This document shows, in pieces, positions 1 to 64,000 of a DNA stretch of 64,000 bases; positions within the stretch are counted from its first letter, which is position 1, and every line of letters starts with the position of its first letter. The notes below the pieces were generated by a model that saw nothing but the letters and a program-made list of their open reading frames with translations, had not been told where the DNA came from and did no database searches. The DNA is taken from the NCBI GenBank assembly GCA_013314775.1, contig JABUFB010000017.1, positions 1 to 64,000 on the forward strand, given 5' to 3'. Source of the stretch: Armatimonadota bacterium. GTDB taxonomy: Bacteria; Armatimonadota; Zipacnadia; Zipacnadales; JABUFB01. Position numbers and translations under genes: made by a program.

Positions 1-390
1 GGGGATTGAAACTAGAGTGTGACCTTGCACCCGTGTACATAATAAGGCTTGTGTCTCAGCCGCACTCCCCGCTGCGAAGGGGATTGAAACGCCGAGGCCA
101 CCGCTGAGCCTCCCGCTCGCCGCCGGGGTCTCAGCCGCACTCCCCGCTGCGAAGGGGATTGAAACACGCGAACACCGCGTCCGCCTCGTCGATGAGCTTT
201 TCGTCTCAGCCGCACTCCCCGCTGCGAAGGGGATTGAAACGGCCGAGTGACGCCAATGGACTTGCGGTTTACGCGTTGTCTCAGCCGCACTCCCCGCTGC
301 GAAGGGGATTGAAACCGGCGCGTCCCTGCGACCCAGCGCGCCCCGGCGACCCGTCTCAGCCGCACTCCCCGCTGCGAAGGGGATTGGAGC
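1..390 (+). CRISPR. CRISPR array, leader-distal end, cut by window edge
   Basis: The 38-base repeat starts GTCTCAGCCG and ends GGGGATTGAAAC. Complete copies lie at 53-90, 128-165, 203-240, 278-315 and 353-390; positions 1-12 are the tail of another copy. Spacers 91-127, 166-202, 241-277 and 316-352 are all exactly 37 bases; the first (13-52) is 40. Each repeat has an internal CCCC/GGGG stem and ends ATTGAAAC, the usual 5' handle of type I or type III crRNAs, so transcription is probably left to right with leader and cas genes beyond base 1. The last copy has two substitutions (ends ATTGGAGC), as expected at the leader-distal end. The subtype cannot be assigned without cas genes. Confidence 0.97.
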
Positions 391-427
391 TCCGGACGGC
401 ACCGACCGAGACGGTCGGCCTACGCGC

Positions 428-465
428 ATCTTCAGCGAACTCCCCGCTCCAGACGATATTGGAAA
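428..465 (+). repeat. degenerate fossil CRISPR repeat, in register
   Basis: Ungapped alignment to the array repeat gives 24 matches in 38 positions, including the ten-base core ACTCCCCGCT and the ATTG near the end. It starts exactly 75 bases after the last recognisable repeat (353), the same 75-base period as the array, so 391-427 would be a relict 37-base spacer. It is too degraded to be counted as part of the active array. Confidence 0.7.
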
Positions 466-721
466 TTGCCAGCCCACGCGCAGCCTTCCACCGTCGGCGA
501 ACGACAGGACTCCCGTCGGGTCTTACGTGGGCGGGAGGACCGAAAGGAGCAAGCCCTGCGGGTGCAATGCCTTCACGCGGAACACAGCAGGCTATCCACG
601 CACACAAGATGAGCCCACGGGGGAGGTGATGCCGGCGTAAACGTTGAAGCACAGAACGCTGCCAAGACCTTCAACCAGGAGCCAGACATACTCGGCACTC
701 CGGGTCACGGAGTGGACAGTA

Positions 722-2140
722 ATGAAATTGCCACTTTGGCTTAGCGCCTACGCCGGCCTGATTGCGCTGGTCCTGTCGAGCCACCTTGCCTGTAATGCTG
801 CGTCGGGGCAGAGCACGGCGCAGCCAGTGGGAGATGATCCGGTGGAGACCGAAGTCAAAGATGCCGCTGAAGGACGTCGCTGGCCGACGCCCATCCCCAA
901 TGACTGCCCGTTCCCCCGCTCAACGCACCTGTCGGGCATCCGGCTGACGGGGCGCCACGCGCATTACACGGTGACGGACTACTACGATACGTCATGGGCG
1001 GCAGATGGGAATCTGTATGCCAAGTGCGGGGACGGGGCCCTGGAGTCCGCCGCCCTGAACATCCTCAACGCCGGCATTGTGAAGATCATCGGTGACGATC
1101 CACTCAGCCTGCAGTTCCGCTACCTGGGCGACTTCAACTCCTGCCCGGACGTCACGAACTGGCAATCCGGGGCGAACACCCGGCGCTACGGTTGTGCGAC
1201 CCTGGTCAGGAACGGTGTGTGGTACTACGGCCTGGAGGACGGCTGGAACACTTCCTCCGATACAGGCATCGGCCGCTTCTGGGGATTCCTCTACTCCCGG
1301 GACTTCGACCGTGTAGTCGGATCCTTGGGCGAAGTGGCGGATCACAGCTTCTGGCGACTCAAGGAGAATCCCTACTGGCACGACCCCACTGGTCAGGAAG
1401 CCCGTTACTATCCGCGCACGACACGGATCGGGGAGTACCCACTCTACCCGGACGGAGTCATTCCCCCAAGGGCCGGTGGCTTCTTCGGGGAGCCGCCGAA
1501 TGTCAACCGCATCCGGAACCCGCACTTCGTAGACTTGGGGAGAGACTGTGAGTGGGCTACGGATAACTACGTCTACATGACCTGCCACGGTTCCGAAGGC
1601 CTGAAGCCGCCGGAGTGGGCGAACGGAGACTCGGTCTACCTGCTTCGATGCCCGGCTCGTTTCGAGGACATCATCCGAGCCGACGGGTGGGAGTTCTACG
1701 CCGGGAAGTCCCAGCAGCGCGAGGACTTATGGAGTCACGCAGTGATAGATGCACGCCCCCTGCTCACGTGGACGGACAGGCTGGGTCACGCTTACGTGGT
1801 CTATAACAAGCCTTTGGGGCGCTACATCATGTGCATTTCGCCGCTCGTGGTCAAGGACAACGAGTCGGACAGCCCGCACAAGCTCTACTCTGCCGAGGGC
1901 TGCCTGCTGCTGGAGTCGGAGCAGATCACTGGCCCATGGAGCATCTTCCAGTACCTGGGCGGCTTCGGACCCAACGCCTACGCCATGTCCATGCCCTCGA
2001 AGTTCATCTCCCCCGATGGCCGCCGGGCCTGGCTGCTGTATTCGGCCGGCTGGGGAGCGGAGGGCCTGCCCGCGGACCCGCCGGGCAGCACCTACGCGGC
2101 CTGCTTCCAAGAGATACTCATTGACACTCTTGGCAAGTAA
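722..2140 (+). CDS. secreted propeller-like glycosidase-family protein
   Basis: A 472-residue protein with an N-terminal export signal (hydrophobic residues about 7-22, followed by HLACNAASG). The open frame extends up to 644, but ATG 722 is preferred: the signal peptide begins there and GGAG lies 9 bases upstream. The body is rich in Trp and Tyr with recurring segments such as YVVYNKPLGRYIM and AWLLYSAGW. These resemble the blades of five-bladed propeller families (DUF4185 or GH43-like), in which the protein surveys or hydrolyses glycans outside the cell. No catalytic triad was assigned, so the enzyme activity is unproven. It stands alone, convergent with the next gene 10 bases away. Confidence 0.6.
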   Translation: MKLPLWLSAYAGLIALVLSSHLACNAASGQSTAQPVGDDPVETEVKDAAEGRRWPTPIPNDCPFPRSTHLSGIRLTGRHAHYTVTDYYDTSWAADGNLYAKCGDGALESAALNILNAGIVKIIGDDPLSLQFRYLGDFNSCPDVTNWQSGANTRRYGCATLVRNGVWYYGLEDGWNTSSDTGIGRFWGFLYSRDFDRVVGSLGEVADHSFWRLKENPYWHDPTGQEARYYPRTTRIGEYPLYPDGVIPPRAGGFFGEPPNVNRIRNPHFVDLGRDCEWATDNYVYMTCHGSEGLKPPEWANGDSVYLLRCPARFEDIIRADGWEFYAGKSQQREDLWSHAVIDARPLLTWTDRLGHAYVVYNKPLGRYIMCISPLVVKDNESDSPHKLYSAEGCLLLESEQITGPWSIFQYLGGFGPNAYAMSMPSKFISPDGRRAWLLYSAGWGAEGLPADPPGSTYAACFQEILIDTLGK

Positions 2141-2150
2141 CGTACATGGG

Positions 2151-5100
2151 TTACAGCGGGCAGGGAGTTGGCGTCGTTCGCCACAAGGTCCAGTTCCCCG
2201 CTGTGCGAGCGGCCTGCAGAAGCTTCGCGATCTCTTCTCGCTCCGCGTCCAGGCTTCGGTCGGGGTAGCGTTCGGCAACGCTCGCGAGCCGGGCCTCCGT
2301 GTACCGACGCTCGATGGCCTCGCGGTCAAAGGGGAAGCCCGCAGGTGAGTGGTTGCGCTGACGGTACTCCCTGTGCAGGCGCTCCATGTTGAACAGGGTG
2401 AGGATATCCAGAGACAACCTGGCGCGCCGAACGCGGGCGAGGAGTCCCCGGTCTTCTCCACATGCTGCCTCAGCCCGGTCGAAGAGGCCCTGGCAGTCGG
2501 AGATCAGGTCCAGGTCCACGAAGCTCTGTAGAGCGTAGTTGCCCACGTGGAAGGCCTGGCGGTGCGGGTCCCGGGCGTAGGCCTCTTCCAGCCGGAGCAC
2601 ATAGCGGGTAATGAACTCCCCGGCCGGGCCGTAGTAATGCCGGCAGAAATCGTCAATGAGGTCGTCCGCCGTTCGGGTCGGATTCCACAGCGCCTGCATG
2701 AGCACCCAGTAGGTCAGGTCCGCGTCGCAGTGGATTCCTGAGTTCAGGCCGGGCGCATCGGTCTCCATGAACACGCCCCTGGCCCCCAGTTCGTGGTACA
2801 GCCGGATGTTGTTCACCAGGGCCCGCAGGTTGGGCTGTGGGAAGATGCCGTCGTGGCCCGCATAACCCGGTACAGGCCCAGGCAGGCGCAGGCTGAACAG
2901 GGGACGGTCTGCGACCTGGGGCTGGGTGTTCCAAGTCATCCGCACGGGATCCCAATCTGTCCCGGCCTTGACGGCGCGGAAGGCCACATGAGCCCGTCCG
3001 GATGCACCGCGAACAAAGACCCGCGACAGAACCATCTCAGCGTCCAACACCCGCGCATCAGGCGGGATCGGCGACAGGTCAAAGCGCAGGTATGACCAGC
3101 ACCGGCGCCCCTCGCTCCTACCGGGCGTCCCGGCAAGCTCAAGGCCACCGGCGCGCTGGATAGGGGCCTCCCACACCGCCTGGATCGCGGTGTCGGGTTG
3201 TTCCGAGCACACGATGGCCGCGGCGGAATCCATAAGGGTTGTGAGCGTGGGCTGTCGATCCCGGGGGCGTTGCCACCGCACCAGCAGGCGCGGACGGACG
3301 CCGCGGTTCGGCTCCCAGAAGGCGCTGATCCCGGCCGTGAAAACGTGGCGCTCCCCGGGAGCCACCGGGCCTTCCAGCGACAGGTGAAGGCCGGCTTGGG
3401 AAACGTCTCGGTCTGCGATGGCCTGCTGCACCCATGCCCGAAGGCCGGGGTCGCCGCGCCGGGTAATGGCCAGGCTGGACACGGGCTCCGCGCCCGAACC
3501 GTACTGGTGAGGATAGTCCCAGATGCGCACGTCCTTCGCCAACTTCAGCCAGCCCTTGAGGTTCGCCAGGTCGCGCCGGTTCACGGCTGCGTCCAGCTGG
3601 TCCCAATGGCACTTGTGGATGGGAGCGAACCGGATGATCACATCGTCGCGGATGACGCCACTCGGGGGCGGGGTCTCGTAGCCCGAGTACGCCAGGGTCT
3701 CCAGGGCAGTCCCCGCAGGCCAGACCTCACGACCGCGTTCCGCGAGCCAGTTGAGAAAGTCCAGCATCTGGCCCACGTTGGCGCCACCGTAATGGGCGTC
3801 CGCAGCCCTGCAATCCGGACATTCACAGACCTGCGGTGGGCCGTCTTCGTCGCTGATGTGAAAGATGAATCCGTTGTCGGCGTCGGCGGCGCCGCTGGAA
3901 ATGGCCTCAGTGATGTTTCGGAAATACGTGTCGCGCATCGCAGGATTGGTCTTGCACAGGCCGCTATCCACTCGCTTCCCCCCGCGCAGCGCATAGAAAT
4001 CCGGGTGTTCGGCGAAGTGCTTTTCGGGCGGCAGGTACCACCGGATCGTATGCCCGTGATGGTTGCCGCGAATGTGGCCACCGTACCGTTGCGAGGGGGC
4101 GTCGGTCCCCAGGTAGATGCTGGGCGCTCTGCCGTTGATGTGCCCAAATGCCAGGGCGCGGGCAAGGCGGGACCTGGTGGCATCGTCATACCAGCCCGTC
4201 CGGGGCCAGTGGTGTGGGGGGATGAGGTCGCGGTCCACGAAGGCCGGACGGCTGCGCCGGTCAACTCGCGGCAGGCGCAGGTCGGGACGCAGCGGCACGA
4301 ACTCCTCGCCCGCCAGCGTCAACCAGCGCACCCCACAGAACCCCTCGAGGAACTGCGCGACAGCGTAGAAGGCTCCGCGGGGCCGACCGCCGCACAGGAT
4401 CAGGCTGTTTCCGGCCCGCCGCAGGACGTACTCCTCGCCGGCCATTTCCTCGGTCCGAAGGCCGTGCCGGCGCGCGAACTGAGTGTTGCCGACGTAGATC
4501 GCCGGGCGGTCGTCGACCCTACGCTCTTCCGGCTCGATCTCGAACCACTCGCCGCAGATGCGCCGGAAGTAGTTCCGCAGTTCAGTGGCGGCAGTCTGCT
4601 CCGACTCAGTTGCTCCTGTGGCTTCCACGATGGTCCAGCGGCCGTCGGGCATGCCGGCGGGGCGCGTTGCGTAGGTGATCTCCAGCATCGGATGCTGCTG
4701 GACCAGCCCTTCTCGGCTGGTGAGGTAAGCTGTTCCGACCCATGGGGCGCTCTGAGCGAACTCCGTGATGAGCAAGAGCCCATGATTCGGGCGGGTGCCG
4801 TCGAACCAGCCTCGAGCGATCTCGGTGATGTCCGTGTACTTGTACTCTCCCTGTCCCTGCGGGTTGGTGGTCAGGCGCAGGTGGCTGCGGGGGCTTGCCC
4901 CCAGTTGCGCGGCAACCTGGAAGTCGCGGACGGTGTTATTGGGGGCGGGCAGGGCGGACGCCGACTGCCAGGTCTCAGCGGCTTCGTCAAAAGGCTGCGG
5001 TGCCGGTAGAACGAGTTTCACCATCTCATCGGCGTCATCGTAAGTGTTTCCTCTCCACTCACGGTAGAGCCCGAGGCGGACAGTGAGAACATCGCGCCCC

Positions 5101-5363
5101 GGAATCGGGGGGAGTTCGTCGAAACGCAGCAGGAGATGACCGTCTTCGGCATAACCGCCGCCCTGACCGGCGCACAGGGATGTGACCGCCCCGCCGGGGC
5201 TGGTGGGGCGCGCTGGGCAGAGCACTGTGTCGGCACTGACAGGGACCCGGGCGATGGTGGCCGGGATTTCGGGGGCCAGAGACGGTGAAGGTGCAGCAGT
5301 GGTCCCAGGCACGGGCACGGTGTACAAGATCAGCAGTACAAGAGCACTGGCCAGTGTCAGCAT
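2151..5363 (-). CDS. secreted DUF4838 protein with two DNRLRE domains
   Basis: A 1070-residue exported protein: hydrophobic signal at residues 2-23, a DNRLRE-like beta domain at about 45-235, then a DUF4838 region (related to alpha-glucuronidase-like folds) containing FIFHISDEDGPP and the CECPDC cysteine pair. The DUF4838 core is interrupted after RIWDYPHQYGSG by about 215 residues. That insert includes a second DNRLRE-like domain with the hallmark WNTQPQ, and the core resumes at FPQPNLRALVNNI. AAAGGAGA lies upstream of the ATG, at a slightly long spacing of about 13 bases. The likely role is extracellular polysaccharide processing or binding. DUF4838 has no firm substrate, so this is an inference from family membership and from the DUF4091 gene upstream on the same strand. 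Confidence 0.8.
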   Translation of the reverse strand: MLTLASALVLLILYTVPVPGTTAAPSPSLAPEIPATIARVPVSADTVLCPARPTSPGGAVTSLCAGQGGGYAEDGHLLLRFDELPPIPGRDVLTVRLGLYREWRGNTYDDADEMVKLVLPAPQPFDEAAETWQSASALPAPNNTVRDFQVAAQLGASPRSHLRLTTNPQGQGEYKYTDITEIARGWFDGTRPNHGLLLITEFAQSAPWVGTAYLTSREGLVQQHPMLEITYATRPAGMPDGRWTIVEATGATESEQTAATELRNYFRRICGEWFEIEPEERRVDDRPAIYVGNTQFARRHGLRTEEMAGEEYVLRRAGNSLILCGGRPRGAFYAVAQFLEGFCGVRWLTLAGEEFVPLRPDLRLPRVDRRSRPAFVDRDLIPPHHWPRTGWYDDATRSRLARALAFGHINGRAPSIYLGTDAPSQRYGGHIRGNHHGHTIRWYLPPEKHFAEHPDFYALRGGKRVDSGLCKTNPAMRDTYFRNITEAISSGAADADNGFIFHISDEDGPPQVCECPDCRAADAHYGGANVGQMLDFLNWLAERGREVWPAGTALETLAYSGYETPPPSGVIRDDVIIRFAPIHKCHWDQLDAAVNRRDLANLKGWLKLAKDVRIWDYPHQYGSGAEPVSSLAITRRGDPGLRAWVQQAIADRDVSQAGLHLSLEGPVAPGERHVFTAGISAFWEPNRGVRPRLLVRWQRPRDRQPTLTTLMDSAAAIVCSEQPDTAIQAVWEAPIQRAGGLELAGTPGRSEGRRCWSYLRFDLSPIPPDARVLDAEMVLSRVFVRGASGRAHVAFRAVKAGTDWDPVRMTWNTQPQVADRPLFSLRLPGPVPGYAGHDGIFPQPNLRALVNNIRLYHELGARGVFMETDAPGLNSGIHCDADLTYWVLMQALWNPTRTADDLIDDFCRHYYGPAGEFITRYVLRLEEAYARDPHRQAFHVGNYALQSFVDLDLISDCQGLFDRAEAACGEDRGLLARVRRARLSLDILTLFNMERLHREYRQRNHSPAGFPFDREAIERRYTEARLASVAERYPDRSLDAEREEIAKLLQAARTAGNWTLWRTTPTPCPL

Positions 5364-5600
5364 GGACCGAACAAATCTCCTTTCGCTGCACAGGCAGACG
5401 ACTCAGGTTGCCACCGTGGAGCTCCGACACCCCCAGAACGCTTTTCGTGCCGATCGGAGCAAGCGCAGCCCGGCCCTCCAACCAGGCGTCATTGCGGACA
5501 TCGCACACCAATCGTGCGGGTGCCCAGCCTCCTTCTGACGGACAGGCTGGAAGGATCCGCACCACTGGTTCCGCACACACGCGTCGCGACTCGGTTCGCC
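5364..5600 (-). other. intergenic spacer with nested hairpin (5514-5562)
   Basis: No gene is visible here. On either strand an outer stem GTGCGG (5514-5519) / CCGCAC (5557-5562) encloses an inner stem CCAGCCT (5524-5530) / AGGCTGG (5544-5550). It lies between two minus-strand genes and could end the DUF4091 transcript or be a leader structure of the DUF4838 gene. There is no T-run, so a simple intrinsic terminator is doubtful. Confidence 0.4.
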
Positions 5601-7799
5601 TCATCGGCGCTTGAGTTCCGCCTGGCCCGCCTCGACATATCTTCCGACCTTTTCCCGTACGATCTCCAGTTCCTGCGGGTCGTCGGTATACCGCGTCAGG
5701 CTCCCGACGAGTTCGTTGCCGGGGGCGAAACAGGGCGTCACTTCTCGCGCCAGGGCATCGAGAGACGGGTCACTGATACCCGCTTCCCGCAGGTCAGTCA
5801 GGGCGCAGTAGGCGAGGTAGAGATAGTCGTAATCCTCGAGCCCATCGCGCATGGCCTCCAGGCGCAGTGAGGGCAGGGGCCCGTCCGGTCCTCTCTGGTA
5901 CAGGTGGTCGTGGGCGTTGTCTTGCAGGCTCCACTTCGTGTACGGCCCCTCGGTGATCGCCGGCATGTTCGCGTAGTAGCCGCCTGCGGTGGCGTAGTAC
6001 AGGAACCCGTCGGTCTGGTAGGCAAAGGCCATGAAGCCCATCAGAAGACGGGCATCCATTGCGGGATGGGTCATCAGGATGTTCGCGAAGGGTTTCTCCG
6101 GCGAGTTGCAGGTGTACCACCACACCTGCCGGCCCTGTCGCCTGGCTTCGGCTGCGTTGTCATAGTTGTAGTGGTAGGTTCCAGGGCACCAGCCGTCGAT
6201 GTCCTCGATGGTCTCTCCGCCGTCTGTCACTTGGCCGCCGGGGAACCAGGACCGGTGGGCGGTAGTAAGCAGCAGGAGATCGGGGAACTCCCTTCGCAGC
6301 CGCCGAGAAATCATCCGCATGGCCGGGTCCCACTCTGCCGTGGCCTCGTCGAACATGTACAGGTAGCAGGCGTCCCGCAGCCCCGCTGCCGTCGCCGCCT
6401 CGTAGCGAGCGCGGATCTGGTCCACCCACTCGTCGAGTTGGGCCTCCGTCGGCAGCTTCGTCTGCTGGTCGAGTTGCTTGCCCCAGATGTATCCCAGGTT
6501 GATGGCAGTCACACCGGCCGCCGCCCATGTCGGAAACTCCTCAATCCACTCGTCCCTGAATCCATAGATGCTGGTCGGGTTCAGGCCGTAGCTCATCTCG
6601 AACTCACCGGGCCGATTGCAGCCGACCACGACGCGCAGCCGCGGCCACTTGGGCAGTGTGAAGTCCCACACGCGCACCTCAACGGGAATCGTGGATGCTG
6701 GGGCTTCCTTCGGCCGGACCGTCACCGTGCCGCGATAGACGCCTGCCTTCGCATCCCGGGGTACATGCACCCGGTACCACAAGCTCTGCACGTCGCCGCG
6801 CTTGATGGTGAAGGCCTTCAGGAATGTCAGGATTGGTTCGGGCCAGTAGCCGTGGATGGACAAATCAGAGGGCACGGAGTACGGGCAATACCCCACCGGC
6901 GCGAAGAGCAACTGATCTGCTGGAATCGTGTGCCCGGCTTCTGATTTCAGGGCGGAGCACTCCAGCGTCACGCCGGTCAGGTCACAGTCCGGGCTGTAGA
7001 CGACGACCTGCCGGTTCTCGTATTCCCCCCTGGCGGCGCTTATGTTGATCTCGGCGGGCAAAGGCTGATTGGCCAGGGCGTCGAAGCTCTTGGGCCGCAC
7101 CTTCAGGGTGCCGCTGACCACGGCGATCCCGTAGGCGGGCCTGCCCTCAAGCGCCGGGCCGTTCGCCAGCAAGGCAGCGCGGACACGTTCATTCTCCGGG
7201 GTTGAATCGGTGGTGGTGGACGCGTTCATGGACGGATCGGTCTCGATGCGGATGGAGCCGAAGCGAGCGAGTTCGCTCCACTGGTAGCGCTGGATCCACA
7301 GGGCCAGTTGGGTCACAGGCTGCTCTTCGGTGCCCACTGTACCCATGTGGGTCTCGTACACGGTGGTGGGATCGTGGCCGCCCGTGCCGGCGATGATGCG
7401 GTCGGGCTCCGAAGACTTCCGGCCGCCTTCCAGTCCACGGAGCAGAATGAACCACCAGGGGTTGCCGGGAAGGCGGGGCTGGGTGAAGTAGCGCAGATAG
7501 ACCTGGTGCGTCCCGGCGGGGAGTCCGGTCACGGTGACCAGCAGTTTGCCGCCGCCGGCGCGCTTCGGGGTCTGCCAGAAGCCGTCGCCGGACCACCCCC
7601 AACCGGCCGCCTGGAGGGCCGCGGCATCGGTGATTTCGGTGCCGCCCTCGCCCTGCACACGCACCTGCACGCCCTCGTGTGCACTCTCCACAGCGAACCG
7701 GCCGTTCTCCTGCGGATGGAGCCACGTCACCAGACCGATATCGCTCCAGGCAGGGAACGCAATGGCGAGCATGATTGCGCCGGCTGTCGCACACTTCAT
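5601..7799 (-). CDS. secreted DUF4091 (glycoside-hydrolase-like) protein
   Basis: A 732-residue protein with a signal peptide (MKCATAGAIMLAIAFPAWS). The upstream frame is longer, but GGAGGAG sits 8 bases before ATG 7799, which sets the start. The N-terminal half is beta-rich with Trp/Gly motifs and probably binds carbohydrate. The C-terminal half has the DUF4091 signature, ending DGLEDYDYLYLAYCAL, with a TIM-barrel-like CYLYMFDEATAEWDP segment carrying acidic residues. DUF4091 proteins are glycoside-hydrolase-like with no assigned reaction. A second member lies at 53559-55949. It is probably cotranscribed with, or regulated like, the DUF4838 gene 237 bases downstream. Confidence 0.82.
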   Translation of the reverse strand: MKCATAGAIMLAIAFPAWSDIGLVTWLHPQENGRFAVESAHEGVQVRVQGEGGTEITDAAALQAAGWGWSGDGFWQTPKRAGGGKLLVTVTGLPAGTHQVYLRYFTQPRLPGNPWWFILLRGLEGGRKSSEPDRIIAGTGGHDPTTVYETHMGTVGTEEQPVTQLALWIQRYQWSELARFGSIRIETDPSMNASTTTDSTPENERVRAALLANGPALEGRPAYGIAVVSGTLKVRPKSFDALANQPLPAEINISAARGEYENRQVVVYSPDCDLTGVTLECSALKSEAGHTIPADQLLFAPVGYCPYSVPSDLSIHGYWPEPILTFLKAFTIKRGDVQSLWYRVHVPRDAKAGVYRGTVTVRPKEAPASTIPVEVRVWDFTLPKWPRLRVVVGCNRPGEFEMSYGLNPTSIYGFRDEWIEEFPTWAAAGVTAINLGYIWGKQLDQQTKLPTEAQLDEWVDQIRARYEAATAAGLRDACYLYMFDEATAEWDPAMRMISRRLRREFPDLLLLTTAHRSWFPGGQVTDGGETIEDIDGWCPGTYHYNYDNAAEARRQGRQVWWYTCNSPEKPFANILMTHPAMDARLLMGFMAFAYQTDGFLYYATAGGYYANMPAITEGPYTKWSLQDNAHDHLYQRGPDGPLPSLRLEAMRDGLEDYDYLYLAYCALTDLREAGISDPSLDALAREVTPCFAPGNELVGSLTRYTDDPQELEIVREKVGRYVEAGQAELKRR

Positions 7800-8547
7800 T
7801 GGTACATCTCCTCCACGTCTGCCGCCACGTGGCCTTTGGAGACATTTCGGGCACGGCAACCACTTGGCGGTGCTAAAGCCCTGCGAGTAGTCTCACCGGT
7901 CGGAAGGTCCCACCCATCCGGTCGTGGGCAACGGCCTATACTGCAGGCAGGTTCGCGGCGTGGGCGCGCAGTACCTTCTGCACGACGCAGGCCCGCCCCG
8001 GACAGCGCGTATTGTCCCGGGAAGGGTGCCGAGCCGGCCCAATGGGGGTTCATCGCCGCCTCGGGTCATCCACTTTTCGTCATCGACGGTGCCGGGGGGG
8101 TGAAGGCCGTCGATGCTTCCGCCCGGGGTCTGGTTAGGGTGCGTTTCAGTCTGGCAGGTATCTGCGCGTCACCTGATCGCTGGTCCCAGAGTGTCGGAAT
8201 CTCGCTGGTGGCCCTTTTGCCTTACATCCCGCGACGCGGGCTGCGGCGTGTAGTCACGGGTAGAGCGAATTGAAGCGTGACGGAACCTGTGGTGAGCCTC
8301 CGAATTGCGTCTCCTGAGCCCCCAAAGGTGCGACAGAAATGATGAGAACGCTGCGGAGTTGTGCTGCCCTGCCCGGTGGCTCTCGGGTGACCTTGGGGCG
8401 CCAGTGTCCAGGGGCTGCGTCGCGCTTCGCGGGCTTTGAGGCTATGACAACGGCCCGAGGCCTTGCGGCGCCTAGTCCACGAGGGGATCGTGCCGAGCCG
8501 GCACGCCCCACCCACTTTTCGCGGTCAGACCCTCTCGGTGAAAACGC
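7800..8547. other. long intergenic region with a short repeated module
   Basis: No convincing gene is seen in this 750-base gap between divergent genes. The 12-mer TGCCGAGCCGGC occurs at 8027-8038 and 8491-8502, each followed downstream by CCACTTTTCG (8070-8079 and 8512-8521). The second copy sits in a perfect hairpin, CGTGCCG (8489-8495) / CGGCACG (8499-8505) with loop AGC, about 40 bases upstream of the rpmE promoter. Short frames here have no family resemblance and no ribosome binding sites. Confidence 0.5.
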
Positions 8548-8576
8548 TTGCGAGTCGCGGACGGCATTGTTATAAT
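8548..8576 (+). promoter_or_regulatory. sigma70-type promoter for rpmE
   Basis: TTGCGA (8548-8553), a 17-base spacer and a perfect TATAAT (8571-8576) predict a start near 8583 and a 45-base leader to the rpmE ATG. Confidence 0.8.
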
Positions 8577-8628
8577 TTACTGCTCATGGTTCGTTCATCT
8601 GTTCCGATGCTCAGAAGGTGAGAGACGA

Positions 8629-8850
8629 ATGAAGCCGGATATCCATCCCGACTACGTGGATTGCACGGTCACCTGTGCCTGCGGCGAAAGCTTCACCACA
8701 CGGTCCACCAAGCCCTCCCTGCGGCTCGACATCTGCAGTAAGTGCCACCCGTTCTTCACCGGCACTCAGAAGATCGTGGACACCGAGGGCCGCGTGGAAC
8801 GCTTCATCAAGCGCTACCAGATGCAGGACCGGTACAACAAGCAGAAGTAG
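8629..8850 (+). CDS. rpmE: 50S ribosomal protein L31, zinc-binding type
   Basis: A 73-residue protein, the usual length for bL31. It has Cys16, Cys18, Cys36 and Cys39 (CACG and CSKCHPF motifs), marking the zinc-binding C+ form of the large-subunit protein. The ATG at 8629 is preceded by AAGGTGAG. A consensus promoter lies just upstream and an intrinsic terminator just downstream (8870-8908), so it is at least partly a single-gene unit. Its neighbours (DUF1385, prfA, prmC) form a gene order seen in several phyla, which supports the call. Confidence 0.97.
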
Positions 8851-8869
8851 CGCGCCCGCACCGGTGCTT

Positions 8870-8908
8870 GAGCCCAGGTGGGGAACTTCCGCCTGGGCTC
8901 GCCTTTTG
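8870..8908 (+). terminator. intrinsic terminator or attenuator after rpmE
   Basis: Stem GAGCCCAGGTGG (8870-8881) pairs with CCGCCTGGGCTC (8889-8900) with one G-U pair and a seven-base loop, followed by GCCTTTTGCC. It separates rpmE from the DUF1385 gene. Confidence 0.8.
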
Positions 8909-8949
8909 CCGGGACTGGACCTGATCGATCTCGACAGACGAGGCCACTC

Positions 8950-10092
8950 ATGACCAGCGCTGAAGAGCGGACAGGCTGCGGGAGTTGCCCGTGCGGGGAA
9001 GACGCCCACTATTACGGCGGACAGGCCGTGATGGAGGGCGTGATGATGCGCGGAACGGACCGCTATGCCGTGGCGGTTCGCCGCGCCGACGGCGAAGTGG
9101 TCCTGGGGGAGCAGCCGATCTCGAACTTTGCGGACCGCCACCCTTGGGCGAAATGGCCGCTGATCCGGGGCAATGTGGGCTTGATCGACGGCCTGGCGCT
9201 TGGCATGAAAGCTCTCTTCTGGTCGGCCGATGTTCTAACCCAGGAGGAGCGCGAGCGTCTCGCAGCGGAGAAAGCAGCGGAAGCCGCGAACGCACCCGAC
9301 GCCGACCCCGCCACCCAGGCGCCTGCGGAGACGGCACCGGAGCCCGAACCCCAAAAGGGCCTGGACTCGGTGGCCAAATGGGTCACCATCGCGATCTCCT
9401 TCGCCATCGCCCTCTGCGTTTTCGTGTTTCTGCCAACGTGGGCTGTGGACGCGATCCCGCACGAATTGCAGGAGAAAACGCCCTGGTGGGGCTGGGACAG
9501 CATTCTGCGCAATGTGATCGAGGGCGGGATCCGGCTGACCGTTCTGCTTCTGTACATTGTGGCCATCAGCCGGATGCAGTACGTCAGCCGACTTTTCCAA
9601 TACCACGGCGCCGAACACGCGGCAATCAACTGCTATGAGGCGGGGGAAGCGGTGACGCCTGCCAATGTCATTCGCTACAGCACTCTGCACCCGCGATGTG
9701 GCACGGCGTTCCTGTTCGTGGTCATCATCGTCAAGGTCATTCTCGGCTGGTTCTTCGGTTGGCCGGACCTTGGCCTGCGCCTGGTCATCCGCTTCGGCCT
9801 GCTTCCGGTTGTGGCGGGCATCGGATACGAGGTGATCCGCTGGGCCGGTCGGCACCGCGGATCGGCCCTCTCACGGGTGCTCGCGGCCCCGGGGATGCTC
9901 ATGCAGAAGCTTACCACCCGGCGACCCGACGAAAAGCAGGCCGAAGTGGCGATCTACGCCCTGGCCGCCGTTGCCCCGGAAGTCGACCTGCCGGCCCACA
10001 TGCCGGAGGCGAGACGTCTCCCGATCCCCCTGGTCGCAAAGATGGAGCCGGATACTGAACCGGCGACAAGTGGTGGCGCGGACGCCCACTGA
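8950..10092 (+). CDS. DUF1385 (YqhQ-like) membrane protein
   Basis: A 380-residue integral membrane protein of the DUF1385 family. It has the N-terminal signature YYGGQAVMEGVMMRG and the block FQYHGAEHAAINCYE, whose His/Glu residues have suggested a metal-dependent enzyme. Several hydrophobic helices lie at about residues 140-160, 195-215 and 255-300. An Ala/Pro/Glu-rich linker (residues about 105-135) interrupts the N-terminal part. The start is ATG 8950, preceded by a weak GAGG; the longer upstream frame overlaps the terminator and is not favoured. The family is conserved beside prfA and prmC in many bacteria, but its biochemical role is not established. Confidence 0.9.
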   Translation: MTSAEERTGCGSCPCGEDAHYYGGQAVMEGVMMRGTDRYAVAVRRADGEVVLGEQPISNFADRHPWAKWPLIRGNVGLIDGLALGMKALFWSADVLTQEERERLAAEKAAEAANAPDADPATQAPAETAPEPEPQKGLDSVAKWVTIAISFAIALCVFVFLPTWAVDAIPHELQEKTPWWGWDSILRNVIEGGIRLTVLLLYIVAISRMQYVSRLFQYHGAEHAAINCYEAGEAVTPANVIRYSTLHPRCGTAFLFVVIIVKVILGWFFGWPDLGLRLVIRFGLLPVVAGIGYEVIRWAGRHRGSALSRVLAAPGMLMQKLTTRRPDEKQAEVAIYALAAVAPEVDLPAHMPEARRLPIPLVAKMEPDTEPATSGGADAH

Positions 10093-10116
10093 CGGCCGGA
10101 ATCTGCGAGATCCCCC

Positions 10117-11199
10117 ATGGACCTGAATCAGACTTTCGAACGTATGGCTGAAGAACTGGAGGAGCTGGGCCGAAAGCTCAGCGACCCCGCTGTTATCTCC
10201 GACCAGTACCTGTTCCGGGACCTGAGCCGCCGGCATTCCGAGCTCCAGTCGGCATTGGATCTGTGGAACGAATATACACAGGCCGCGAGAGACCGGGACG
10301 ACGCGGAAGCTCTCCTGGCCGAGACTGAAGACGAGGCAATGCGGGAGTTCATCCAGGCCGAGTACGAAGAGGCCGCGGAGAAGGTCGAGGGGCTGTATAA
10401 CCGCCTGCTCCTGACCCTCGTGCCACGCGACCCGCGGGATTCAAGAAACGCAATCGTGGAAATTCGCGCGGGGACGGGTGGGGAAGAGGCCGCGCTCTTC
10501 GCGGGTGACCTGTTCCGCATGTATTCGGGCTACGCCGAGCGCAAGGGCTGGAAGGTCGAGGTCCTTGGCGAGAACGAGTCGGAGATGGGCGGCTACAAAG
10601 AGATATCCTTCATCCTGGAGGGGCACGGCGCATTCGGGACGATGAAGCACGAAAGCGGCGTCCACCGGGTGCAGCGGGTGCCGAAGACCGAGTCCCAGGG
10701 CCGCCTGCATACATCGGCAGCCAGCGTGGTCGTGCTGCCGGAAGCAGAGGAAGTGGACATCGAGATCGCGCCGTCGGACCTGAAGATCGAAGCGTTCCGC
10801 GCCGGCGGCCCTGGCGGCCAGCACATGCAGAAGAACGACACTGCGGTGCGCATCGTTCACATCCCGTCGGGCATCGCGGTAGTCTCCTCGAATCAGCGCA
10901 GCCAGTTGCAGAACAAGGAACAAGCCCTGCGCATGCTGCGCTCGCGCCTCATGGAGATCGAACTGGAGAAGCAACAGGCCGAGGAAGCTGCCGCCCGGCG
11001 CGAGCAGGTACGCAGTGGCGACCGCAGCGAGAAGATTCGCACCTACAACTGGCCCCAGGACCGCATCACGGATCACCGGATCGGCCTGACTATCCACAAC
11101 ATCCCGGCGGTCATGAACGGGGAGTTTGACCCGATGGCCGACGCCCTGCGGGAGCATGAAGACGCCGAGCGCCTCAAGCGCCTGGTGGATGTGAAGTGA
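10117..11199 (+). CDS. prfA: peptide chain release factor 1
   Basis: A 360-residue class I release factor of standard length. The catalytic GGQ that triggers peptidyl-tRNA hydrolysis is at residues 233-235. The tripeptide discriminator is PKT in RVPKTESQGRLHTSA, fitting the PxT of RF1 (UAA/UAG reading) rather than the SPF of RF2. It is followed by prmC with a four-base GTGA overlap. This pairing is functional: PrmC methylates the GGQ glutamine of release factors. Confidence 0.98.
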   Translation: MDLNQTFERMAEELEELGRKLSDPAVISDQYLFRDLSRRHSELQSALDLWNEYTQAARDRDDAEALLAETEDEAMREFIQAEYEEAAEKVEGLYNRLLLTLVPRDPRDSRNAIVEIRAGTGGEEAALFAGDLFRMYSGYAERKGWKVEVLGENESEMGGYKEISFILEGHGAFGTMKHESGVHRVQRVPKTESQGRLHTSAASVVVLPEAEEVDIEIAPSDLKIEAFRAGGPGGQHMQKNDTAVRIVHIPSGIAVVSSNQRSQLQNKEQALRMLRSRLMEIELEKQQAEEAAARREQVRSGDRSEKIRTYNWPQDRITDHRIGLTIHNIPAVMNGEFDPMADALREHEDAERLKRLVDVK

Positions 11200-12068
11200 C
11201 GGTCCGAGAGGCACTGCACCAGACCGAGCAGAAGCTAAAGGCGGCGCGCATTCGCTTCTACGAAGTGGACGCGCGCCTTTTGCTTGCCCACTGCCTGGGA
11301 ACCACCATGGGCCGCCTCCCCACCCTTTTCGCCGACCCTGTCAATAGTGAAACCATCAGGATGCTGGACGCGCTGGTGACGCGCCGGGCAGCCCGCGAGC
11401 CCCTGTCGTACGTCCTCGGCGAGACGGAGTTCATGTCCCTCCGGTTTCACTGTGACGCCAGGGTTCTCACCCCGCGTCCGGACACAGAGATCCTGGTTGA
11501 GGCCGTCATTGAAACGGTCAGGGCACGGTTCGGAGAAGGCGACAGCGCAGGCTTGATCCTCGCGGACATCGGCACCGGCAGCGGGTGCATCGCCGTCGCG
11601 CTTGCCCATGCCCTCCCGGCGGCGGAGGTGATCGCAACCGACCTGTCCGCGGACGCTCTGGACGTGGCCCGCGCAAATGCTGCCCTCAACGGGCTCGAAC
11701 ACCGTATTACCTTTCTCCAGGGGCCGGACCTTGGACCGCTGGTTGCCGCCGGAATCTGCGACCGTGTTCAGGTGGTTGTCTCAAACCCCCCTTACATCCC
11801 GGAGCGAGATTTCGCCACCCTCGAGCCCGAGGTTGTCGAGCACGAACCCCACCTCGCGCTCTATGGCGGCGAGGATGGCCTCGACGGCCACCGGCGCATT
11901 CTCGGGGAGCTGTCCTGCCTCCCCAACGTCGAGGTCGTCGCCTTCGAGTTCGGTTTTGAGCAAGAAGGCCTGCTGGAAGCGCTGACGAAGTCGAGCCTCC
12001 CCGGCTGGGACGTGTCCATACGCAACGACCTTGCCGGGTTCCCCCGTGCGATTATCGCCACAAAATAG
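11196..12068 (+). CDS. prmC: release factor glutamine methyltransferase
   Basis: A 290-residue HemK/PrmC protein. It contains the SAM-binding block ADIGTGSGCIAVALA and the catalytic NPPY motif (VVSNPPYIPERDF) used to N5-methylate the GGQ glutamine of RF1 and RF2. Translation starts at GTG 11196, which overlaps the prfA stop (GTGA), indicating translational coupling. Length and domain order (helical N-domain, then Rossmann domain) are normal. Confidence 0.96.
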   Translation: MTVREALHQTEQKLKAARIRFYEVDARLLLAHCLGTTMGRLPTLFADPVNSETIRMLDALVTRRAAREPLSYVLGETEFMSLRFHCDARVLTPRPDTEILVEAVIETVRARFGEGDSAGLILADIGTGSGCIAVALAHALPAAEVIATDLSADALDVARANAALNGLEHRITFLQGPDLGPLVAAGICDRVQVVVSNPPYIPERDFATLEPEVVEHEPHLALYGGEDGLDGHRRILGELSCLPNVEVVAFEFGFEQEGLLEALTKSSLPGWDVSIRNDLAGFPRAIIATK

Positions 12069-12071
12069 TCC

Positions 12072-12077
12072 TATAAT
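12072..12077 (+). promoter_or_regulatory. -10 element upstream of first prepilin gene
   Basis: A perfect TATAAT lies 60 bases before the prepilin start, just after the prmC stop. The -35 is poor: the nearest candidate is GTGCGA (12046-12051) with a 20-base spacer. Confidence 0.45.
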
Positions 12078-12137
12078 GTGCAAGGAAATGCTTGTCGCCG
12101 CGCCGAATAGTGCCACGTCGTATAACATCCCACATCA

Positions 12138-12776
12138 ATGGAGGTCCGCAATGGCCGCACAGGTTTCACCCTCATCGAACTGCTGGTCGTCATTGCAATT
12201 ATCGCTATTTTGGCTGCCATTCTCTTTCCTGTCTTCGCCCGGGCCCGCGAAAAGGCCCGCTCGGCAAGCTGCCTGAGCAATGTGAAGCAATTGACCCTGG
12301 GCGCGCAGATGTATAGCCAGGACTACGACGAAGAGGTTTTGTCATGCTACATCGGTGGCGTCTGGTGGAATAACCTGGTCATGCCCTATGTGAAGAACAG
12401 CCGGATCTTCATCTGTCCCAGCAACAAGTCCGCATTCTGCGGATACGGGCACAACCACTGCAACCTTGGCTACAATGGCTCGGTCTCCATGAGCAGGGTG
12501 GCTAAGCCCGCGGAGACCGTTCTTCTGTGCGACACCGGGCTCATCACGAATCCCACGGCCGCGCCGAACGACTGGAAAGAAGATGGCTCGGGCCATTATT
12601 ACGGCCGGTGGCCCAACAATGTGCCATACTGGGACACCGACCCGCGCCGCGCCGTGCCCCGACACAACGGCCTGTGCAATACCGCGTTCCTCGACGGCCA
12701 CGGTAAGGCCATGACCATGGACGCACTGGTGAGCCAGACACACGGCTCAGCGACCTGTCTGTGGGACATCATGTAA
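12138..12776 (+). CDS. prepilin-type protein with H-X9-DG motif
   Basis: A 212-residue protein of the pseudopilin/DUF1559-like class. The short basic leader ends in Gly, then [16 protein letters not shown], giving a prepilin peptidase site between Gly and Phe. [14 protein letters not shown] follows, and the C-terminal [12 protein letters not shown] fits H-X9-DG. Such proteins are surface or secretion-system pilin relatives, abundant in Armatimonadota and Planctomycetes. Oddity: the only in-frame start is ATG 12138, and its G begins the strong GGAGG (12140-12144). That GGAGG is ideally placed for ATG 12151, which is out of frame. Either initiation is unusual or one base is wrong or lost between 12151 and 12160. 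A strong terminator follows. Confidence 0.88.
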
Positions 12777-12806
12777 GCACAACCACCCCCCCGAAGAAGC
12801 GATGAA

Positions 12807-12848
12807 CGGTGGCAGCCAGACCGTGGCTGCCGCCGTTTTCTGTTTTCC
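12807..12848 (+). terminator. intrinsic terminator after first prepilin gene
   Basis: Stem CGGTGGCAGCCA (12807-12818) pairs with TGGCTGCCGCCG (12824-12835) with one G-U pair and loop GACCG, followed by TTTTCTGTTTT. Confidence 0.9.
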
Positions 12849-12855
12849 TTTCATC

Positions 12856-12885
12856 TTGCGGAAATCTACGGTCTCGCTGTACAAT
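12856..12885 (+). promoter_or_regulatory. promoter of second prepilin gene
   Basis: TTGCGG (12856-12861), an 18-base spacer and TACAAT (12880-12885) lie right after the preceding terminator and about 47 bases before the start codon. Confidence 0.65.
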
Positions 12886-12932
12886 TTACTTACCGCGTAA
12901 TGTAGTTACCAACCAAATGGAGGTACTGCTGA

Positions 12933-13556
12933 ATGTCGCGACGTGGTTTCACTCTGATTGAGTTGCTGGTCGTCATCGCGATTATCGCGATCCTCGCTGC
13001 GATCCTCTTCCCGGTCTTCGCGCGAGCCAGAGAGAAGGCCCGGCAGTCGAGCTGCTCCAGCAACGCCAAGCAACTGGCGCTTGGTCATCTGATGTACGTG
13101 CAGGACTACGACGAGATGTTCTCAGGACGTGGCAAGACCGGTGGAGTCGTTCCCGATCGCTCCTGGATGAAGCTCATCGAGCCGTACATCAAGAACACAC
13201 AGATCTTCATCTGCCCCAGCGACAGCGGCCCCCACGCATGGCGCGACGGAACTTCTTCATACGGGATCAATTGCCGGGCGATCGGCGCGGACTCTCCGTG
13301 CTACAGGCTCGCCGACCTGACCAAGCCCGCGGAGACCGCTCTGCTGCAGGACCACGACAATGCTTGCGCCAAGGCCGGCGCGACCTGCGCCTGCGGCTGT
13401 GGCGGGGTCCCATCCCTGCAGACGCGCATCGCCACGGGATGCCGCCACAATGAGGGCGCCAACGTTGCCTTCTGCGATGGTCATGTCAAATGGCTCAAGG
13501 GCGACCAGTTGAACCCCGTGCTCAACGGCGGGCAGAACCCGATCTACAACCGCTAA
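12933..13556 (+). CDS. prepilin-type protein with H-X9-DG motif
   Basis: A 207-residue paralogue of the preceding protein. It begins [18 protein letters not shown] with GGAGG well placed upstream, so the start is clear. The prepilin peptidase site (G/F) is followed by the membrane helix, [14 protein letters not shown], a central globular part with FICPSDSG and several Cys residues (CACGCGG), and [12 protein letters not shown] (H-X9-DG) near the end. Expected as an exported pseudopilin-like surface protein. It has its own promoter and terminator, so the two prepilin genes look like separate units rather than one operon. Confidence 0.93.
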
Positions 13557-13594
13557 GCGATTCGCTCCGACAAAGACGAGTAATGGCGCACATT

Positions 13595-13624
13595 GAACGG
13601 CTCCGCGGAAGCGTGGAGCCGTTC
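13595..13624 (+). terminator. hairpin after second prepilin gene
   Basis: A perfect 10-base stem GAACGGCTCC (13595-13604) / GGAGCCGTTC (13615-13624) lies 38 bases after the stop codon. The T-run is weak (GGCATTCTT), so termination may be partial. The remainder of the gap, 13625-13907, shows nothing recognisable. Confidence 0.6.
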
Positions 13625-13907
13625 GGCATTCTTGGAAAGGCCAGGTCCTGGCGAGAGTACGCTTGCGTTGATCCTGGGAAAAGAGATGGTGGTGGGCGAC
13701 GAATGGAATGGGCACTGACTTCGTGCAGCGGGTGACGAGCTGGACGGGGGCCCCACGCGGCCAGCCCTGTGTCAGCGCTCCTGGGAGACGGATGGGCGAA
13801 TGGTGCACTATTGTGTGCATCGGCAACGGCGCGAGTGAGAGCCGGCAGTGATTTCCGGGCAGAGGCAGGCGCTCCGACAACGCCCCGGAGCCCACGCTGG
13901 GCCGATG

Positions 13908-13943
13908 CGAAGAGAAAGGGCGCGACCGTGAAGGCCGCGCCCT
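13908..13943 (-). terminator. terminator of outer-membrane protein gene
   Basis: AGGGCGCG (13917-13924) pairs with CGCGCCCT (13936-13943) around an imperfect inner stem. Read on the minus strand, the stem is followed by TTTCTCTTC. Confidence 0.7.
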
Positions 13944-13971
13944 GTGTGTGTCTTGCAACCGCAGGACTGGA

Positions 13972-14661
13972 CTACCAATCCCAGGCGATGCCACCGCGGA
14001 AGAAAGTGTCGCCGTCGAACTGCCCGGCGGTCAGCTCGATCTTGTCATTCACGCAGTAAGTCGCCATGTACGCGGGCATCGAGCGGTAGTTCAGAATTGC
14101 CGCGCCGATCTTCGGGGTGAACTTGAACTGGAAGCCGCCGAAGAGCTCGCTGTCATGCTGCTTCTCGCCCCAGCCGAGGTGAAGGCGGACGAGCGGGGCC
14201 TTCCAGGTCGGGACGGCGGGAGCGGCCAGATTGAAGGCGCCCAGCACGAACAGGGACGGGTCGTCGTAGTCCGGGTTGCCCATGGAGCGGGGCAGGCCCA
14301 GGTCAGCCATGAACTGCTGACCGCCGATCCAGTCCTCGCCGGTGATGTTGGTCGCGCCCACGATGAGGGACGGGTGGTCGGCGGTTTCCTTGACGAGGGT
14401 GACATACGCATTGGCCTGGAAGTAGGAATCGGCACTGTCAACGTCGGCATACCACAGGTCGACTTCGAGCCAGTCGGTGACGCCATAGAACAGTTCGCCG
14501 ATAACCGTATCGGTGTTCATCGGGCGGTTCCAGTAGATGGCGTTCGCTTCCCACTGTCCCTTGGCGACAACATTGCCGGTGGGCATGCTCACGATGTCGC
14601 CAGCCAGGACCGGCACTGCACTGCAGAGTACGAGGATTACGGCGACGACTAGTTTGGACAT
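13972..14661 (-). CDS. outer-membrane beta-barrel-like protein
   Basis: A 229-residue exported protein with a clear signal peptide (MSKLVVAVILVLCSAVPVLAG). Its body has alternating polar and aromatic strands (for example WEANAIYWNRPM and FFRGGIAWDW) and an aromatic C-terminus (AWDW), as in beta-barrels that end in Trp or Phe. GGAGG lies 7 bases before ATG 14661; the longer upstream frame runs into a hairpin and is rejected. An outer-membrane location fits a diderm envelope, but no specific family was recognised and its cargo or role is unknown. Confidence 0.7.
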   Translation of the reverse strand: MSKLVVAVILVLCSAVPVLAGDIVSMPTGNVVAKGQWEANAIYWNRPMNTDTVIGELFYGVTDWLEVDLWYADVDSADSYFQANAYVTLVKETADHPSLIVGATNITGEDWIGGQQFMADLGLPRSMGNPDYDDPSLFVLGAFNLAAPAVPTWKAPLVRLHLGWGEKQHDSELFGGFQFKFTPKIGAAILNYRSMPAYMATYCVNDKIELTAGQFDGDTFFRGGIAWDW

Positions 14662-14771
14662 TGGTCTTCCTCCCGTGTTGTCTGGCCTTGCGGCCTGCGA
14701 GTCGCTCGCAGCCATTGGCATTAGACCGTTCCCCCCGCTGAACGTCTTGCAGAACATTAAGAAAAGATTAG

Positions 14772-14794
14772 GCCCGGCGAAGAAAACGCCGGGC
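14772..14794. terminator. hairpin between isomerase and barrel genes
   Basis: A perfect 8-base stem GCCCGGCG (14772-14779) / CGCCGGGC (14787-14794). On the minus strand it follows the isomerase gene and is trailed by CTAATCTTTTC, so it probably ends that transcript. Confidence 0.6.
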
Positions 14795-14822
14795 TTTGTC
14801 TCGGGCTGTACGGGAACCGGGC

Positions 14823-15503
14823 TCAGGACGCCGGAGGGTACTCGTTGCACAACAGGTACATGGCCGGTTCGTCTTCGTCGATTGGCGAGAATCGCGGCTG
14901 GTTCTCCAGAAACCGGTTGTCGTTTTCGTCGTCGTTGACTTTCGAGACCTCGCCCACGAGCGCCGTGCCGGTTCCGGCTTCTGCCCAGAAGGTGTGGTAG
15001 TTGTAGGCAGGGAGGGTTATGCTCTCCCCCGGGGTGAGACGGATCACGGACCCCGCGGGTACCTGGTACGCATGGCCGTCCACATTCACCGGAACAGGCG
15101 TGTCGGCAAGCTGTTCATCCTCGGTGGAATTGTAGACCTTCACCAGCAGATTGCCACCCGCCCGGCAGATGATGTCTTCCATCTTGTTCCAGTGGAAGTG
15201 GTAGGGCGTGTACTGCTCCTCCTTCACGATCAGGAGCTTCTCGCAATAGGGCTTCGTGTACTTCTCCAGATGCGGGTGGCCATTGCGGATGGTGAACAGG
15301 AGCAGCCCCATTTCGTCGAACTTGCCACTGCCGTAATCCGTAATGTCCCAGCCTAGCTTACAGTCCCGTATCTCGTCCCACTCGTGTCCGGCCATCGCCC
15401 ATTGTTCCGGGGACCAAAAGGCCCACGGGGGCAGGTTGAAATTGTACTTCCGGCATAGTTCCACGTTCTCGCGCAGGATTGCGTTGATCTCGGATCGCTT
15501 CAC
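14823..15503 (-). CDS. D-lyxose isomerase-like cupin sugar isomerase
   Basis: A 226-residue protein resembling the D-lyxose/D-mannose isomerase family (about 225 residues). The cupin metal site is visible as YHFHWNKMEDI and, later, YNYHTFWAEAG, giving the expected His/His/Glu/His ligands. These enzymes interconvert D-lyxose with D-xylulose or D-mannose with D-fructose in the cytoplasm. The GTG start at 15503 is chosen because GAGGGG lies 6 bases upstream; the ATG further upstream adds an unlikely basic extension. It is last in a probable three-gene sugar operon, 55 bases after the ThuA-like gene. Confidence 0.85.
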   Translation of the reverse strand: MKRSEINAILRENVELCRKYNFNLPPWAFWSPEQWAMAGHEWDEIRDCKLGWDITDYGSGKFDEMGLLLFTIRNGHPHLEKYTKPYCEKLLIVKEEQYTPYHFHWNKMEDIICRAGGNLLVKVYNSTEDEQLADTPVPVNVDGHAYQVPAGSVIRLTPGESITLPAYNYHTFWAEAGTGTALVGEVSKVNDDENDNRFLENQPRFSPIDEDEPAMYLLCNEYPPAS

Positions 15504-15558
15504 GGTAATCCCCTCGCTATGGCCCGGGAGTGAAGTGTGATGGCTGCCCCGGCCTGCG

Positions 15559-16191
15559 TCAGCCTTCGCCACCAGCCGCCCAGATAAAGCCGCGGCGCAT
15601 GAGCTCGGCCACCTGCGGGATCTCGATGTCTGCCGCAACATGGCCTACGGAGCAGTAGTAGACCCGGCCCTTGCCGTAACTCTTGATCCAGACCGCGGGC
15701 ATCACGGTATAGTCGAAGTTCACCGTAGCCAACACGATGTTACCCGGGTCAACGTGCATGTAGTACTTCTCGCTGGTGACCTCGAAATCCCCGATGCCGG
15801 CGGTCAGCGGGTTCCACGGATCGACGATGTGCACGGTGTAGGTGACCCCGGCGCCCCCGGGATGCGCCACCCACTGGCCGCCGACCATGAACTGGTATTC
15901 GGTCTGCTGGCGGAAAGCATCGCTCATGCCGCCGTGAACTCCGGCGATCCCGCAGCCTCCACGCACCGCATCGAGCAGAGGGTTGAGTTGGTCGGCCTCG
16001 ATGTTCCCCATGGTCCAGACCGGCACGATGAGACTGAGGTCCTTCATCAGGGCTTCGTTCTTGAATGCGTCCAGTGTGTCGGAAATCTCGACGGACATGC
16101 CGCTATCGGTGAGGATCCGGGCAAAATGATCCGCAACCTGCACCGGTTCGTGGCCGTCCCAGCCACCGCGAACGATCAGGGCTTTCTTCAT
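15559..16191 (-). CDS. ThuA-like sugar-utilisation protein
   Basis: A 210-residue protein of the ThuA (trehalose utilisation) family with a class I glutamine-amidotransferase-like fold. Visible features are the N-terminal KALIVRGGWDGHEP, GGCGIAGVHGGMSDAFRQ and VWIKSYGKGRVYYCSVGH. ThuA relatives act in disaccharide catabolism, for example oxidation of trehalose to 3-keto-sugars, but the exact reaction of this branch is unknown. It has no signal peptide. GGAG lies 8 bases before the ATG. Flanking by an aldolase/lyase and an isomerase supports a cytoplasmic sugar pathway. Confidence 0.88.
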   Translation of the reverse strand: MKKALIVRGGWDGHEPVQVADHFARILTDSGMSVEISDTLDAFKNEALMKDLSLIVPVWTMGNIEADQLNPLLDAVRGGCGIAGVHGGMSDAFRQQTEYQFMVGGQWVAHPGGAGVTYTVHIVDPWNPLTAGIGDFEVTSEKYYMHVDPGNIVLATVNFDYTVMPAVWIKSYGKGRVYYCSVGHVAADIEIPQVAELMRRGFIWAAGGEG

Positions 16192-16294
16192 GCGTGAGTC
16201 TCCTTGTTACGCGCCCGCACGTGGCGGGAGCCAGCGGTTGTTCGCGACACTACTTCGCCCAACAATGGCCGGACACCTTCGCCGCCGCTACGGG

Positions 16295-17194
16295 TTACAG
16301 CGCCGTGAGCTCCTCGAGTCCGGCTTCGGCCAGTCGTCGGTGGAGGTCCCTTTGTTGATCGGGCGACAGCGTTGGGATTGGCCCTCTCGGGTCGCCGCAA
16401 TCATACCCCACGAGCTTCATGGTGGCCTTGAACGCCGGAATACCGCCGAACTGCAGCATCACATAGATGATCTGGTTACAGCGCGCCTGCAGGTACATCG
16501 CACGGTCCATGTCGCCGCTGAAGAAGGCCTCGCGCAGGCGCAGGAATGCGGCGGGGATGATGTTGTAGGTGGTGCCGATGGCCCCGTGCGCCCCCATGGT
16601 CAGTGCGGGCAGGTGCAGTTCATCGGGCCCGGAAAGCATGGTGAAACGCTGGCCGGTGAGCTCGAAGACCCACCTCATGAGGTACAGCGCGGGGTCGGTG
16701 AACTTCAGTCCGGCGAGGTTCGGGACCTCCAGCAACCTGCTGGCGCTATCGGCCGTGAGCGCCGCGCCGGTGAGGTGGGGGATGTGATAGATGAAGAACG
16801 GCAGATCGGTCGCCGAACCGATGGCCTTGTAATGGCCGAGGGTGGCTTCGAACCCAAGCTGGTAGTAGACCGGGGCGATGCTACTGACAGCATCGGCTCC
16901 GATATCCTGTGCGTGCTTGGCAAGTTCCACTGACTGCGCTGTGGTGTTGGACCCAACATGCACCATGACCGCGGCGCGACCGGCCACGATCTGCACCGCG
17001 GCCTCGGCCATGAGACGCCTCTCTTCGGGCGAGAGATAGAGGCCCTCGCCGGTGCTGCCACAGACGAAGAAGCCAGTGACGCCCACGTCGATCTGCCAGT
17101 TCAGGAGTGCCTCGAAGCGTCCGATGTCCACATTCCCGTCGTCATCGAAGGGCGTGAAAATCGCGGTATTGAGCCCATGCAGAGGTTCGAACAT
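16295..17194 (-). CDS. N-acetylneuraminate lyase-like / DHDPS-family aldolase
   Basis: A 299-residue TIM-barrel aldolase of the dihydrodipicolinate synthase superfamily. Key residues are visible: GSTGE at 46-50 (substrate carboxylate binding), Tyr136 in FFIYHIP and the Schiff-base Lys164 in GLKFTDP. Numbering and the IGTTYN motif match N-acetylneuraminate lyase (Tyr137, Lys165) better than DapA, so cleavage of sialic acid or a related keto-acid sugar is the best guess. It is first in the operon with the ThuA-like and isomerase genes, with its own promoter at 17234-17262. Other keto-acid aldolase activities in this superfamily cannot be excluded. Confidence 0.85.
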   Translation of the reverse strand: MFEPLHGLNTAIFTPFDDDGNVDIGRFEALLNWQIDVGVTGFFVCGSTGEGLYLSPEERRLMAEAAVQIVAGRAAVMVHVGSNTTAQSVELAKHAQDIGADAVSSIAPVYYQLGFEATLGHYKAIGSATDLPFFIYHIPHLTGAALTADSASRLLEVPNLAGLKFTDPALYLMRWVFELTGQRFTMLSGPDELHLPALTMGAHGAIGTTYNIIPAAFLRLREAFFSGDMDRAMYLQARCNQIIYVMLQFGGIPAFKATMKLVGYDCGDPRGPIPTLSPDQQRDLHRRLAEAGLEELTAL

Positions 17195-17233
17195 CGTGGT
17201 TCCCTTTCCCTGTCGTCCTGTGATGCGGTCCTC

Positions 17234-17262
17234 ATGTTACCCCCAACCGGCGAGGGGCGCAA
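17234..17262 (-). promoter_or_regulatory. promoter of lyase-ThuA-isomerase operon
   Basis: On the minus strand TTGCGC (17262-17257), a 17-base spacer and TAACAT (17239-17234) lie 40 bases before the lyase ATG. Confidence 0.6.
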
Positions 17263-17337
17263 GCGCCTGGAAAGGCGTGCAGAGGAGTCCGCCGCGTGCC
17301 GGAGAAGAGACCCGGACAACCAAGGGAGGTGCGCCCA

Positions 17338-18720
17338 TTGAAGGTCATTCTGATCTACGCGGACTCGCTGAGACGCGATCACGTCGGCGCTTACGGCAAT
17401 GACTGGATTCATACGCCAAATCTGGACCGCCTTGCCGCGCAGTCGAGTGTGTTCGAGCACGCCTACATCGGATCTTTTCCCACGGTGCCCACGCGCCGCG
17501 ACGTCATGCTGGGCTGCGGTGACAAGGGCGTGCCTTTCAACCGCTGGAAGTGCATCGACAATGATGAGGTGACGCTCCCCGAGCGCCTGGCAGCCAAGAA
17601 CATCCCATCGATGATGATCACCGATGTGCAGAACACGGTGACGCGCGGGATCAACATCAACAAAGGGTTCACCGCCTGGACCTGTAACCGCGGGCAGGAG
17701 GCGGACCCGTCGTGGATGGATGACACGGTGCCGCTGGAGTTCCCGGTGGAGCCACACCTGATTCGCTACCCGGCCGCCTGGTGGCACCAGATCCTGGTCA
17801 CCCGGGTGCATCGCAGGACCGAAGAAGACTGGTTTGCACCGGCCACTTATGCCACAGCAATCCGATGGTTGCAGCAGAACTATACCCGCGACAGTTTCTT
17901 CCTTTATCTGGACACCTTCGACCCCCACGAGCCCTGGGATCCGCCCCAATGGTATGAAGATATGTATGATCCGGGCTTCAAGGGCAGGCGCTTCGATGCG
18001 CCGACGTACGGAATCGTGAAAAAGCTTGGCTACACGCCCCGCGAGGTCAGGAACATCCGCGCGCGGTATGCGGGTGAGGTGACCATGGTGGATGCTGCGC
18101 TGGGGCGACTTCTCACCACCCTCGAAGACCTGGGAATCGCCGACGATACGCTCCTGATCTTCACCAGTGATCACGGCATCTATCTGGATTACCCTGCTGA
18201 CAACGGGATGATCTGCAAGGCAAACATGCTCGGCGATGACGGCTCAATCATGGGCGGGGGCGCCCCACCGAAGCCGCCACTACACTATTACCCCCACTAT
18301 ACGGGCGTCTGCCGTATCCCGCTCATGATTCGGCTGCCCGGGCAAACCAAAGGGCGGCGCATCCCGGCGATCGTCCAGCCGTGGGACTTGACTACCACTG
18401 TGCTGGATGCATTCGGGATACCGAAGCCGGACGGTCTGTGGGGGAATTCGCTGCTCCCGCTGGCGGCAGGTAAAGGTCGCAAGGGCCGCGATGCTGCCCT
18501 CCTGGGGACGCCCATCAATACTCAGGTAATGACACCGGAGTGGATGTACTGTGTTTGGCGCGGACAGCGTGAACCGGTGCTGTATAACCTCGAGAAAGAC
18601 CCTAATCAGACGAAGAACGTGGTCCACAAGTACCCGGACGTTGCCGCTCAGATGCGCAGGTTCGCAGATGAGCACCTTGCGATGCAGGGAATGGGAGACC
18701 AGGCGGGGGAGTACAAGTAG
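17338..18720 (+). CDS. sulfatase-superfamily hydrolase lacking the Cys/Ser nucleophile
   Basis: A 460-residue alkaline-phosphatase-superfamily protein. Metal-binding elements are present: Asp9 and Asp14 in YADSLRRDHVGAYG, and TSDHG near residue 280. At the position of the formylglycine motif CxPSR it reads T49-V-P-T-R53, so the residue converted to formylglycine in true sulfatases is replaced by Thr. Thr is the nucleophile in phosphodiesterases (NPP-type) of the same superfamily, so phosphoester or phosphonate cleavage is possible. TTG 17338 is chosen because GGGAGG lies 8 bases upstream. There is no signal peptide. It is divergent from the lyase operon. Confidence 0.85.
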   Translation: MKVILIYADSLRRDHVGAYGNDWIHTPNLDRLAAQSSVFEHAYIGSFPTVPTRRDVMLGCGDKGVPFNRWKCIDNDEVTLPERLAAKNIPSMMITDVQNTVTRGININKGFTAWTCNRGQEADPSWMDDTVPLEFPVEPHLIRYPAAWWHQILVTRVHRRTEEDWFAPATYATAIRWLQQNYTRDSFFLYLDTFDPHEPWDPPQWYEDMYDPGFKGRRFDAPTYGIVKKLGYTPREVRNIRARYAGEVTMVDAALGRLLTTLEDLGIADDTLLIFTSDHGIYLDYPADNGMICKANMLGDDGSIMGGGAPPKPPLHYYPHYTGVCRIPLMIRLPGQTKGRRIPAIVQPWDLTTTVLDAFGIPKPDGLWGNSLLPLAAGKGRKGRDAALLGTPINTQVMTPEWMYCVWRGQREPVLYNLEKDPNQTKNVVHKYPDVAAQMRRFADEHLAMQGMGDQAGEYK

Positions 18721-18744
18721 AGAGAAGGCCCAGGCAATCAAGAG

Positions 18745-18779
18745 AAGAGCCCGGCTCCGCGTGACGGGGCCGGGCTCTT
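18745..18779. terminator. bidirectional terminator between sulfatase and hppA
   Basis: An 11-base perfect stem AAGAGCCCGGC (18745-18755) / GCCGGGCTCTT (18769-18779) lies between convergent genes. On the minus strand it is followed by CTCTTGATT, so it serves mainly hppA. Confidence 0.75.
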
Positions 18780-18804
18780 ACGGCTTCTGCATCAGGGACG
18801 GCGA

Positions 18805-21096
18805 TTACGCCACGTCAGAGTGGGTGAGCGCGGCTTCGGCAGCGGTCGCGGCGGCAGTCTCGCGCTTGGAGTAAATCAGCGCGGCGGCGATGACGAGCGC
18901 CAGAACCACACCGGCGATGACCATTCCGACGCTGCCGCCCGCAGTAACGACCAGCGGGGCAACCAGCAGGCCCACCACGTTCATGACCTTGATGAGGGGG
19001 TTCAGGGCCGGGCCGGCGGTGTCCTTGAAGGGGTCCCCAACCGTGTCGCCCACCACGGCAGCCTTATGGGCATCCGACCCCTTGCCGCCGTATGCGCCCT
19101 CCTCGATCATCTTCTTGGCATTGTCCCACGCGCCACCTGCGTTGCACATGAGCACAGCCATGAGCTGACCGGTAACGATGATGCCGGCCAGGTAGCCACC
19201 CAGGCCTTCCCAGCCGAACCAGGCCCCTACGACCACGGGTGTGAGGACAGCCAGAAGACCGGGGGCAACGAGTTCGCGGATCGCCGCTGCAGTGCAGATG
19301 TCAACGACTTTCCCGGATTCGGGCAGCACGCCCTCCTTGCCCTCCATCAGGCCGGGAATCTCCCGGAATTGGCGGCGGACCTCATTGATGATCTCGAAGG
19401 CTGCGCGCCCCACGGCACGGATAGTCATGGAGCTGAACAGGAAGGGCATCGCACCCCCGATCAGCATGCCGATGAAGACGATCGGCGCGTCAATGTTGAT
19501 GTGGTACTGGGCCAGTGCAGCGGCGTCGATGGACTCGGCGGCGCCACCCGTGCCGGCGACGGCTCCCGCGACCTTGGACAGATAGGAGCCGAACAGGGAG
19601 ACCGCGGCAATAACCGCGGAGGCAATGGCGATGCCCTTGGTGGCCGCCTTGGTGGTGTTACCCACAGCGTCGAGAAGCTCGACGTTCTGCGAATTGTCCT
19701 CGATGGCAGCCATCTCCGAGATACCCTGGGCGTTATCAGCGACAGGTCCATAGGTGTCCATGGAGATGATAACGCCGGTAGTGGTCAGCATGCCAAGACC
19801 GCACAGGGAGACGCCGTAGAGAATGTCAACAGCCGACGCGTCGCGGCCGAAGACCAGGATCGAGAAGAAAAGACAGCCGCAGACTACGAGCAGGGCGTAG
19901 ACGGAGCTCTCCAGACCCTCGGCGAACCCGCCCAGGATTGTGGTGGCGCTGCCGGTCTGGGTGCTCTTGCCGATGCTCTTGACCGGGCTGAACTCGGAGG
20001 ATGTGTAGTACTCGGTGAGCTTGTACATCGCCACCGCAAGGACCAGACCAGAGATGGTCGCCCAGAAGAGCTTCATCGCGTTCTCGGGGTCGCCGATTTC
20101 AGGATTGCCCACGTACAGGACCGCGATCAGGAAGAAACCCACTGCGGAAGCCAGCGCGGACCAGACAAAGCCGCGGGTGATGGCCCCGAGCGGGTGCTCG
20201 TCCTCCGACTTCATGCGGGCCATGATGATCCCCGCGATGGACGTGAGGACGCCGATGGCGCGGACCATAATCGGGTACATGATCCACACCGTGGCCTTGC
20301 GCCAATCTCCATGCGCACCGGTGTTCGCATGAGCCAATGCGAGGATCATGGAAGCCACGAGGGTGATCTCGTAGGACTCGAAGATGTCCGCGGCCATACC
20401 AGCGCAGTCGCCAACATTGTCGCCGACATTGTCTGCAATAACCGCGGCGTTGCGGGGGTCGTCCTCGGGGATCCCGGCCTCGACCTTGCCAACCAGGTCG
20501 GCGCCGACGTCAGCGGCCTTGGTGTAGATGCCGCCGCCAACTCGCATGAACAAGGCCAGGAGACATCCGCCGAAACCGAAGCCCAACAGGACGTCGGTGG
20601 CGTGTTCCTTGTAGATCCAGAAGATGATAGTCGCGCCGACAAGGCCCATGGTTACGGTGAACATCCCGGCAACGGCTCCGGAGTTGAACGCCACGCCGAA
20701 GGCATCCTTGAGGCTGGTGCGCGCGGCATTGGCGCAGCGGACGTTGCCACGGACCGCCAGGGTCATGCCCATGTAGCCGGTTGCGCCGGAAGCGAGACAG
20801 CCGAGCAGGAAGGCAACGCCGCGTGCGAAGCCCAGACCGATGTCCTCACCAGCGGTGAAGATTAGAACGATGAACAGCACGACGACGAGGTACATGATGG
20901 TCTTGAACTGCCGGGTCAGGTAGGCCATGGCGCCTTCCTGAATCTGCGCAGCGATGGACTTCATCTTGTCCGTGCCCTCGGGGAGGGCTGTGACCTTCCT
21001 TCGCAAATCCAGCGCGAATGCAAGCCCCGTGATGGCGGCGATGAGAGTGAAGACAAGCGCTCCAGTCTCAAACGCCGTAAGCTCCATGGTATGCAC
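18805..21096 (-). CDS. hppA: membrane-bound proton-translocating pyrophosphatase
   Basis: A 763-residue polytopic protein with about 16 membrane segments. It couples pyrophosphate hydrolysis to ion pumping. Substrate-site motifs are [21 protein letters not shown] and [20 protein letters not shown]. The stretch [10 protein letters not shown] has Lys where potassium-dependent enzymes have Ala, indicating the potassium-independent H+-pumping class. GTG 21096 is preferred over the nearby ATG (21087) because GGGAGG sits 8 bases before it. It is probably monocistronic, with a terminator at 18745-18779. Confidence 0.95.
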
Positions 21097-21222
21097 GACG
21101 GTTTCCTCCCTATGCTTTAGGCTGATGAATCGGCGGGATATGACCCTCCCCACCGGATCCCGCGCAACCACGCCAACCAGTCAGAAGACCAGCCGGAGCC
21201 ACGGGGCCCCGGCCGAACCGGC

Positions 21223-22056
21223 TTACGGGGTGACGAAGAAACCAGTGGCGATGGCCACGAGGCCCACCGCCAGACAATACGCGCCATAGTATAGCAGATT
21301 TCCCCTGCGCACGCTATCGATTACTAGGAGAATCGACAGGTATCCCACCACCCCCGCGACCAGGGTCGCGATCCCGTAGATGACCGGGTCAAAGTTCGCT
21401 TCCATACCGCCGCTGAAGAGCTTTCGGGCCTCAAAAAACGTGCCGCCAAGCACTACGGGGACAGACATGAGAAAGGCGAAGCGCGGTGCCCATTGCCTGG
21501 AAAAGCCGCCCAGCAGACCCCCCGCGATGGTGGAGCCGCTGCGCGAGATCCCCGGAACCAGCGCGATTGCCTGGCACACACCCACCCACAAAGCATGTTT
21601 CCACGTGGTCTCGGGCAGGTCCACGGGACCACTGCGGCGCGAACCGACGGCAAGCAGCGTTGCGGTCACGATGAGCGCAAGCCCGACAAGACGAATATCG
21701 CCGAAGGCGGCGTCGATGCGGTCCTCCAACAGGACACCGGCGATGGCTGCCGGTATGCTGGCGAGGATCAGGTTCCCGAATAACCGCCGGTAATCAGCGG
21801 GTGATGGAGTATCGCCGCCTTCCGGATCATCGCCTCGGGGTCTGATGATGGCCCGCACCATGGCGAGCAGGTCTTGGCGATAGTGCACCAGAACCGCAAG
21901 CAGTGTGCCGAAGTGCGTAGCGACCACGAAATCCAGCGGCGCCTGGGGCAACCCAACCAGCTTGCCCCCCAGGGCCATGTGTCCCGAACTCGACACAGGG
22001 AGAAACTCGGTGGCGCCTTGGATGAAGGCCAGGATCAGCGCCTGCGCCATGTTCAT
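21223..22056 (-). CDS. uppP: undecaprenyl-diphosphate phosphatase
   Basis: A 277-residue multi-span protein of the BacA/UppP family, which recycles the lipid carrier by removing phosphate from undecaprenyl diphosphate. Both signature blocks are present: GATEFLPVSSSGHMALG (residues about 13-29) and PGISRSGSTIAGG. The ATG at 22056 has AGAGG 9 bases upstream; the TTG three codons earlier touches the ribosome binding site. It ends an envelope operon that also encodes the TagO/WecA-type phosphoglycosyltransferase, which uses the same carrier lipid. Confidence 0.96.
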   Translation of the reverse strand: MNMAQALILAFIQGATEFLPVSSSGHMALGGKLVGLPQAPLDFVVATHFGTLLAVLVHYRQDLLAMVRAIIRPRGDDPEGGDTPSPADYRRLFGNLILASIPAAIAGVLLEDRIDAAFGDIRLVGLALIVTATLLAVGSRRSGPVDLPETTWKHALWVGVCQAIALVPGISRSGSTIAGGLLGGFSRQWAPRFAFLMSVPVVLGGTFFEARKLFSGGMEANFDPVIYGIATLVAGVVGYLSILLVIDSVRRGNLLYYGAYCLAVGLVAIATGFFVTP

Positions 22057-22089
22057 GTAATGCAACCTCTGGACTGCTTTGATGTCGCG

Positions 22090-23205
22090 TCAGGCAGCGT
22101 CAGGCCCAATGTGTCCGGGCGGCGGTTCGGCACCGAGGAATGTCTGCTGATACCGGATGTAGACGGTGCGGATGATTCCGGCAACCGGGACGGCGACCAG
22201 CAGTCCGAGCACCCCCATGAACTCGTACCCCAGTAGCAGGCTCACGATCACGACCACGGGATGCAGCGTAGCGCTTTCAGCAAGAACCACGGGAGTGAGC
22301 AGCTTGCCGTCCAAGAAGATCAAGAGAGCGTAGAAACCGAGCACGATCAGGCCCACCGACAGGCCATTCTGCAGCAACGGCACACCAACACAGGGTATCC
22401 CCGCTACCAGGGGGCCCACAACGGGCGCCATGCGAAACAGCCCCGCAATGAGCGCGAGGGTCAGGTACATGTTGACCCCGCAGAAGTAGAGCACCAGGCC
22501 CACAAGGATCGACTTGAGAATGCACAGGAGTACCTGGGCCCGCACGTAGCTGTGCAGGAGCCGGGCGACATCATCCATCAGACAGCCCGCGAACTCCCTG
22601 TATTGGGAAGGGGTGAAATAGAGAGTGCCGGCGCGAAGCGTGGCGCTGTCCACCAGGAAGTAGAATGCGAGCACCGGAATGATGAGAAGCTCAACCAGGT
22701 ACCAGCCCCGCAGCAGAGCGCCTTTCGCGAATCCGAACTGGTATTGGAGCAGGTCCTGTGTCCATTGGGCGACCGTACCCGTGGCTGCCTCGATGAGGCC
22801 CGGCGGCAATTGGGCGTCGTACCTTGCCAGCCACGCCTGCAACTGACCGGGCGCCTGGATGAGCCAGCTCTTCGTGATGTTCACGAGCCCTTCAAGCTCC
22901 TCGACCATCTGAGTGGCCGTCAGAACCGTGAGTATCCAGCTGAGATAGACGAGTCCGCCCATGACCAGGATGGTGGCGATGACGCGGCGGGTGCGGACCG
23001 GCAGGGGTATACGCAGGCGGCTGATGAACTCAACCGGCCCGGCCATAAGGAAAGCAAGGGCCGTGGACAGCACCAGGATGACCACGACGTCCCAGATGCG
23101 CCCCACGAAATGGGCGATGGCGCCCGGCACGTAGTACACCAGGTACAGCACCGTGCCCACGGTGAGGGTGAGGATGACGATCCGCCGTGTCGTCCATTGT
23201 TCCAT
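22090..23205 (-). CDS. AI-2E family transporter (PerM-like)
   Basis: A 371-residue membrane protein of the AI-2E/PerM family, with paired N-terminal helices (ILTLTVGTVLYLVYYV and VVILVLSTALAFLMA), a central soluble region and C-terminal helices ending LLGYEFMGVLGLLVAVPVAGI, the family signature. Members export diverse small molecules or exchange sodium and protons; the substrate here is unknown. It lies 27 bases after wecB and 33 before uppP in the same direction, so it is probably cotranscribed with envelope genes. Confidence 0.9.
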   Translation of the reverse strand: MEQWTTRRIVILTLTVGTVLYLVYYVPGAIAHFVGRIWDVVVILVLSTALAFLMAGPVEFISRLRIPLPVRTRRVIATILVMGGLVYLSWILTVLTATQMVEELEGLVNITKSWLIQAPGQLQAWLARYDAQLPPGLIEAATGTVAQWTQDLLQYQFGFAKGALLRGWYLVELLIIPVLAFYFLVDSATLRAGTLYFTPSQYREFAGCLMDDVARLLHSYVRAQVLLCILKSILVGLVLYFCGVNMYLTLALIAGLFRMAPVVGPLVAGIPCVGVPLLQNGLSVGLIVLGFYALLIFLDGKLLTPVVLAESATLHPVVVIVSLLLGYEFMGVLGLLVAVPVAGIIRTVYIRYQQTFLGAEPPPGHIGPDAA

Positions 23206-23232
23206 GCGTCTGCTGCTCCGAGCCCCGACGTC

Positions 23233-24438
23233 CTACTCCTCTGGAGCCTCGTCGTCCTGATGGCCGCCCTCGACGTTTCGAGGGTGCCACTCGAACTCCG
23301 CGGGACGGGTATCGCGCAAGTGGAAGAAGTATTCGATGGCGTCACAGATCCGCGCGCTTGCCCTGCCATCACCGTAAGGACAGCCGATCGACGCCATCCG
23401 CCGGTACTCCCCGGGATTGCGCAGAATCTGGCTGACACCGGCCACGATGTCTTCGGTCTGGGTGCCCACAAGCCGCGCCACGCCGGCTTCGACACCCTCC
23501 GGGCGCTCTGTGGTCTCGCGCACCACCAGCACCGGGACTCCTAGCGCCGGCGCCTCCTCCTGCACGCCACCGGAGTCCGTGATGATGATATCCGCGCGGT
23601 CCATTAGTGCGACGAAGGTCAGGTAATCCACCGGTTCACACAGGACGACTCGCTCCGAAGACCCCAGGATCTCCTGGGCCGCCCGCTGCACTTTGGGATT
23701 CTTGTGGACCGGGAAAATCACGTTGAGGTCCGAGAAGGTCTCCACCAGCTGCTTCACTGCAAGGAAGACGCGAGTCAGTGGCACCCCGAGGTTTTCCCTA
23801 CGGTGGGCCGTGAGCAGGCAGACGCGCCCCTCGATGTCTTTGACCCAGTGCAGGTCGGTCTTCTCGAGGCCTGGGCCGCGCTCCATCACCGTGTAGAGGG
23901 CATCGACTACGGTGTTCCCGGTTACGAAAATCGAGTCGATGCTGGTGCCCTCGCCCAGCAGATTGTGGCGCGAGCGGTGGGTCGCCGGAAAATGCAGTTC
24001 AGATAGCTGGTCGGTAAGGCGCCGGTACATCTCTTCGGGGAAGGGAGAGTAGCGGTCGTTGGTGCGCAGGCCGGCCTCGATGTGGCCCACTGCGATTTTC
24101 TCATAGTACGCTGCAAGGGCGGCTGCGAAACAGGTAGCGGTATCGCCCTGAACCAACACCAGGTCCGGCGCTCGTTCGGCGAAGACCTCCTGAAGCTGGG
24201 TGAGTGCCCGCGTGGTGATCTGCGCCAGGGTCTGCTCTGGCGCCATGATGTCCAGATCAACGTCCGGGAACATGTCGAAGACGCGCAGCATCTGGTCCAG
24301 CATCTCACGGTGCTGGCCGGTAACGATGACCTCGACATTGAAGCGGTCGCTGCGCTTGCGCAGTTCCTGGTAGACAGGCGCGAGCTTCACGGCTTCCGGG
24401 CGAGTTCCGAATACCAGCGCGATCTTCAGGGGGATCAC
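23233..24438 (-). CDS. wecB: UDP-N-acetylglucosamine 2-epimerase
   Basis: A 401-residue non-hydrolysing epimerase converting UDP-GlcNAc to UDP-ManNAc. Motifs include the N-terminal ALVFGTRPEAVKLAP, GDTATCFAAALAAYY, GHIEAGLRT and SGGVQEEAPALGVPVLVVRETTERPEG. GTG 24438 is chosen because it overlaps the upstream stop as GTGA; an ATG at 24468 is possible. The frame extends much further upstream, but that part is antisense-like and lacks family similarity. It pairs with the TagO/WecA-type transferase, consistent with synthesis of a ManNAc-containing envelope polymer. The C-terminal acidic tail (about 15 residues) is unusual. Confidence 0.95.
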   Translation of the reverse strand: MIPLKIALVFGTRPEAVKLAPVYQELRKRSDRFNVEVIVTGQHREMLDQMLRVFDMFPDVDLDIMAPEQTLAQITTRALTQLQEVFAERAPDLVLVQGDTATCFAAALAAYYEKIAVGHIEAGLRTNDRYSPFPEEMYRRLTDQLSELHFPATHRSRHNLLGEGTSIDSIFVTGNTVVDALYTVMERGPGLEKTDLHWVKDIEGRVCLLTAHRRENLGVPLTRVFLAVKQLVETFSDLNVIFPVHKNPKVQRAAQEILGSSERVVLCEPVDYLTFVALMDRADIIITDSGGVQEEAPALGVPVLVVRETTERPEGVEAGVARLVGTQTEDIVAGVSQILRNPGEYRRMASIGCPYGDGRASARICDAIEYFFHLRDTRPAEFEWHPRNVEGGHQDDEAPEE

Positions 24439-25388
24439 TTGGACCACAACCAGAGGGCAGCCAGACATAGAGTGCCCGAGAATGCGTAGATCACCAGGGC
24501 CGCCTGGGGCACGCTCATGCCACGATCCACGAGCCGATGGTGGATGTGGTTGCGGTCGCCGACCAGCGGGTTCTTGCCCCTGAGCAGCCGCTTGATGATC
24601 GCCGTGGTGGAATCGAACAACGGCACACCCAGCACCAGCACCGGAAGAATGACAGTCCCAGCGGTGGGGAACTTGAACGCGCCCATGACCGACAGGCAGG
24701 CCAGCGTGAAGCCCAGGAACATCGCGCCCGTGTCGCCCATGAATACCCGTGCCGGGGCGAAGTTGTAGCGCAAGAAGCCGGCGCAAGAGCCGAACAGCGC
24801 CGACGCAAAGATCGCGATCAGCGGATACGGGCCAATCTCGGGGCCGAAGCCGGCCATAATCGCCAGGGTCAGGGCCGATATGCCGGTGACACCGGCTGCG
24901 AGGCCATCAATACCATCCAGCCAGTTCATCGCGTTCGTGATGAGCACGATCCAGAAGATCGTAAGTGGCGCTGACCACCAGCCGAGTTGCACCCACCGGG
25001 ATTCGCCGAACAGACCGAAGAAGTTGGTCAGCCCCTCGATGCGAACTCCCCAGGCATACGCTACGCCGCCAAGCGCGATGAGCACCAGAAGACGACCCGC
25101 TGGCGGCAGGCCTCGCGTGTCGTCGTAGACGTTCATGCACACAAGAAGCGCAGAAGCGATCAGCAGCCCGATCAGTGGGTGGGGGAGCGGCCAACCGGTG
25201 ACGGCGATCACGCCCGCCCAGGCGCTCAGGAAAATAGCGATCCCGCCCACTGTCGGCGTGGGCTGTCTGTGCTTATGCCTGCCCCGCGGATAATCCATAG
25301 CGCCCAGACGAGGCGCGATGCGAATCCACAGGGGAGTGAGGACAAGGGCAAGAACCAGGGCCCCCAGGCCCGAGATAAGCGGCTCCAT
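24435..25388 (-). CDS. undecaprenyl-phosphate GlcNAc-1-phosphate transferase (TagO/WecA type)
   Basis: A 317-residue polytopic enzyme of the MraY/WecA family that attaches a sugar-1-phosphate to undecaprenyl phosphate. Active-site motifs are DDTRGLPPAGRL, NAMNWLDGIDGLAAG, GDTGAMFLG and the C-terminal HIHHRL that distinguishes WecA/TagO from MraY. The start is ATG 25388, 4 bases after the deaminase stop; a GGAGG lies 15 bases upstream inside that gene, so coupling is likely. It overlaps wecB by 4 bases. Confidence 0.93.
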   Translation of the reverse strand: MEPLISGLGALVLALVLTPLWIRIAPRLGAMDYPRGRHKHRQPTPTVGGIAIFLSAWAGVIAVTGWPLPHPLIGLLIASALLVCMNVYDDTRGLPPAGRLLVLIALGGVAYAWGVRIEGLTNFFGLFGESRWVQLGWWSAPLTIFWIVLITNAMNWLDGIDGLAAGVTGISALTLAIMAGFGPEIGPYPLIAIFASALFGSCAGFLRYNFAPARVFMGDTGAMFLGFTLACLSVMGAFKFPTAGTVILPVLVLGVPLFDSTTAIIKRLLRGKNPLVGDRNHIHHRLVDRGMSVPQAALVIYAFSGTLCLAALWLWSK

Positions 25389-25392
25389 CGAC

Positions 25393-25881
25393 CTACTCGT
25401 CATCCTCCGAAGGCCCCGGGCGGCGGCAGAGCTCGACCCCGGCAGCCTTGAATATCTCCAGCGCCAGTTCGTCCGGATAATCACCCTCGTAGACGATGCG
25501 CTTCACGTTTGCATTCACCAGCATTTTTGCGCATGTCACGCAGGGCTGGGTGGTGCAGTAGCAGGTGATATCGCCATCGAGGTCGACCCCGTGCACCGCT
25601 GCCTGGGCGATGGCGTTCTGCTCGGCATGCACTGCCCGGCAAAGTTCGACACGCTGCCCGCTTGGGATGCCAAGTTTCTCCCTGTAGCATCCTCCGAGTT
25701 CCGCGCAGTGTGGCAGCTTCTTTGGCGGGCCGTTGTAGCCGGTTGTCAGGATCCGCCGATCCCTGACCAGGATCGCCCCCACTTTCCGGCGAAGGCATGT
25801 GGACCGAGTGGCCACCACGTGGCAGATCTGCATGAAATAGTCGTCCCAGTCGGGACGGGCATCAGGGGTCTGTTCGCTCAT
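25393..25881 (-). CDS. dCMP/cytidine deaminase family protein
   Basis: A 162-residue zinc deaminase of the ComEB/dCMP deaminase type. The zinc site is His-Ala-Glu in [15 protein letters not shown] plus [11 protein letters not shown]; an extra Cys/His-rich insert ([11 protein letters not shown]) precedes it, as in dCMP deaminases that use two metals. The likely reaction is dCMP to dUMP for thymidylate synthesis. The ATG overlaps the rpiB stop as ATGA. Association of this gene with rpiB and a TagO/WecA gene is a known gene order in several phyla. Confidence 0.92.
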
Positions 25882-26357
25882 GTCTGGTCGGTGGCGGGGC
25901 GGGTGTCCAGCCGGCTTACCTTCTCCCGCCTGCGAGTATAGCGCTCCTGACCTACAATTGGTTCCGCGTGCATGAAGCTGAGCACGATATCCTCTGCGAC
26001 ACCAGGGCCGATGACACGCCCGCCCATGCACAGGATATTGGCGTCATTGTGCTCCCGAGCCATGCGGGCCGTATAGCAGTCGGCACACAGAGCCGCGACG
26101 ATCCCCGGAATCTTGTTTGCTGCCACGGACATGCCCACACCGGTGCCGCAGATGAGTATGCCCCAGTCGGCGCTGCCCGACGCGACGGACCTGGCGACGG
26201 CTATGGCGAAGTCGGGATAATCGCAGCTTGCGTGGGAATCAGTACCAAGATCCTGCACTTCGTCGATTTCTGCCTGTTCGGACAGGAGCTTGACCACGAA
26301 CTGCTTGAGGTCAAAGCCAGCATGGTCGGAAGCAATCGCAACTTTCAGATCAGCCAC
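25878..26357 (-). CDS. rpiB: ribose-5-phosphate isomerase B
   Basis: A 159-residue RpiB/LacAB-family isomerase. Motifs are SDHAGFDLK near the N-terminus, the catalytic loop [14 protein letters not shown] and [13 protein letters not shown]. It interconverts ribose 5-phosphate and ribulose 5-phosphate, or related sugar phosphates. Start choice is uncertain: GTG 26357 overlaps the ribosome binding site AGGAG, whereas CTG 26348 has AGGAG 8 bases upstream and would give the canonical [11 protein letters not shown]. It is first gene of the operon rpiB - deaminase - tagO/wecA - wecB - AI-2E - uppP. Confidence 0.93.
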
Positions 26358-26390
26358 TCCTCTCGCGTGCCGGACGGGCGGTGGGTACGC

Positions 26391-26412
26391 AAAGGCCCCC
26401 GACAAGGGGGCC
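26391..26412 (-). terminator. terminator of the histidine kinase gene
   Basis: A perfect 7-base stem GGCCCCC (26394-26400) / GGGGGCC (26406-26412) with loop GACAA. On the minus strand it is followed by TTTGCGT. Confidence 0.75.
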
Positions 26413-26459
26413 TGCGATACGGTCGGAGCGGTCAACTTGCGCCGCGCCCGGTCTTGCTT

Positions 26460-28163
26460 CTAGGCCGACTCCGTCTTGGGGACCTTGGGCAGACGCACGG
26501 AGAACTGTGAGCCCTTTCCCACTTCCGTCCAGCTCAACCAGACTTCGCCACCGTGGGCTCTCGCAAGGTGGCGAACCAGGTACAGGCCAATGCCCGTGCC
26601 CTTGACCGCTTTGTGGTCCACGTCGTCGTCCACCATGTGGAACCGCTCGAAGATGCTCTCTCGGTGGCGCTCCGGGATCCCCAGACCCGGGTCCTTGACA
26701 TCGATGCGGATCGTGTCGCCCTCGTCCTCGGCGGAAACGGTGATCGTGCCTCCATCCGGCGAGTATTTCACTGCGTTGCCCAGGAGGTTGTCCAGGATCT
26801 GATAGACCTTGTCCTCGTCGGCTTCGATGAGAACGAAATCCTCGGGCACTTCGTTGACCAGCCGGTGACGCGTTGTGCCCTGCTGCTGGGTGCGCACAAC
26901 ACGGGCCACAACCTGATGGATACTGACTTCGCTGATCTGCATGTCCAGCGCGCGCCCCGACTCGATCCGCGAGACGTTGAGCAGGTCGCTGATCAGCCGG
27001 GTCAGACGATCGCACTCCTGGTCGATAATCGTGTAGAACTCGTATCGGGTCTCACTGTCGTACAGGTCGCCGTTGGGGTCGTCCAGGAGGGTGGCGGTGA
27101 AGCCCTTGATGGATGTGAGCGGCGTGCGCAGTTCGTGGGAGACGGTGGAGACGAAGGCCGTCTTCATGCGCTCCACCTGGCGAATCTCGGTGATGTCCGT
27201 GAAGATCGCCACGATATTCGCAACTTCGCCGTTGTCGCCGCCCATCAGGGTGGCTTCTGCCTTGTAGATGCGATGGCCCTCTTCGTCGCTGATCTCCCGG
27301 CTCATCTCCTGCCGTGCCTGAAGCGCCTCGTGCAGGAACACTCGCACCGATTCGAGAGGAATGACCTCATCGATGGGGCGGGCCTGGTATTCCTGGTGCG
27401 GGATGTGCAGCATGTCACAGGCGGCCTTGTTGATCAGCCGCAGTTTCCCCGCGATGCTGACCACAATGACCCCCGAATGGATGCTTTCGAAGGTGCTCTC
27501 GAGCTGCTCCTTGACCTCAGTGAGCTCGATGTAGAGCTGGGCGTTGGAGATGATTGCGGCAGCCTGGTCTGACAACATCTCCAGGAGCCGGACGTCATCC
27601 TCATTGAAATCCTGGTCATAGCGCTTATTGAACACGTGCATGACGCCGATCACGCGCTCGTCAACAACGCGCTCCTCTTCGTCGCGCTGCTTGATGATAA
27701 GCGGGACGGCGATGCCGTTGTGAATGCGCAGGAGGGAGACTTCTGCGTCGAGGGTGCGAGGATCGTTGAGCGCGTCATTGTAGATCGCGCTCTCACCTGA
27801 ACGGAATACGAGGCCGCTGATGCCCTGGTCAGGGCTGATCCGCAGTTCGCTGGCTTGTTCCTCGGTGATGCCCAGGGTGGGGGGCAAGACGACCAGTTCC
27901 CCGGCCTCGGCTTGGTACAGGAGCACCATGACTTTCTCAGCCTGCACGATCATCGCGACCTTGCTGATGAGTCGCGAAAGGGTCTTGCGCAGCTCAGGCT
28001 GAGTCACCACCACGGCCGGCATTTCGGCCATGGTGCTTGCAGTGCTCAGATCCTCTTCGAGGGCGCGTATCTTGCTCTGAAGCTCGGTGACTACCAGACG
28101 GTATCGCTCAAGCTCTTTTCGCAGGCTCTGAGGCTCGTCGGGAGGCAGGACGTCCTCTGGCAT
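26460..28163 (-). CDS. GAF-PAS sensor histidine kinase
   Basis: A 567-residue soluble kinase. In order: an N-terminal coiled coil (about residues 10-45), a GAF domain (about 50-215), a PAS domain (about 220-335, with LRLINKAACDMLHI), a HisKA domain with phospho-acceptor His near residue 342 in SHELRTPLTSIKGF, and a HATPase domain with N-box NLLGNAVKYSPDGG, G1 DPGLGIPERH and G2 GTGIGLYLVRHL. No membrane helix is present, so it senses a cytoplasmic signal. ATG 28163 follows AGGAGG with an 11-base gap. No response regulator is adjacent, making this an orphan kinase. Confidence 0.95.
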   Translation of the reverse strand: MPEDVLPPDEPQSLRKELERYRLVVTELQSKIRALEEDLSTASTMAEMPAVVVTQPELRKTLSRLISKVAMIVQAEKVMVLLYQAEAGELVVLPPTLGITEEQASELRISPDQGISGLVFRSGESAIYNDALNDPRTLDAEVSLLRIHNGIAVPLIIKQRDEEERVVDERVIGVMHVFNKRYDQDFNEDDVRLLEMLSDQAAAIISNAQLYIELTEVKEQLESTFESIHSGVIVVSIAGKLRLINKAACDMLHIPHQEYQARPIDEVIPLESVRVFLHEALQARQEMSREISDEEGHRIYKAEATLMGGDNGEVANIVAIFTDITEIRQVERMKTAFVSTVSHELRTPLTSIKGFTATLLDDPNGDLYDSETRYEFYTIIDQECDRLTRLISDLLNVSRIESGRALDMQISEVSIHQVVARVVRTQQQGTTRHRLVNEVPEDFVLIEADEDKVYQILDNLLGNAVKYSPDGGTITVSAEDEGDTIRIDVKDPGLGIPERHRESIFERFHMVDDDVDHKAVKGTGIGLYLVRHLARAHGGEVWLSWTEVGKGSQFSVRLPKVPKTESA

Positions 28164-28543
28164 CTGGAATGGTTCCTCCTGGAGCGCTTCTCGGCGACGC
28201 AACCTCTCCGCAGCCCCATCCGTGCGCCCAGCCGCTGGGACGAACTCACGCCCTGCTTACACCCTTGACCTTATAGGGGTGAGCAGGGGTGGAGCACCCC
28301 CGGCAGGCTCCCTGTGGTGCGTCTCGCCAGTGCTTGTAACAGGACATCAGGAAACCCGTGGCGCTGCCCGGATACTGATTCCGGACCGCAACTTCCACCG
28401 GCGCAATCGATGGATCGGCCAGAATGCAACGAGAGACCGTCCCCGATCCGAACGGGCCTGCGCTCAGGTGGGCACGCCCCGCAACCGGGCGCGGGAGTTC
28501 CCCTTGCCTCCGATGCCCCTGGCGGGTGAGTTCAGACTGGGCC

Positions 28544-28573
28544 ATTATAGTTAGTCTGTTTTCGGGGAGTCAA
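28544..28573 (-). promoter_or_regulatory. near-consensus minus-strand promoter
   Basis: TTGACT (28573-28568), an 18-base spacer and perfect TATAAT (28549-28544) read leftward toward the histidine kinase, whose ATG is about 375 bases away. Confidence 0.7.
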
Positions 28574-28836
28574 GGCGGCCCTGTTGCGCCATCAGGACCA
28601 TCGGTCCTGTGATGTGCGTGCCGGCCCCAGGAATGGGCCACAAGCATCGGAGGGGCGGCCAGACCGGGTGCGCGGTGAACGGCCTGTCGCCCCTGTCGGG
28701 GGCTCAAGCCGCGTCACGGGGCGACAATCCGCGGGCTTCCGCCCCCGGCTGCAGGCTGTGGGACAACGGCTGAGGGCATGCTGAACGCGAATTCGGTATC
28801 AATCGGAACGCGTCCACCAAAACCGATAGTCCTCTG

Positions 28837-28986
28837 TTACGCCACAAGCCGCGACACATGACGGCTTACCGCAACCGCGACCTCTTTGGGTTCAGCCACG
28901 CTGCCAACCGGAGTATGCTTCTCGCGCAATTCGCAGACAAGCTTCCGCAGGTGGTTCGGCTTTTTTCGGGAACTGTTGTCTTTCAC
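28837..28986 (-). CDS. possible small Spo0E-like protein
   Basis: A 49-residue frame starting at GTG 28986 (a longer frame extends to 29076). The sequence HLRKLVCELREKH then AEPKEVAVAVSRHVSRLV resembles the two-helix hairpin of Spo0E-type aspartyl-phosphate phosphatases. The signature SQELD is replaced by SRHVS, so phosphatase activity would be doubtful. The ribosome binding site is poor. It lies on the same strand as, and upstream of, the orphan histidine kinase. The coding status is uncertain. Confidence 0.25.
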   Translation of the reverse strand: MKDNSSRKKPNHLRKLVCELREKHTPVGSVAEPKEVAVAVSRHVSRLVA

Positions 28987-29184
28987 CCCTGAATCGCGCG
29001 GGATTCTCCGCACAGCTTTCACTGCCGGCTGGGGATGTGGTTTCCCTGTGACACTGACCACAGACCGGAGACACAATCGGGTACTTCGCGCGGTCAGACC
29101 CCTGCCTTCGGCCGCGTGTGCCGCCGACAGTGTTGCAAGCCGCCGATCAGGGCCACGCTCGGAGACTCAAGACCCGTTCGCTGC

Positions 29185-29850
29185 CTACTGTGACAGACCC
29201 ATGGGGCTGGACCCGCCTACCCGCCCTTGCCCCGCAGTGCTCGCTTCACCGGAGCTCATGCGGCCGCTGCCGTGGACGCTGAAAGGAAGTGACTGCCGCT
29301 GGCGGTACTCTCGGGACTCGCCGCGATACCAGGCAGGTGGCTGGTCGAGATCGGGCCGGCAGTGCTGGCACGGTCTGTAACCTTTGGCTTTGATCTGGGC
29401 CCGGCTCATGTGGGTGCCCGTGGTCTGCATCGTTTCGCGGTGAGCCAGGTCCGTCCCCTGTACAGCCAGTGTATAACCGCGGGTCTGTTTGGGCGCGTAG
29501 GGGCAGTTGAAGCGATGGTACCGCTTGTATCGCTCATCAAGGCAGTACTTGAACTGGGCCTGCTCGGACGCCTTGTCTTCCAGCCTGTCCAGGAAGACAG
29601 GGGGTGTCGAGGTGGTGGTGACGGAAGCCGGTGGAGACGGGGCAACCGGGGCAGGTGGCTGGGGTAGACGATATGACGGCACTGCCTCCGGCGATACCGG
29701 CATATCATCTGTGCGCTCGGCTTGCTCGTAGGGCTTGGCCACGTTGCAGCCCGCAAGGAGCGCAGCCAGCATCGAAGCTGCCAGTAGGGCAAAGGCGCTT
29801 TCTCTACGCAGACGCCTCCCGGGTTTCATGCTACGGTTACCTTTCGCCAT
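29185..29850 (-). CDS. lipoprotein with Ada-like cysteine motif
   Basis: A 221-residue lipoprotein. A basic N-terminus and hydrophobic stretch end in the lipobox LLAGC (Cys near residue 35), followed by a Pro/Ser/Thr-rich linker and a compact domain with YHRFNCPYAPK and YRPCQHCRPD. This four-Cys pattern resembles the zinc-binding N-terminal module of Ada proteins (C-x-C...C-x-x-C type), here placed outside the membrane rather than next to DNA. The function is unknown. The start is ATG 29850 with GGAG 10 bases upstream. The C-terminal 50 residues are low-complexity. Confidence 0.75.
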   Translation of the reverse strand: MAKGNRSMKPGRRLRRESAFALLAASMLAALLAGCNVAKPYEQAERTDDMPVSPEAVPSYRLPQPPAPVAPSPPASVTTTSTPPVFLDRLEDKASEQAQFKYCLDERYKRYHRFNCPYAPKQTRGYTLAVQGTDLAHRETMQTTGTHMSRAQIKAKGYRPCQHCRPDLDQPPAWYRGESREYRQRQSLPFSVHGSGRMSSGEASTAGQGRVGGSSPMGLSQ

Positions 29851-29938
29851 GCTCAATGTTCTCCATTTACCCTCGGCGCAACCATTTTACACGCAACCCG
29901 CCCCCTGTGCATCGTGTACTTTTGACAGGTGCGGGTAG

Positions 29939-29984
29939 CAAAAGAGGCGGCCTAAAGCCCAGCGTGAGGGCAAAAGGCCGCCTC
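29939..29984 (-). terminator. terminator of the peroxiredoxin gene
   Basis: A perfect 10-base stem GAGGCGGCCT (29944-29953) / AGGCCGCCTC (29975-29984); on the minus strand it is followed by TTTTGC. Confidence 0.8.
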
Positions 29985-30015
29985 GATGTCCAATGGCGGA
30001 GGGTGCGCCGGCGGG

Positions 30016-30756
30016 TTAGTTTTCCTCAAGCTTCTTGAAGCACAGGAACCAGTCCAGGCACTTGATCTCCCCGGCTTCGCCCTGTTTCATCCGCTCAGCC
30101 GCGCCGCCGCAGCTGCCCGGAGGCGGGATGATCACGTCGTCGCCAGGCTGCCAGTTGGCGGGAGTTGCTACACCGTGTTTCGCACTCGTCTGCAGGGAGA
30201 TCAGCAGGCGCATGATCTCATCCATATTCCGCCCATTTGTTAGCGGATAGTACAGGATCGCCTTCACGATGCCATTCGGGTCGATGATGAACACTGCGCG
30301 CACGGCTTCAGTGCCGCTGGCGCCCGGCTGAAGCATCCCGAACTGCTTGGCGACGTTGCCCATTGGGTCCGCGATGACGGGGAAGGTGATGGCCAAGCCT
30401 TTCATGCCATTCCACTCCACTTTTTCCTGGATCGTGCGCAGCCAGGCGATGTGGCTGTAAACGCCGTCAATGGACAGACCGATGAGCTGGCAGTTGCGGG
30501 CGGCGAACTCGTCCTGCATGGAGCCGAAAGTCATGAACTCCGTGGTGCAGACGGGGGTGAAATCGGCCGGATGGCTGAACAGAATGACCCACTTGCCTTT
30601 GTAGTCATCGGGGAAGTTGATGGTCCCCTGGGTCGTTGGGGCAGTGAAGGAGGGTGCGCGGTCACCGATCAGCGGAATGTTGGCCGCAGAGGCCAATGTG
30701 GACGCGAGCAGCACCAGTATAGACATTCCGGCCAGCAATCGAGCAAGTTTCGCCAT
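30016..30756 (-). CDS. exported Prx6-type peroxiredoxin
   Basis: A 246-residue thiol peroxidase. The peroxidatic Cys70 is in HPADFTPVCTTEF, and the long C-terminal dimerisation region is of the Prx6 family (AhpC-TSA plus 1-cysPrx_C domains). Three further cysteines near the C-terminus (GSCGG, KCLDWFLCFKK) could act as resolving residues. Unusually, it begins with a signal peptide (MAKLARLLAGMSILVLLASTLASA), so it should work outside the cytoplasm, where the electron donor is unclear. GGAG lies 10 bases before ATG 30756; the frame upstream is non-coding. It has its own promoter and terminator. Confidence 0.9.
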   Translation of the reverse strand: MAKLARLLAGMSILVLLASTLASAANIPLIGDRAPSFTAPTTQGTINFPDDYKGKWVILFSHPADFTPVCTTEFMTFGSMQDEFAARNCQLIGLSIDGVYSHIAWLRTIQEKVEWNGMKGLAITFPVIADPMGNVAKQFGMLQPGASGTEAVRAVFIIDPNGIVKAILYYPLTNGRNMDEIMRLLISLQTSAKHGVATPANWQPGDDVIIPPPGSCGGAAERMKQGEAGEIKCLDWFLCFKKLEEN

Positions 30757-30801
30757 ATCCGTCACACTCCAAATAATGATACATGGTTTCACGACGCCTG
30801 C

Positions 30802-30830
30802 ATTGTAGTCCCCCGGCGCCCCAGGCACAA
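30802..30830 (-). promoter_or_regulatory. promoter of the peroxiredoxin gene
   Basis: On the minus strand TTGTGC (30830-30825), a 17-base spacer and TACAAT (30807-30802) lie 45 bases before the ATG. Nothing else is recognisable in the 390-base gap to the next gene. Confidence 0.6.
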
Positions 30831-31148
30831 GGGCTCGTTTGGCGCTGAGCCCAGTCTCTCGGCTCGCGGGTCGGCGTCGAGGGCTCTTGATCGCGCTGAG
30901 CGAGACGTCTTTGCCCCCCCGCGAGCCATCGAAGACTTGTGTCGGGCGGCTCGGCCAGATGCGGTTCGAAAACGCCGCAACTCGGTTGGCAGAGGATTCT
31001 TGACGGGACTGCCATATTCGTTCACCTTGATGCCGGCGGGATACCTGAAGCATGTCGGCACGATAGCCGGCAGCCAGACAGGTGCGGGCCCTGGTTGCGG
31101 CGAATTGTGGTGCCGACCGAAGGCCGAGAGGCTCGATAGGAGTTGCGC

Positions 31149-32174
31149 ATGAAGATCATCGAGGCATCGGGCAACGCGCGGGCAATCGGCAGGGAAACCG
31201 GTGAGGCCACACGGGAGGAGATCGCCCAGCACCTGGACGCTTTCCCTCCAGTGAGCAACCGTGCCGAATGGGATCGGCGGAAGGGCGCTTTCATCGAGGT
31301 GCTCCGGGACATGCTCCCCCTGGTCTGGGAAGAAATGCAGGGCATGGCCGAAGGGGCGAACTGCTCCCTGGATGACATTTTGGCGCTGAACTGCCCGTTG
31401 TATGCCAGCGACAACGACCCTCGGGAGGGCTGCACCAACGTCGCTTTCGCGGACGGGCCGGACGGGCCACTGTGGGGCAAGAACAATGACGGCGGTGCGC
31501 CGGGCCAGGCGCGGCCCCCCTGCGGTAGACTGGTGCGCAGAGACGACGGTATTCCGCTGGTTGTGTTCACCTTCTGTGGAATGGTGGCCACGACAGACGG
31601 CATGAACGCCGAGGGGCTGGCAATGGGGTATTCGTCGGTGGGCAGCACGTACCAGCAGAGCGACCATCATGTCTTCATCCGCCTGTGGGCGTACGAGTGC
31701 ATGATGCGGGCACGCACCACGGCGGAATTCCTGCGGCTTTTCGGTAGCCGGCCCACACGTGGTAAGGGCTACAGTATCCTGTGCGTGGATGCGCATGGGA
31801 TGATGTGCTCCATCGAGGCACCGTGCCCGCTGATGCAGGTGCGCTTCCCGGAGGACGGCGCGCGGGTCATGAACTGCGTGAACTACTACCAGCTTCCGCA
31901 CTTGTGGAATGCCGACCGCAGGTCGGAGCCGGGAAAGCTCAACGCCATCGCACGCAGGCATACGCTGGACCAACTGGAGCAGTCGCTGCCGGATCTCGGC
32001 CTGGCGTCGATGCAGGCCGTCCTGCGGCGCCACGGGGACGTGTCCATTTGCCGGCACGGGCGCGGAGACGGAAGCCACACCGAGTACAGCATGATCGGCA
32101 TCCCGCGGCAGAGGAAGCTCCTGTACTGCCAGGGGTATCCCTGCCAACAGGAGTACTCAGAAATCACCTTCTAG
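31149..32174 (+). CDS. C45-family autoproteolytic acyltransferase/amidohydrolase
   Basis: A 341-residue Ntn-hydrolase of peptidase family C45 (penicillin acyl-CoA:6-APA acyltransferase-like). The Gly94-Cys95 pair in REGCTNVAF is where members self-cleave to expose the nucleophilic cysteine, followed by WGKNNDGG typical of the family. No signal peptide is present. Substrates of bacterial members are mostly unknown amides or peptides. AGGAG lies 6 bases before ATG 31149. It is 16 bases upstream of the URO-D-like gene, so the two are probably cotranscribed. Confidence 0.85.
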   Translation: MKIIEASGNARAIGRETGEATREEIAQHLDAFPPVSNRAEWDRRKGAFIEVLRDMLPLVWEEMQGMAEGANCSLDDILALNCPLYASDNDPREGCTNVAFADGPDGPLWGKNNDGGAPGQARPPCGRLVRRDDGIPLVVFTFCGMVATTDGMNAEGLAMGYSSVGSTYQQSDHHVFIRLWAYECMMRARTTAEFLRLFGSRPTRGKGYSILCVDAHGMMCSIEAPCPLMQVRFPEDGARVMNCVNYYQLPHLWNADRRSEPGKLNAIARRHTLDQLEQSLPDLGLASMQAVLRRHGDVSICRHGRGDGSHTEYSMIGIPRQRKLLYCQGYPCQQEYSEITF

Positions 32175-32190
32175 GCGCTCAGGAGAGGTC

Positions 32191-33420
32191 ATGGATAACC
32201 CGCGGGACATACAGATCATTCGCGACCTGGCGAAACAGTACGCCGAAATCGCGGCGAAACCGATCCAGGACGAGCGCCGGAACCTGTGGCGCAACCACAA
32301 CAGCCTCATCCGAACCCGGCCGCTGATCTACGTGCGGTGGCTGGCGGCGTGGAACGAACACCCGGATGCGACCCCGCGCTGCGAGGACCGCTTCTGGCAG
32401 GGGCACGAGCAGTTCCTCCGTCAGATGATCTTCCAGGACTGGATCGGGGACGACTACATCATTGAACCGTGGATCACTCAGCGCGCCTCGGTCCGGATTC
32501 CGGAGGGAAGCGTCTGGGGGGTCCCTTACGGGCGGATACCGCCCAACGTGCCCGGCGGCGCATGGAAAAACGATCCGCCGATCAAGTCGCCCGAGGACCT
32601 CGCGCGTCTGGTGAAACCCCGGCATGAGATCGACGAGGAGGCTACTCGGGTCAATCTGGCGCGGCTGCAGGACGCGGTGGGGGACATCCTGGCGGTGGAA
32701 CTCGACCGGCAGCCGGCGTGGACCGTGTGGCACGCGGACATCAGCACGGATCTGGGCTACTTGCGCGGCATTGACACCTTCATGATGGACATGCTGGACG
32801 ATCCAGGTTTCCTGCATGAGCTGGTGGGGTTCATGAGCCGGGGTATTCTGGAGGTGCACGAGCAGGCGGAGAAAGCGGGCGACTGGAGCCTGTCCAACCA
32901 CCAGAATCAGGCGATGCCGTATGCCCGAGAGCTGTCCGACCCGGCGGCGGGCGTCCACGGGGTAAGCCGGAAGGACCTGTGGGTGTTTTGTGCGGCCCAG
33001 GAGTTCGCGTTGGTGTCGCCAGCGATGCATGAAGAGTTCCTGTTCAACTACCAGTACCCGATCCTCGAAAAGTTCGGCCTCGTGGCGTATGGCTGCTGCG
33101 AGGACCTCACGCGCAAAGTGGAGATGCTCAGCAGGCTGCCCAATCTGCGGCGGATTGCGGTGGTTCCTGTGGCGGATGTGGCGAAGTCGGCCGAGGTGAT
33201 CGGCGAGAAGTACGTGTTCTCGTGGCGGCCGAACCCGTCGCAGATGATCTGCTGCGGCTGGGACCCGGATGGCATCCGGAAGGTGATCCGGGAGGGAATG
33301 GAAGCCAGCAAGGGCTGCCACGTGGACATCACACTGAAGGACGTGCAGACTGTGTTGCACAAGCCGGAGCTCCTGCGGGACTGGGTGGAGATCGTGCGTG
33401 GGATCACGGACGAGTATTGA
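32191..33420 (+). CDS. uroporphyrinogen decarboxylase-like protein
   Basis: A 409-residue TIM-barrel protein resembling the URO-D/methyltransferase superfamily, in the branch common in anaerobic and glycan-degrading bacteria rather than the haem enzyme. Recognisable parts are the N-terminal RNLWRNHNSLIRTRPLI, LVKPRHEIDEEA, CCEDLTRKVEMLSRLPNLRRI and VFSWRPNPSQM. The family includes corrinoid-dependent methyltransferases; no corrinoid protein is nearby, so the methyl donor or acceptor is unknown. AGGAG lies 8 bases before the ATG. It probably forms a two-gene operon with the C45 hydrolase. Confidence 0.75.
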   Translation: MDNPRDIQIIRDLAKQYAEIAAKPIQDERRNLWRNHNSLIRTRPLIYVRWLAAWNEHPDATPRCEDRFWQGHEQFLRQMIFQDWIGDDYIIEPWITQRASVRIPEGSVWGVPYGRIPPNVPGGAWKNDPPIKSPEDLARLVKPRHEIDEEATRVNLARLQDAVGDILAVELDRQPAWTVWHADISTDLGYLRGIDTFMMDMLDDPGFLHELVGFMSRGILEVHEQAEKAGDWSLSNHQNQAMPYARELSDPAAGVHGVSRKDLWVFCAAQEFALVSPAMHEEFLFNYQYPILEKFGLVAYGCCEDLTRKVEMLSRLPNLRRIAVVPVADVAKSAEVIGEKYVFSWRPNPSQMICCGWDPDGIRKVIREGMEASKGCHVDITLKDVQTVLHKPELLRDWVEIVRGITDEY

Positions 33421-33872
33421 CGGCGGACGGCGACCTCGGCCGTTCGGCTGGGCCGCATAGGGAACGCGCGTCGAGACGACTCGCAGGGACCCTATCCGGC
33501 TCGGCCGTCAGCCGTTCGCCCTCCGTGGCCCGGTTGAGACCCGTGCCTGTGGGGGACCGGCCATCCGTGATCGGATCGCTCCGCTCCGGGCGTCTTGGCG
33601 GATGCGAGAGACGTGTCGTCTGCCGTCACCGGGACAGGCGCTTCTGCCTGTCCGCCGTATCCCTTCTGTCGCCCCCTTTGGAGGCTTCCGGCCGAACATC
33701 GCCCGGTTGTTTCCCCTGGAGTCCCGCCCCTGGCTCTAGTCGGACGTCCCCTCCGGGGCCTAACGGCGAACACCCACACCTTTCTCCCCCGAAACATCCA
33801 CGAAACACCCTCCCTGTAGCCTGATGCCATTCACCCAGTCAGCGGGAATTGGCCGAGCATGGAGGATGCAAG
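33421..33872. other. intergenic region with two large inverted repeats
   Basis: No gene is seen. A long imperfect stem pairs 33445-33462 (CGGCTGGGCCGCATAGGG) with 33490-33507 (CCCTATCCGGCTCGGCCG); 15 of 18 positions complement. A second, perfect stem pairs GGACAGGC (33632-33639) with GCCTGTCC (33646-33653). The first lies just after the URO-D-like stop codon and may end transcription or protect the mRNA; neither has a T-run. No clear promoter for the Amt gene was found. Confidence 0.5.
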
Positions 33873-35210
<1,338 letters not shown>

Positions 35211-35239
35211 GCGGGGCCCAACCATGCGGGTGATGGAGC

Positions 35240-35270
35240 AGGGCCCGGCGATGGAGGCCGGGCCCTTTCT
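35240..35270 (+). terminator. intrinsic terminator after amt
   Basis: A perfect 10-base stem AGGGCCCGGC (35240-35249) / GCCGGGCCCT (35257-35266) with a 7-base loop, followed by TTCTG. Confidence 0.75.
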
Positions 35271-35451
35271 GATTCAGCTGCAGGCTGGATAAAGCAGCCC
35301 GTCTATCCCTCACTATTGGTGAGCGTCTGGCAGTTGGCGCCGTTGCCATCCGGCAAGACCGGGCCGGATAGGTCCGGCGTGTCGTGCCGACGCGCTGTCC
35401 TGTGTGTCCCATCCGAAGGATCTACGGCTGCGCATTCACGGAGAGCCCGAG

Positions 35452-36480
35452 TTAGAACGGTGCGAGCTTCTCCGGCTTGTTGACGGCCCTGCACATGCGC
35501 TCATGGAGGGTGCAGTAATTGGTGACGTTCGCGCCCGGCGCGATAATCTCATCCACCTGGGCCATGTCATCGGGCTCGAGGACTACCTCGCATGCCCGGA
35601 GGGCGGACTGCATGTGCTCAACTGTGCGCGGGCCGCAGATAGGCGCGGTAACTCCCGGGCGGTGCATGAGCCAGGCGAGGGAAAACTCGGCGAGACTGAT
35701 GCCCTTCGCCTCAGCCAGAGGAATCAGCGCCTCCACGAGGTCCAGGCTCTCCTCGGTGTAGCGGTTGTGCCCATCCTTCTGGCCGACTTCCTTGAACTTG
35801 TGGCCCTCCGGGGCGGGCTGGCCTTTGCGGTAGACGCCGCTGAGTACTCCGCCGGCCAGGGGGCCGAAGGGCACGAGGCCGATCCCGTGGCGCATCGCGG
35901 TCCAGACCAGGTCGCGTTCCACCCGGCGGTCACTCAGGTTGTATGCGGGCTGTTCGGCGATGATGCGTGGCCACCCGTGCTTGTCGGCGAGCCAGAGGGC
36001 TTCCATGATCAGCGTCACGGGCCATTTCGAGCACGCGCAGTAGAGGATCTTGCCCTGCCGGACCAGGATGTCGAGGGTATCCAGGGTCTCGTCAATGGGC
36101 GTGTCGATGTCGGTAATGTGCAGGTAATACAGGTCGATGCGGTCGGTCTGCAGGCGGCGCAGGCTGGCTTCGACAGCGCGAGTGAGATGGTAGCGGCTGG
36201 CCCCGCGATCATTGGTGCCCTTGCCCATGGTGGCGACGCCTTTGGTTGCCAGGACAATGTTGTCCCGCTGTCCGTTGGCTGCGATGGCCCTCCCGGTGAT
36301 CTCTTCGGATACCCCGCGGGCGTACACGTCGGCGGTGTCGATAAAGTTGACGCCGCCTTCGATGCCCACGTCGATGATGCGGGCAGCCTCCGCCTCGTCT
36401 GTGCTCACCCCAAAGTTCATGGTGCCCAGACAGAGCTTGGACACCCGCATCCCACTGCGTCCCAATTGGCGATACTCCAT
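35452..36480 (-). CDS. aldo/keto reductase
   Basis: A 342-residue NAD(P)H-dependent oxidoreductase. The catalytic tetrad is visible: Asp48, Tyr53 (NFIDTADVYARG), Lys80 (LATKG) and His121 (YYLHITD). The C-terminal cofactor-binding part includes GPRTVEHMQSALRA. It probably reduces or oxidises sugar aldehydes in the cytoplasm. GGAGG lies 8 bases before ATG 36480; the much longer minus-strand frame upstream is antisense to the isomerase-like gene. Divergent placement from that gene suggests a shared regulatory region (36481-36669). Confidence 0.93.
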   Translation of the reverse strand: MEYRQLGRSGMRVSKLCLGTMNFGVSTDEAEAARIIDVGIEGGVNFIDTADVYARGVSEEITGRAIAANGQRDNIVLATKGVATMGKGTNDRGASRYHLTRAVEASLRRLQTDRIDLYYLHITDIDTPIDETLDTLDILVRQGKILYCACSKWPVTLIMEALWLADKHGWPRIIAEQPAYNLSDRRVERDLVWTAMRHGIGLVPFGPLAGGVLSGVYRKGQPAPEGHKFKEVGQKDGHNRYTEESLDLVEALIPLAEAKGISLAEFSLAWLMHRPGVTAPICGPRTVEHMQSALRACEVVLEPDDMAQVDEIIAPGANVTNYCTLHERMCRAVNKPEKLAPF

Positions 36481-36669
36481 GGTTTGCGCCTCCAGCGACG
36501 GCCCCGGAAGGGCCGATGGATTGCCGGCTTCACGGCGGAAGCACCTTCTCCCTGCGCGAAGGTATTCCTGCAGGCCACGTGGAATAGCTCCTTGATCGGG
36601 CGGGCCAATCGGGGTGACCGTAGGCCCCGGGCTGACCTCGCACCGCAAGTACAGGAGGAGACAAAATCG

Positions 36670-38076
36670 ATGGAAGCAGCGAAGACAACCTTTGCGCTGT
36701 ACTTTGGGAACCGCGGCATGTTCCCGGGCTCGCTGATGGCTTCGGCGCGCCAGGAGATGGTGGCGATCCTCAAAGGAATGGGCCACGACGTGCTGCTGAT
36801 GGACGAGTCGGCCACGCGCTTCGGCGCCGTGGAAACGCCGGAAGAGGGCCGCATCTATGCGAAGTTCCTCGAGGAGAACAAAGGCAAGTTCGGCGGGGTG
36901 ATTCTCACGCTCCCGAATTTCGGGGATGAGAACGGGGCCATGGCAGCACTGAAGAACGCCGGGGTCCCGATCTTCATTCACGCCTACCCGGACGACCTGG
37001 ACAAGATGGCTCCGGAGCTTCGCAGGGACGCCTTCTGTGGCAAGTTCTCCATCATGGACGTCTTCTGGCAGGCGGGTATCAAGTACACCATCGCCAAGCC
37101 GCACACTGTCTCGCCGCACAGCGACCGGTTCGCGGCCAACATCGACTTCTTCGACCGGGTCTGCCGTGTGTATGGCGGCATGAAGGACATGGTTCTGGGT
37201 GCTGTGGGCGCGCGGACTACCGCCTTCAAGACCGTGCGTTTCGACGAGGTCACGCTCCAGCGCCACGGGATCACGGTCGAGGCGTTCGACCTGTCCGACG
37301 TGTTCAAGCGCATGGAGGACATTGCCTCGGGCACTCCGAAGCTCAATGACAAGATCGCCCGGCTGCGGAGCTACACCTGCTGGGAGGGTGTGCCGGAGGA
37401 CCGCCTCGAGCAGATCTCGCGCCTGGGCGTTGTGATCGATGACATGGTTGAAGAGTACCGGCTGGACTGCATCGCCCTGCGCTGCTGGGTGGAGCTCCAG
37501 GCACAGCTTGGCATCTCCCCGTGCGTGCTGCTCAGCGAGATGAATGACCGCGGAATTGCTGCTTCGTGTGAGGTGGACGTAGGCAATGCAGTGGCCATGC
37601 ACGCCCTGAAGCTGGCCACCGGTCAGCCGGCGACGTGTCTGGACTGGAACAACAATTACGCGGATGAGGACGACAAGTGCATCCTGTTCCACTGCGGGCC
37701 GGTGCCGCAGTCGCTCATGGCCGGACCGGGCAGGATCACCGACCATGCAATCCTGCGTAATGTGGTGGGCGAGGGCTGCGCTTTCGGGTGCAATGTGGGC
37801 CGGATCGCGCCGATGGACTTCACCTTCGCCAGTAGTCTCACTGCCGAGGGCCGCGTCAAATTCTACGTGGGCGAGGGTAAGTTCACCAAGGACCCGATCG
37901 CCGAGGACTTCTTCGGCTGCGCCGGCGTGGCGCAGATCGAGAACCTGCAAGACGTCTTGTACTTCGTGGGCAAGAACGGCTACCGGCATCACGTCAGCTG
38001 CGCGCCGGGGCACGTGAAGGCTGCAATGGTTGAAGCCTTCAAGAACTACCTGGGGTATGACGTGGCGGTGCTGTAG
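36670..38076 (+). CDS. L-fucose/L-arabinose isomerase family protein
   Basis: A 468-residue protein of the L-fucose/L-arabinose isomerase superfamily (three-domain, metal-dependent aldose-ketose isomerases). Recognisable are FGGVILTLPNFGDE, ALRCWVELQAQLGISPCVLLSEMNDRGI and CEVDVGNAVAMHAL, with late HHVSCAPGHVK. The Glu/Asp and His metal ligands are plausible but were not individually assigned. Substrate unknown; fucose, arabinose or a derivative. There is no signal peptide. AGGAGG lies about 10 bases before the ATG; the upstream plus-strand frame is the shadow of the aldo/keto reductase gene. Confidence 0.85.
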   Translation: MEAAKTTFALYFGNRGMFPGSLMASARQEMVAILKGMGHDVLLMDESATRFGAVETPEEGRIYAKFLEENKGKFGGVILTLPNFGDENGAMAALKNAGVPIFIHAYPDDLDKMAPELRRDAFCGKFSIMDVFWQAGIKYTIAKPHTVSPHSDRFAANIDFFDRVCRVYGGMKDMVLGAVGARTTAFKTVRFDEVTLQRHGITVEAFDLSDVFKRMEDIASGTPKLNDKIARLRSYTCWEGVPEDRLEQISRLGVVIDDMVEEYRLDCIALRCWVELQAQLGISPCVLLSEMNDRGIAASCEVDVGNAVAMHALKLATGQPATCLDWNNNYADEDDKCILFHCGPVPQSLMAGPGRITDHAILRNVVGEGCAFGCNVGRIAPMDFTFASSLTAEGRVKFYVGEGKFTKDPIAEDFFGCAGVAQIENLQDVLYFVGKNGYRHHVSCAPGHVKAAMVEAFKNYLGYDVAVL

Positions 38077-38105
38077 TGCTGACTTGCCGTACCAGGGGGT
38101 GCATC

Positions 38106-39806
38106 GTGGCGGCATTGAGAGTCATGCTCGTGACCATGGCGCTGACGGTCGGGTCGATCCCGGCCGTCAGCGCTGCCGTTTTCCAGGACCCGGTTGGTGA
38201 CTTCGACGGGCCCGACGTGGTGTCGATCGACACGCGCATAGAGGGCCGGAGCGCGATCTTCACCATCAGTTACGCGGAAGAAGCAATCGGGATGGGCTGG
38301 GGCGTGGGTGGCACGATTCACATCGACTCCGACCAGAACCCCGCCACAGGTCAGGAGGGGGCGCCGGGTTTCGAGGCCCAGATCACCTTCAACGTGAGCG
38401 AACTCGTGGCTCTCGGGCAGGTGGACGTGTTCGCGGGGCCAGGCGAAGGACGCCAGCTGCAGGTCAGTGCGGACGCCGGCAACGGGACGAATCTGCGCTT
38501 CAATCCCCGGCAACTGGAGATCACAGTGCCGCTGGATATCCTCAGCGCCCGCGGGGATTTCGATTACCTGCTCTACTCTACCTCGATTTTCGGCTCAACA
38601 GACAGCAGAGACAGGGTTCCTGACGCAGGAGTGGTCCGCGCCTCAACCGGCCAGGCAGTGAACGCCGGGGCACCTGCCGCAGAGGGAGCGGCCGAGCGCG
38701 TGCTCGAATGGCCTGCCGCCGGGAGGCAGCCCCATCTGGTTCGACGCGTGACTACGGCGATCCGGGGGAACAGTGCGGTCTGGAAAGTGGAGTTCACCCG
38801 AGACCTGCCTGTGGGCATGGCGGACTACTACAACACGGTCTACATGTCGATCCTGCTGGACATCGATCGGAGTCTGGCCACCGGCATCGACACGGCCAAT
38901 GTGCCATTGCTCCCCTTCGGCCCGGACCGCAACCTGCAATGCACCCTCATGGGCGGCTCGGCTTCAGTCAGCTTCGTTCGTGGGATCGGCCAGTTCGGCG
39001 AGCGCCTCACCGGGGGTGTGGCGCCTGGCGGGAGCGACCTGCGGGTGACCTTCGACCGGCGGACCGCGACCGTGGAAGCGCCCCTCGCGCTCCTGCAACT
39101 CAATGGCCCTGCCTTCGACTGGATGCTGTCTGTCTGGACAACCGGGCAGCCAGTAGAGTGCTTCCTGGAGACCGCTATCGCCTTCGATACCGGCGAACCC
39201 CGGCGCTCAGTGCCCTTCCCCGCACAGGCCTCCCTGGTTCCCGACAACCCGGACGATGCGAGAGCCCTGGTAGTGAGCGCACCGGGCGTGCCCTCTATCG
39301 TTGTGGACCAGCCTAACGCCATACCCAACATGGAGATGCTGGAACTCCAGGCAGCATTGACTGGCGAGTACCTCTTCGCCCGGGTGCGGTACAACCGGCC
39401 CGTGGTTCCGCAGGCCGAGTATTTCACCTCGCTCTTCATCGATGTGCCCGGCCCCCCCGCCCGGAGCTATGCGATGTCGATGAACTGGGACATCAATCTG
39501 GGCGGGCAGGCGATCCTCTTCGAGGTCGGTCCGAACGCCGCGGATACTGGAGTTCACCTCAACCAGTGCCTTGCTGCGCAGGGCAGCGACGCCTGGGTGC
39601 TGCTGCCATTGGAGATACTCGGCCGGCCCGCTGCCCGGGCCGTGACACTGCGCGCGGAAACTCGAGAGATGAGGTTCGGATCTTCCGGAGCCCCGAAGCA
39701 GTTCAGCACCTACCCGGGCATCACCATCCGGATGCCTCCACGAGCGGCCGAGAGCTACTGCGATCGCATTCCGGACAAGGGCACCATCGATCTTCAGGCG
39801 CAATGA
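38106..39806 (+). CDS. secreted protein with three similar beta domains
   Basis: A 566-residue exported protein; a signal peptide (MAALRVMLVTMALTVGSIPAVSA) precedes FQDPVGDFDGPDVVS. Three internal repeats of about 170 residues are suggested: ...IFTISYAEEAIGMGWGVGGTIHIDSD, ...VWKVEFTRDLPVGMADYYNTVYMSILLDID and ...LFARVRYNRPVVPQAEYFTSLFIDV. The pattern resembles DOMON-like or carbohydrate-binding beta-sandwiches, but no family is recognised. GTG 38106 is chosen because the signal peptide starts there and GGGGGTG lies just upstream; an earlier GTG at 38076 overlaps the preceding stop. It is probably cotranscribed with the isomerase-like gene. Confidence 0.75.
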   Translation: MAALRVMLVTMALTVGSIPAVSAAVFQDPVGDFDGPDVVSIDTRIEGRSAIFTISYAEEAIGMGWGVGGTIHIDSDQNPATGQEGAPGFEAQITFNVSELVALGQVDVFAGPGEGRQLQVSADAGNGTNLRFNPRQLEITVPLDILSARGDFDYLLYSTSIFGSTDSRDRVPDAGVVRASTGQAVNAGAPAAEGAAERVLEWPAAGRQPHLVRRVTTAIRGNSAVWKVEFTRDLPVGMADYYNTVYMSILLDIDRSLATGIDTANVPLLPFGPDRNLQCTLMGGSASVSFVRGIGQFGERLTGGVAPGGSDLRVTFDRRTATVEAPLALLQLNGPAFDWMLSVWTTGQPVECFLETAIAFDTGEPRRSVPFPAQASLVPDNPDDARALVVSAPGVPSIVVDQPNAIPNMEMLELQAALTGEYLFARVRYNRPVVPQAEYFTSLFIDVPGPPARSYAMSMNWDINLGGQAILFEVGPNAADTGVHLNQCLAAQGSDAWVLLPLEILGRPAARAVTLRAETREMRFGSSGAPKQFSTYPGITIRMPPRAAESYCDRIPDKGTIDLQAQ

Positions 39807-39812
39807 CGCTTC

Positions 39813-40703
39813 TCAGCGCTGGTCTGGCCGGTATGCCTCGATAAGTGCCGCGTTGTCCAGGTCCCCCAGGCCACGGGCGATGAGGCTCTCGAGCAACTGC
39901 GCATGGACGCGCTCCAGGGGAAGGTCCACGCCGGCACGTTCGCCCTCATCGAGAATGAGGCGCACATCCTTGGCGTGCTGGACGATGCGCGAGGCCGGCG
40001 CGTAGTTGCCCTCCACCATGCGCCGGCCTTTCATGTCCAGCACCCGCGAGTACGCGGCGCTCTCGGCCAACACCTCCAGCAGTGTCTGCCCATCCAATCC
40101 CGCCCCGAGGCCGAATGCGAGGCCTTCCGCCAGCGCCGCACGGTTCAGGCCCATGACAAGGTTGACGATGAGCTTGCCCAGGCATCCGGCTCCGACAGGC
40201 CCGACGCAGAAGACTCTCGCGGCGAACGCCTGGACCACGGGCAAATAGTCGGGCTCCACTTCCCGGTTCAGGTTCCAGTCTTCGTCTCCCACCAGTGCCG
40301 TGGCCCGGCCTTCAGCGATGTCTTCGCTGGACCCTGAGAGGGTGCAGTCAATGAAACGCACGCTCTGCTTCGCGAGGGCTTCTGCGTTGGCGACGGCATC
40401 CGAGGGCCGTCCGGTAGTAGTGTCGATGACGAGAGAGCCTGCCGGGATCCACTTTGCGATGCCATCCGGGGCGAAGAGGACTTCGCTGACGACATCGGAA
40501 TCCGGCAGACTGATGAGGATCGTTCCACCTGCCGCCGCAACCGCCCCGGCATGCGGCGCAATTTCGGCACCCCGAGCCTGGGCATCCTCCCGCGCCTGCG
40601 GGTTGATGTCATACCCGAGCACGCTGTAGCCCGCCCCGGTCAGCCGCTCGACCAGCGCCTTGCCCACTAGCCCGAGTCCGATCAGTCCAATCTGCCGCGA
40701 CAT
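39813..40703 (-). CDS. 3-hydroxyisobutyrate dehydrogenase-family oxidoreductase
   Basis: A 296-residue NAD(P)-dependent beta-hydroxyacid dehydrogenase. The N-terminal nucleotide-binding fold is GLIGLGLVGKALVERL, the substrate-binding motif is DCTLSGSSEDIAEGRATALVGG-like, and the catalytic lysine lies in GCLGKLIVNLVMGLN. Members oxidise 3-hydroxyisobutyrate, tartronate semialdehyde or related sugar-acid intermediates. ATG 40703 is preferred over 40709 for its spacing from GGGAGG. It is 16 bases downstream of the TIM-barrel gene, so the two form an operon; it is convergent with the secreted repeat protein, 6 bases away. Confidence 0.92.
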   Translation of the reverse strand: MSRQIGLIGLGLVGKALVERLTGAGYSVLGYDINPQAREDAQARGAEIAPHAGAVAAAGGTILISLPDSDVVSEVLFAPDGIAKWIPAGSLVIDTTTGRPSDAVANAEALAKQSVRFIDCTLSGSSEDIAEGRATALVGDEDWNLNREVEPDYLPVVQAFAARVFCVGPVGAGCLGKLIVNLVMGLNRAALAEGLAFGLGAGLDGQTLLEVLAESAAYSRVLDMKGRRMVEGNYAPASRIVQHAKDVRLILDEGERAGVDLPLERVHAQLLESLIARGLGDLDNAALIEAYRPDQR

Positions 40704-40719
40704 GCGCATGCCTCCCGTA

Positions 40720-41946
40720 TCAGAACTCCACCCGAATCAGCTCGGCCCAACCCGGCGCCAGCCAGAAGCCCGCGTGCGTGTCCCCAGGCGGGCGCGCGTC
40801 ACCGGATGCCAGAACCTCTTTACCGTCGTAGCCCAGCATATACCAGGCTTTCGGTTCTCGGTGGAAGGTGAGGTGCGCCTGGGTGGAGTGCCGCGGACTG
40901 CGATTCACCACCATCACCCAGTCGCGGTCCTGTGGGTCCTTGAACTCGCCCACCACGAACTCACCGTCGCTCTGATCGCCGTGGATGCTCTTGGCCACGC
41001 CGCAACCATCAGGCAGCCGTGATCCTTCGGGGGCATCGGGCCAGTGGAACACCCGCACAGACCGCAGGCCCAGGTAGACGCGCTCGAAGCGTGCTCGGAA
41101 ATCTCGGTGCAGATCGCGCAGCATGTACCAGCGTTCGGAGCGCTCGCCGTGGGCGTCAATGGGCGCGTCGCGGTAGTTGCATGTCAGGGGCGTGTACCAC
41201 GTGAAGTAGAGAATGCCCCGGCAGCCGTAGGCCAGGGATGTGTAAATCTGCCAGCGCATATCGTCCTTGCTCGGCGCGCGGTAGCGAAAATGCGGGGTGG
41301 CCAGGACGATGTTCCAGAAGGGGATGTTGTGACGTAGAGATGCATCCCGCATGTATTCGAGGTTTTGGAAGTACAGCGGGTTCTCATAGGGCCCTTCCAT
41401 CATCTGGCAGTAGCAGTCGTAGCTCAGCTGGGTCGCGCCCGAGGCCTCGACAAAACGGTCCAGATACTCGGGCCAGCTTCCGAACCCATAACGTTCGTGG
41501 ATGTTGCCGTGGAAGGGGAACTGGTTGATGAAGGGAAGCTTGTCGGGCGCGAGTTCCAGCATGATCCGGTGGGCATCGCAAACGGCGCGAAGGACGCCCT
41601 TGGGTGGCTCGTCGCGCAGGTAATAGCCGCGCACGCCGGGGTGGTGGCCGAAGTCCCGGACGGCCTCCTCGGCGCGTCGCCGGTAGTCATCGGGCAGAGG
41701 GGTGCGGCTCTCCCAGTCTCCGCCGGGCACCCGCGTGCGAGGGTCCAGTAGGATCGCCTCCATGCCCCGTTCCGCGCAGGCGTCCAGCACCCAGCGCAGT
41801 TTACCCTTGTGGGCCGGCGTGTCTCGGTAGCGCGGAGACTGGGGGACGGTAATGCCCGCCTCCGCCCAGTCATCCAGCGAGCTTTCGGTGCAATCTTCAA
41901 TGTCAAGGGAATGCCAGAAGCCGAAATCGAAACGCTGATCGCTCAT
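40720..41946 (-). CDS. cytoplasmic TIM-barrel glycosidase-like protein
   Basis: A 408-residue protein with glycosidase-like TIM-barrel features: HPGVRGYYLRDEPPKG carries a plausible acid/base region, LSYDCYCQMMEGPYENPLYF and GILYFTWYTPLTCNY a plausible barrel end. The C-terminal 80 residues look like a beta domain (FHREPKAWYMLGYDGKEVLA). There is no signal peptide, so imported oligosaccharides are the likely substrate. GGGAG lies 8 bases before the ATG. The exact glycoside hydrolase family is not recognised. It is divergent from the BadF-type kinase gene, 109 bases away. Confidence 0.65.
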   Translation of the reverse strand: MSDQRFDFGFWHSLDIEDCTESSLDDWAEAGITVPQSPRYRDTPAHKGKLRWVLDACAERGMEAILLDPRTRVPGGDWESRTPLPDDYRRRAEEAVRDFGHHPGVRGYYLRDEPPKGVLRAVCDAHRIMLELAPDKLPFINQFPFHGNIHERYGFGSWPEYLDRFVEASGATQLSYDCYCQMMEGPYENPLYFQNLEYMRDASLRHNIPFWNIVLATPHFRYRAPSKDDMRWQIYTSLAYGCRGILYFTWYTPLTCNYRDAPIDAHGERSERWYMLRDLHRDFRARFERVYLGLRSVRVFHWPDAPEGSRLPDGCGVAKSIHGDQSDGEFVVGEFKDPQDRDWVMVVNRSPRHSTQAHLTFHREPKAWYMLGYDGKEVLASGDARPPGDTHAGFWLAPGWAELIRVEF

Positions 41947-42055
41947 GGCGCTTGCTCCCTTCCCGGGTTTGTGCGAATATGCAGAGGTTTTCCTCGAGAC
42001 GCGGGGAATCCTGCCTGGGCTGAACCAATCGACGAAGACAGTGAGATGTTCTCGG

Positions 42056-43054
42056 ATGCGCTATGTGTTGGGCCTCGACGGTGGCGGTACCAAGTGTGAC
42101 GCTGTACTGATGGCCGAAGACGGAACGGTGATGGGGTGGGGAAGAGGTGGGCCGACCCACGGCCTGTATGTTGGCCCTGACGTGCCTATCCAGTCGCAGA
42201 AGGACGCGATCCTCGGCGCAACGGGCGGTTCGCCGCCCCCTCTGAGCCGCATCGCCGGCCTGGGTCTCGTGGGACACCTGCACCAGTGGCTGAACCAGGA
42301 TTTGTGCGCGGAGCAGTTCGTGCCCTGTGGCGAGGCGGATATGGGCCTTGCCACCGCACTGACTACCCATGGCATCCTGGTGCTGTCCGGGACGGGGAGT
42401 TTTGTGCACGGTCGCACTCCGGACGGTCGGCACATGCACCTGGGCGGCAACGGCCCGATAATTGCCGACGAGGGCAGCGCGTATCACATCGGCATTCTCG
42501 GGATTCGTGCGGCTTTCCGCTCGAAGTACTCCGAAGCGCGCCGCACGTCCCTGCGCGAAGCCGTCCCGAAGGCCATGGGTGTGGCCGGGTTGCGCGAGGT
42601 CTTTCACCTGCTGTACATTGACCGGGTCGGGCGGACGCAGATCGCGGCTGTCGCCCGCGCGGTGGATATGGAGGCCGAGAAAGGCGACCGTGTCGCCGCT
42701 CAGATGCTGCGCAAGGCAGCCGATGAGCTTGGCGAACTGCTGGTCGAGGTCATCACCGAACTGGATATGACGCGGTCAGACGCATACATGGTGGCCACCG
42801 GCAGCGTGGCCCAGGGATCGCGTATCTTCTGGGATCGCCTCTGCGAAATTGCGGCAGGGGTGGCGCCGGACATCCGGCCCGTGCAGCCGAAGGTGCGGCC
42901 CGTTGTGGGCGCGTGCCTCATGGGGCTGAAGGCGCTGGAAGTGCCCTGGACTGAAGCACTGCTGGAGCGCATCATCGAGACACAGGAACCGTTCCTCGCC
43001 CGGCTGCGGAGCGAGGCTGAAGACAGTAACCACCAACAGACTCCCCGGGAGTGA
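42056..43054 (+). CDS. BadF/BadG-type N-acetylglucosamine kinase-like protein
   Basis: A 332-residue ASKHA-fold ATPase of the BadF/BadG/N-acetylglucosamine kinase family. The phosphate-1 motif YVLGLDGGGTKCDAVL starts the protein; later come ILVLSGTGSFVHGR and GGNGPIIADEGSAYHIG, the typical sugar-kinase form (GSGS/ADEGSGY-like). It probably phosphorylates an amino sugar in the cytoplasm. ATG 42056 is chosen from the position of the phosphate motif; the upstream frame has no similarity. The next gene overlaps by 4 bases (GTGA), so kinase and SIS proteins are translationally coupled. Confidence 0.88.
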   Translation: MRYVLGLDGGGTKCDAVLMAEDGTVMGWGRGGPTHGLYVGPDVPIQSQKDAILGATGGSPPPLSRIAGLGLVGHLHQWLNQDLCAEQFVPCGEADMGLATALTTHGILVLSGTGSFVHGRTPDGRHMHLGGNGPIIADEGSAYHIGILGIRAAFRSKYSEARRTSLREAVPKAMGVAGLREVFHLLYIDRVGRTQIAAVARAVDMEAEKGDRVAAQMLRKAADELGELLVEVITELDMTRSDAYMVATGSVAQGSRIFWDRLCEIAAGVAPDIRPVQPKVRPVVGACLMGLKALEVPWTEALLERIIETQEPFLARLRSEAEDSNHQQTPRE

Positions 43055-43806
43055 GACCATTGCTGGCCCTGGATCTGCTCAACAGTTTCCGCAAGTGCTT
43101 TGACGCCATTGAGAAAGACCAGTTCGCGCTGATCGATCAGTCGGCGGAGATGATCGCCGAATCCGTAATGAACGGCGGCGCGTGGCATGTACATGACACC
43201 GGGCACATCATCGACCGCGAGCTGATACACCGTGGAGGCGGCCTGATGCTCATCCGTCCCTTCCGCTGGTCGTTTTCGGTGGAGGACCCAGTTCCGGCCT
43301 GTTTGCGCAACCGGCCGCCGGCGGATCCGGATTACGACGTGGCGAAGGAAACCGTGCGCCTGGCTGTGCATGCATCGAATCTTCGGGCCGGCGACGTCAT
43401 CACCATCGGCTCTGTGAGCGGCCGATCATTCCCCCAGATCGAGCTTGCTCTGCAGTGCCGGGAGATCGGCTGCAAGGTGATCGTTATCTCGTCCCACAAT
43501 TACTCGACCCAGGTGGAGCCGAAGCACCCGTCCGGCAAGCGCCTGTTCGAGTGCGCCGATATCTTTCTCGACAACCTCGCTCCGCTGGGCGACGGACACA
43601 TGCAGGTCGAGGGCTACGACGTCCCCCTGTTCCCGCTCTCGGGGATCAATGCAGCGATGATAATGTGGATGATCGCCGCAGGCGTCGTGGAGAAGATGAA
43701 CGCCAAAGGTGCTCAGCCCCAGATCTGGAAGAGCGCGAACATCGACGGCGGCTCTGAGCGGAACCGGCAGGTTGAGACCGAGATTGTGGACAGGGTGGGG
43801 TATTGA
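43051..43806 (+). CDS. SIS-domain phosphosugar-binding protein, copy 1
   Basis: A 251-residue SIS protein (UPF0309-like): helical N-terminus, VITIGSVSGRSFPQIELALQC as the phosphosugar-binding loop, and KHPSGKRLFECADIFLDNLAPLGD. SIS enzymes isomerise or deaminate phosphosugars such as GlcNAc-6-P or GlcN-6-P, or use the fold as a sensor. The start is GTG 43051 overlapping the kinase stop. It is followed with a one-base overlap by a paralogue, so the two could form a hetero-oligomer. Confidence 0.87.
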   Translation: MRPLLALDLLNSFRKCFDAIEKDQFALIDQSAEMIAESVMNGGAWHVHDTGHIIDRELIHRGGGLMLIRPFRWSFSVEDPVPACLRNRPPADPDYDVAKETVRLAVHASNLRAGDVITIGSVSGRSFPQIELALQCREIGCKVIVISSHNYSTQVEPKHPSGKRLFECADIFLDNLAPLGDGHMQVEGYDVPLFPLSGINAAMIMWMIAAGVVEKMNAKGAQPQIWKSANIDGGSERNRQVETEIVDRVGY

Positions 43807-44543
43807 TGGCTACGCTTGCGTATATCAGGGCCGTTGAGGAGGGCCTCGAGCGAATCCGTGAGACCCAGCAGGAGGCAATCTACCGGGCGGCGGAGATGGT
43901 GGCTGAAGCCATTGTCGACGGCCGGCAGGTCTTCAGTTTCGGCGCATCCCATTCCTTCATGCTGACCGAAGAGATGGTATACCGTACCGGCGGGCTGATG
44001 CTCATCAATCCGATCACGCCTCACGGGATGAACCTCTCGGTACGCCCGCTGACCATGACCTCCCAGCTTGAGCGGCTGGAGGGTCTGGGGGAAGTGCTCC
44101 TGCGCAACAGCCCGGCGCGGGAGGGAGATGTGCTCATCCTGGCCTCCACCTCAGGGCGGAATGCGGTGGTGCTGGACATGGCCATCGCGGCGCGGGAGAT
44201 GGGTGTGAAGACCATCGGCATCACGGCCATGGACTACTCGCGGAACGTCACCAGCCGGCACTCCAGCGGCAAGCGCCTGTTTGAGTTGGCCGACCTGATT
44301 ATCGACAACTGCTCGCCCCTGGGCGATGCGGCGGTGGAGTTCGAAGGGTTCGCTCAGAAATCGGGACCGCTCTCCAGCGTGCTGGGGCTGACTGTGGTCA
44401 ATTGCATTGTGTGCGAGGTCATCGAGCAGCTTCTGGCGAAAGGAGTCACGCCGCCGGTCTTCATCAGCGCCAATGTGGAGGGCGGCGACGAGCACAACGC
44501 GAAGGTACTGGCCGAGAATGCGGGAAGGATCCACTACATGTAG
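43806..44543 (+). CDS. SIS-domain phosphosugar-binding protein, copy 2
   Basis: A 245-residue paralogue of the preceding protein. Shared features are YRTGGLMLINP, VLILASTSGRNAVVLDMA (the Ser-rich phosphosugar loop), RHSSGKRLFELADLIIDNCSPLGD and FISANVEGGDEHNAKV. The phosphate-binding Ser/Thr residues are better kept here than in copy 1, so this may be the catalytic partner. The ATG overlaps the copy 1 stop (TGATG). There is no signal peptide. It probably works with the kinase on an N-acetylated or amino sugar phosphate. Confidence 0.9.
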   Translation: MATLAYIRAVEEGLERIRETQQEAIYRAAEMVAEAIVDGRQVFSFGASHSFMLTEEMVYRTGGLMLINPITPHGMNLSVRPLTMTSQLERLEGLGEVLLRNSPAREGDVLILASTSGRNAVVLDMAIAAREMGVKTIGITAMDYSRNVTSRHSSGKRLFELADLIIDNCSPLGDAAVEFEGFAQKSGPLSSVLGLTVVNCIVCEVIEQLLAKGVTPPVFISANVEGGDEHNAKVLAENAGRIHYM

Positions 44544-44551
44544 GGACCTCG

Positions 44552-44782
44552 AGTCTGAGCTCCGACTCGAACTGCAAGGTCAACCCTCATGACGGGCGGA
44601 TCAACTTCCCGGGCGAGCCATATCCGAATACCTACTACCACAACGGTGTCTGGCGAGCCCACAACGAGGGTGCGAACTTCACGTTCTGCGATGGCCACGC
44701 CAAATGGATGAACTCGTTGAAGTATTATCTATGGACGGCGATCGACGATGCGGAAACCGCGAAGTGGCCCACGGAACCGTAG
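44552..44782 (+). pseudogene. 5'-truncated prepilin/H-X9-DG remnant
   Basis: This frame encodes about 75 residues matching only the C-terminal end of the local prepilin family: it contains RAHNEGANFTFCDGHAKW, with H-X9-DG. The prepilin signal, membrane helix and FARAREKAR block are missing, and no in-frame start codon exists before the motif. It begins 8 bases after the SIS copy 2 stop codon in a different frame. It is best read as a decayed fragment left by duplication or recombination. Confidence 0.8.
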
Positions 44783-44856
44783 ACAGGTAACGAGCACAGA
44801 CCTGGCGACCGGACTACCCGGTCCCCCACAATTCCACCGACGAGGATGATGCGAAA

Positions 44857-46083
44857 GTGGCCTGCAACAGCAATGATGCCTATGCCGTCTTGTGCGACCA
44901 GCTCGCCCATCGGGGCGTAGACGTTGACGACGTGAAGGCGAAACTCAAGGCGCAGCAGATCGAGACCCCGAGTTGGGCTTACGCGGACGGCGGCACCCGT
45001 TTCAAGACCTTCAAACAGCCGGGAGCGGCGGTGACGTACCAGGAGAAGTTCGCGGACGCCGCCCAGGTCCACAAGTTCACCGGCATCTGTCCCAGGGTCG
45101 CGGTCCATGTGCTTTGGGACTTCGCCGATGTGGAGATCTCCCAGGTGACCGCCTGCGCCGAGTCGCTTGGCGTGAAGGTCGGGGCGATCAACCCCACGCT
45201 GTTTGAGCAGGACGAGTATATGTACGGGTCCATCGCCCACCCCTGCCCCAAGGTAAGGCAGAAGGCCGTGGACCACATGCTCGAATCCGTGGACATCGGG
45301 CGCCAGGTGGGCTCTGACTTCCTGAGCCTGTGGTTCGCCGACGGCACCAATTATCCGGGCATGGATGATTTCATGGAGCGCAAGCACCGGGTGCAGGAGT
45401 GCCTGAACACGGTGTATGCGGCCATGCCCGACAGTATGATCATGGGCATTGAGTACAAATTGTTCGAGCCCGCTTTCTACCACACGGACATCGCCGACTG
45501 GGGGATGGCCCTGAAGTTCGCCGAGCGCTGCGGGCCCAATGCGAAGGTCCTCGTGGATCTGGGACACCACCCGCGAACGGTGAACATCGAGCACATCGTG
45601 GCCAATCTTATCGACGAGGGCCGGCTGGCAGGATTCCACTTCAACAACGCCCGCTATGCCGACGATGACCTGACCTTCGGCTCCGTCAATCCCTACGAGG
45701 GCTTCCTGATCTATAACGAGCTGGTGAAGGCCGAAGCGGCAGACCCTGAGCTGGACATCGCCTATATGATCGACCAAAGCCACAATGTAAAGCCGAAGAT
45801 CGAAGCGATGATCCAGACCGTGGAACACATTCAGTACACCTATGCAAAGGCCCTCTGTGTAGACCGCAAGCGGCTTCAGCAGGCGCAGTCGGAACTGAAC
45901 ATCGTAGACTGCGAGAACGTGCTCACCCAAGCTTTCTTCACCGACGTGCGTCCTTTGATCCACGCGGTGCGCGAGGAAATGGGGCTGAACCCCGAACCGC
46001 TCAAGGCCTATCGGGAAAGCGGATACCAGGCGAAGATCGAGCAGGAGCGGGGCATCCGCAGCGGCGGCGGCGGCCTGGGCTAG
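44857..46083 (+). CDS. L-rhamnose isomerase-like sugar isomerase
   Basis: A 408-residue TIM-barrel isomerase of the Pseudomonas RhaI type. Conserved parts are HVLWDFADVE, SDFLSLWFADGTNYPG, IMGIEYKLFEPAFYHTDIADWG, VLVDLGHHP and FHFNNARYADDDL, giving the Glu/Asp/His metal ligands. It interconverts aldoses and ketoses such as rhamnose/rhamnulose, with broad specificity known in the family. GTG 44857 is the likely start, with GAGG about 11 bases upstream. It follows the SIS genes in the same direction but is separated by the prepilin remnant. A long hairpin follows the stop. Confidence 0.88.
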   Translation: MACNSNDAYAVLCDQLAHRGVDVDDVKAKLKAQQIETPSWAYADGGTRFKTFKQPGAAVTYQEKFADAAQVHKFTGICPRVAVHVLWDFADVEISQVTACAESLGVKVGAINPTLFEQDEYMYGSIAHPCPKVRQKAVDHMLESVDIGRQVGSDFLSLWFADGTNYPGMDDFMERKHRVQECLNTVYAAMPDSMIMGIEYKLFEPAFYHTDIADWGMALKFAERCGPNAKVLVDLGHHPRTVNIEHIVANLIDEGRLAGFHFNNARYADDDLTFGSVNPYEGFLIYNELVKAEAADPELDIAYMIDQSHNVKPKIEAMIQTVEHIQYTYAKALCVDRKRLQQAQSELNIVDCENVLTQAFFTDVRPLIHAVREEMGLNPEPLKAYRESGYQAKIEQERGIRSGGGGLG

Positions 46084-46098
46084 TGTGAGTTGGCATCT

Positions 46099-46130
46099 GC
46101 CGCGGGGAAGGAAAGCGCCTTTCCCGCGGC
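46099..46130 (+). terminator. hairpin after rhamnose-isomerase-like gene
   Basis: A 13-base stem GCCGCGGGGAAGG (46099-46111) / CCTTTCCCGCGGC (46118-46130) with one G-U pair; the following T-run is weak. Confidence 0.65.
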
Positions 46131-46244
46131 GTTCAGCACGCTAGAGCAGAGATGAAACTGCCCTGTGGAGGGGGTGATTTTAGCTAACATTCAGCGGAAC
46201 GTAGCAGTTTGGACAACATTGCGATAGAAGGAGGTCGAACCGCC

Positions 46245-46883
46245 GTGCGCAGGGGTTTCACGCTGATTGAGCTGTTGGTCGTGATCGCCATCATCGCCAT
46301 TCTGGCGGCCATCCTTTTCCCGGTGTTCGCCAGAGCGCGCGAGAAAGCTCGCCAGGCAAGCTGCTCCAGCAATCTCAAGCAGATTGCACTGGCAACTCTC
46401 ATGTACAATCAGGATTACGATGAGCGCTACATGTACGAGGTATGGTGCAATACCGGCAACCCAGCCTGCCCGAACATGTGTTGGAGCGAGATTGTCAGGG
46501 ACCGCGAGGGACTCATCTTCCCATATTTGAAGAACAAGCAAATCCTCTACTGCCCCAGCTGGGAAGGGTGGCCCACCTATGGCTACAACAAGCTGCTGGC
46601 TCGGCAGAAGGACGGCGCTATCAGCCAGCCGGCGCGGACGGTCATGTGGGCTGACTCGGGCGGCATTCGCTGGTTCCCCTACTCGGTTGCGGGCGGCTGC
46701 TGCTTCGGTGGTCAGGCTTGGCACCATCGCATCGGCACCTGCGCCGAAGAGGGCAGCAAGGATGGCCCGCACAATGAGGGGGCCAATATCGCTTTCTGCG
46801 ACGGGCACGTGAAGTGGCAGAAGATCGCGTCGATCCCCAACGAGGATGATGACGCCCAGCCGCTGTACATCCGGCCGCGCTAA
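46245..46883 (+). CDS. prepilin-type protein with H-X9-DG motif
   Basis: A 212-residue member of the prepilin group. It begins with a short basic leader [16 protein letters not shown], then [18 protein letters not shown], and ends with [16 protein letters not shown] (H-X9-DG). GTG 46245 is chosen because AAGGAGG lies 10 bases upstream and the leader is then very short, as in pseudopilins; a longer frame reaches 46209. It has more cysteines than the copies near 12-13 kb ([12 protein letters not shown] and GGCCFGG), suggesting disulfides outside the cell. The small membrane protein gene follows 62 bases later. Confidence 0.92.
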
Positions 46884-46945
46884 CCTGACCGTGCCCAGTA
46901 GCTCGGCCCAAGTCCGAGCCAACGCATCTCTGGAGGTGTCGTGAC

Positions 46946-47185
46946 GTGAAGCAGAGCGTGTCGCCGGTCGTCGTCGCTATCGTAGTTGTCGTGGCAATCG
47001 TGGTCATCGGGATCATCTACAAGATGACCATGGGTAAGTCGTCCACGCCGCAGCCGGCCGAAGGCATGGTTCCTCCGGCCGGAGGGTATGGCCAGGGCAT
47101 GCCGCCGGGAGGCATGCCGGGCGGCGGCACGGGTGGTAGCTCGGCACCCATGCAGCCCGGTCGCGGACCGTCTCCCTCCAGGTAG
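46946..47185 (+). CDS. small membrane protein with Gly/Pro/Met-rich tail
   Basis: A 79-residue protein: one N-terminal membrane helix (PVVVAIVVVVAIVVIGIIY), then a low-complexity tail with repeated PPGGMPGG-like units. GTG 46946 has GGAGG 9 bases upstream, which supports translation. It probably sits in the inner membrane with its tail outside. It may assist or anchor the neighbouring prepilin, but no family is recognised. A strong hairpin follows 30 bases later. Confidence 0.75.
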   Translation: MKQSVSPVVVAIVVVVAIVVIGIIYKMTMGKSSTPQPAEGMVPPAGGYGQGMPPGGMPGGGTGGSSAPMQPGRGPSPSR

Positions 47186-47215
47186 CACCACCAGGTCACA
47201 ACCGTTGCGCAAGCG

Positions 47216-47253
47216 ACAGGGGCGCGAAGCAGTGGGATGCTTCGCGCCCCTGT
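47216..47253. terminator. 16-bp bidirectional terminator hairpin
   Basis: A perfect 16-base stem ACAGGGGCGCGAAGCA (47216-47231) / TGCTTCGCGCCCCTGT (47238-47253) with a 6-base loop, between convergent transcription units. Confidence 0.75.
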
Positions 47254-47286
47254 GGATTCACGCTCCGTTGTCGCCGGTAGCAGTGC

Positions 47287-48177
47287 TTACTCGAGATCGC
47301 ACTTGTTGTTGCGTCGGAATGTATAGCCGCGGAATGCCTGGGTCTCCGGCAGCAGGTAGGACACCCAGTAGGCGCCTCCCACAACCAGTGACCCGCCGAT
47401 GATGTTCCCAAGCGTGGACGGGATGAGGTTGCGGAAGATGAAATTGCTCATCGTAAGCGCGTCGGCGACCCCGTCGGGGACGCTGGCCGCCACCGATTTC
47501 AGCGCGATCCCCATCGGGATGAAGTACATGTTGGCGACGCAGTGCTCGAACCCGCAGGCCACAAAGGCGGTAATCGGGAACAGGATCGCCAGGATCCGGT
47601 CGGTGTTGGTGCATGCCCCATAGCAGAGCCATACCGCGAGGCAGACCAGGGCGTTGCACAGGATGCCTCGGAAGAAGACCTGCCCCCAAGTGAGGGAGCA
47701 CTTGGCGGCTGCGATCTTCATTGCTGTTTCCCCCACGCCGCCACCGGACAGGGTGTCCTGGCCCGAAGCAACCACGAGATATACCAGGAGGATCGAGCCG
47801 ATCAGGTTGCCTGCGTAGACGATGGCCCAGTTGCGGAGCATCGACCGGGTGTGGACGCGGCCGCTGAGCCAGGCCATGGTGATCAGGGTGTTGCCGGTGA
47901 AGAGCTCCGCTCCCCCGACTACAACCAGAATGAGGCCAAGGCAGAAGCATAGTCCACCCAGTGACTGCTGTATCCCGAAGGGCAGCGTGTTGCCGGTCTT
48001 CATGATGGTGAAGAAGTTGGCGGCGAACCCGATATAAACGCCCGCCATGATACCGAGGAACAGGGTGGGGATGAACCCTAGTCTTGCCTTGGCCTCACCA
48101 CTCTTCAGCGCGCGGGCCGCCAGTTCCGGCCCTCCGCAAGGGGTGGGAACCGGGGAGACGGGATCAGTGGAGCACAT
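47287..48177 (-). CDS. formate/nitrite transporter family channel
   Basis: A 296-residue FNT-family pentameric channel (FocA/NirC/HSC type) with six membrane spans. Family blocks are visible: GIMAGVYIGFAANFF, GAELFTGNTLITMAW (the FTGN/K motif of the pore loop) and ACGFEHCVANMYFIP (conserved central His). It passes formate, nitrite or hydrosulfide. GGAGG lies 8 bases before ATG 48177. No pyruvate formate-lyase or nitrite reductase gene is nearby, so the anion is unknown. It follows the SGNH gene by 17 bases at the end of the minus-strand run; export of an acid or hydrosulfide from the pathway is conceivable. Confidence 0.93.
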   Translation of the reverse strand: MCSTDPVSPVPTPCGGPELAARALKSGEAKARLGFIPTLFLGIMAGVYIGFAANFFTIMKTGNTLPFGIQQSLGGLCFCLGLILVVVGGAELFTGNTLITMAWLSGRVHTRSMLRNWAIVYAGNLIGSILLVYLVVASGQDTLSGGGVGETAMKIAAAKCSLTWGQVFFRGILCNALVCLAVWLCYGACTNTDRILAILFPITAFVACGFEHCVANMYFIPMGIALKSVAASVPDGVADALTMSNFIFRNLIPSTLGNIIGGSLVVGGAYWVSYLLPETQAFRGYTFRRNNKCDLE

Positions 48178-48194
48178 TGGCACGGCCTCCAGGA

Positions 48195-50321
48195 TCAGTC
48201 AGTCATGTCGAGCCGGCGCAATCGCCAGCCGGTGTACTGTACAGGCATGTCTTCAGTTGATTCTACAGTGACCGTCAACGCGCACGGGCTCCCGAGTTCG
48301 AAATGGAATGTGGTGCGTTGCCACTGAAAGTGGGTCTCGGGTGTCAGTCGGTACAGCTCTCTTTCGCCATCCGAGAGCGTCAGGCGCGCGCGCCAGTCGG
48401 GGCGACTCGATGCCGAGAGCCGCTCCGGCGCGTAGGCACGCGCGAAGAAGGATATCTCATACCGCCCGGATTGGAGACCCTCAACAGTTTGCTCCCACGC
48501 AGAGGTTCCCGCAGCCTCAATGCAGCAGCCTCCCGGCACCGCGAGACAACCCGAACGGCGCAGCACGCAGAACGTTACGCCCTTCGCCTGCTCAGGCGCG
48601 TATCTTCGAAGCCGGAAGCTGCCATCTGCCTCCACTCCTGAGATGATGTAGCGCCCGGCGAAGTTATTGTCCTCATGGTCGACCTGGAGAAAGTCCAGAG
48701 GGCGCACCATGCCGGTCGCAATTGGATCATCTGGTCGGAACAGGTCGATGCGGCGGTCCTGCATGAACGCTCCAGTGCCCTGCGCCACCACCCGTGCGGG
48801 CAGATAAAGTGCGCCATCCCCGCTGGGATGCCAGCCCGCCGGGAGCACTCCGTCCGTCTCGGTGAGGGCACCGTTCACCAGAAGATTGCTCGGGTCATCG
48901 CTCCAATGGATTTCCTCCTCGGCGGGCCAGTGGATCCATGTCGCCGGGGAGGGAAGCTGTTCCGTCGGCCCGGTCACATCGACCTCCAGGCTCGCGTAAT
49001 CCAGCTTCACGCCCTGCGACGAGTTCAGGCACAGAATTGCTTCGCCCGTTTCTCCATCCCGGAGAAGCGGGACGCGGACATTGACGGAGCCCGGCCCGAA
49101 AGTGCCCAGACGTTCCCATGCGCTGTGAGCTTTCCCGTCTCTTCTGGCGGCCAAGACTATGCATTCCGAGCCCAGCACCAGCCGCGCGGTTGCCTGAACA
49201 ACCGGCGCAGGCCGGGCGGCGCAGAAGGAGAGCACCAACGCCGGGCCGCCATTCAGCATTTCGCCATCGGCGGCCTCGATCAGTCCATACTCATCCCGCA
49301 CACGGATGGCGTTCAAATCGAAGTGGTTCTCGTCCGGCGTGTTGGCAGCCGAGTAATCGGGCTGGCTTGTGGTAAGCGGTGTCCATTCTGTCTTGTCCCT
49401 GATTGGACCGGGCTCAACGGACGGCGCGCGCCAGGCCGTGAGCGAGCGCGGGGGAATGGCGATACCCAATTCCCGGAGTATGTGCAATATTGCCTGAACG
49501 ATGGGCGCTGATCCGTCCGTCGTCGGATGCACCGTATCCGCCCAGACCGAGACGCAGTGCTCGTCCAGCTGCATCAGCGCGGTGAAGATGTCGGCGTAGG
49601 GGATCGAGTGTTCGCGGCAATACTGGGCCAGGTCACGGGCGCGAACCGCAACGTTCCTGTTGCTTCCCGGGTGCGTGCCGCCTTTCTCGCGGTCCATGTA
49701 AGGCACGCCGCTAAGGAAGATGGGCTGTGCACCGAGTTCGCGCGTCCGGCGCGCGATCTCATGGATGTTCGCCAGAAAATCATCCGACGTCTTGCCGGCA
49801 TCGTTGACCGAGTACATGAAGCAGACCCAGTCCGGCCGCTGCTCGACGATGCGCGCTCGCCAACCCGGCTCGATGGCGTAGTCGGACCCTTCGAAGTCCT
49901 CGACGGCCGGCTCGACGATCCAGAGGCTGACCTCGCGCTCCGCCTGGTTTCTCACCTCGATGCGGTCGATAGTGTACTGGTGGGCCCCCAGACGTACTTT
50001 TTGCCCCGGGTAAGGTCCAGCATACCAGCTCACGCCGCTCCCGCGGACCTCATGCTCCCCTTTGCTGATGGAGGCAGTTCCGCCACTGGTCTCGAAGAGC
50101 AGATGATGGGTATTGGTGCCCCCAACGGCGGTATTGATGACCCGCAGTGGCAGCAGCCGGGCCACCAGTTGCGGGTAGTCCGTGGCGCCTACGCGCCCGC
50201 AGGTCTGCGAATCGCCGGTGAACACGATGCGCGGCATGGAGTTGGCGTCGATGGTCACGGTTTCGGCCTGCGCGGAGGCTGCCAAGAGCATCGCCCCGGC
50301 GAGACAGGATAGGAGCAGCAC
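48195..50321 (-). CDS. secreted SGNH/GDSL-family hydrolase
   Basis: A 708-residue exported enzyme. The signal peptide (MLLLSCLAGAMLLAASAQA) is followed by the SGNH block I motif FTGDSQT with nucleophile Ser38, GGTNT, and block V ADTVHPT with Asp/His. An internal beta-rich region (about residues 80-140) appears inserted between the blocks, and the C-terminal half is probably a carbohydrate-binding beta domain ending FHFELGSPCALTVTVEST. It probably removes acetyl or other acyl esters from glycans. GTG 50321 has AGGAGG 5 bases upstream; the longer frame is antisense-like. It is 29 bases after the GH116 gene. Confidence 0.87.
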   Translation of the reverse strand: MLLLSCLAGAMLLAASAQAETVTIDANSMPRIVFTGDSQTCGRVGATDYPQLVARLLPLRVINTAVGGTNTHHLLFETSGGTASISKGEHEVRGSGVSWYAGPYPGQKVRLGAHQYTIDRIEVRNQAEREVSLWIVEPAVEDFEGSDYAIEPGWRARIVEQRPDWVCFMYSVNDAGKTSDDFLANIHEIARRTRELGAQPIFLSGVPYMDREKGGTHPGSNRNVAVRARDLAQYCREHSIPYADIFTALMQLDEHCVSVWADTVHPTTDGSAPIVQAILHILRELGIAIPPRSLTAWRAPSVEPGPIRDKTEWTPLTTSQPDYSAANTPDENHFDLNAIRVRDEYGLIEAADGEMLNGGPALVLSFCAARPAPVVQATARLVLGSECIVLAARRDGKAHSAWERLGTFGPGSVNVRVPLLRDGETGEAILCLNSSQGVKLDYASLEVDVTGPTEQLPSPATWIHWPAEEEIHWSDDPSNLLVNGALTETDGVLPAGWHPSGDGALYLPARVVAQGTGAFMQDRRIDLFRPDDPIATGMVRPLDFLQVDHEDNNFAGRYIISGVEADGSFRLRRYAPEQAKGVTFCVLRRSGCLAVPGGCCIEAAGTSAWEQTVEGLQSGRYEISFFARAYAPERLSASSRPDWRARLTLSDGERELYRLTPETHFQWQRTTFHFELGSPCALTVTVESTEDMPVQYTGWRLRRLDMTD

Positions 50322-50350
50322 TGAGACCTCCTGGATTCTGCGGTGGCCGG

Positions 50351-52933
50351 CTACCGGGCCGCCGTGATCACCAGCGTTTCGCCGGTGCCAATGGTCACCG
50401 GCGCCTCGAACACCAAGACGCGGCGCTTGCCGGCTTTCTTCACCCTGCATGCGATCTCGCGCCGGCCCAGCTTCGCCGTAACGGATGCGGCCGGATCGAA
50501 GGCGAGTGTGAGCGTCTGGACATCCAGAGTTCCGTAGTCCACGCGCAGGCGAATTGTGGTCTTCTCGCCGGTCTTCTGGCTGTACACCCCCCAGCCGGAA
50601 CCCACGCAGAAGAAGCACCGGAAGTCTTCGGGATGGACGCGTGGCGCAAAGCCGATGCGCTTTTCGGGCGCGGAGTAAGAGAATCCGGACAGCGCGGTGA
50701 GCACCGCGTAACTGGCCATGGAGCGGGAGTAGTGGTGGCCGCATTCGAACTCGTCCCACGGGTTGCGGCGCTCTCCGGTGTGACGGTCGCGCACGCCGCG
50801 GACGATGGCCAGGCCCTCTCTCACGAACCCCTCGTAGATGAGGTGGCTCGCGACCTGGTACTCGATCCCGCACCAGACCTCGTCGCAGAACCAGAATGCA
50901 TAGCCGGGTCTTTCGCCACGCGGCCAGGTGGCGATGAGCAATCCGGCCTCATCGTTGAGCGCGTAGATGCGCAGGGAGCAGAAGTGGTCGGACAGGTCAG
51001 GCAGCCAGTTATACCGGAAGATGGACCGTAGGGCCCTGCGCACATTGTCGCGCTTATACAGGTAGCCCAATCCCAGCATTTCCGCGTACCACTGGCCGAT
51101 GAGCTGGTCAGACAGGCAGCCCCTGCCGAACTGCCATTTGGGCCAATCGGGGAAGCGGTCGTCTGGGCCGCCGCCGCCCATGCACAGGTCTTTCAGGTGC
51201 TGTGGCCAACCCTCGTTGGCCTGCGGATTCACGATCTGCTCATAGTATTCGCCGTTGAACATGCGCTGGTCTGTGAGTGCCGATCCGCTCTCGAACAGCG
51301 CACGATACTCCGCGGCCTTGTCCGGTTCGCCGAGGTAGCGGGCGACTTCCTCGGCGGCTCGCAGCGCGCCGAGGTACAGACTACCGCACATGCTGTTAGC
51401 GCCCCACCACTCCATATCATAGGTGTTGTGCTGCATGCCTTCCATGAGCCCGTCGCGGTCGGCGTCCCAGTACTTCCAGGCGAACTCCAGGGCGCGCTTC
51501 ATGCTGGGCCAGATCATGCGCAGCCAGTCGTCGTCGCCGGAGATGAGCCACTCACGGTAGACCTGGATGACCGTACCCAGTTGCCCGTCCGCTGCGGGGT
51601 GGAAGCGGTCGGTGCCCTTCGTGCCCAGCGGCAGGGGCATCCGGAAGCACACGAATCCGTCCTCCAGCATGGAGTTGTTCCAGTCAGCTTCGCGCTGGGA
51701 CCGCTGGAGCCTGGGGAACAAGTATGGCAGGGCCTGAGCGTAGTTCCAGACGTGAGTGCAGGAGCCCTCGCAGCAACCCACGGTGTCGCTGCAGCCCTCG
51801 AAACCGTAGAAAGTGCCGTCCGTGAGGCGCAGGCAGGTGTTGGTGCGCAGGATCGAGATCTGGCTGCTTACGGCGTCGAGCACATGTGTGGGCAGCGTGG
51901 TCTCGAACAGGGAGTCGTGGTAGCGCCGGGTCTCGTCGTAAAGGCGGTCGAACTCGGAGAGCGTGTACTTCGCGGCATCCCAGGCTTCCGACCAGCGGGT
52001 GGCATACCAGTTTTTCCAGGTCGCACCCGTGTCACAGCCCTCGCACTTCGCCCAATGCTCAAAGTTCGGGAAGCTCCAGGCAAGGATGAAAGGCACGGTC
52101 ACGGATGCGCCCGGAGGGAGGTCGAGGTCCACGCCGACGGTGCCGGATTCCGCGCCCCCATCCCGCACCGGGGGCCACTGGTCATTCCAGGCGATTGCCT
52201 CCCAGAACTTGAGAATGCGGCCGTCATGCCAGCGCGGCCAGACCCAGGCGTTGGGGGCCGGAGTGGTCAGTGCGATGGTGCCGAAAGCGGGGTGATCCGG
52301 GTCATGCGCGGTGGTTCCCAGTAACAGACCGGTGAGACCGTCGGCCTCGCGCGCCTCATTGGTGCGGCCCTCATTGCCGCCGATGATGTTGGTGAGATTG
52401 CCCAGCACTGAAATCCTGAGCTTGCGGCTGGTGCGGTTGGTAAGGGTGTACAGGAAGATCGCCACGGGAATGCCCGAGTCGTCCTCGTTCAGGGGAATGA
52501 AGGGGTTGAAGGCGAGGAGCTTTGCTTCCACCGGGAAGTCGTCGTCGGAAAGCTCCACTTCGGCGAAGGGATACTCGCCCTTGAAGGTCACGTCCCGGAA
52601 ATGGGGGAGACCCTCGCCGGAGTCCTTGTGTGCAGTGTGGCCGCCATTGCGATATGTGCCTCCGGCAGGGCCCTGCAGGACCTTGACGCGTGGCTCCTTC
52701 TTCCCCTCGACCACGCGCACGGCGAAGAAGGCGTTGGGCATGGTCCTGCCCTTGGCCGGGCGGTTCATGATCTCCCAGTCGCGCAACTGACCCCAGCCGC
52801 CGAGACTCACGGTCCCGGTACCGATGCCTCCGAGGGGAAAGGCGATCTCATCGAGTTCGCGGCCGGAGTAGACCTTCTGGGGGCCTTCGGCGAACAGTTC
52901 TTCGGGCGAGTAGGGGATCTTGTCTATGGGCAT
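50351..52933 (-). CDS. GH116 beta-glucosidase/glucosylceramidase-like protein
   Basis: An 860-residue family GH116 glycosidase (N-terminal beta domain, then an (alpha/alpha)6 barrel), related to non-lysosomal glucosylceramidase GBA2 and to bacterial beta-glucosidases and xylosidases. The N-terminus has AFPLGGIGTGTVSLGG; the nucleophile Glu is in HNTYDMEWWG (near residue 507) and the acid/base Asp in GCLSDQLIGQW, both as in characterised members. No signal peptide, so it acts in the cytoplasm. Its GGGAGG lies within one arm of a hairpin (52939-52980). Neighbours are sulfatases and an SGNH hydrolase. Confidence 0.93.
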   Translation of the reverse strand: MPIDKIPYSPEELFAEGPQKVYSGRELDEIAFPLGGIGTGTVSLGGWGQLRDWEIMNRPAKGRTMPNAFFAVRVVEGKKEPRVKVLQGPAGGTYRNGGHTAHKDSGEGLPHFRDVTFKGEYPFAEVELSDDDFPVEAKLLAFNPFIPLNEDDSGIPVAIFLYTLTNRTSRKLRISVLGNLTNIIGGNEGRTNEAREADGLTGLLLGTTAHDPDHPAFGTIALTTPAPNAWVWPRWHDGRILKFWEAIAWNDQWPPVRDGGAESGTVGVDLDLPPGASVTVPFILAWSFPNFEHWAKCEGCDTGATWKNWYATRWSEAWDAAKYTLSEFDRLYDETRRYHDSLFETTLPTHVLDAVSSQISILRTNTCLRLTDGTFYGFEGCSDTVGCCEGSCTHVWNYAQALPYLFPRLQRSQREADWNNSMLEDGFVCFRMPLPLGTKGTDRFHPAADGQLGTVIQVYREWLISGDDDWLRMIWPSMKRALEFAWKYWDADRDGLMEGMQHNTYDMEWWGANSMCGSLYLGALRAAEEVARYLGEPDKAAEYRALFESGSALTDQRMFNGEYYEQIVNPQANEGWPQHLKDLCMGGGGPDDRFPDWPKWQFGRGCLSDQLIGQWYAEMLGLGYLYKRDNVRRALRSIFRYNWLPDLSDHFCSLRIYALNDEAGLLIATWPRGERPGYAFWFCDEVWCGIEYQVASHLIYEGFVREGLAIVRGVRDRHTGERRNPWDEFECGHHYSRSMASYAVLTALSGFSYSAPEKRIGFAPRVHPEDFRCFFCVGSGWGVYSQKTGEKTTIRLRVDYGTLDVQTLTLAFDPAASVTAKLGRREIACRVKKAGKRRVLVFEAPVTIGTGETLVITAAR

Positions 52934-52938
52934 GAGAA

Positions 52939-52980
52939 GCGAACCCTCCCTGGGTGACTGACTTGGGCGGGAGGGTTCGC
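52939..52980 (-). promoter_or_regulatory. hairpin that can sequester the GH116 ribosome binding site
   Basis: GCGAACCCTCCC (52939-52950) pairs perfectly over 12 bases with GGGAGGGTTCGC (52969-52980). On the minus-strand mRNA the second arm contains GGGAGGG (52950-52944), 10 bases before the GH116 ATG. The stem would hide the ribosome binding site and could also end the upstream transcript. Confidence 0.65.
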
Positions 52981-53030
52981 TATTGGGGGCGTGTCGGCCT
53001 TCGTGGTGCAGGGCGCTTTCTGGAGCGTCA

Positions 53031-53507
53031 TCAGCGGTTGCTCACGGACCCCCCGTCGGCCGTGGTGGTGTTGTCAAGGCGTTCGCGCGCCGTCTGGATC
53101 AGGGTGAACATCACGCGATGGGCATCTTCCAGAACTGCTGCCTCCTCCGGCGCGCACTTTCCATATCTCGCCAATGCTCGGGGGAGCAGGTCGTCCACGG
53201 CTACCCGGATTCGCCCGAGCAGATTCGACAGCCACACCAATGTGTTTCCCAGGCTCTGAGGTCGCTCAAGTTCGGCCAGCTCAGTCGGTGCGTACTCCAG
53301 CGCAAGTTGTCGAAGACGCGTCACTGCTTCGCGCACCGGGGCGAGTATCGTCTCGGCTTCGTGGGGCGGCAGAGGCGCCAAGGGCGCACCGACACCTGTT
53401 GGCGAGCGACCCTCGCGCGCCGCCTCATCCATCTGCACCAGGTAGTGAGCAGCCGTGGCATAGACAGATGCGAGGTGCCTTCGTTTGGATCGGCTCAGCT
53501 TGACCAT
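53031..53507 (-). CDS. hypothetical helical protein
   Basis: A 158-residue protein predicted mostly helical (SRSKRRHLASVYATAAHYLVQMDEAA..., then LARYGKCAPEEAAVLEDAHRVMFTLIQTARERL). It has no signal peptide and no recognised family. GGAG lies 11 bases before the ATG. It is between the DUF4091 gene (51 bases) and GH116 (97 bases) on the same strand, so it is probably part of the run. A role as an adaptor or regulator of the glycan cluster is only a guess. Confidence 0.6.
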   Translation of the reverse strand: MVKLSRSKRRHLASVYATAAHYLVQMDEAAREGRSPTGVGAPLAPLPPHEAETILAPVREAVTRLRQLALEYAPTELAELERPQSLGNTLVWLSNLLGRIRVAVDDLLPRALARYGKCAPEEAAVLEDAHRVMFTLIQTARERLDNTTTADGGSVSNR

Positions 53508-53558
53508 TCGCTTATTCGCTCCATCGTGCCGTCGGAGTTCGGTCGCGGATCAGCGCCC

Positions 53559-55949
53559 TCACCTGCCTTCGCCGCTTGACTCCTCAATCAGTCTTGCCAT
53601 CCGCTCGCGCTCAGCGTACAGCACCTGCGGGTCGTAGGTGAAATGCGACAGGTCCTGCACCACCTTCGGCGAGACCTCAGCCGCATCCAGGCTCTTGCCC
53701 TTTTTCCGTAGCAGGTCACGCAGGAGCAGGTTGTACTCGTAGTCCTCGATGCCGTCGCGAATGTTCTCCAAACGGATCGTTGCCAGCGGACCATTGGGGC
53801 CGGCACACATGATGCTCCCGTCGCCATTGTTGATCTGATAACTCGCCGGGTCCCAGTCGGTGCGCGGGCCGCCGGTGATCACCTTCTTGTTATTGGGCCA
53901 GCGGTTCACCGCGTAGTAGAGGAACCCGCCCGGGTTGTACTTGGCGGTCATCATGCCCATCAGCAGACGCGCCTCGATCGCCGGCCACTCCACGAACCAG
54001 TTGGCGTAGGGGTGCTTCGGCCCGATGCAGATGTACCACCAGATGTCCCGGCCCTGTTCGCGGGCTCTGGCGATGTTGGCCGCGTTGCTGTCGAAATGGG
54101 GCGTGAGCGGCACCCAGATGTCCATGAAATGCCCGTTCTTACGGTTCATGCCGAAGGTGGTGTCGTACGCGGTCGTCATGGTCTCGATGTCTGGGAAGAT
54201 CTCCTTGAGCTTCTCGGCGGTTTCGAAGACGATGTCTAGCTGGCTGCTGGGGCGCTCGTCAAAGCAGTAGATGAAGCACAGGTCGCGCGCCCCGGCGGCA
54301 TCGACCACGGGCAGGTAGTCCTTGATCCACTGAACGCGCTGGTCGAAGCTCTTCCAGTAGGCTTCGGAGTTGAAGTCGGGCTCCCGGGGAGCGTTGAAGT
54401 AGGCCAGGTTGATGGCATTGAGTCCCTTGCTCATCAGGTCCTTCAGCCGCGCGACATCCCACTCCGTCGGCGGCCCGGCGGCGTAGATGTTGTTTGGGTT
54501 CAGATGGTATTCCTCAAGCATCCAGTCGTGGTACTTGCGGGTCATGTCGGCGACCTGGTCCTCAGGGTAGAGAGCGCCAAGATGCCCGCGCCAGCTCAGG
54601 GCGGTGCGCAAGTGCGTGTGCTTGGGGATGGCGAAGTTGCGCACTCGGCAGCGCACATCAACGGTCTGGGCCTTGGCGCCTGCCGCGGTCACCGTAACCC
54701 GCCCGGAGTAGACGCCCGCGGCGGCATCCTCGGGCACGCTCACCGTGACCCAAAGAGGCAGCACCTCGTCGGCGGGGACTTCGGGAACGCTGTCCATGAA
54801 GTCCAGCAGAGGGTCGGGCCACCAGCCATTGAAGGGCACCGGGTAGGAGGGCTGCTTTGTCTCCACATATCCCACGAGTCGCACCCTCGCCGGGATGCTC
54901 GCGCCTTTGTCGTTGTAAAGGCTTGTGGCGGACCAACGCACGTCGGTGAGGGGATTTGCCACCGGGACGACAATGACCTGGAAGCTCTCGTGTTCATTCC
55001 GGGCGCAGGACAACTCGTATTCGTTTCCGAACGCCGAGGCGAACTTGCTCTGCTCGAGGAATACCTTTTGCATGGAGGTCTCGGTGGCGAGGACGAACTG
55101 GTCCGCGCCCGCTTTGCGCGCGGCCCGGAGGGCGGCGAGTTTCGGCAGGGTCAGGCGCGTGTCCTCAAGCTCGCGACGTATGCGCACCAGCCGCGCCCTG
55201 GCGTCTTTCACGGCATCCCAGGTCTGCAGGTCGCCCGCGGCTGCCGCGTTCAGGACTCGCTCGGTCTGGCCTGCGAGAGTGTCCAGCCAGTCCAACCTCC
55301 TCTGCAGCACAGGCGGCAGAGCGCGCACCACGCCGGCGCCATACTGGCGCACTTGCGCTTGAAGGTCTGCGATGTCGGCCAGGAGCGTCTCCGCATTGCC
55401 GGGCACGTCCACCGTGAGTCGCAGGTCGTCGACGTAGACGGTGTATGTGCGCTCGGGCCGGGTGACGAAAAAGTGGAGGGTGGCGACATTGCTGATATCG
55501 ATGGATGCCCCGATCTCATTGAGGGGTATCTGAACCGGCAACTCCTGCCTTGCAGGGACGGAGAAGATCCGGGAATAACGGGCTCCAGTCCGCCCGGCGA
55601 TGTGGATTTTGATCTCCGCGGGTTGATCGCCGGGGTTGAAGGCGGTGAAGCGGAGAACCTCGAAGGCGGTGAAGTCGCCAGTGGGCAGGGCCTGGCCCAG
55701 GTCGGCAATGATCGCCGGCCACTCCTCCTTGCCGGCGGACCACTGGTGGTAGGTGATTGCGGCGGCGGACTGCCCCTGGGCGCTCCAGGCATCCGTCAGC
55801 GCCAGGTCGGTGAGAGCCCGGGTCTTCCATAGAGCGAGCTCGTCGGAGGTCTCGAAGCCCGCGATGAGCAGTCCCTGAGGCGTCACTTCAGCGAGGGCGG
55901 CAGTTGTGAGGGTGACTGCGAACACGGCTACCAGTGTCAAGCGTGCCAT
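53559..55949 (-). CDS. secreted DUF4091 (glycoside-hydrolase-like) protein
   Basis: A 796-residue exported protein. The signal peptide (MARLTLVAVFAVTLTTAALA) is followed by a carbohydrate-binding-like beta domain (about residues 20-190), a coiled-coil segment (about 195-265, LADIADLQAQVRQYGAG), a second beta domain and the C-terminal DUF4091 barrel: DLCFIYCFDERPSSQLD and the diagnostic ENIRDGIEDYEYNLLL. AGGAGG lies 8 bases before ATG 55949. It shares the C-terminal half with the protein at 5601-7799 but has a different N-terminus, so the two likely target different glycans. Confidence 0.85.
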   Translation of the reverse strand: MARLTLVAVFAVTLTTAALAEVTPQGLLIAGFETSDELALWKTRALTDLALTDAWSAQGQSAAAITYHQWSAGKEEWPAIIADLGQALPTGDFTAFEVLRFTAFNPGDQPAEIKIHIAGRTGARYSRIFSVPARQELPVQIPLNEIGASIDISNVATLHFFVTRPERTYTVYVDDLRLTVDVPGNAETLLADIADLQAQVRQYGAGVVRALPPVLQRRLDWLDTLAGQTERVLNAAAAGDLQTWDAVKDARARLVRIRRELEDTRLTLPKLAALRAARKAGADQFVLATETSMQKVFLEQSKFASAFGNEYELSCARNEHESFQVIVVPVANPLTDVRWSATSLYNDKGASIPARVRLVGYVETKQPSYPVPFNGWWPDPLLDFMDSVPEVPADEVLPLWVTVSVPEDAAAGVYSGRVTVTAAGAKAQTVDVRCRVRNFAIPKHTHLRTALSWRGHLGALYPEDQVADMTRKYHDWMLEEYHLNPNNIYAAGPPTEWDVARLKDLMSKGLNAINLAYFNAPREPDFNSEAYWKSFDQRVQWIKDYLPVVDAAGARDLCFIYCFDERPSSQLDIVFETAEKLKEIFPDIETMTTAYDTTFGMNRKNGHFMDIWVPLTPHFDSNAANIARAREQGRDIWWYICIGPKHPYANWFVEWPAIEARLLMGMMTAKYNPGGFLYYAVNRWPNNKKVITGGPRTDWDPASYQINNGDGSIMCAGPNGPLATIRLENIRDGIEDYEYNLLLRDLLRKKGKSLDAAEVSPKVVQDLSHFTYDPQVLYAERERMARLIEESSGEGR

Positions 55950-55993
55950 GGTGCGGCCTCCTGTCAAATGCGGCGTGGGTTACGGGTCTGACG

Positions 55994-57379
55994 CTACCAC
56001 TCGTCCGGGATCGCATGGCGTTCGGCGTCCACTTCCTCGAACCAGTTCTCCAGCTCGGTGAGCATCCGCGCGGTACGGTCGGGTTCATCCGCCGCGAGGT
56101 CCCTCAACTCGCACGGGTCCTCGCGGATGTTGAACAGCATGGGTGGCGGAGGTTCGGGAAGGATGCGCTCGGGTTCGGGTTCACGGTTGATGTCGGTTAC
56201 GGTCTCGGGCGCGTACTTGAGAGCGCGGTCAATCTGGCCGTCAAGGGGGGTAACGGCCATGCTTTCGCGGATGACGGGGCGCAGGAGTTTCCAGTCGCCG
56301 TCGCGGAAGGCCGCGTTTGACTGGACCACAGGCGTGTACCGGTTCCACTGCCAAAACCGCCGGGTGCAGACGTCTCCGGGCTCGCCCCGGAGCATCGGCA
56401 GCACATTGCAGCCGTCGAGTGTCTTGCCCGCGGGCAAGTCGCAGCCCACGGCGCTCGCCAGCGTCGGGAGCCAGTCACAGAAGTGCATCATCGCATCTAC
56501 CTGTAGGCCGGACGGGAGACCGTCCGGCCAGCGCACCAGCCCGGGCACCCGGATGCCGCCCTCGTATACATTGCACTTGGAGCCATTGAAGCCGCAGTTG
56601 TGGCGAGTCGTGCACTGGTCGCCCTCGCCGCCAAACTGCGGCCCGTTGTCGCTGGTGAAGATGAAGATCGTGTTGTTCACGATGCCGCAGTCTTCGAGGG
56701 TCTCCAGCAGAGCCCCGACGCCGGCGTCCATCCTGCGGATCATGGCATAGATCATGCGAACGGCGTGGGTAAGACCCGCAGCGTCAGGGACGGCGGCAAG
56801 ATCTTCGTCCGGGGCCTGGAAAGGGAAATGTGGGGCGTTGTAGGTGAGATGCAGGAAGAAGGGTTCACGCTGATGTCGGCGGACGAAGTCACAGGCTTCG
56901 TCGGTGAAGACATCGGTGAGATAGCGCCCGTCGGACCTGCTGATGGAGCCGTTGCGGTCGAGGCGCCAGTCGTAGTAGTCCTGCCATCCGCCGCGAAATC
57001 CGGCGAACTCGTCGAAGCCGCGCTGGTTCGGGTGATAGCGCGGATCCAGTGCGCCCAGGTGCCATTTTCCCAGGAGCCCGGTGACGTATCCGGCGGCCTG
57101 AAGCATGTCGCCCATGGTCACCTCGGCCAGCGCGAGGCGGTCCAGGCCGCGGCCCTCGTAGGTATCCACGGCTCCCGTGCGGTGCGGGTAACGGCCCGTC
57201 ATCAGCGCTGCCCGCGATGGGGCGCAGACGCAGGAGCCGGCGTAGTGCTGAGTCAGGCAGACCCCCTCGCAAGCCAGTCGGTCGAGGTTGGGCGTCTGGC
57301 TCAGACCACCGTTGAAGATGCCGAAGTCACCGTAGCCCATGTCATCGGCGAGGACCAGCACGATATTGGGTCTGGACAC
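55994..57379 (-). CDS. type I sulfatase (formylglycine-dependent)
   Basis: A 461-residue sulfatase. The formylglycine motif is Cys52-Ala-Pro-Ser-Arg56 followed by AALMTGR; Asp12/Asp13 (LADDMGYGD) and TSDNG bind calcium, and GKWHLG holds the conserved Lys/His pair. It removes sulfate esters from carbohydrates. There is no signal peptide (it starts MSRPNIVLVLADD), unlike most exported sulfatases, so it would act in the cytoplasm on imported fragments. GTG 57379 has GGGAGG 8 bases upstream. It needs a sulfatase-modifying enzyme encoded elsewhere. Confidence 0.94.
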   Translation of the reverse strand: MSRPNIVLVLADDMGYGDFGIFNGGLSQTPNLDRLACEGVCLTQHYAGSCVCAPSRAALMTGRYPHRTGAVDTYEGRGLDRLALAEVTMGDMLQAAGYVTGLLGKWHLGALDPRYHPNQRGFDEFAGFRGGWQDYYDWRLDRNGSISRSDGRYLTDVFTDEACDFVRRHQREPFFLHLTYNAPHFPFQAPDEDLAAVPDAAGLTHAVRMIYAMIRRMDAGVGALLETLEDCGIVNNTIFIFTSDNGPQFGGEGDQCTTRHNCGFNGSKCNVYEGGIRVPGLVRWPDGLPSGLQVDAMMHFCDWLPTLASAVGCDLPAGKTLDGCNVLPMLRGEPGDVCTRRFWQWNRYTPVVQSNAAFRDGDWKLLRPVIRESMAVTPLDGQIDRALKYAPETVTDINREPEPERILPEPPPPMLFNIREDPCELRDLAADEPDRTARMLTELENWFEEVDAERHAIPDEW

Positions 57380-57403
57380 CGCGTTGCCTCCCGGTTTGTA
57401 ACG

Positions 57404-59005
57404 TCAGTGCTCCGGCCGGAACATTTGGAAATCGCCCTGAGGCACGTCCAGCAGCTCGTACTTGTCCAGCCGGAATGTGTGCCAGTAGCATGTCCAGCGC
57501 GGGTCGCTTTCGAGGATCGCACCGAGCCGGCGAATCATCTTGGTTTTCACATCAGAGAATGCCGCATCTGTTGAAAGGTCACGGTACGAAAGGTCATCAA
57601 GGTCGTACAGTTCGTCCTGGGGCGATGTCAGGTTGTATGTGTACATGAAGCGCCCGCGCCCGGGGATCTCAGCAAAGGTCGCCACCGCCGGATTGGGGCA
57701 GACGTGCCAGCCACATTCCATGAGGATCGGACGCTCCGCGCACCAGCCCTCACCTCGAGCCACGGAGATCAGGCTTTCCCCGTCCAGACGGTCCAGAGGC
57801 ATGACGCCGGCCAGTTCGAAAATCGTCGGGGCAAGATCCACCAGCGAGACCAGATCATCCACCTTCGTTCCCGCTGACGCACCGCCCGGGAACTTGAGGG
57901 ATAGGGGCACGCGCGCGGTCTTCGGGTGGCCATAGACGCCCTTGTCCACCAGGGCGCGCTCGCAGTTCATCTCTCCGTGGTCGCCGGAAAAGATGATTGC
58001 CGACTCCCCATACAGGCCGCGCCGGTCCAATGCGTCGATGAACGCGCCGATTGCGGTGTCCAGCGCCTCGACCTGCAGCAGGTTCATGAGCATGTACTGG
58101 CGGGCGGTCTCTTCCTCGTACAGGCCCCAATTGCGCAGGTAGAAACCGTAGACCCGGGGCCATTCGCTGCCCAGCGTGGCCAGGGCCTCCAGGTAGCTGC
58201 CATGCAACTCGATGTGAGGCGCAAGTTCCCGCGCCCTGTCGCGGAAGCATTCGGGGACGAAGAATGGTTGGTGCGGAGCGAAGAAGTCGAGCTGCAAGTA
58301 GATAGGCTGACCGGGGGACGCCTGGCGCATGGCCGCGTCGAGTTTCTGTTCTGCGAGCCATGCAAGGTACCGGGAGTAGGTGGCCTCCAGCGGGAACTCG
58401 GAGCCGTCGGGCTGGGTAATCCAGCCGCCGTAGCTATTGCCGGGCGTGGCGCGATCAGGTCTCAGGCCGCGCACCGGGTCGGGCCAGACCGGGGGCTGCA
58501 CTCCCAGGCCGTCCAGGTAGCGCAGGTACCCGTCATCATCGGCCATAGGCGGGGCCCAGCGGTCCCAGGGCGCATCGTTCTCGCCGAAGGCATCCAGGAA
58601 CTTGGCTGCCCCCACATGGCACTTGCCTGCGTGTTTGGTGAGGTAGCCGGCTGCCCTCAGGTACTCCGGGAAAATGGCGTCAGAGCGCCTCAGAGAAGTC
58701 TCCCAGCCGTCGTGAGCCCGCTCTTCATTCACCGTGAGATAAGGGTATCTGCCGGTGAGGGTGCAGGCGCGCGATGGGCCACACAGGGGAGATGCGGTGA
58801 AGGCATTGGAGAAGCGCACGCCGTCACGCATGAGCCGGTCCATGGCCGGCGTGTGTAGATATTCCCGCAAGGGGTTTTCGGGCTGGTATGCCTCGGGCGG
58901 GATCATGTCCACAGTGATGACGAAGAGGTTGGGGCGCTGGGCGTCGGGGTCTGCCGCAAAAGCATGTTCTCCGCGCTTGGGGTCGAGGTACCGAGTGTTC
59001 TTCAT
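57404..59005 (-). CDS. type I sulfatase, second copy
   Basis: A 533-residue sulfatase with formylglycine motif Cys75-Gly-Pro-Ser-Arg79 (PLCGPSRACTLTGR), metal ligand Asp33 (TVDMIPPEAY), GKCHVG at the Lys/His position and FSGDHGE late. It is only distantly similar to its neighbour, so substrate differs. No signal peptide; residues 1-22 are a short polar extension. AGGAG lies 4-5 bases before the ATG, and the gene is 24 bases upstream of the next sulfatase, indicating cotranscription. Confidence 0.92.
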   Translation of the reverse strand: MKNTRYLDPKRGEHAFAADPDAQRPNLFVITVDMIPPEAYQPENPLREYLHTPAMDRLMRDGVRFSNAFTASPLCGPSRACTLTGRYPYLTVNEERAHDGWETSLRRSDAIFPEYLRAAGYLTKHAGKCHVGAAKFLDAFGENDAPWDRWAPPMADDDGYLRYLDGLGVQPPVWPDPVRGLRPDRATPGNSYGGWITQPDGSEFPLEATYSRYLAWLAEQKLDAAMRQASPGQPIYLQLDFFAPHQPFFVPECFRDRARELAPHIELHGSYLEALATLGSEWPRVYGFYLRNWGLYEEETARQYMLMNLLQVEALDTAIGAFIDALDRRGLYGESAIIFSGDHGEMNCERALVDKGVYGHPKTARVPLSLKFPGGASAGTKVDDLVSLVDLAPTIFELAGVMPLDRLDGESLISVARGEGWCAERPILMECGWHVCPNPAVATFAEIPGRGRFMYTYNLTSPQDELYDLDDLSYRDLSTDAAFSDVKTKMIRRLGAILESDPRWTCYWHTFRLDKYELLDVPQGDFQMFRPEH

Positions 59006-59026
59006 GATTCTCCTGCCGATAAAGGC

Positions 59027-59932
59027 TTACTCCCACAGGTCCGGCGGGACCGCGAGTCTCAATGCTAGTGGCGCCACATCGCAGACCACGGGCGTCCAGC
59101 CACCGACTTCGCCTTCCACCTGCCATGGGGCGTCGGGGAGGCTGCGGACTTCGAGATGCCGCCCACGGATAACCTGCATGTGCTCAGAATCCGCGGCTGA
59201 GTTGCTGTGCAGAAACATGGCCGACAGGTCTTCCAGCAGTTGCCCGCGGGTGCACCTGTGGACAAGCACGATGTCCAGGAGGCCGTCAGCCGGATGTGCG
59301 GTCTTAGCCATGGATACGCGCCACGTGTACACCGGGGTATTGCAGATGATCACCGACCAGAGTCTGCCGGAGACATGCTGGTTGTCAACGCGCACATCGA
59401 AGGGCCAGGGCCGACGGACGACCAGGGTGACTATGAACTGCCAGATGAATCCCAGGCGGCCCATGGACCGCTTGATCGTGGGGTCCACATCCGCCGCGAC
59501 CTGGGCGTCCAGGCCGATGCCCGCCATGTTGATAAAATAGCGGCCGTTCAGACGCCCGAGATCGATCTCTCGCCGTGCGCCCTGAGTGATCACGCGGCAG
59601 GCGCCCGGAATGTCCTCACGCTCGAGCCCCATGTACCAGGCCAGGACGTTGCCGGTTCCCAGGGGAACGATGCCCAGAGCGGTGTCGGTGCCGGCGAGAC
59701 CCTGAACGGCCTCGTTGATGGTGCCGTCCCCGCCGGCGACCACCACGAGATCAAGGCCCTTCTCAGCGGCTTCCCGGGCTGCGGAGGCCGCGTGAGAAGG
59801 CCCCTTTGTCAGGAGGACGTCGGCGCTGATTCCGTCACGCCGCAGGCGATCGGCAACCTCGGTGATGGCACCAGGACGGTTAGCGATCCCGCGGGCTGCT
59901 GGATTGGCGATGATGATGGCGCGCTGGGTCAT
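59027..59932 (-). CDS. diacylglycerol/lipid kinase family protein (YegS/DgkB-like)
   Basis: A 301-residue lipid kinase of the diacylglycerol kinase catalytic superfamily. The ATP/phosphate motif GGDGTINEAVQGL is preceded by ANPAARG, and VPLGTGNVLAW matches the second conserved block (GTxNDxA-like). It phosphorylates diacylglycerol, sphingoid bases or polyprenol-type lipids in bacteria. No signal peptide. Its place between a giant glycosidase and sulfatases is unusual for a phospholipid-recycling enzyme and raises the possibility of glycolipid turnover. A short palindrome GAGACGGTCTC lies just before the start. Confidence 0.9.
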   Translation of the reverse strand: MTQRAIIIANPAARGIANRPGAITEVADRLRRDGISADVLLTKGPSHAASAAREAAEKGLDLVVVAGGDGTINEAVQGLAGTDTALGIVPLGTGNVLAWYMGLEREDIPGACRVITQGARREIDLGRLNGRYFINMAGIGLDAQVAADVDPTIKRSMGRLGFIWQFIVTLVVRRPWPFDVRVDNQHVSGRLWSVIICNTPVYTWRVSMAKTAHPADGLLDIVLVHRCTRGQLLEDLSAMFLHSNSAADSEHMQVIRGRHLEVRSLPDAPWQVEGEVGGWTPVVCDVAPLALRLAVPPDLWE

Positions 59933-59971
59933 GAGACGGTCTCAACTATTGGTCGCGATGGCGCGCTCCTG

Positions 59972-62900
59972 TCAGTCCGCGATCAGCCTGAAATCCACCT
60001 TTTCCCCGAAAGGCACGTCCGGCCAGACGCTCATCTCGAAGGTCAGGTCCATGTCTTCCTGCAGTTCGCAGACCTGGAAGCCGTCGATCCGGATGGTCCC
60101 GAGTGAGGGCACATTCTGGGGAAGGAAGAAGTTGGCTTCACCGCAGGTGAGGGCCACACCGCCGAAATCCTGCCGAGCGATCCAGGCTGCGTCGCCGTTA
60201 TTGCCGATGGTCGCCCGCACCAGCACCGGATCTCCGCGCTTGACGTGGACTTCAGAGCCGTCGAGGATCTCCTGCCACTGGCCTGCGGCGTTCTTGATCT
60301 CGATGCGATCGAACTCCGCGTTCAGGTACTTGTGGGGCGTGCGCCCGGGTGAGTATGGAACATTGCCCACGGCGACCCGGGGAGCAGTGTCGCTGGTCAT
60401 TCCGTGCCCGGCGGTGCGAAGCGCGGGTCGCTTTCCGGCTTCGCGCAGCTGCCAGTAGCGCTCCTGAACAGCTTCATACACGCCTGTCAGTCCCTTCACG
60501 CTCTCATCGCGGTCTACCAGGATCCACTCGTCCACAGGCGGCAGATCGCGGGGAGTCGTCATGACCTGGGTCCAGTTGCGGACGGAGTGGCTCACCGGCT
60601 TCCAACTTCCATCCGGGGTGATGATCCCGTAGTCGCTGCGCTCATTGACTCGATAGCCGCCGGGGTAATACCAGTTGATGGTGCCGTTCGCGCCGGACTC
60701 CAGGGCCATGCGGAAGAATCGGTCATAGAAACCGCCGGCCCATTCTTCTGCCTTGGGGTCGGGTTCCATGAGGTCGCGGTTCCAGGTGGAATAGCCGAAC
60801 TCGGCCCACATCACCGGCTTGCCCGGGGCCATGCAGCGCGAGTAGTCGGCGGTGAACATCCCCGGCCGCACCCGATCCCATTCGCCGATGCGCCCGTAGC
60901 CCTCGGGTTCCATGATATCCACACTGCGCGCCAGGCCCCTGAAGTCGTAGGCGATCCAGGACGCACCCACGGTGGGGTCGCCGGCAACGCTCATGCGGAA
61001 GCTGGTGAAGTGGTTGGGATCGATGCTCTTCACGAGGCTATTGGCGATGGCGTGCTTCTTCGCCAGCAGGTCGTCCAGGAATCGCCTGTAGGCGCAGACC
61101 ATGATCCGGTGCGGCCCCTCTTCGGATAGTTGCTGGTCTGTGGGCTGGGCAACTTTTCCGTCCACGCGGGGCACGGGAAAGCCCCAGCTTTCTTCGGCAT
61201 TGGCGACACTCCCGTAGCGCTCATTGATCCATTTTTCCCACTCCCTGTCCCACCGCGCTCGCATGGGGTAGTTGCCGAAAACTGGCTCCCAGGCCAGATC
61301 GTAGGCGAAGATGATGTCATGCTCCTTGAGGCGGTATGCCTCGATCAGGGCCTTCATCTCGTCCCAGCGGAAGTCCAGCGGGGTTCCCGGGCGCAGGCTG
61401 AGGTTGACCATGAGCCCGTGGCGCCGGCAGCGTTCGAGGATGTCCAGCAGATTGCGGCTGCTAATGGACCGGTAGTAGCAGAAGATGCTGACCATGTTCA
61501 TGCCCATTGCTTTTGTGCGCTTCAGGTCACGCTCGGTGACCACCGGATCGTAAGGCTGGCTGTCCATCCAGAACTCGAAGTACTCGCCGTCCTCGATGCC
61601 GATTTCGCTGGAGGGCATGTAGTTGGTGCCGTGGGCATACCACTTCCGGCCGTCGAGATAGAAATCCCCGTCGCGGATCTCCATGAACTTCGGCTCCGGG
61701 GAAGGCTCCCAGACCACAAGGGGGTGAGTGAGGCGGTCGATGACCTCGCCACTGTCAGCGATGAGTTCGCAGGTGACCTGGTAATCCCGGGATGTGAATG
61801 TCCCAGGTTCCCACAGGGTCTCACACTCGCCCGTGCCTGCGTCCATGGTGGCTTCGAAGGCCCTGCCATCCGGCGCTTGGAGGCTGACACGCGCGGTACA
61901 GTCGGGTACCGCTCCGGTCTCGGTGTTGATGGTTCGCGCTCCGAGTCTTACCGATTCACCTTGGAAGTAGGCGTAGTACTCGGCCCCGCCTTCAAACAAG
62001 AAGGTGCCGGCGTTCATGCGCCGGGTGACTTCCGCGACCATATCCAGCACCTTCGGATCCTCATAGGCCGGCGCGGGGAGGGCGAAAGATGCGGTGATTG
62101 AGCCTGCGCAGGGCCCGGTGCGGTTGATAATGAGACATGCGGGGGTGCCGCAGACTTCGCCTGACTCGTCGAATGCCTCGATGAGGGGGATCCAGCGCCA
62201 CTTGCGGTTCTTGTTATATCCGGTGCCCTGCGGGCGCGGCTGAACTGACATGAGACCGGGGTAGACGGGCAGGTCAGCAGGCTGCAGGATGCATTGCTTG
62301 TCGCTGACCCTGACTGTGCGCGCGGTGGTGACCGGGTGGAACTTGTACGTGGGCCAGATCATCTCCACCGGTTCCAGGTCGAAGCCCTCGGGCAGCGTCA
62401 CGTCACCCACGGGGCTCTGCGCGGTGCCGATCTGGTCGATCCAAAACTCGTGCCTGCCGCCTGGCAGGGCGGTATGGGTCATTGCGATGCCCACGGTGAA
62501 CCTTGCTGCGTTCTGCGGGTTGAAGCTGTCGGTGGCCCCTCCACGTCCCTGGCTGGGGCTGTCGTGCCAGTACTTGAACTGCTTCGGTGTTATGGCGTAA
62601 TGACGCCATTCCTGAGACAGGGGAACAGTGCCGATCCAGCGTGACCCGTCCTTCTCTACCCATTCGATGGCGATGTACCGGGTCTGGGGACCGCCTTTGG
62701 CCCAGAAACAGGTGAGGGTCTGGCCGGGCCCGAAAGGTTGCTCAATGGTGGGGGCGATGATGGTGTTCCAGCTCTGGAAGCTGGGCACCACACAGTGCAG
62801 CGCCCTGCCGGTGCCGTCCGCGCCGGGCGAGTTCAGATCCCACTCCGCGTTGGGTCCGGGCCCTCCCGTGTATCCCCAGTCCTGCGCAGTGCCCGATTCC

Positions 62901-63739
62901 ATGTCCCAGAGGATCTTCTGCGCCCGGGTTTGGCTCATGAGCTCCTGGGCCTGGGCCGAGTCCATCCATTTCCCGCCGACCATGCCCACGGGATTTGTGA
63001 ATGCCGGCGTCTCCAGTGCGACGAGGTTTCCGCCTCTTCGCAGGAACATGCCCAGCGCATCGGCGCCGTCATTGGGGTACACGCGGGCGCTGGGGAGGAC
63101 GAGGGTCTGGAAGTTGTCGGCATTGAGGATGTGCCGGTTACAGATGTCCTCGGCGGTCAACGGCAGTGCCTCGATACCCCGTGCTGCGAGGGCGGCGATG
63201 ATCCGGTTCGCCCGTTCAGAGTCAAGGCCCGGGATGTCATCCAGAAGGATTCCGGTGGCCTTCCTCTCGGCCGACAGCTGCGGGTGTCGTGCGAGCCACG
63301 CCTGGGCGAGCTCCTTCTGGACCGCAAGCTTCGCGGCGTCTCCGGCGGACATGATCCTGATCCGCTCCGTGTGAATGATGGGCGCAAGCGGAGTGCGCCA
63401 GTCGGTCCCGTACCAGATGGCAAAGGTGATAAAGCTCTCCTCGGTGACCCCGGGAGCCGTGAATGTGAAGTGCCGCTGGCCCTCACCGGAAACGTTGGCC
63501 GTCTCACTCTTGAGCACGATGTTCTGAAGGTTCTTCAGCTCCACACGCAGCGGAACGACGCCCATCGCTCCGGGCACGGCGTACCGGATGGTAAGTTCAA
63601 TGGGCTGCAGCTCCACGACCTCCAGCGGCGGGTCAAGCACCACGGTCGTGATGCCCTTCTGCGTTTGCGCGAGGCAGAGGACTGCGGCTGCGAGCAGCAG
63701 AGCTGTGAAAGACGCGATTTTCGGCATCCGGAGCACCAT
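59972..63739 (-). CDS. large secreted multidomain glycosidase
   Basis: A 1255-residue exported protein. The signal peptide (MPKIASFTALLLAAAVLCLAQ; it starts at the fifth codon of the frame, Met 63727) is followed by beta-sandwich regions (about residues 30-600), then a clan A-type TIM barrel from about 720 to 1030: FAYDLAWEPVFGN with the likely acid/base Glu and GKPVMWAEFGYSTWNRD with the likely nucleophile Glu. The arrangement suggests a GH5- or GH42-related enzyme. The N-terminal part may include a flavodoxin-like domain (residues about 140-240). The C-terminus has another beta domain. It is the first gene of the minus-strand run. Confidence 0.8.
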   Translation of the reverse strand: MVLRMPKIASFTALLLAAAVLCLAQTQKGITTVVLDPPLEVVELQPIELTIRYAVPGAMGVVPLRVELKNLQNIVLKSETANVSGEGQRHFTFTAPGVTEESFITFAIWYGTDWRTPLAPIIHTERIRIMSAGDAAKLAVQKELAQAWLARHPQLSAERKATGILLDDIPGLDSERANRIIAALAARGIEALPLTAEDICNRHILNADNFQTLVLPSARVYPNDGADALGMFLRRGGNLVALETPAFTNPVGMVGGKWMDSAQAQELMSQTRAQKILWDMESGTAQDWGYTGGPGPNAEWDLNSPGADGTGRALHCVVPSFQSWNTIIAPTIEQPFGPGQTLTCFWAKGGPQTRYIAIEWVEKDGSRWIGTVPLSQEWRHYAITPKQFKYWHDSPSQGRGGATDSFNPQNAARFTVGIAMTHTALPGGRHEFWIDQIGTAQSPVGDVTLPEGFDLEPVEMIWPTYKFHPVTTARTVRVSDKQCILQPADLPVYPGLMSVQPRPQGTGYNKNRKWRWIPLIEAFDESGEVCGTPACLIINRTGPCAGSITASFALPAPAYEDPKVLDMVAEVTRRMNAGTFLFEGGAEYYAYFQGESVRLGARTINTETGAVPDCTARVSLQAPDGRAFEATMDAGTGECETLWEPGTFTSRDYQVTCELIADSGEVIDRLTHPLVVWEPSPEPKFMEIRDGDFYLDGRKWYAHGTNYMPSSEIGIEDGEYFEFWMDSQPYDPVVTERDLKRTKAMGMNMVSIFCYYRSISSRNLLDILERCRRHGLMVNLSLRPGTPLDFRWDEMKALIEAYRLKEHDIIFAYDLAWEPVFGNYPMRARWDREWEKWINERYGSVANAEESWGFPVPRVDGKVAQPTDQQLSEEGPHRIMVCAYRRFLDDLLAKKHAIANSLVKSIDPNHFTSFRMSVAGDPTVGASWIAYDFRGLARSVDIMEPEGYGRIGEWDRVRPGMFTADYSRCMAPGKPVMWAEFGYSTWNRDLMEPDPKAEEWAGGFYDRFFRMALESGANGTINWYYPGGYRVNERSDYGIITPDGSWKPVSHSVRNWTQVMTTPRDLPPVDEWILVDRDESVKGLTGVYEAVQERYWQLREAGKRPALRTAGHGMTSDTAPRVAVGNVPYSPGRTPHKYLNAEFDRIEIKNAAGQWQEILDGSEVHVKRGDPVLVRATIGNNGDAAWIARQDFGGVALTCGEANFFLPQNVPSLGTIRIDGFQVCELQEDMDLTFEMSVWPDVPFGEKVDFRLIAD

Positions 63740-63790
63740 CTTTCGCGGGCGCTTGCAGGCGCCGGGTGGTTCACTGAATGTGGGGCATTT

Positions 63791-64000
63791 TCACCGCGAT
63801 GTTCGGTTCGCCCTCCCGGAATACGCGGTACGGCCACCGTGCTTCTTGAGCAAGCGCGCGGCCCCGTAAGCCTTGCGCGCGTTGGCTCGATCAAGCGCAG
63901 TGCGACCCTCACGATCTGGCTCATTGACTTTTGCGCCCTTTCGGATGAGCAGTTCGCAGATGTCCGTCATGTTCCGCTCCGCTGCGAGATGCAGCGGGGT
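63791..64000 (-). CDS. C-terminal part of an ankyrin-repeat protein (cut by window edge)
   Basis: The minus strand from the window edge encodes 69 residues and a TGA: it begins TPLHLAAERNMTDICELL, the core of an ankyrin repeat, and continues IRKGAKVNEPDREGRTALD with a second partial repeat, ending in a short basic tail. Ankyrin repeats mediate protein-protein contacts. Most of the gene is beyond base 64000. It ends 51 bases before the glycosidase start, in the same direction. Confidence 0.85.
   Translation of the reverse strand, partial: TPLHLAAERNMTDICELLIRKGAKVNEPDREGRTALDRANARKAYGAARLLKKHGGRTAYSGRANRTSR

Follow-up and report, generated by a model that had tools for sequence, protein, structure and literature searches.

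The window, by which we mean the whole 64,000-nucleotide stretch of DNA analyzed here, belongs to a genome of 6.1 Mb and contains a gene for a sulfatase-fold protein in which a threonine stands where sulfatases have the Cys or Ser that becomes formylglycine (FGly). The features read at this locus are collected in Table 1. The TTG at 17338 was preferred as start codon over an in-frame GTG at 17296, because a Shine-Dalgarno-like element lies 8 nt upstream of it and the starts of the orthologs agree: those of L001 (GTG), L002 (ATG), and L007 (ATG) fall at the same residue. The first strand of the protein runs from residue 2, with D9 soon after, which as read from the sequence leaves no room for a signal peptide or an N-terminal anchor. 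Of the named records, the two closest were MAGs, one from Candidatus Zipacnadia with 72% identity and one from Armatimonadetes with 95% identity over 220 residues.

Table 1. Features of the Thr-type gene and assigned residues of its product (window coordinates)
Feature	Position	Strand	Basis or conservation
ORF, 460 aa, Thr-type sulfatase-fold hydrolase	17338..18720	+	TTG start, stop included
Shine-Dalgarno-like AAGGGAGG	17322..17329	+	8 nt upstream of TTG start; from sequence
D9, homology-assigned metal ligand, equivalent to D14 in S. meliloti choline sulfatase and D20 in EfAS	17362..17364	+	D in all Thr-type (113), Cys-type (17), and GKxH (31) rows
T49 (ACG), replaces FGly Cys/Ser; predicted nucleophile and metal ligand	17482..17484	+	Sequence, family alignment
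R53 (CGC), Arg of C-x-P-x-R signature, kept	17494..17496	+	Within the D96 subset, R in all 113 Thr-type and all 17 Cys-type rows
D96, Asp at the Lys position of GKxH	17623..17625	+	D in 113/113 rows with Thr49 and Arg53
N99, at the His place of GKxH	17632..17634	+	N in 12 orthologs
H197 (FDPHEPW motif), likely general acid from homology to H201 in choline sulfatase	17926..17928	+	H in 111/113 Thr-type rows, 2 gapped
D278-H279, metal ligands by homology (SDHG)	18169..18174	+	D and H in 109/113 Thr-type rows, 4 gapped
K294, general-acid partner by homology (K309 of choline sulfatase)	18217..18219	+	K in 104/113 Thr-type rows (M, G, or R in 5, gap in 4)

We searched 291 genomes from the phylum, scoring five candidates per genome with E up to 1e-90, so that fragments may be missed, and obtained 12 genomes with orthologs (matches of at least 56% identity). 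Thr49 and Asn99 were present in all 12. For a wider comparison we aligned 169 rows, taken from loci that included the N terminus and whose match to a profile made from L067 and the Thr types had an E value no higher than 1e-12, leaving out fragments without N terminus and copies having an 80-residue stretch in common. This alignment held 113 rows with Thr49 and Arg53, all of them with Asp96, and 17 further rows combining Cys, Asp96, and Arg53; the 113:17 ratio of Thr to Cys mirrors the search and not nature. Within genomes of the window's phylum, the D96 subfamily had 115 members, of which 112 carried Thr and 3 carried Cys.

All four threonine codons are in use at position 49, with ACC in 55, ACG in 35, ACA in 14, and ACT in 8 of the 112 Thr-type rows other than the window, whose own ACG is replaced by ACA in the 72%-identical ortholog L001. 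The use of four codons and the presence of Thr in 12/12 orthologs rule out a sequencing error or chance as its source. Comparison with the same-genus homolog L002 over the first 220 codons gave a dN/dS (NG86) of about 0.05 (dN 0.024, dS 0.523), and comparison with L001 gave about 0.13 (dN 0.20, dS 1.59). The window gene is thus under purifying selection. The preliminary description had envisaged that relatives with Cys at this position might turn up and the Thr be traced to an error; such Cys relatives do exist, one of them (L067) in the same genome, but the Thr is genuine. One ortholog, L214 (G249:C90), is cut by an in-frame stop into two adjoining pieces, reflecting either a broken gene or an assembly error.

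Two observations of the preliminary description, namely a T49-V-P-T-R53 motif devoid of Cys and Ser and the retention of the metal ligands, held for the 460-aa ORF and across the Thr-type rows (Table 1). The corresponding metal residues are Asp14/Cys54/Asp296/His297 in S. meliloti choline sulfatase (SmCS), which also has a His201-Lys309 pair (available sections of PMC5870055), and D20/C61/D311/H312 in EfAS (available sections of PMC12421950). D9, R53, H197, D278, and H279 were invariant in all Thr-type rows having those columns, and K294 was found in 104/109. Compared with the formylglycine sulfatases of family S1, the protein aligns with the D...D-N/H metal site and the signature Arg (D9, D278, H279, and R53, with metal binding predicted), has T49 in place of the Cys/Ser of C/S-x-P/A-x-R, and carries D96 and N99 for the Lys and His of GKxH. 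Position 96 was K in 17/20 Cys rows of a first alignment. Residue 10 is Ser, where Asp or Gln mostly follows the first metal Asp. The missing Cys, Lys, and His, all part of the classical sulfatase set, could speak for a noncatalytic relative that binds a ligand; given that the remaining residues are invariant or, for K294, nearly so, and that one hydroxyl residue is fixed at position 49, we regard this as very unlikely.

The family assignment of the protein was clear at the level of the fold. Pfam PF00884 matched with an E value of 1.2e-36 and 127.1 bits against a cut-off of 25, placing it in the sulfatase fold family. PF01663 gave 4.7e-9 and 36.7 bits (gathering score, 23) over only 38 residues (244-281), a short match that an ordinary Cys sulfatase in the same window gives as well. 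No NCBIfam model reached its cut-off for the window protein, and assignment to PehA was dismissed since the corresponding model, NF045661, has a cut-off of 900 bits and the protein scored 99. The best 60 of 76 matches in a PDB sequence search listed sulfatases and phosphonate monoester hydrolases (PMHs); FGly sulfatases and PMHs were likewise listed in the best 60 of 82 matches of a PDB profile search and the best 50 of 590 of a Foldseek search with a predicted model, where 4uph ranked top by E value. Built from a four-row alignment, this model was weak (mean pLDDT, 52.5; pTM, 0.61; residues 43-77 and 279-325 below 50) and backs the predicted fold only, being too weak for active-site geometry.

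The nearest kin are therefore FGly sulfatases and PMHs and not NPPs. The preliminary description had linked the Thr to phosphodiesterases of the NPP type, and this kinship was not upheld by the two Pfam scores, the best-listed PDB and Foldseek matches, and the retained Arg of the FGE motif. Filing under PF01663 was rejected for its limited coverage and its lower bit score; the Thr does lie at the position aligned with the NPP Thr nucleophile, and its role as nucleophile is putative. LtaS-type filing was rejected too, because T49-V-P-T-R53 stands instead of TxNxE and an N-terminal anchor finds no room. The doubt that had been cast on a sulfatase annotation gained weight, as Thr49 is genuine and conserved and the known FGly routes are excluded at this position. 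Judged by these residues, the automatic label "sulfatase" is unsafe.

We then compared the protein with the other sulfatase-fold genes of its genome, which has 42 PF00884 matches. Leaving out one weak match, 41 genes were classed, 39 as aligned rows and 2 by motif, into 30 with Cys, 1 with Ser, 8 with Thr and Arg (the window gene included), and 2 with Thr but without Arg. Ten of the 41 thus have Thr, from which no known route leads to FGly. The capacity for making formylglycine probably persists in the genome: six proteins exceeded the cut-off for PF03781, a broad family with FGE among its members, and two anSME-type maturases exceeded theirs. Within the window, two adjoining PF00884 genes on the reverse strand (55994-57379 and 57404-59005) have the ordinary Cys motifs CVCAPSR and PLCGPSR and are candidates for normal sulfatases. 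The Cys-type sulfatase L053 (G000:C15:45124-46179) has LS for a near-invariant PH motif, its Ser aligning with the general-acid His. A second Thr group, L045 (G000:C12) and L060 (G000:C14), reads HIPT-x-x-GY, with Tyr for the signature Arg and no GKxH.

A homolog of FGE or anSME might oxidize the Thr itself, giving a ketone counterpart of FGly. Six PF03781 proteins in the genome and an intact x-P-x-R frame (Pro in 108 and Arg in all of the 113 Thr-type rows) would agree with this. However, position 52 is highly variable in the Thr types (N, M, A, H, V), and FGly formation from Thr has never been demonstrated according to the SulfAtlas authors (available sections of PMC5066984), so that such an oxidation appears extremely improbable.

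L067 (contig C4, 80508-81476), which lies close to ABC transporter genes of the sugar type, belongs to the window gene's own D96 subfamily and has Cys. More such members were found on plasmids. Matches occurred in 340 plasmid records, and the 16 hits that were opened comprised 14 Cys-type D96 proteins, one Cys protein of the GKxH type, and one Thr-type protein (Martelella, L093), which was the best hit; the hosts were rhizobia, haloarchaea, Deinococcus, Streptomyces, Enterococcus, and others. Searching plasmids with the Martelella Thr protein gave 9 records, none of them close besides the Martelella protein itself. Thirteen phage records matched, the 10 listed having at most 29% identity, and IMG/VR contained one Thr-type relative on a viral contig (L189).

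The Cys-type D96 plasmid proteins, annotated only as sulfatase or sulfatase-like, have D96, W70, FDPHEP[WF] or near variants, R53, and S/T10 in common with the window protein and differ from it in their Cys nucleophile motif and in having His at both 97 and 99 (17/17). Since D96 and S/T10 are common to Cys-type members, they do not mark Thr chemistry, and D96, present in 17 Cys-type members, was dropped as its hallmark. Nor does the change from Lys to Asp at position 96 count as evidence for phosphate chemistry, being common to Cys-type sulfatases of which two lie beside FGE genes. A D-H-x-H stretch in the plasmid sulfatases (L094-L099, L181-L188) might bind a second metal. Among 11 annotated Cys-type loci, an FGE-family gene was nearby in two (L181, L187), a TauE/SafE exporter gene in one (L187), a sulfotransferase-family gene in one (L185), and carbohydrate ABC permease genes in five (L095, L098, L183, L184, L185). 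These proteins look like genuine cytosolic sulfatases supplied by sugar transporters.

The FGE genes of this Cys clade and its TauE/SafE gene, which encodes a sulfite exporter, suggest that substrates of the family may be sulfated. The window protein could then still be a sulfatase, either by slow direct hydrolysis of a Thr-sulfate intermediate or with Thr as a metal-bound base for water. Slow turnover is described for choline sulfatase without the modification, in the source sections available. Substitution of the nucleophile leaves some activity in SmCS C54S, but with an approximately 4,000-fold lower kcat/KM for choline sulfate, and SmCS K102L was below the stated detection limits (available sections of PMC5870055); EfAS C61S keeps about 20 to 35% of its activity, which its authors ascribe to oxidation of Ser to FGly (available sections of PMC12421950). 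In the window protein the GKxH Lys is gone, and in its ortholog group the His as well. Moreover, a genome with FGE-family and anSME-type genes and with Cys in 30 of 41 sulfatase-fold genes has no need to abandon FGly for sulfate chemistry. We consider a retained sulfatase function unlikely.

The direction of the nucleophile change was approached with two trees, and the Cys clade fell among Thr clades both in a quick tree of 89 rows, which omitted the columns of the nucleophile and of GKxH, and in a careful one with fewer distant rows (77 rows). In AU tests, a tree with all Thr rows together was 3.9 log units better for the 89-row set (p 0.581) and 19.1 log units worse for the 77-row set, where it was not rejected (p-AU 0.109); in the latter set, Thr rows stood on one side of a branch in 0/200 bootstrap trees. 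Thr may have arisen more than once, Cys may have been regained, or a single Thr origin may have been misplaced by the model. A tentative and rather doubtful scenario is that the nucleophile switched from Thr to Cys: Cys sulfatases, some beside FGE genes, would have emerged from inside an older radiation of Thr-type phosphoesterases and regained FGly on a frame that had the x-P-x-R Arg. Two separate gains of Thr would fit the trees too. The Thr group without Arg (L045, L060, and Paenibacillus L100_3) lay outside the D96 subfamily, beside a Cys group.

At 33 Thr-type loci including the window (L194, L200-L203, L208, and L209 being outside the scan), no shared partner that would name the substrate was seen among the selected neighbors. 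Divergent from the window gene, at 13972-17194 on the reverse strand, lies a run of partly overlapping genes for DHDPS/N-acetylneuraminate-lyase-like, ThuA, and D-lyxose isomerase-like proteins and a 292-aa ORF, which hints at sugars. A DHDPS-family gene accompanies the window gene in genomes G000, G001, and G002, its place being conserved in G001 and G002 alone, both near relatives, and an H+-pyrophosphatase gene does so in G000, G002, and G003, while the G001 contig ends before that side; this company within the window's taxonomic family looks like plain synteny. Just upstream of the orthologs L210 (G248) and L214 (G249), and arranged alike in both genomes, are genes for a pyruvate-formate-lyase-like glycyl-radical enzyme and for a radical-SAM protein, which are absent at the other orthologs looked at. 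Four Thr-type loci (L074, L077, L088, L211) have URO-D-family genes a few genes away at most, perhaps due to the abundance of that family in the phylum.

Within the alkaline phosphatase superfamily, some transferases combine a Thr nucleophile with a single metal. LtaS/EptA enzymes are membrane anchored, and NPP phosphodiesterases have a two-metal site. A transferase similar to LtaS/EptA, in which a phospho-Thr or sulfo-Thr hands its group to an acceptor alcohol, would be in line with this background, with the location of the paralog L059 directly downstream of a diacylglycerol-kinase-like gene (L190), and with the Thr found in place of Cys/Ser in 30 of the 59 PF00884 seed proteins, which the SulfAtlas authors discuss together with a TxNxE motif (available sections of PMC5066984). 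Yet the window protein has TxPxR and no room for an anchor, and a lipid or polymer pathway was not recurrent among the neighbors looked at. Transfer thus seems improbable.

On balance, we judge it somewhat more likely than not that the window protein is a cytosolic phosphoester hydrolase of the sulfatase/PMH branch of the alkaline phosphatase superfamily, using a single divalent metal and an unmodified Thr in place of FGly. Its substrate would be small and possibly linked to a sugar, and catalysis would pass through a phospho-Thr intermediate. Enzymes from this branch show promiscuous activity on phosphate or phosphonate esters (available sections of PMC5870055 and PMC12421950). From the sequence we infer Thr as nucleophile, the phospho-intermediate, phosphate over sulfate, the one metal, the cytosolic location, and the substrate class. 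D9, D278, H279, and T49 would hold one metal, and the metal-activated T49 alkoxide would attack the phosphorus of a small molecule, perhaps resembling a sugar, that is esterified as a phosphodiester or phosphomonoester. R53 would stabilize charge during the attack, H197/K294 would protonate the leaving group, and water would finally hydrolyze the phospho-Thr intermediate. The GKxH His is kept in 17/17 Cys-type D96 rows, 26/31 GKxH rows, and 79/113 Thr-type rows, the latter having at residue 99 otherwise N (16), Q (8), G (5), P (3), S (1), and a gap (1). Most Thr types thus retain it; its lower conservation among them would be expected if an FGly-specific base were less needed, the rows being related and not a count of events.

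FGly is thought to enable the turnover of sulfate esters in this fold, and Ser/Thr sister enzymes cut phosphate esters. Here one subfamily has both Thr and Cys at the nucleophile position, and a single genome encodes both versions (the window gene and L067) on active-site frames that largely match, which offers a natural experiment on the extent to which the nucleophile by itself sets sulfate versus phosphate. On the Thr form of the sulfatase motif, we found in the open-licence literature only the SulfAtlas remark on Thr and TxNxE, and neither a description of a TxPxR family nor biochemistry of a Thr-type (TxPxR) member. The SulfAtlas authors hold that such Thr proteins should not be called functional sulfatases without experiments (available sections of PMC5066984).

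With the S1 FGly sulfatases, such as S. meliloti choline sulfatase and BT1918 (7oz8), the window protein has in common the fold family, the D9/D278/H279 site, the x-P-x-R frame, R53, H197, and K294. In contrast to them, it has Thr for Cys/Ser, Asp96 for the GKxH Lys, S10 for Asp/Gln, and, within its ortholog group, Asn99 for His. The LtaS/EptA/MCR transferases and the NPPs (PF01663) use a Thr nucleophile within the alkaline phosphatase superfamily, as is predicted for it, but are not its nearest kin in profile and structure searches. The FGly PMHs and phosphodiesterases (PehA, RlPMH 2vqr, and 4uph) perform phosphoester chemistry in a sulfatase frame, and PMHs presumably have a D-H second metal pair, as the window protein does. 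They differ in their nucleophile, which is FGly in PehA/PMH-type enzymes (SulfAtlas S1_0; available sections of PMC5066984) and presumably Thr49 in the window protein, whose score with NF045661 is far below the cut-off.
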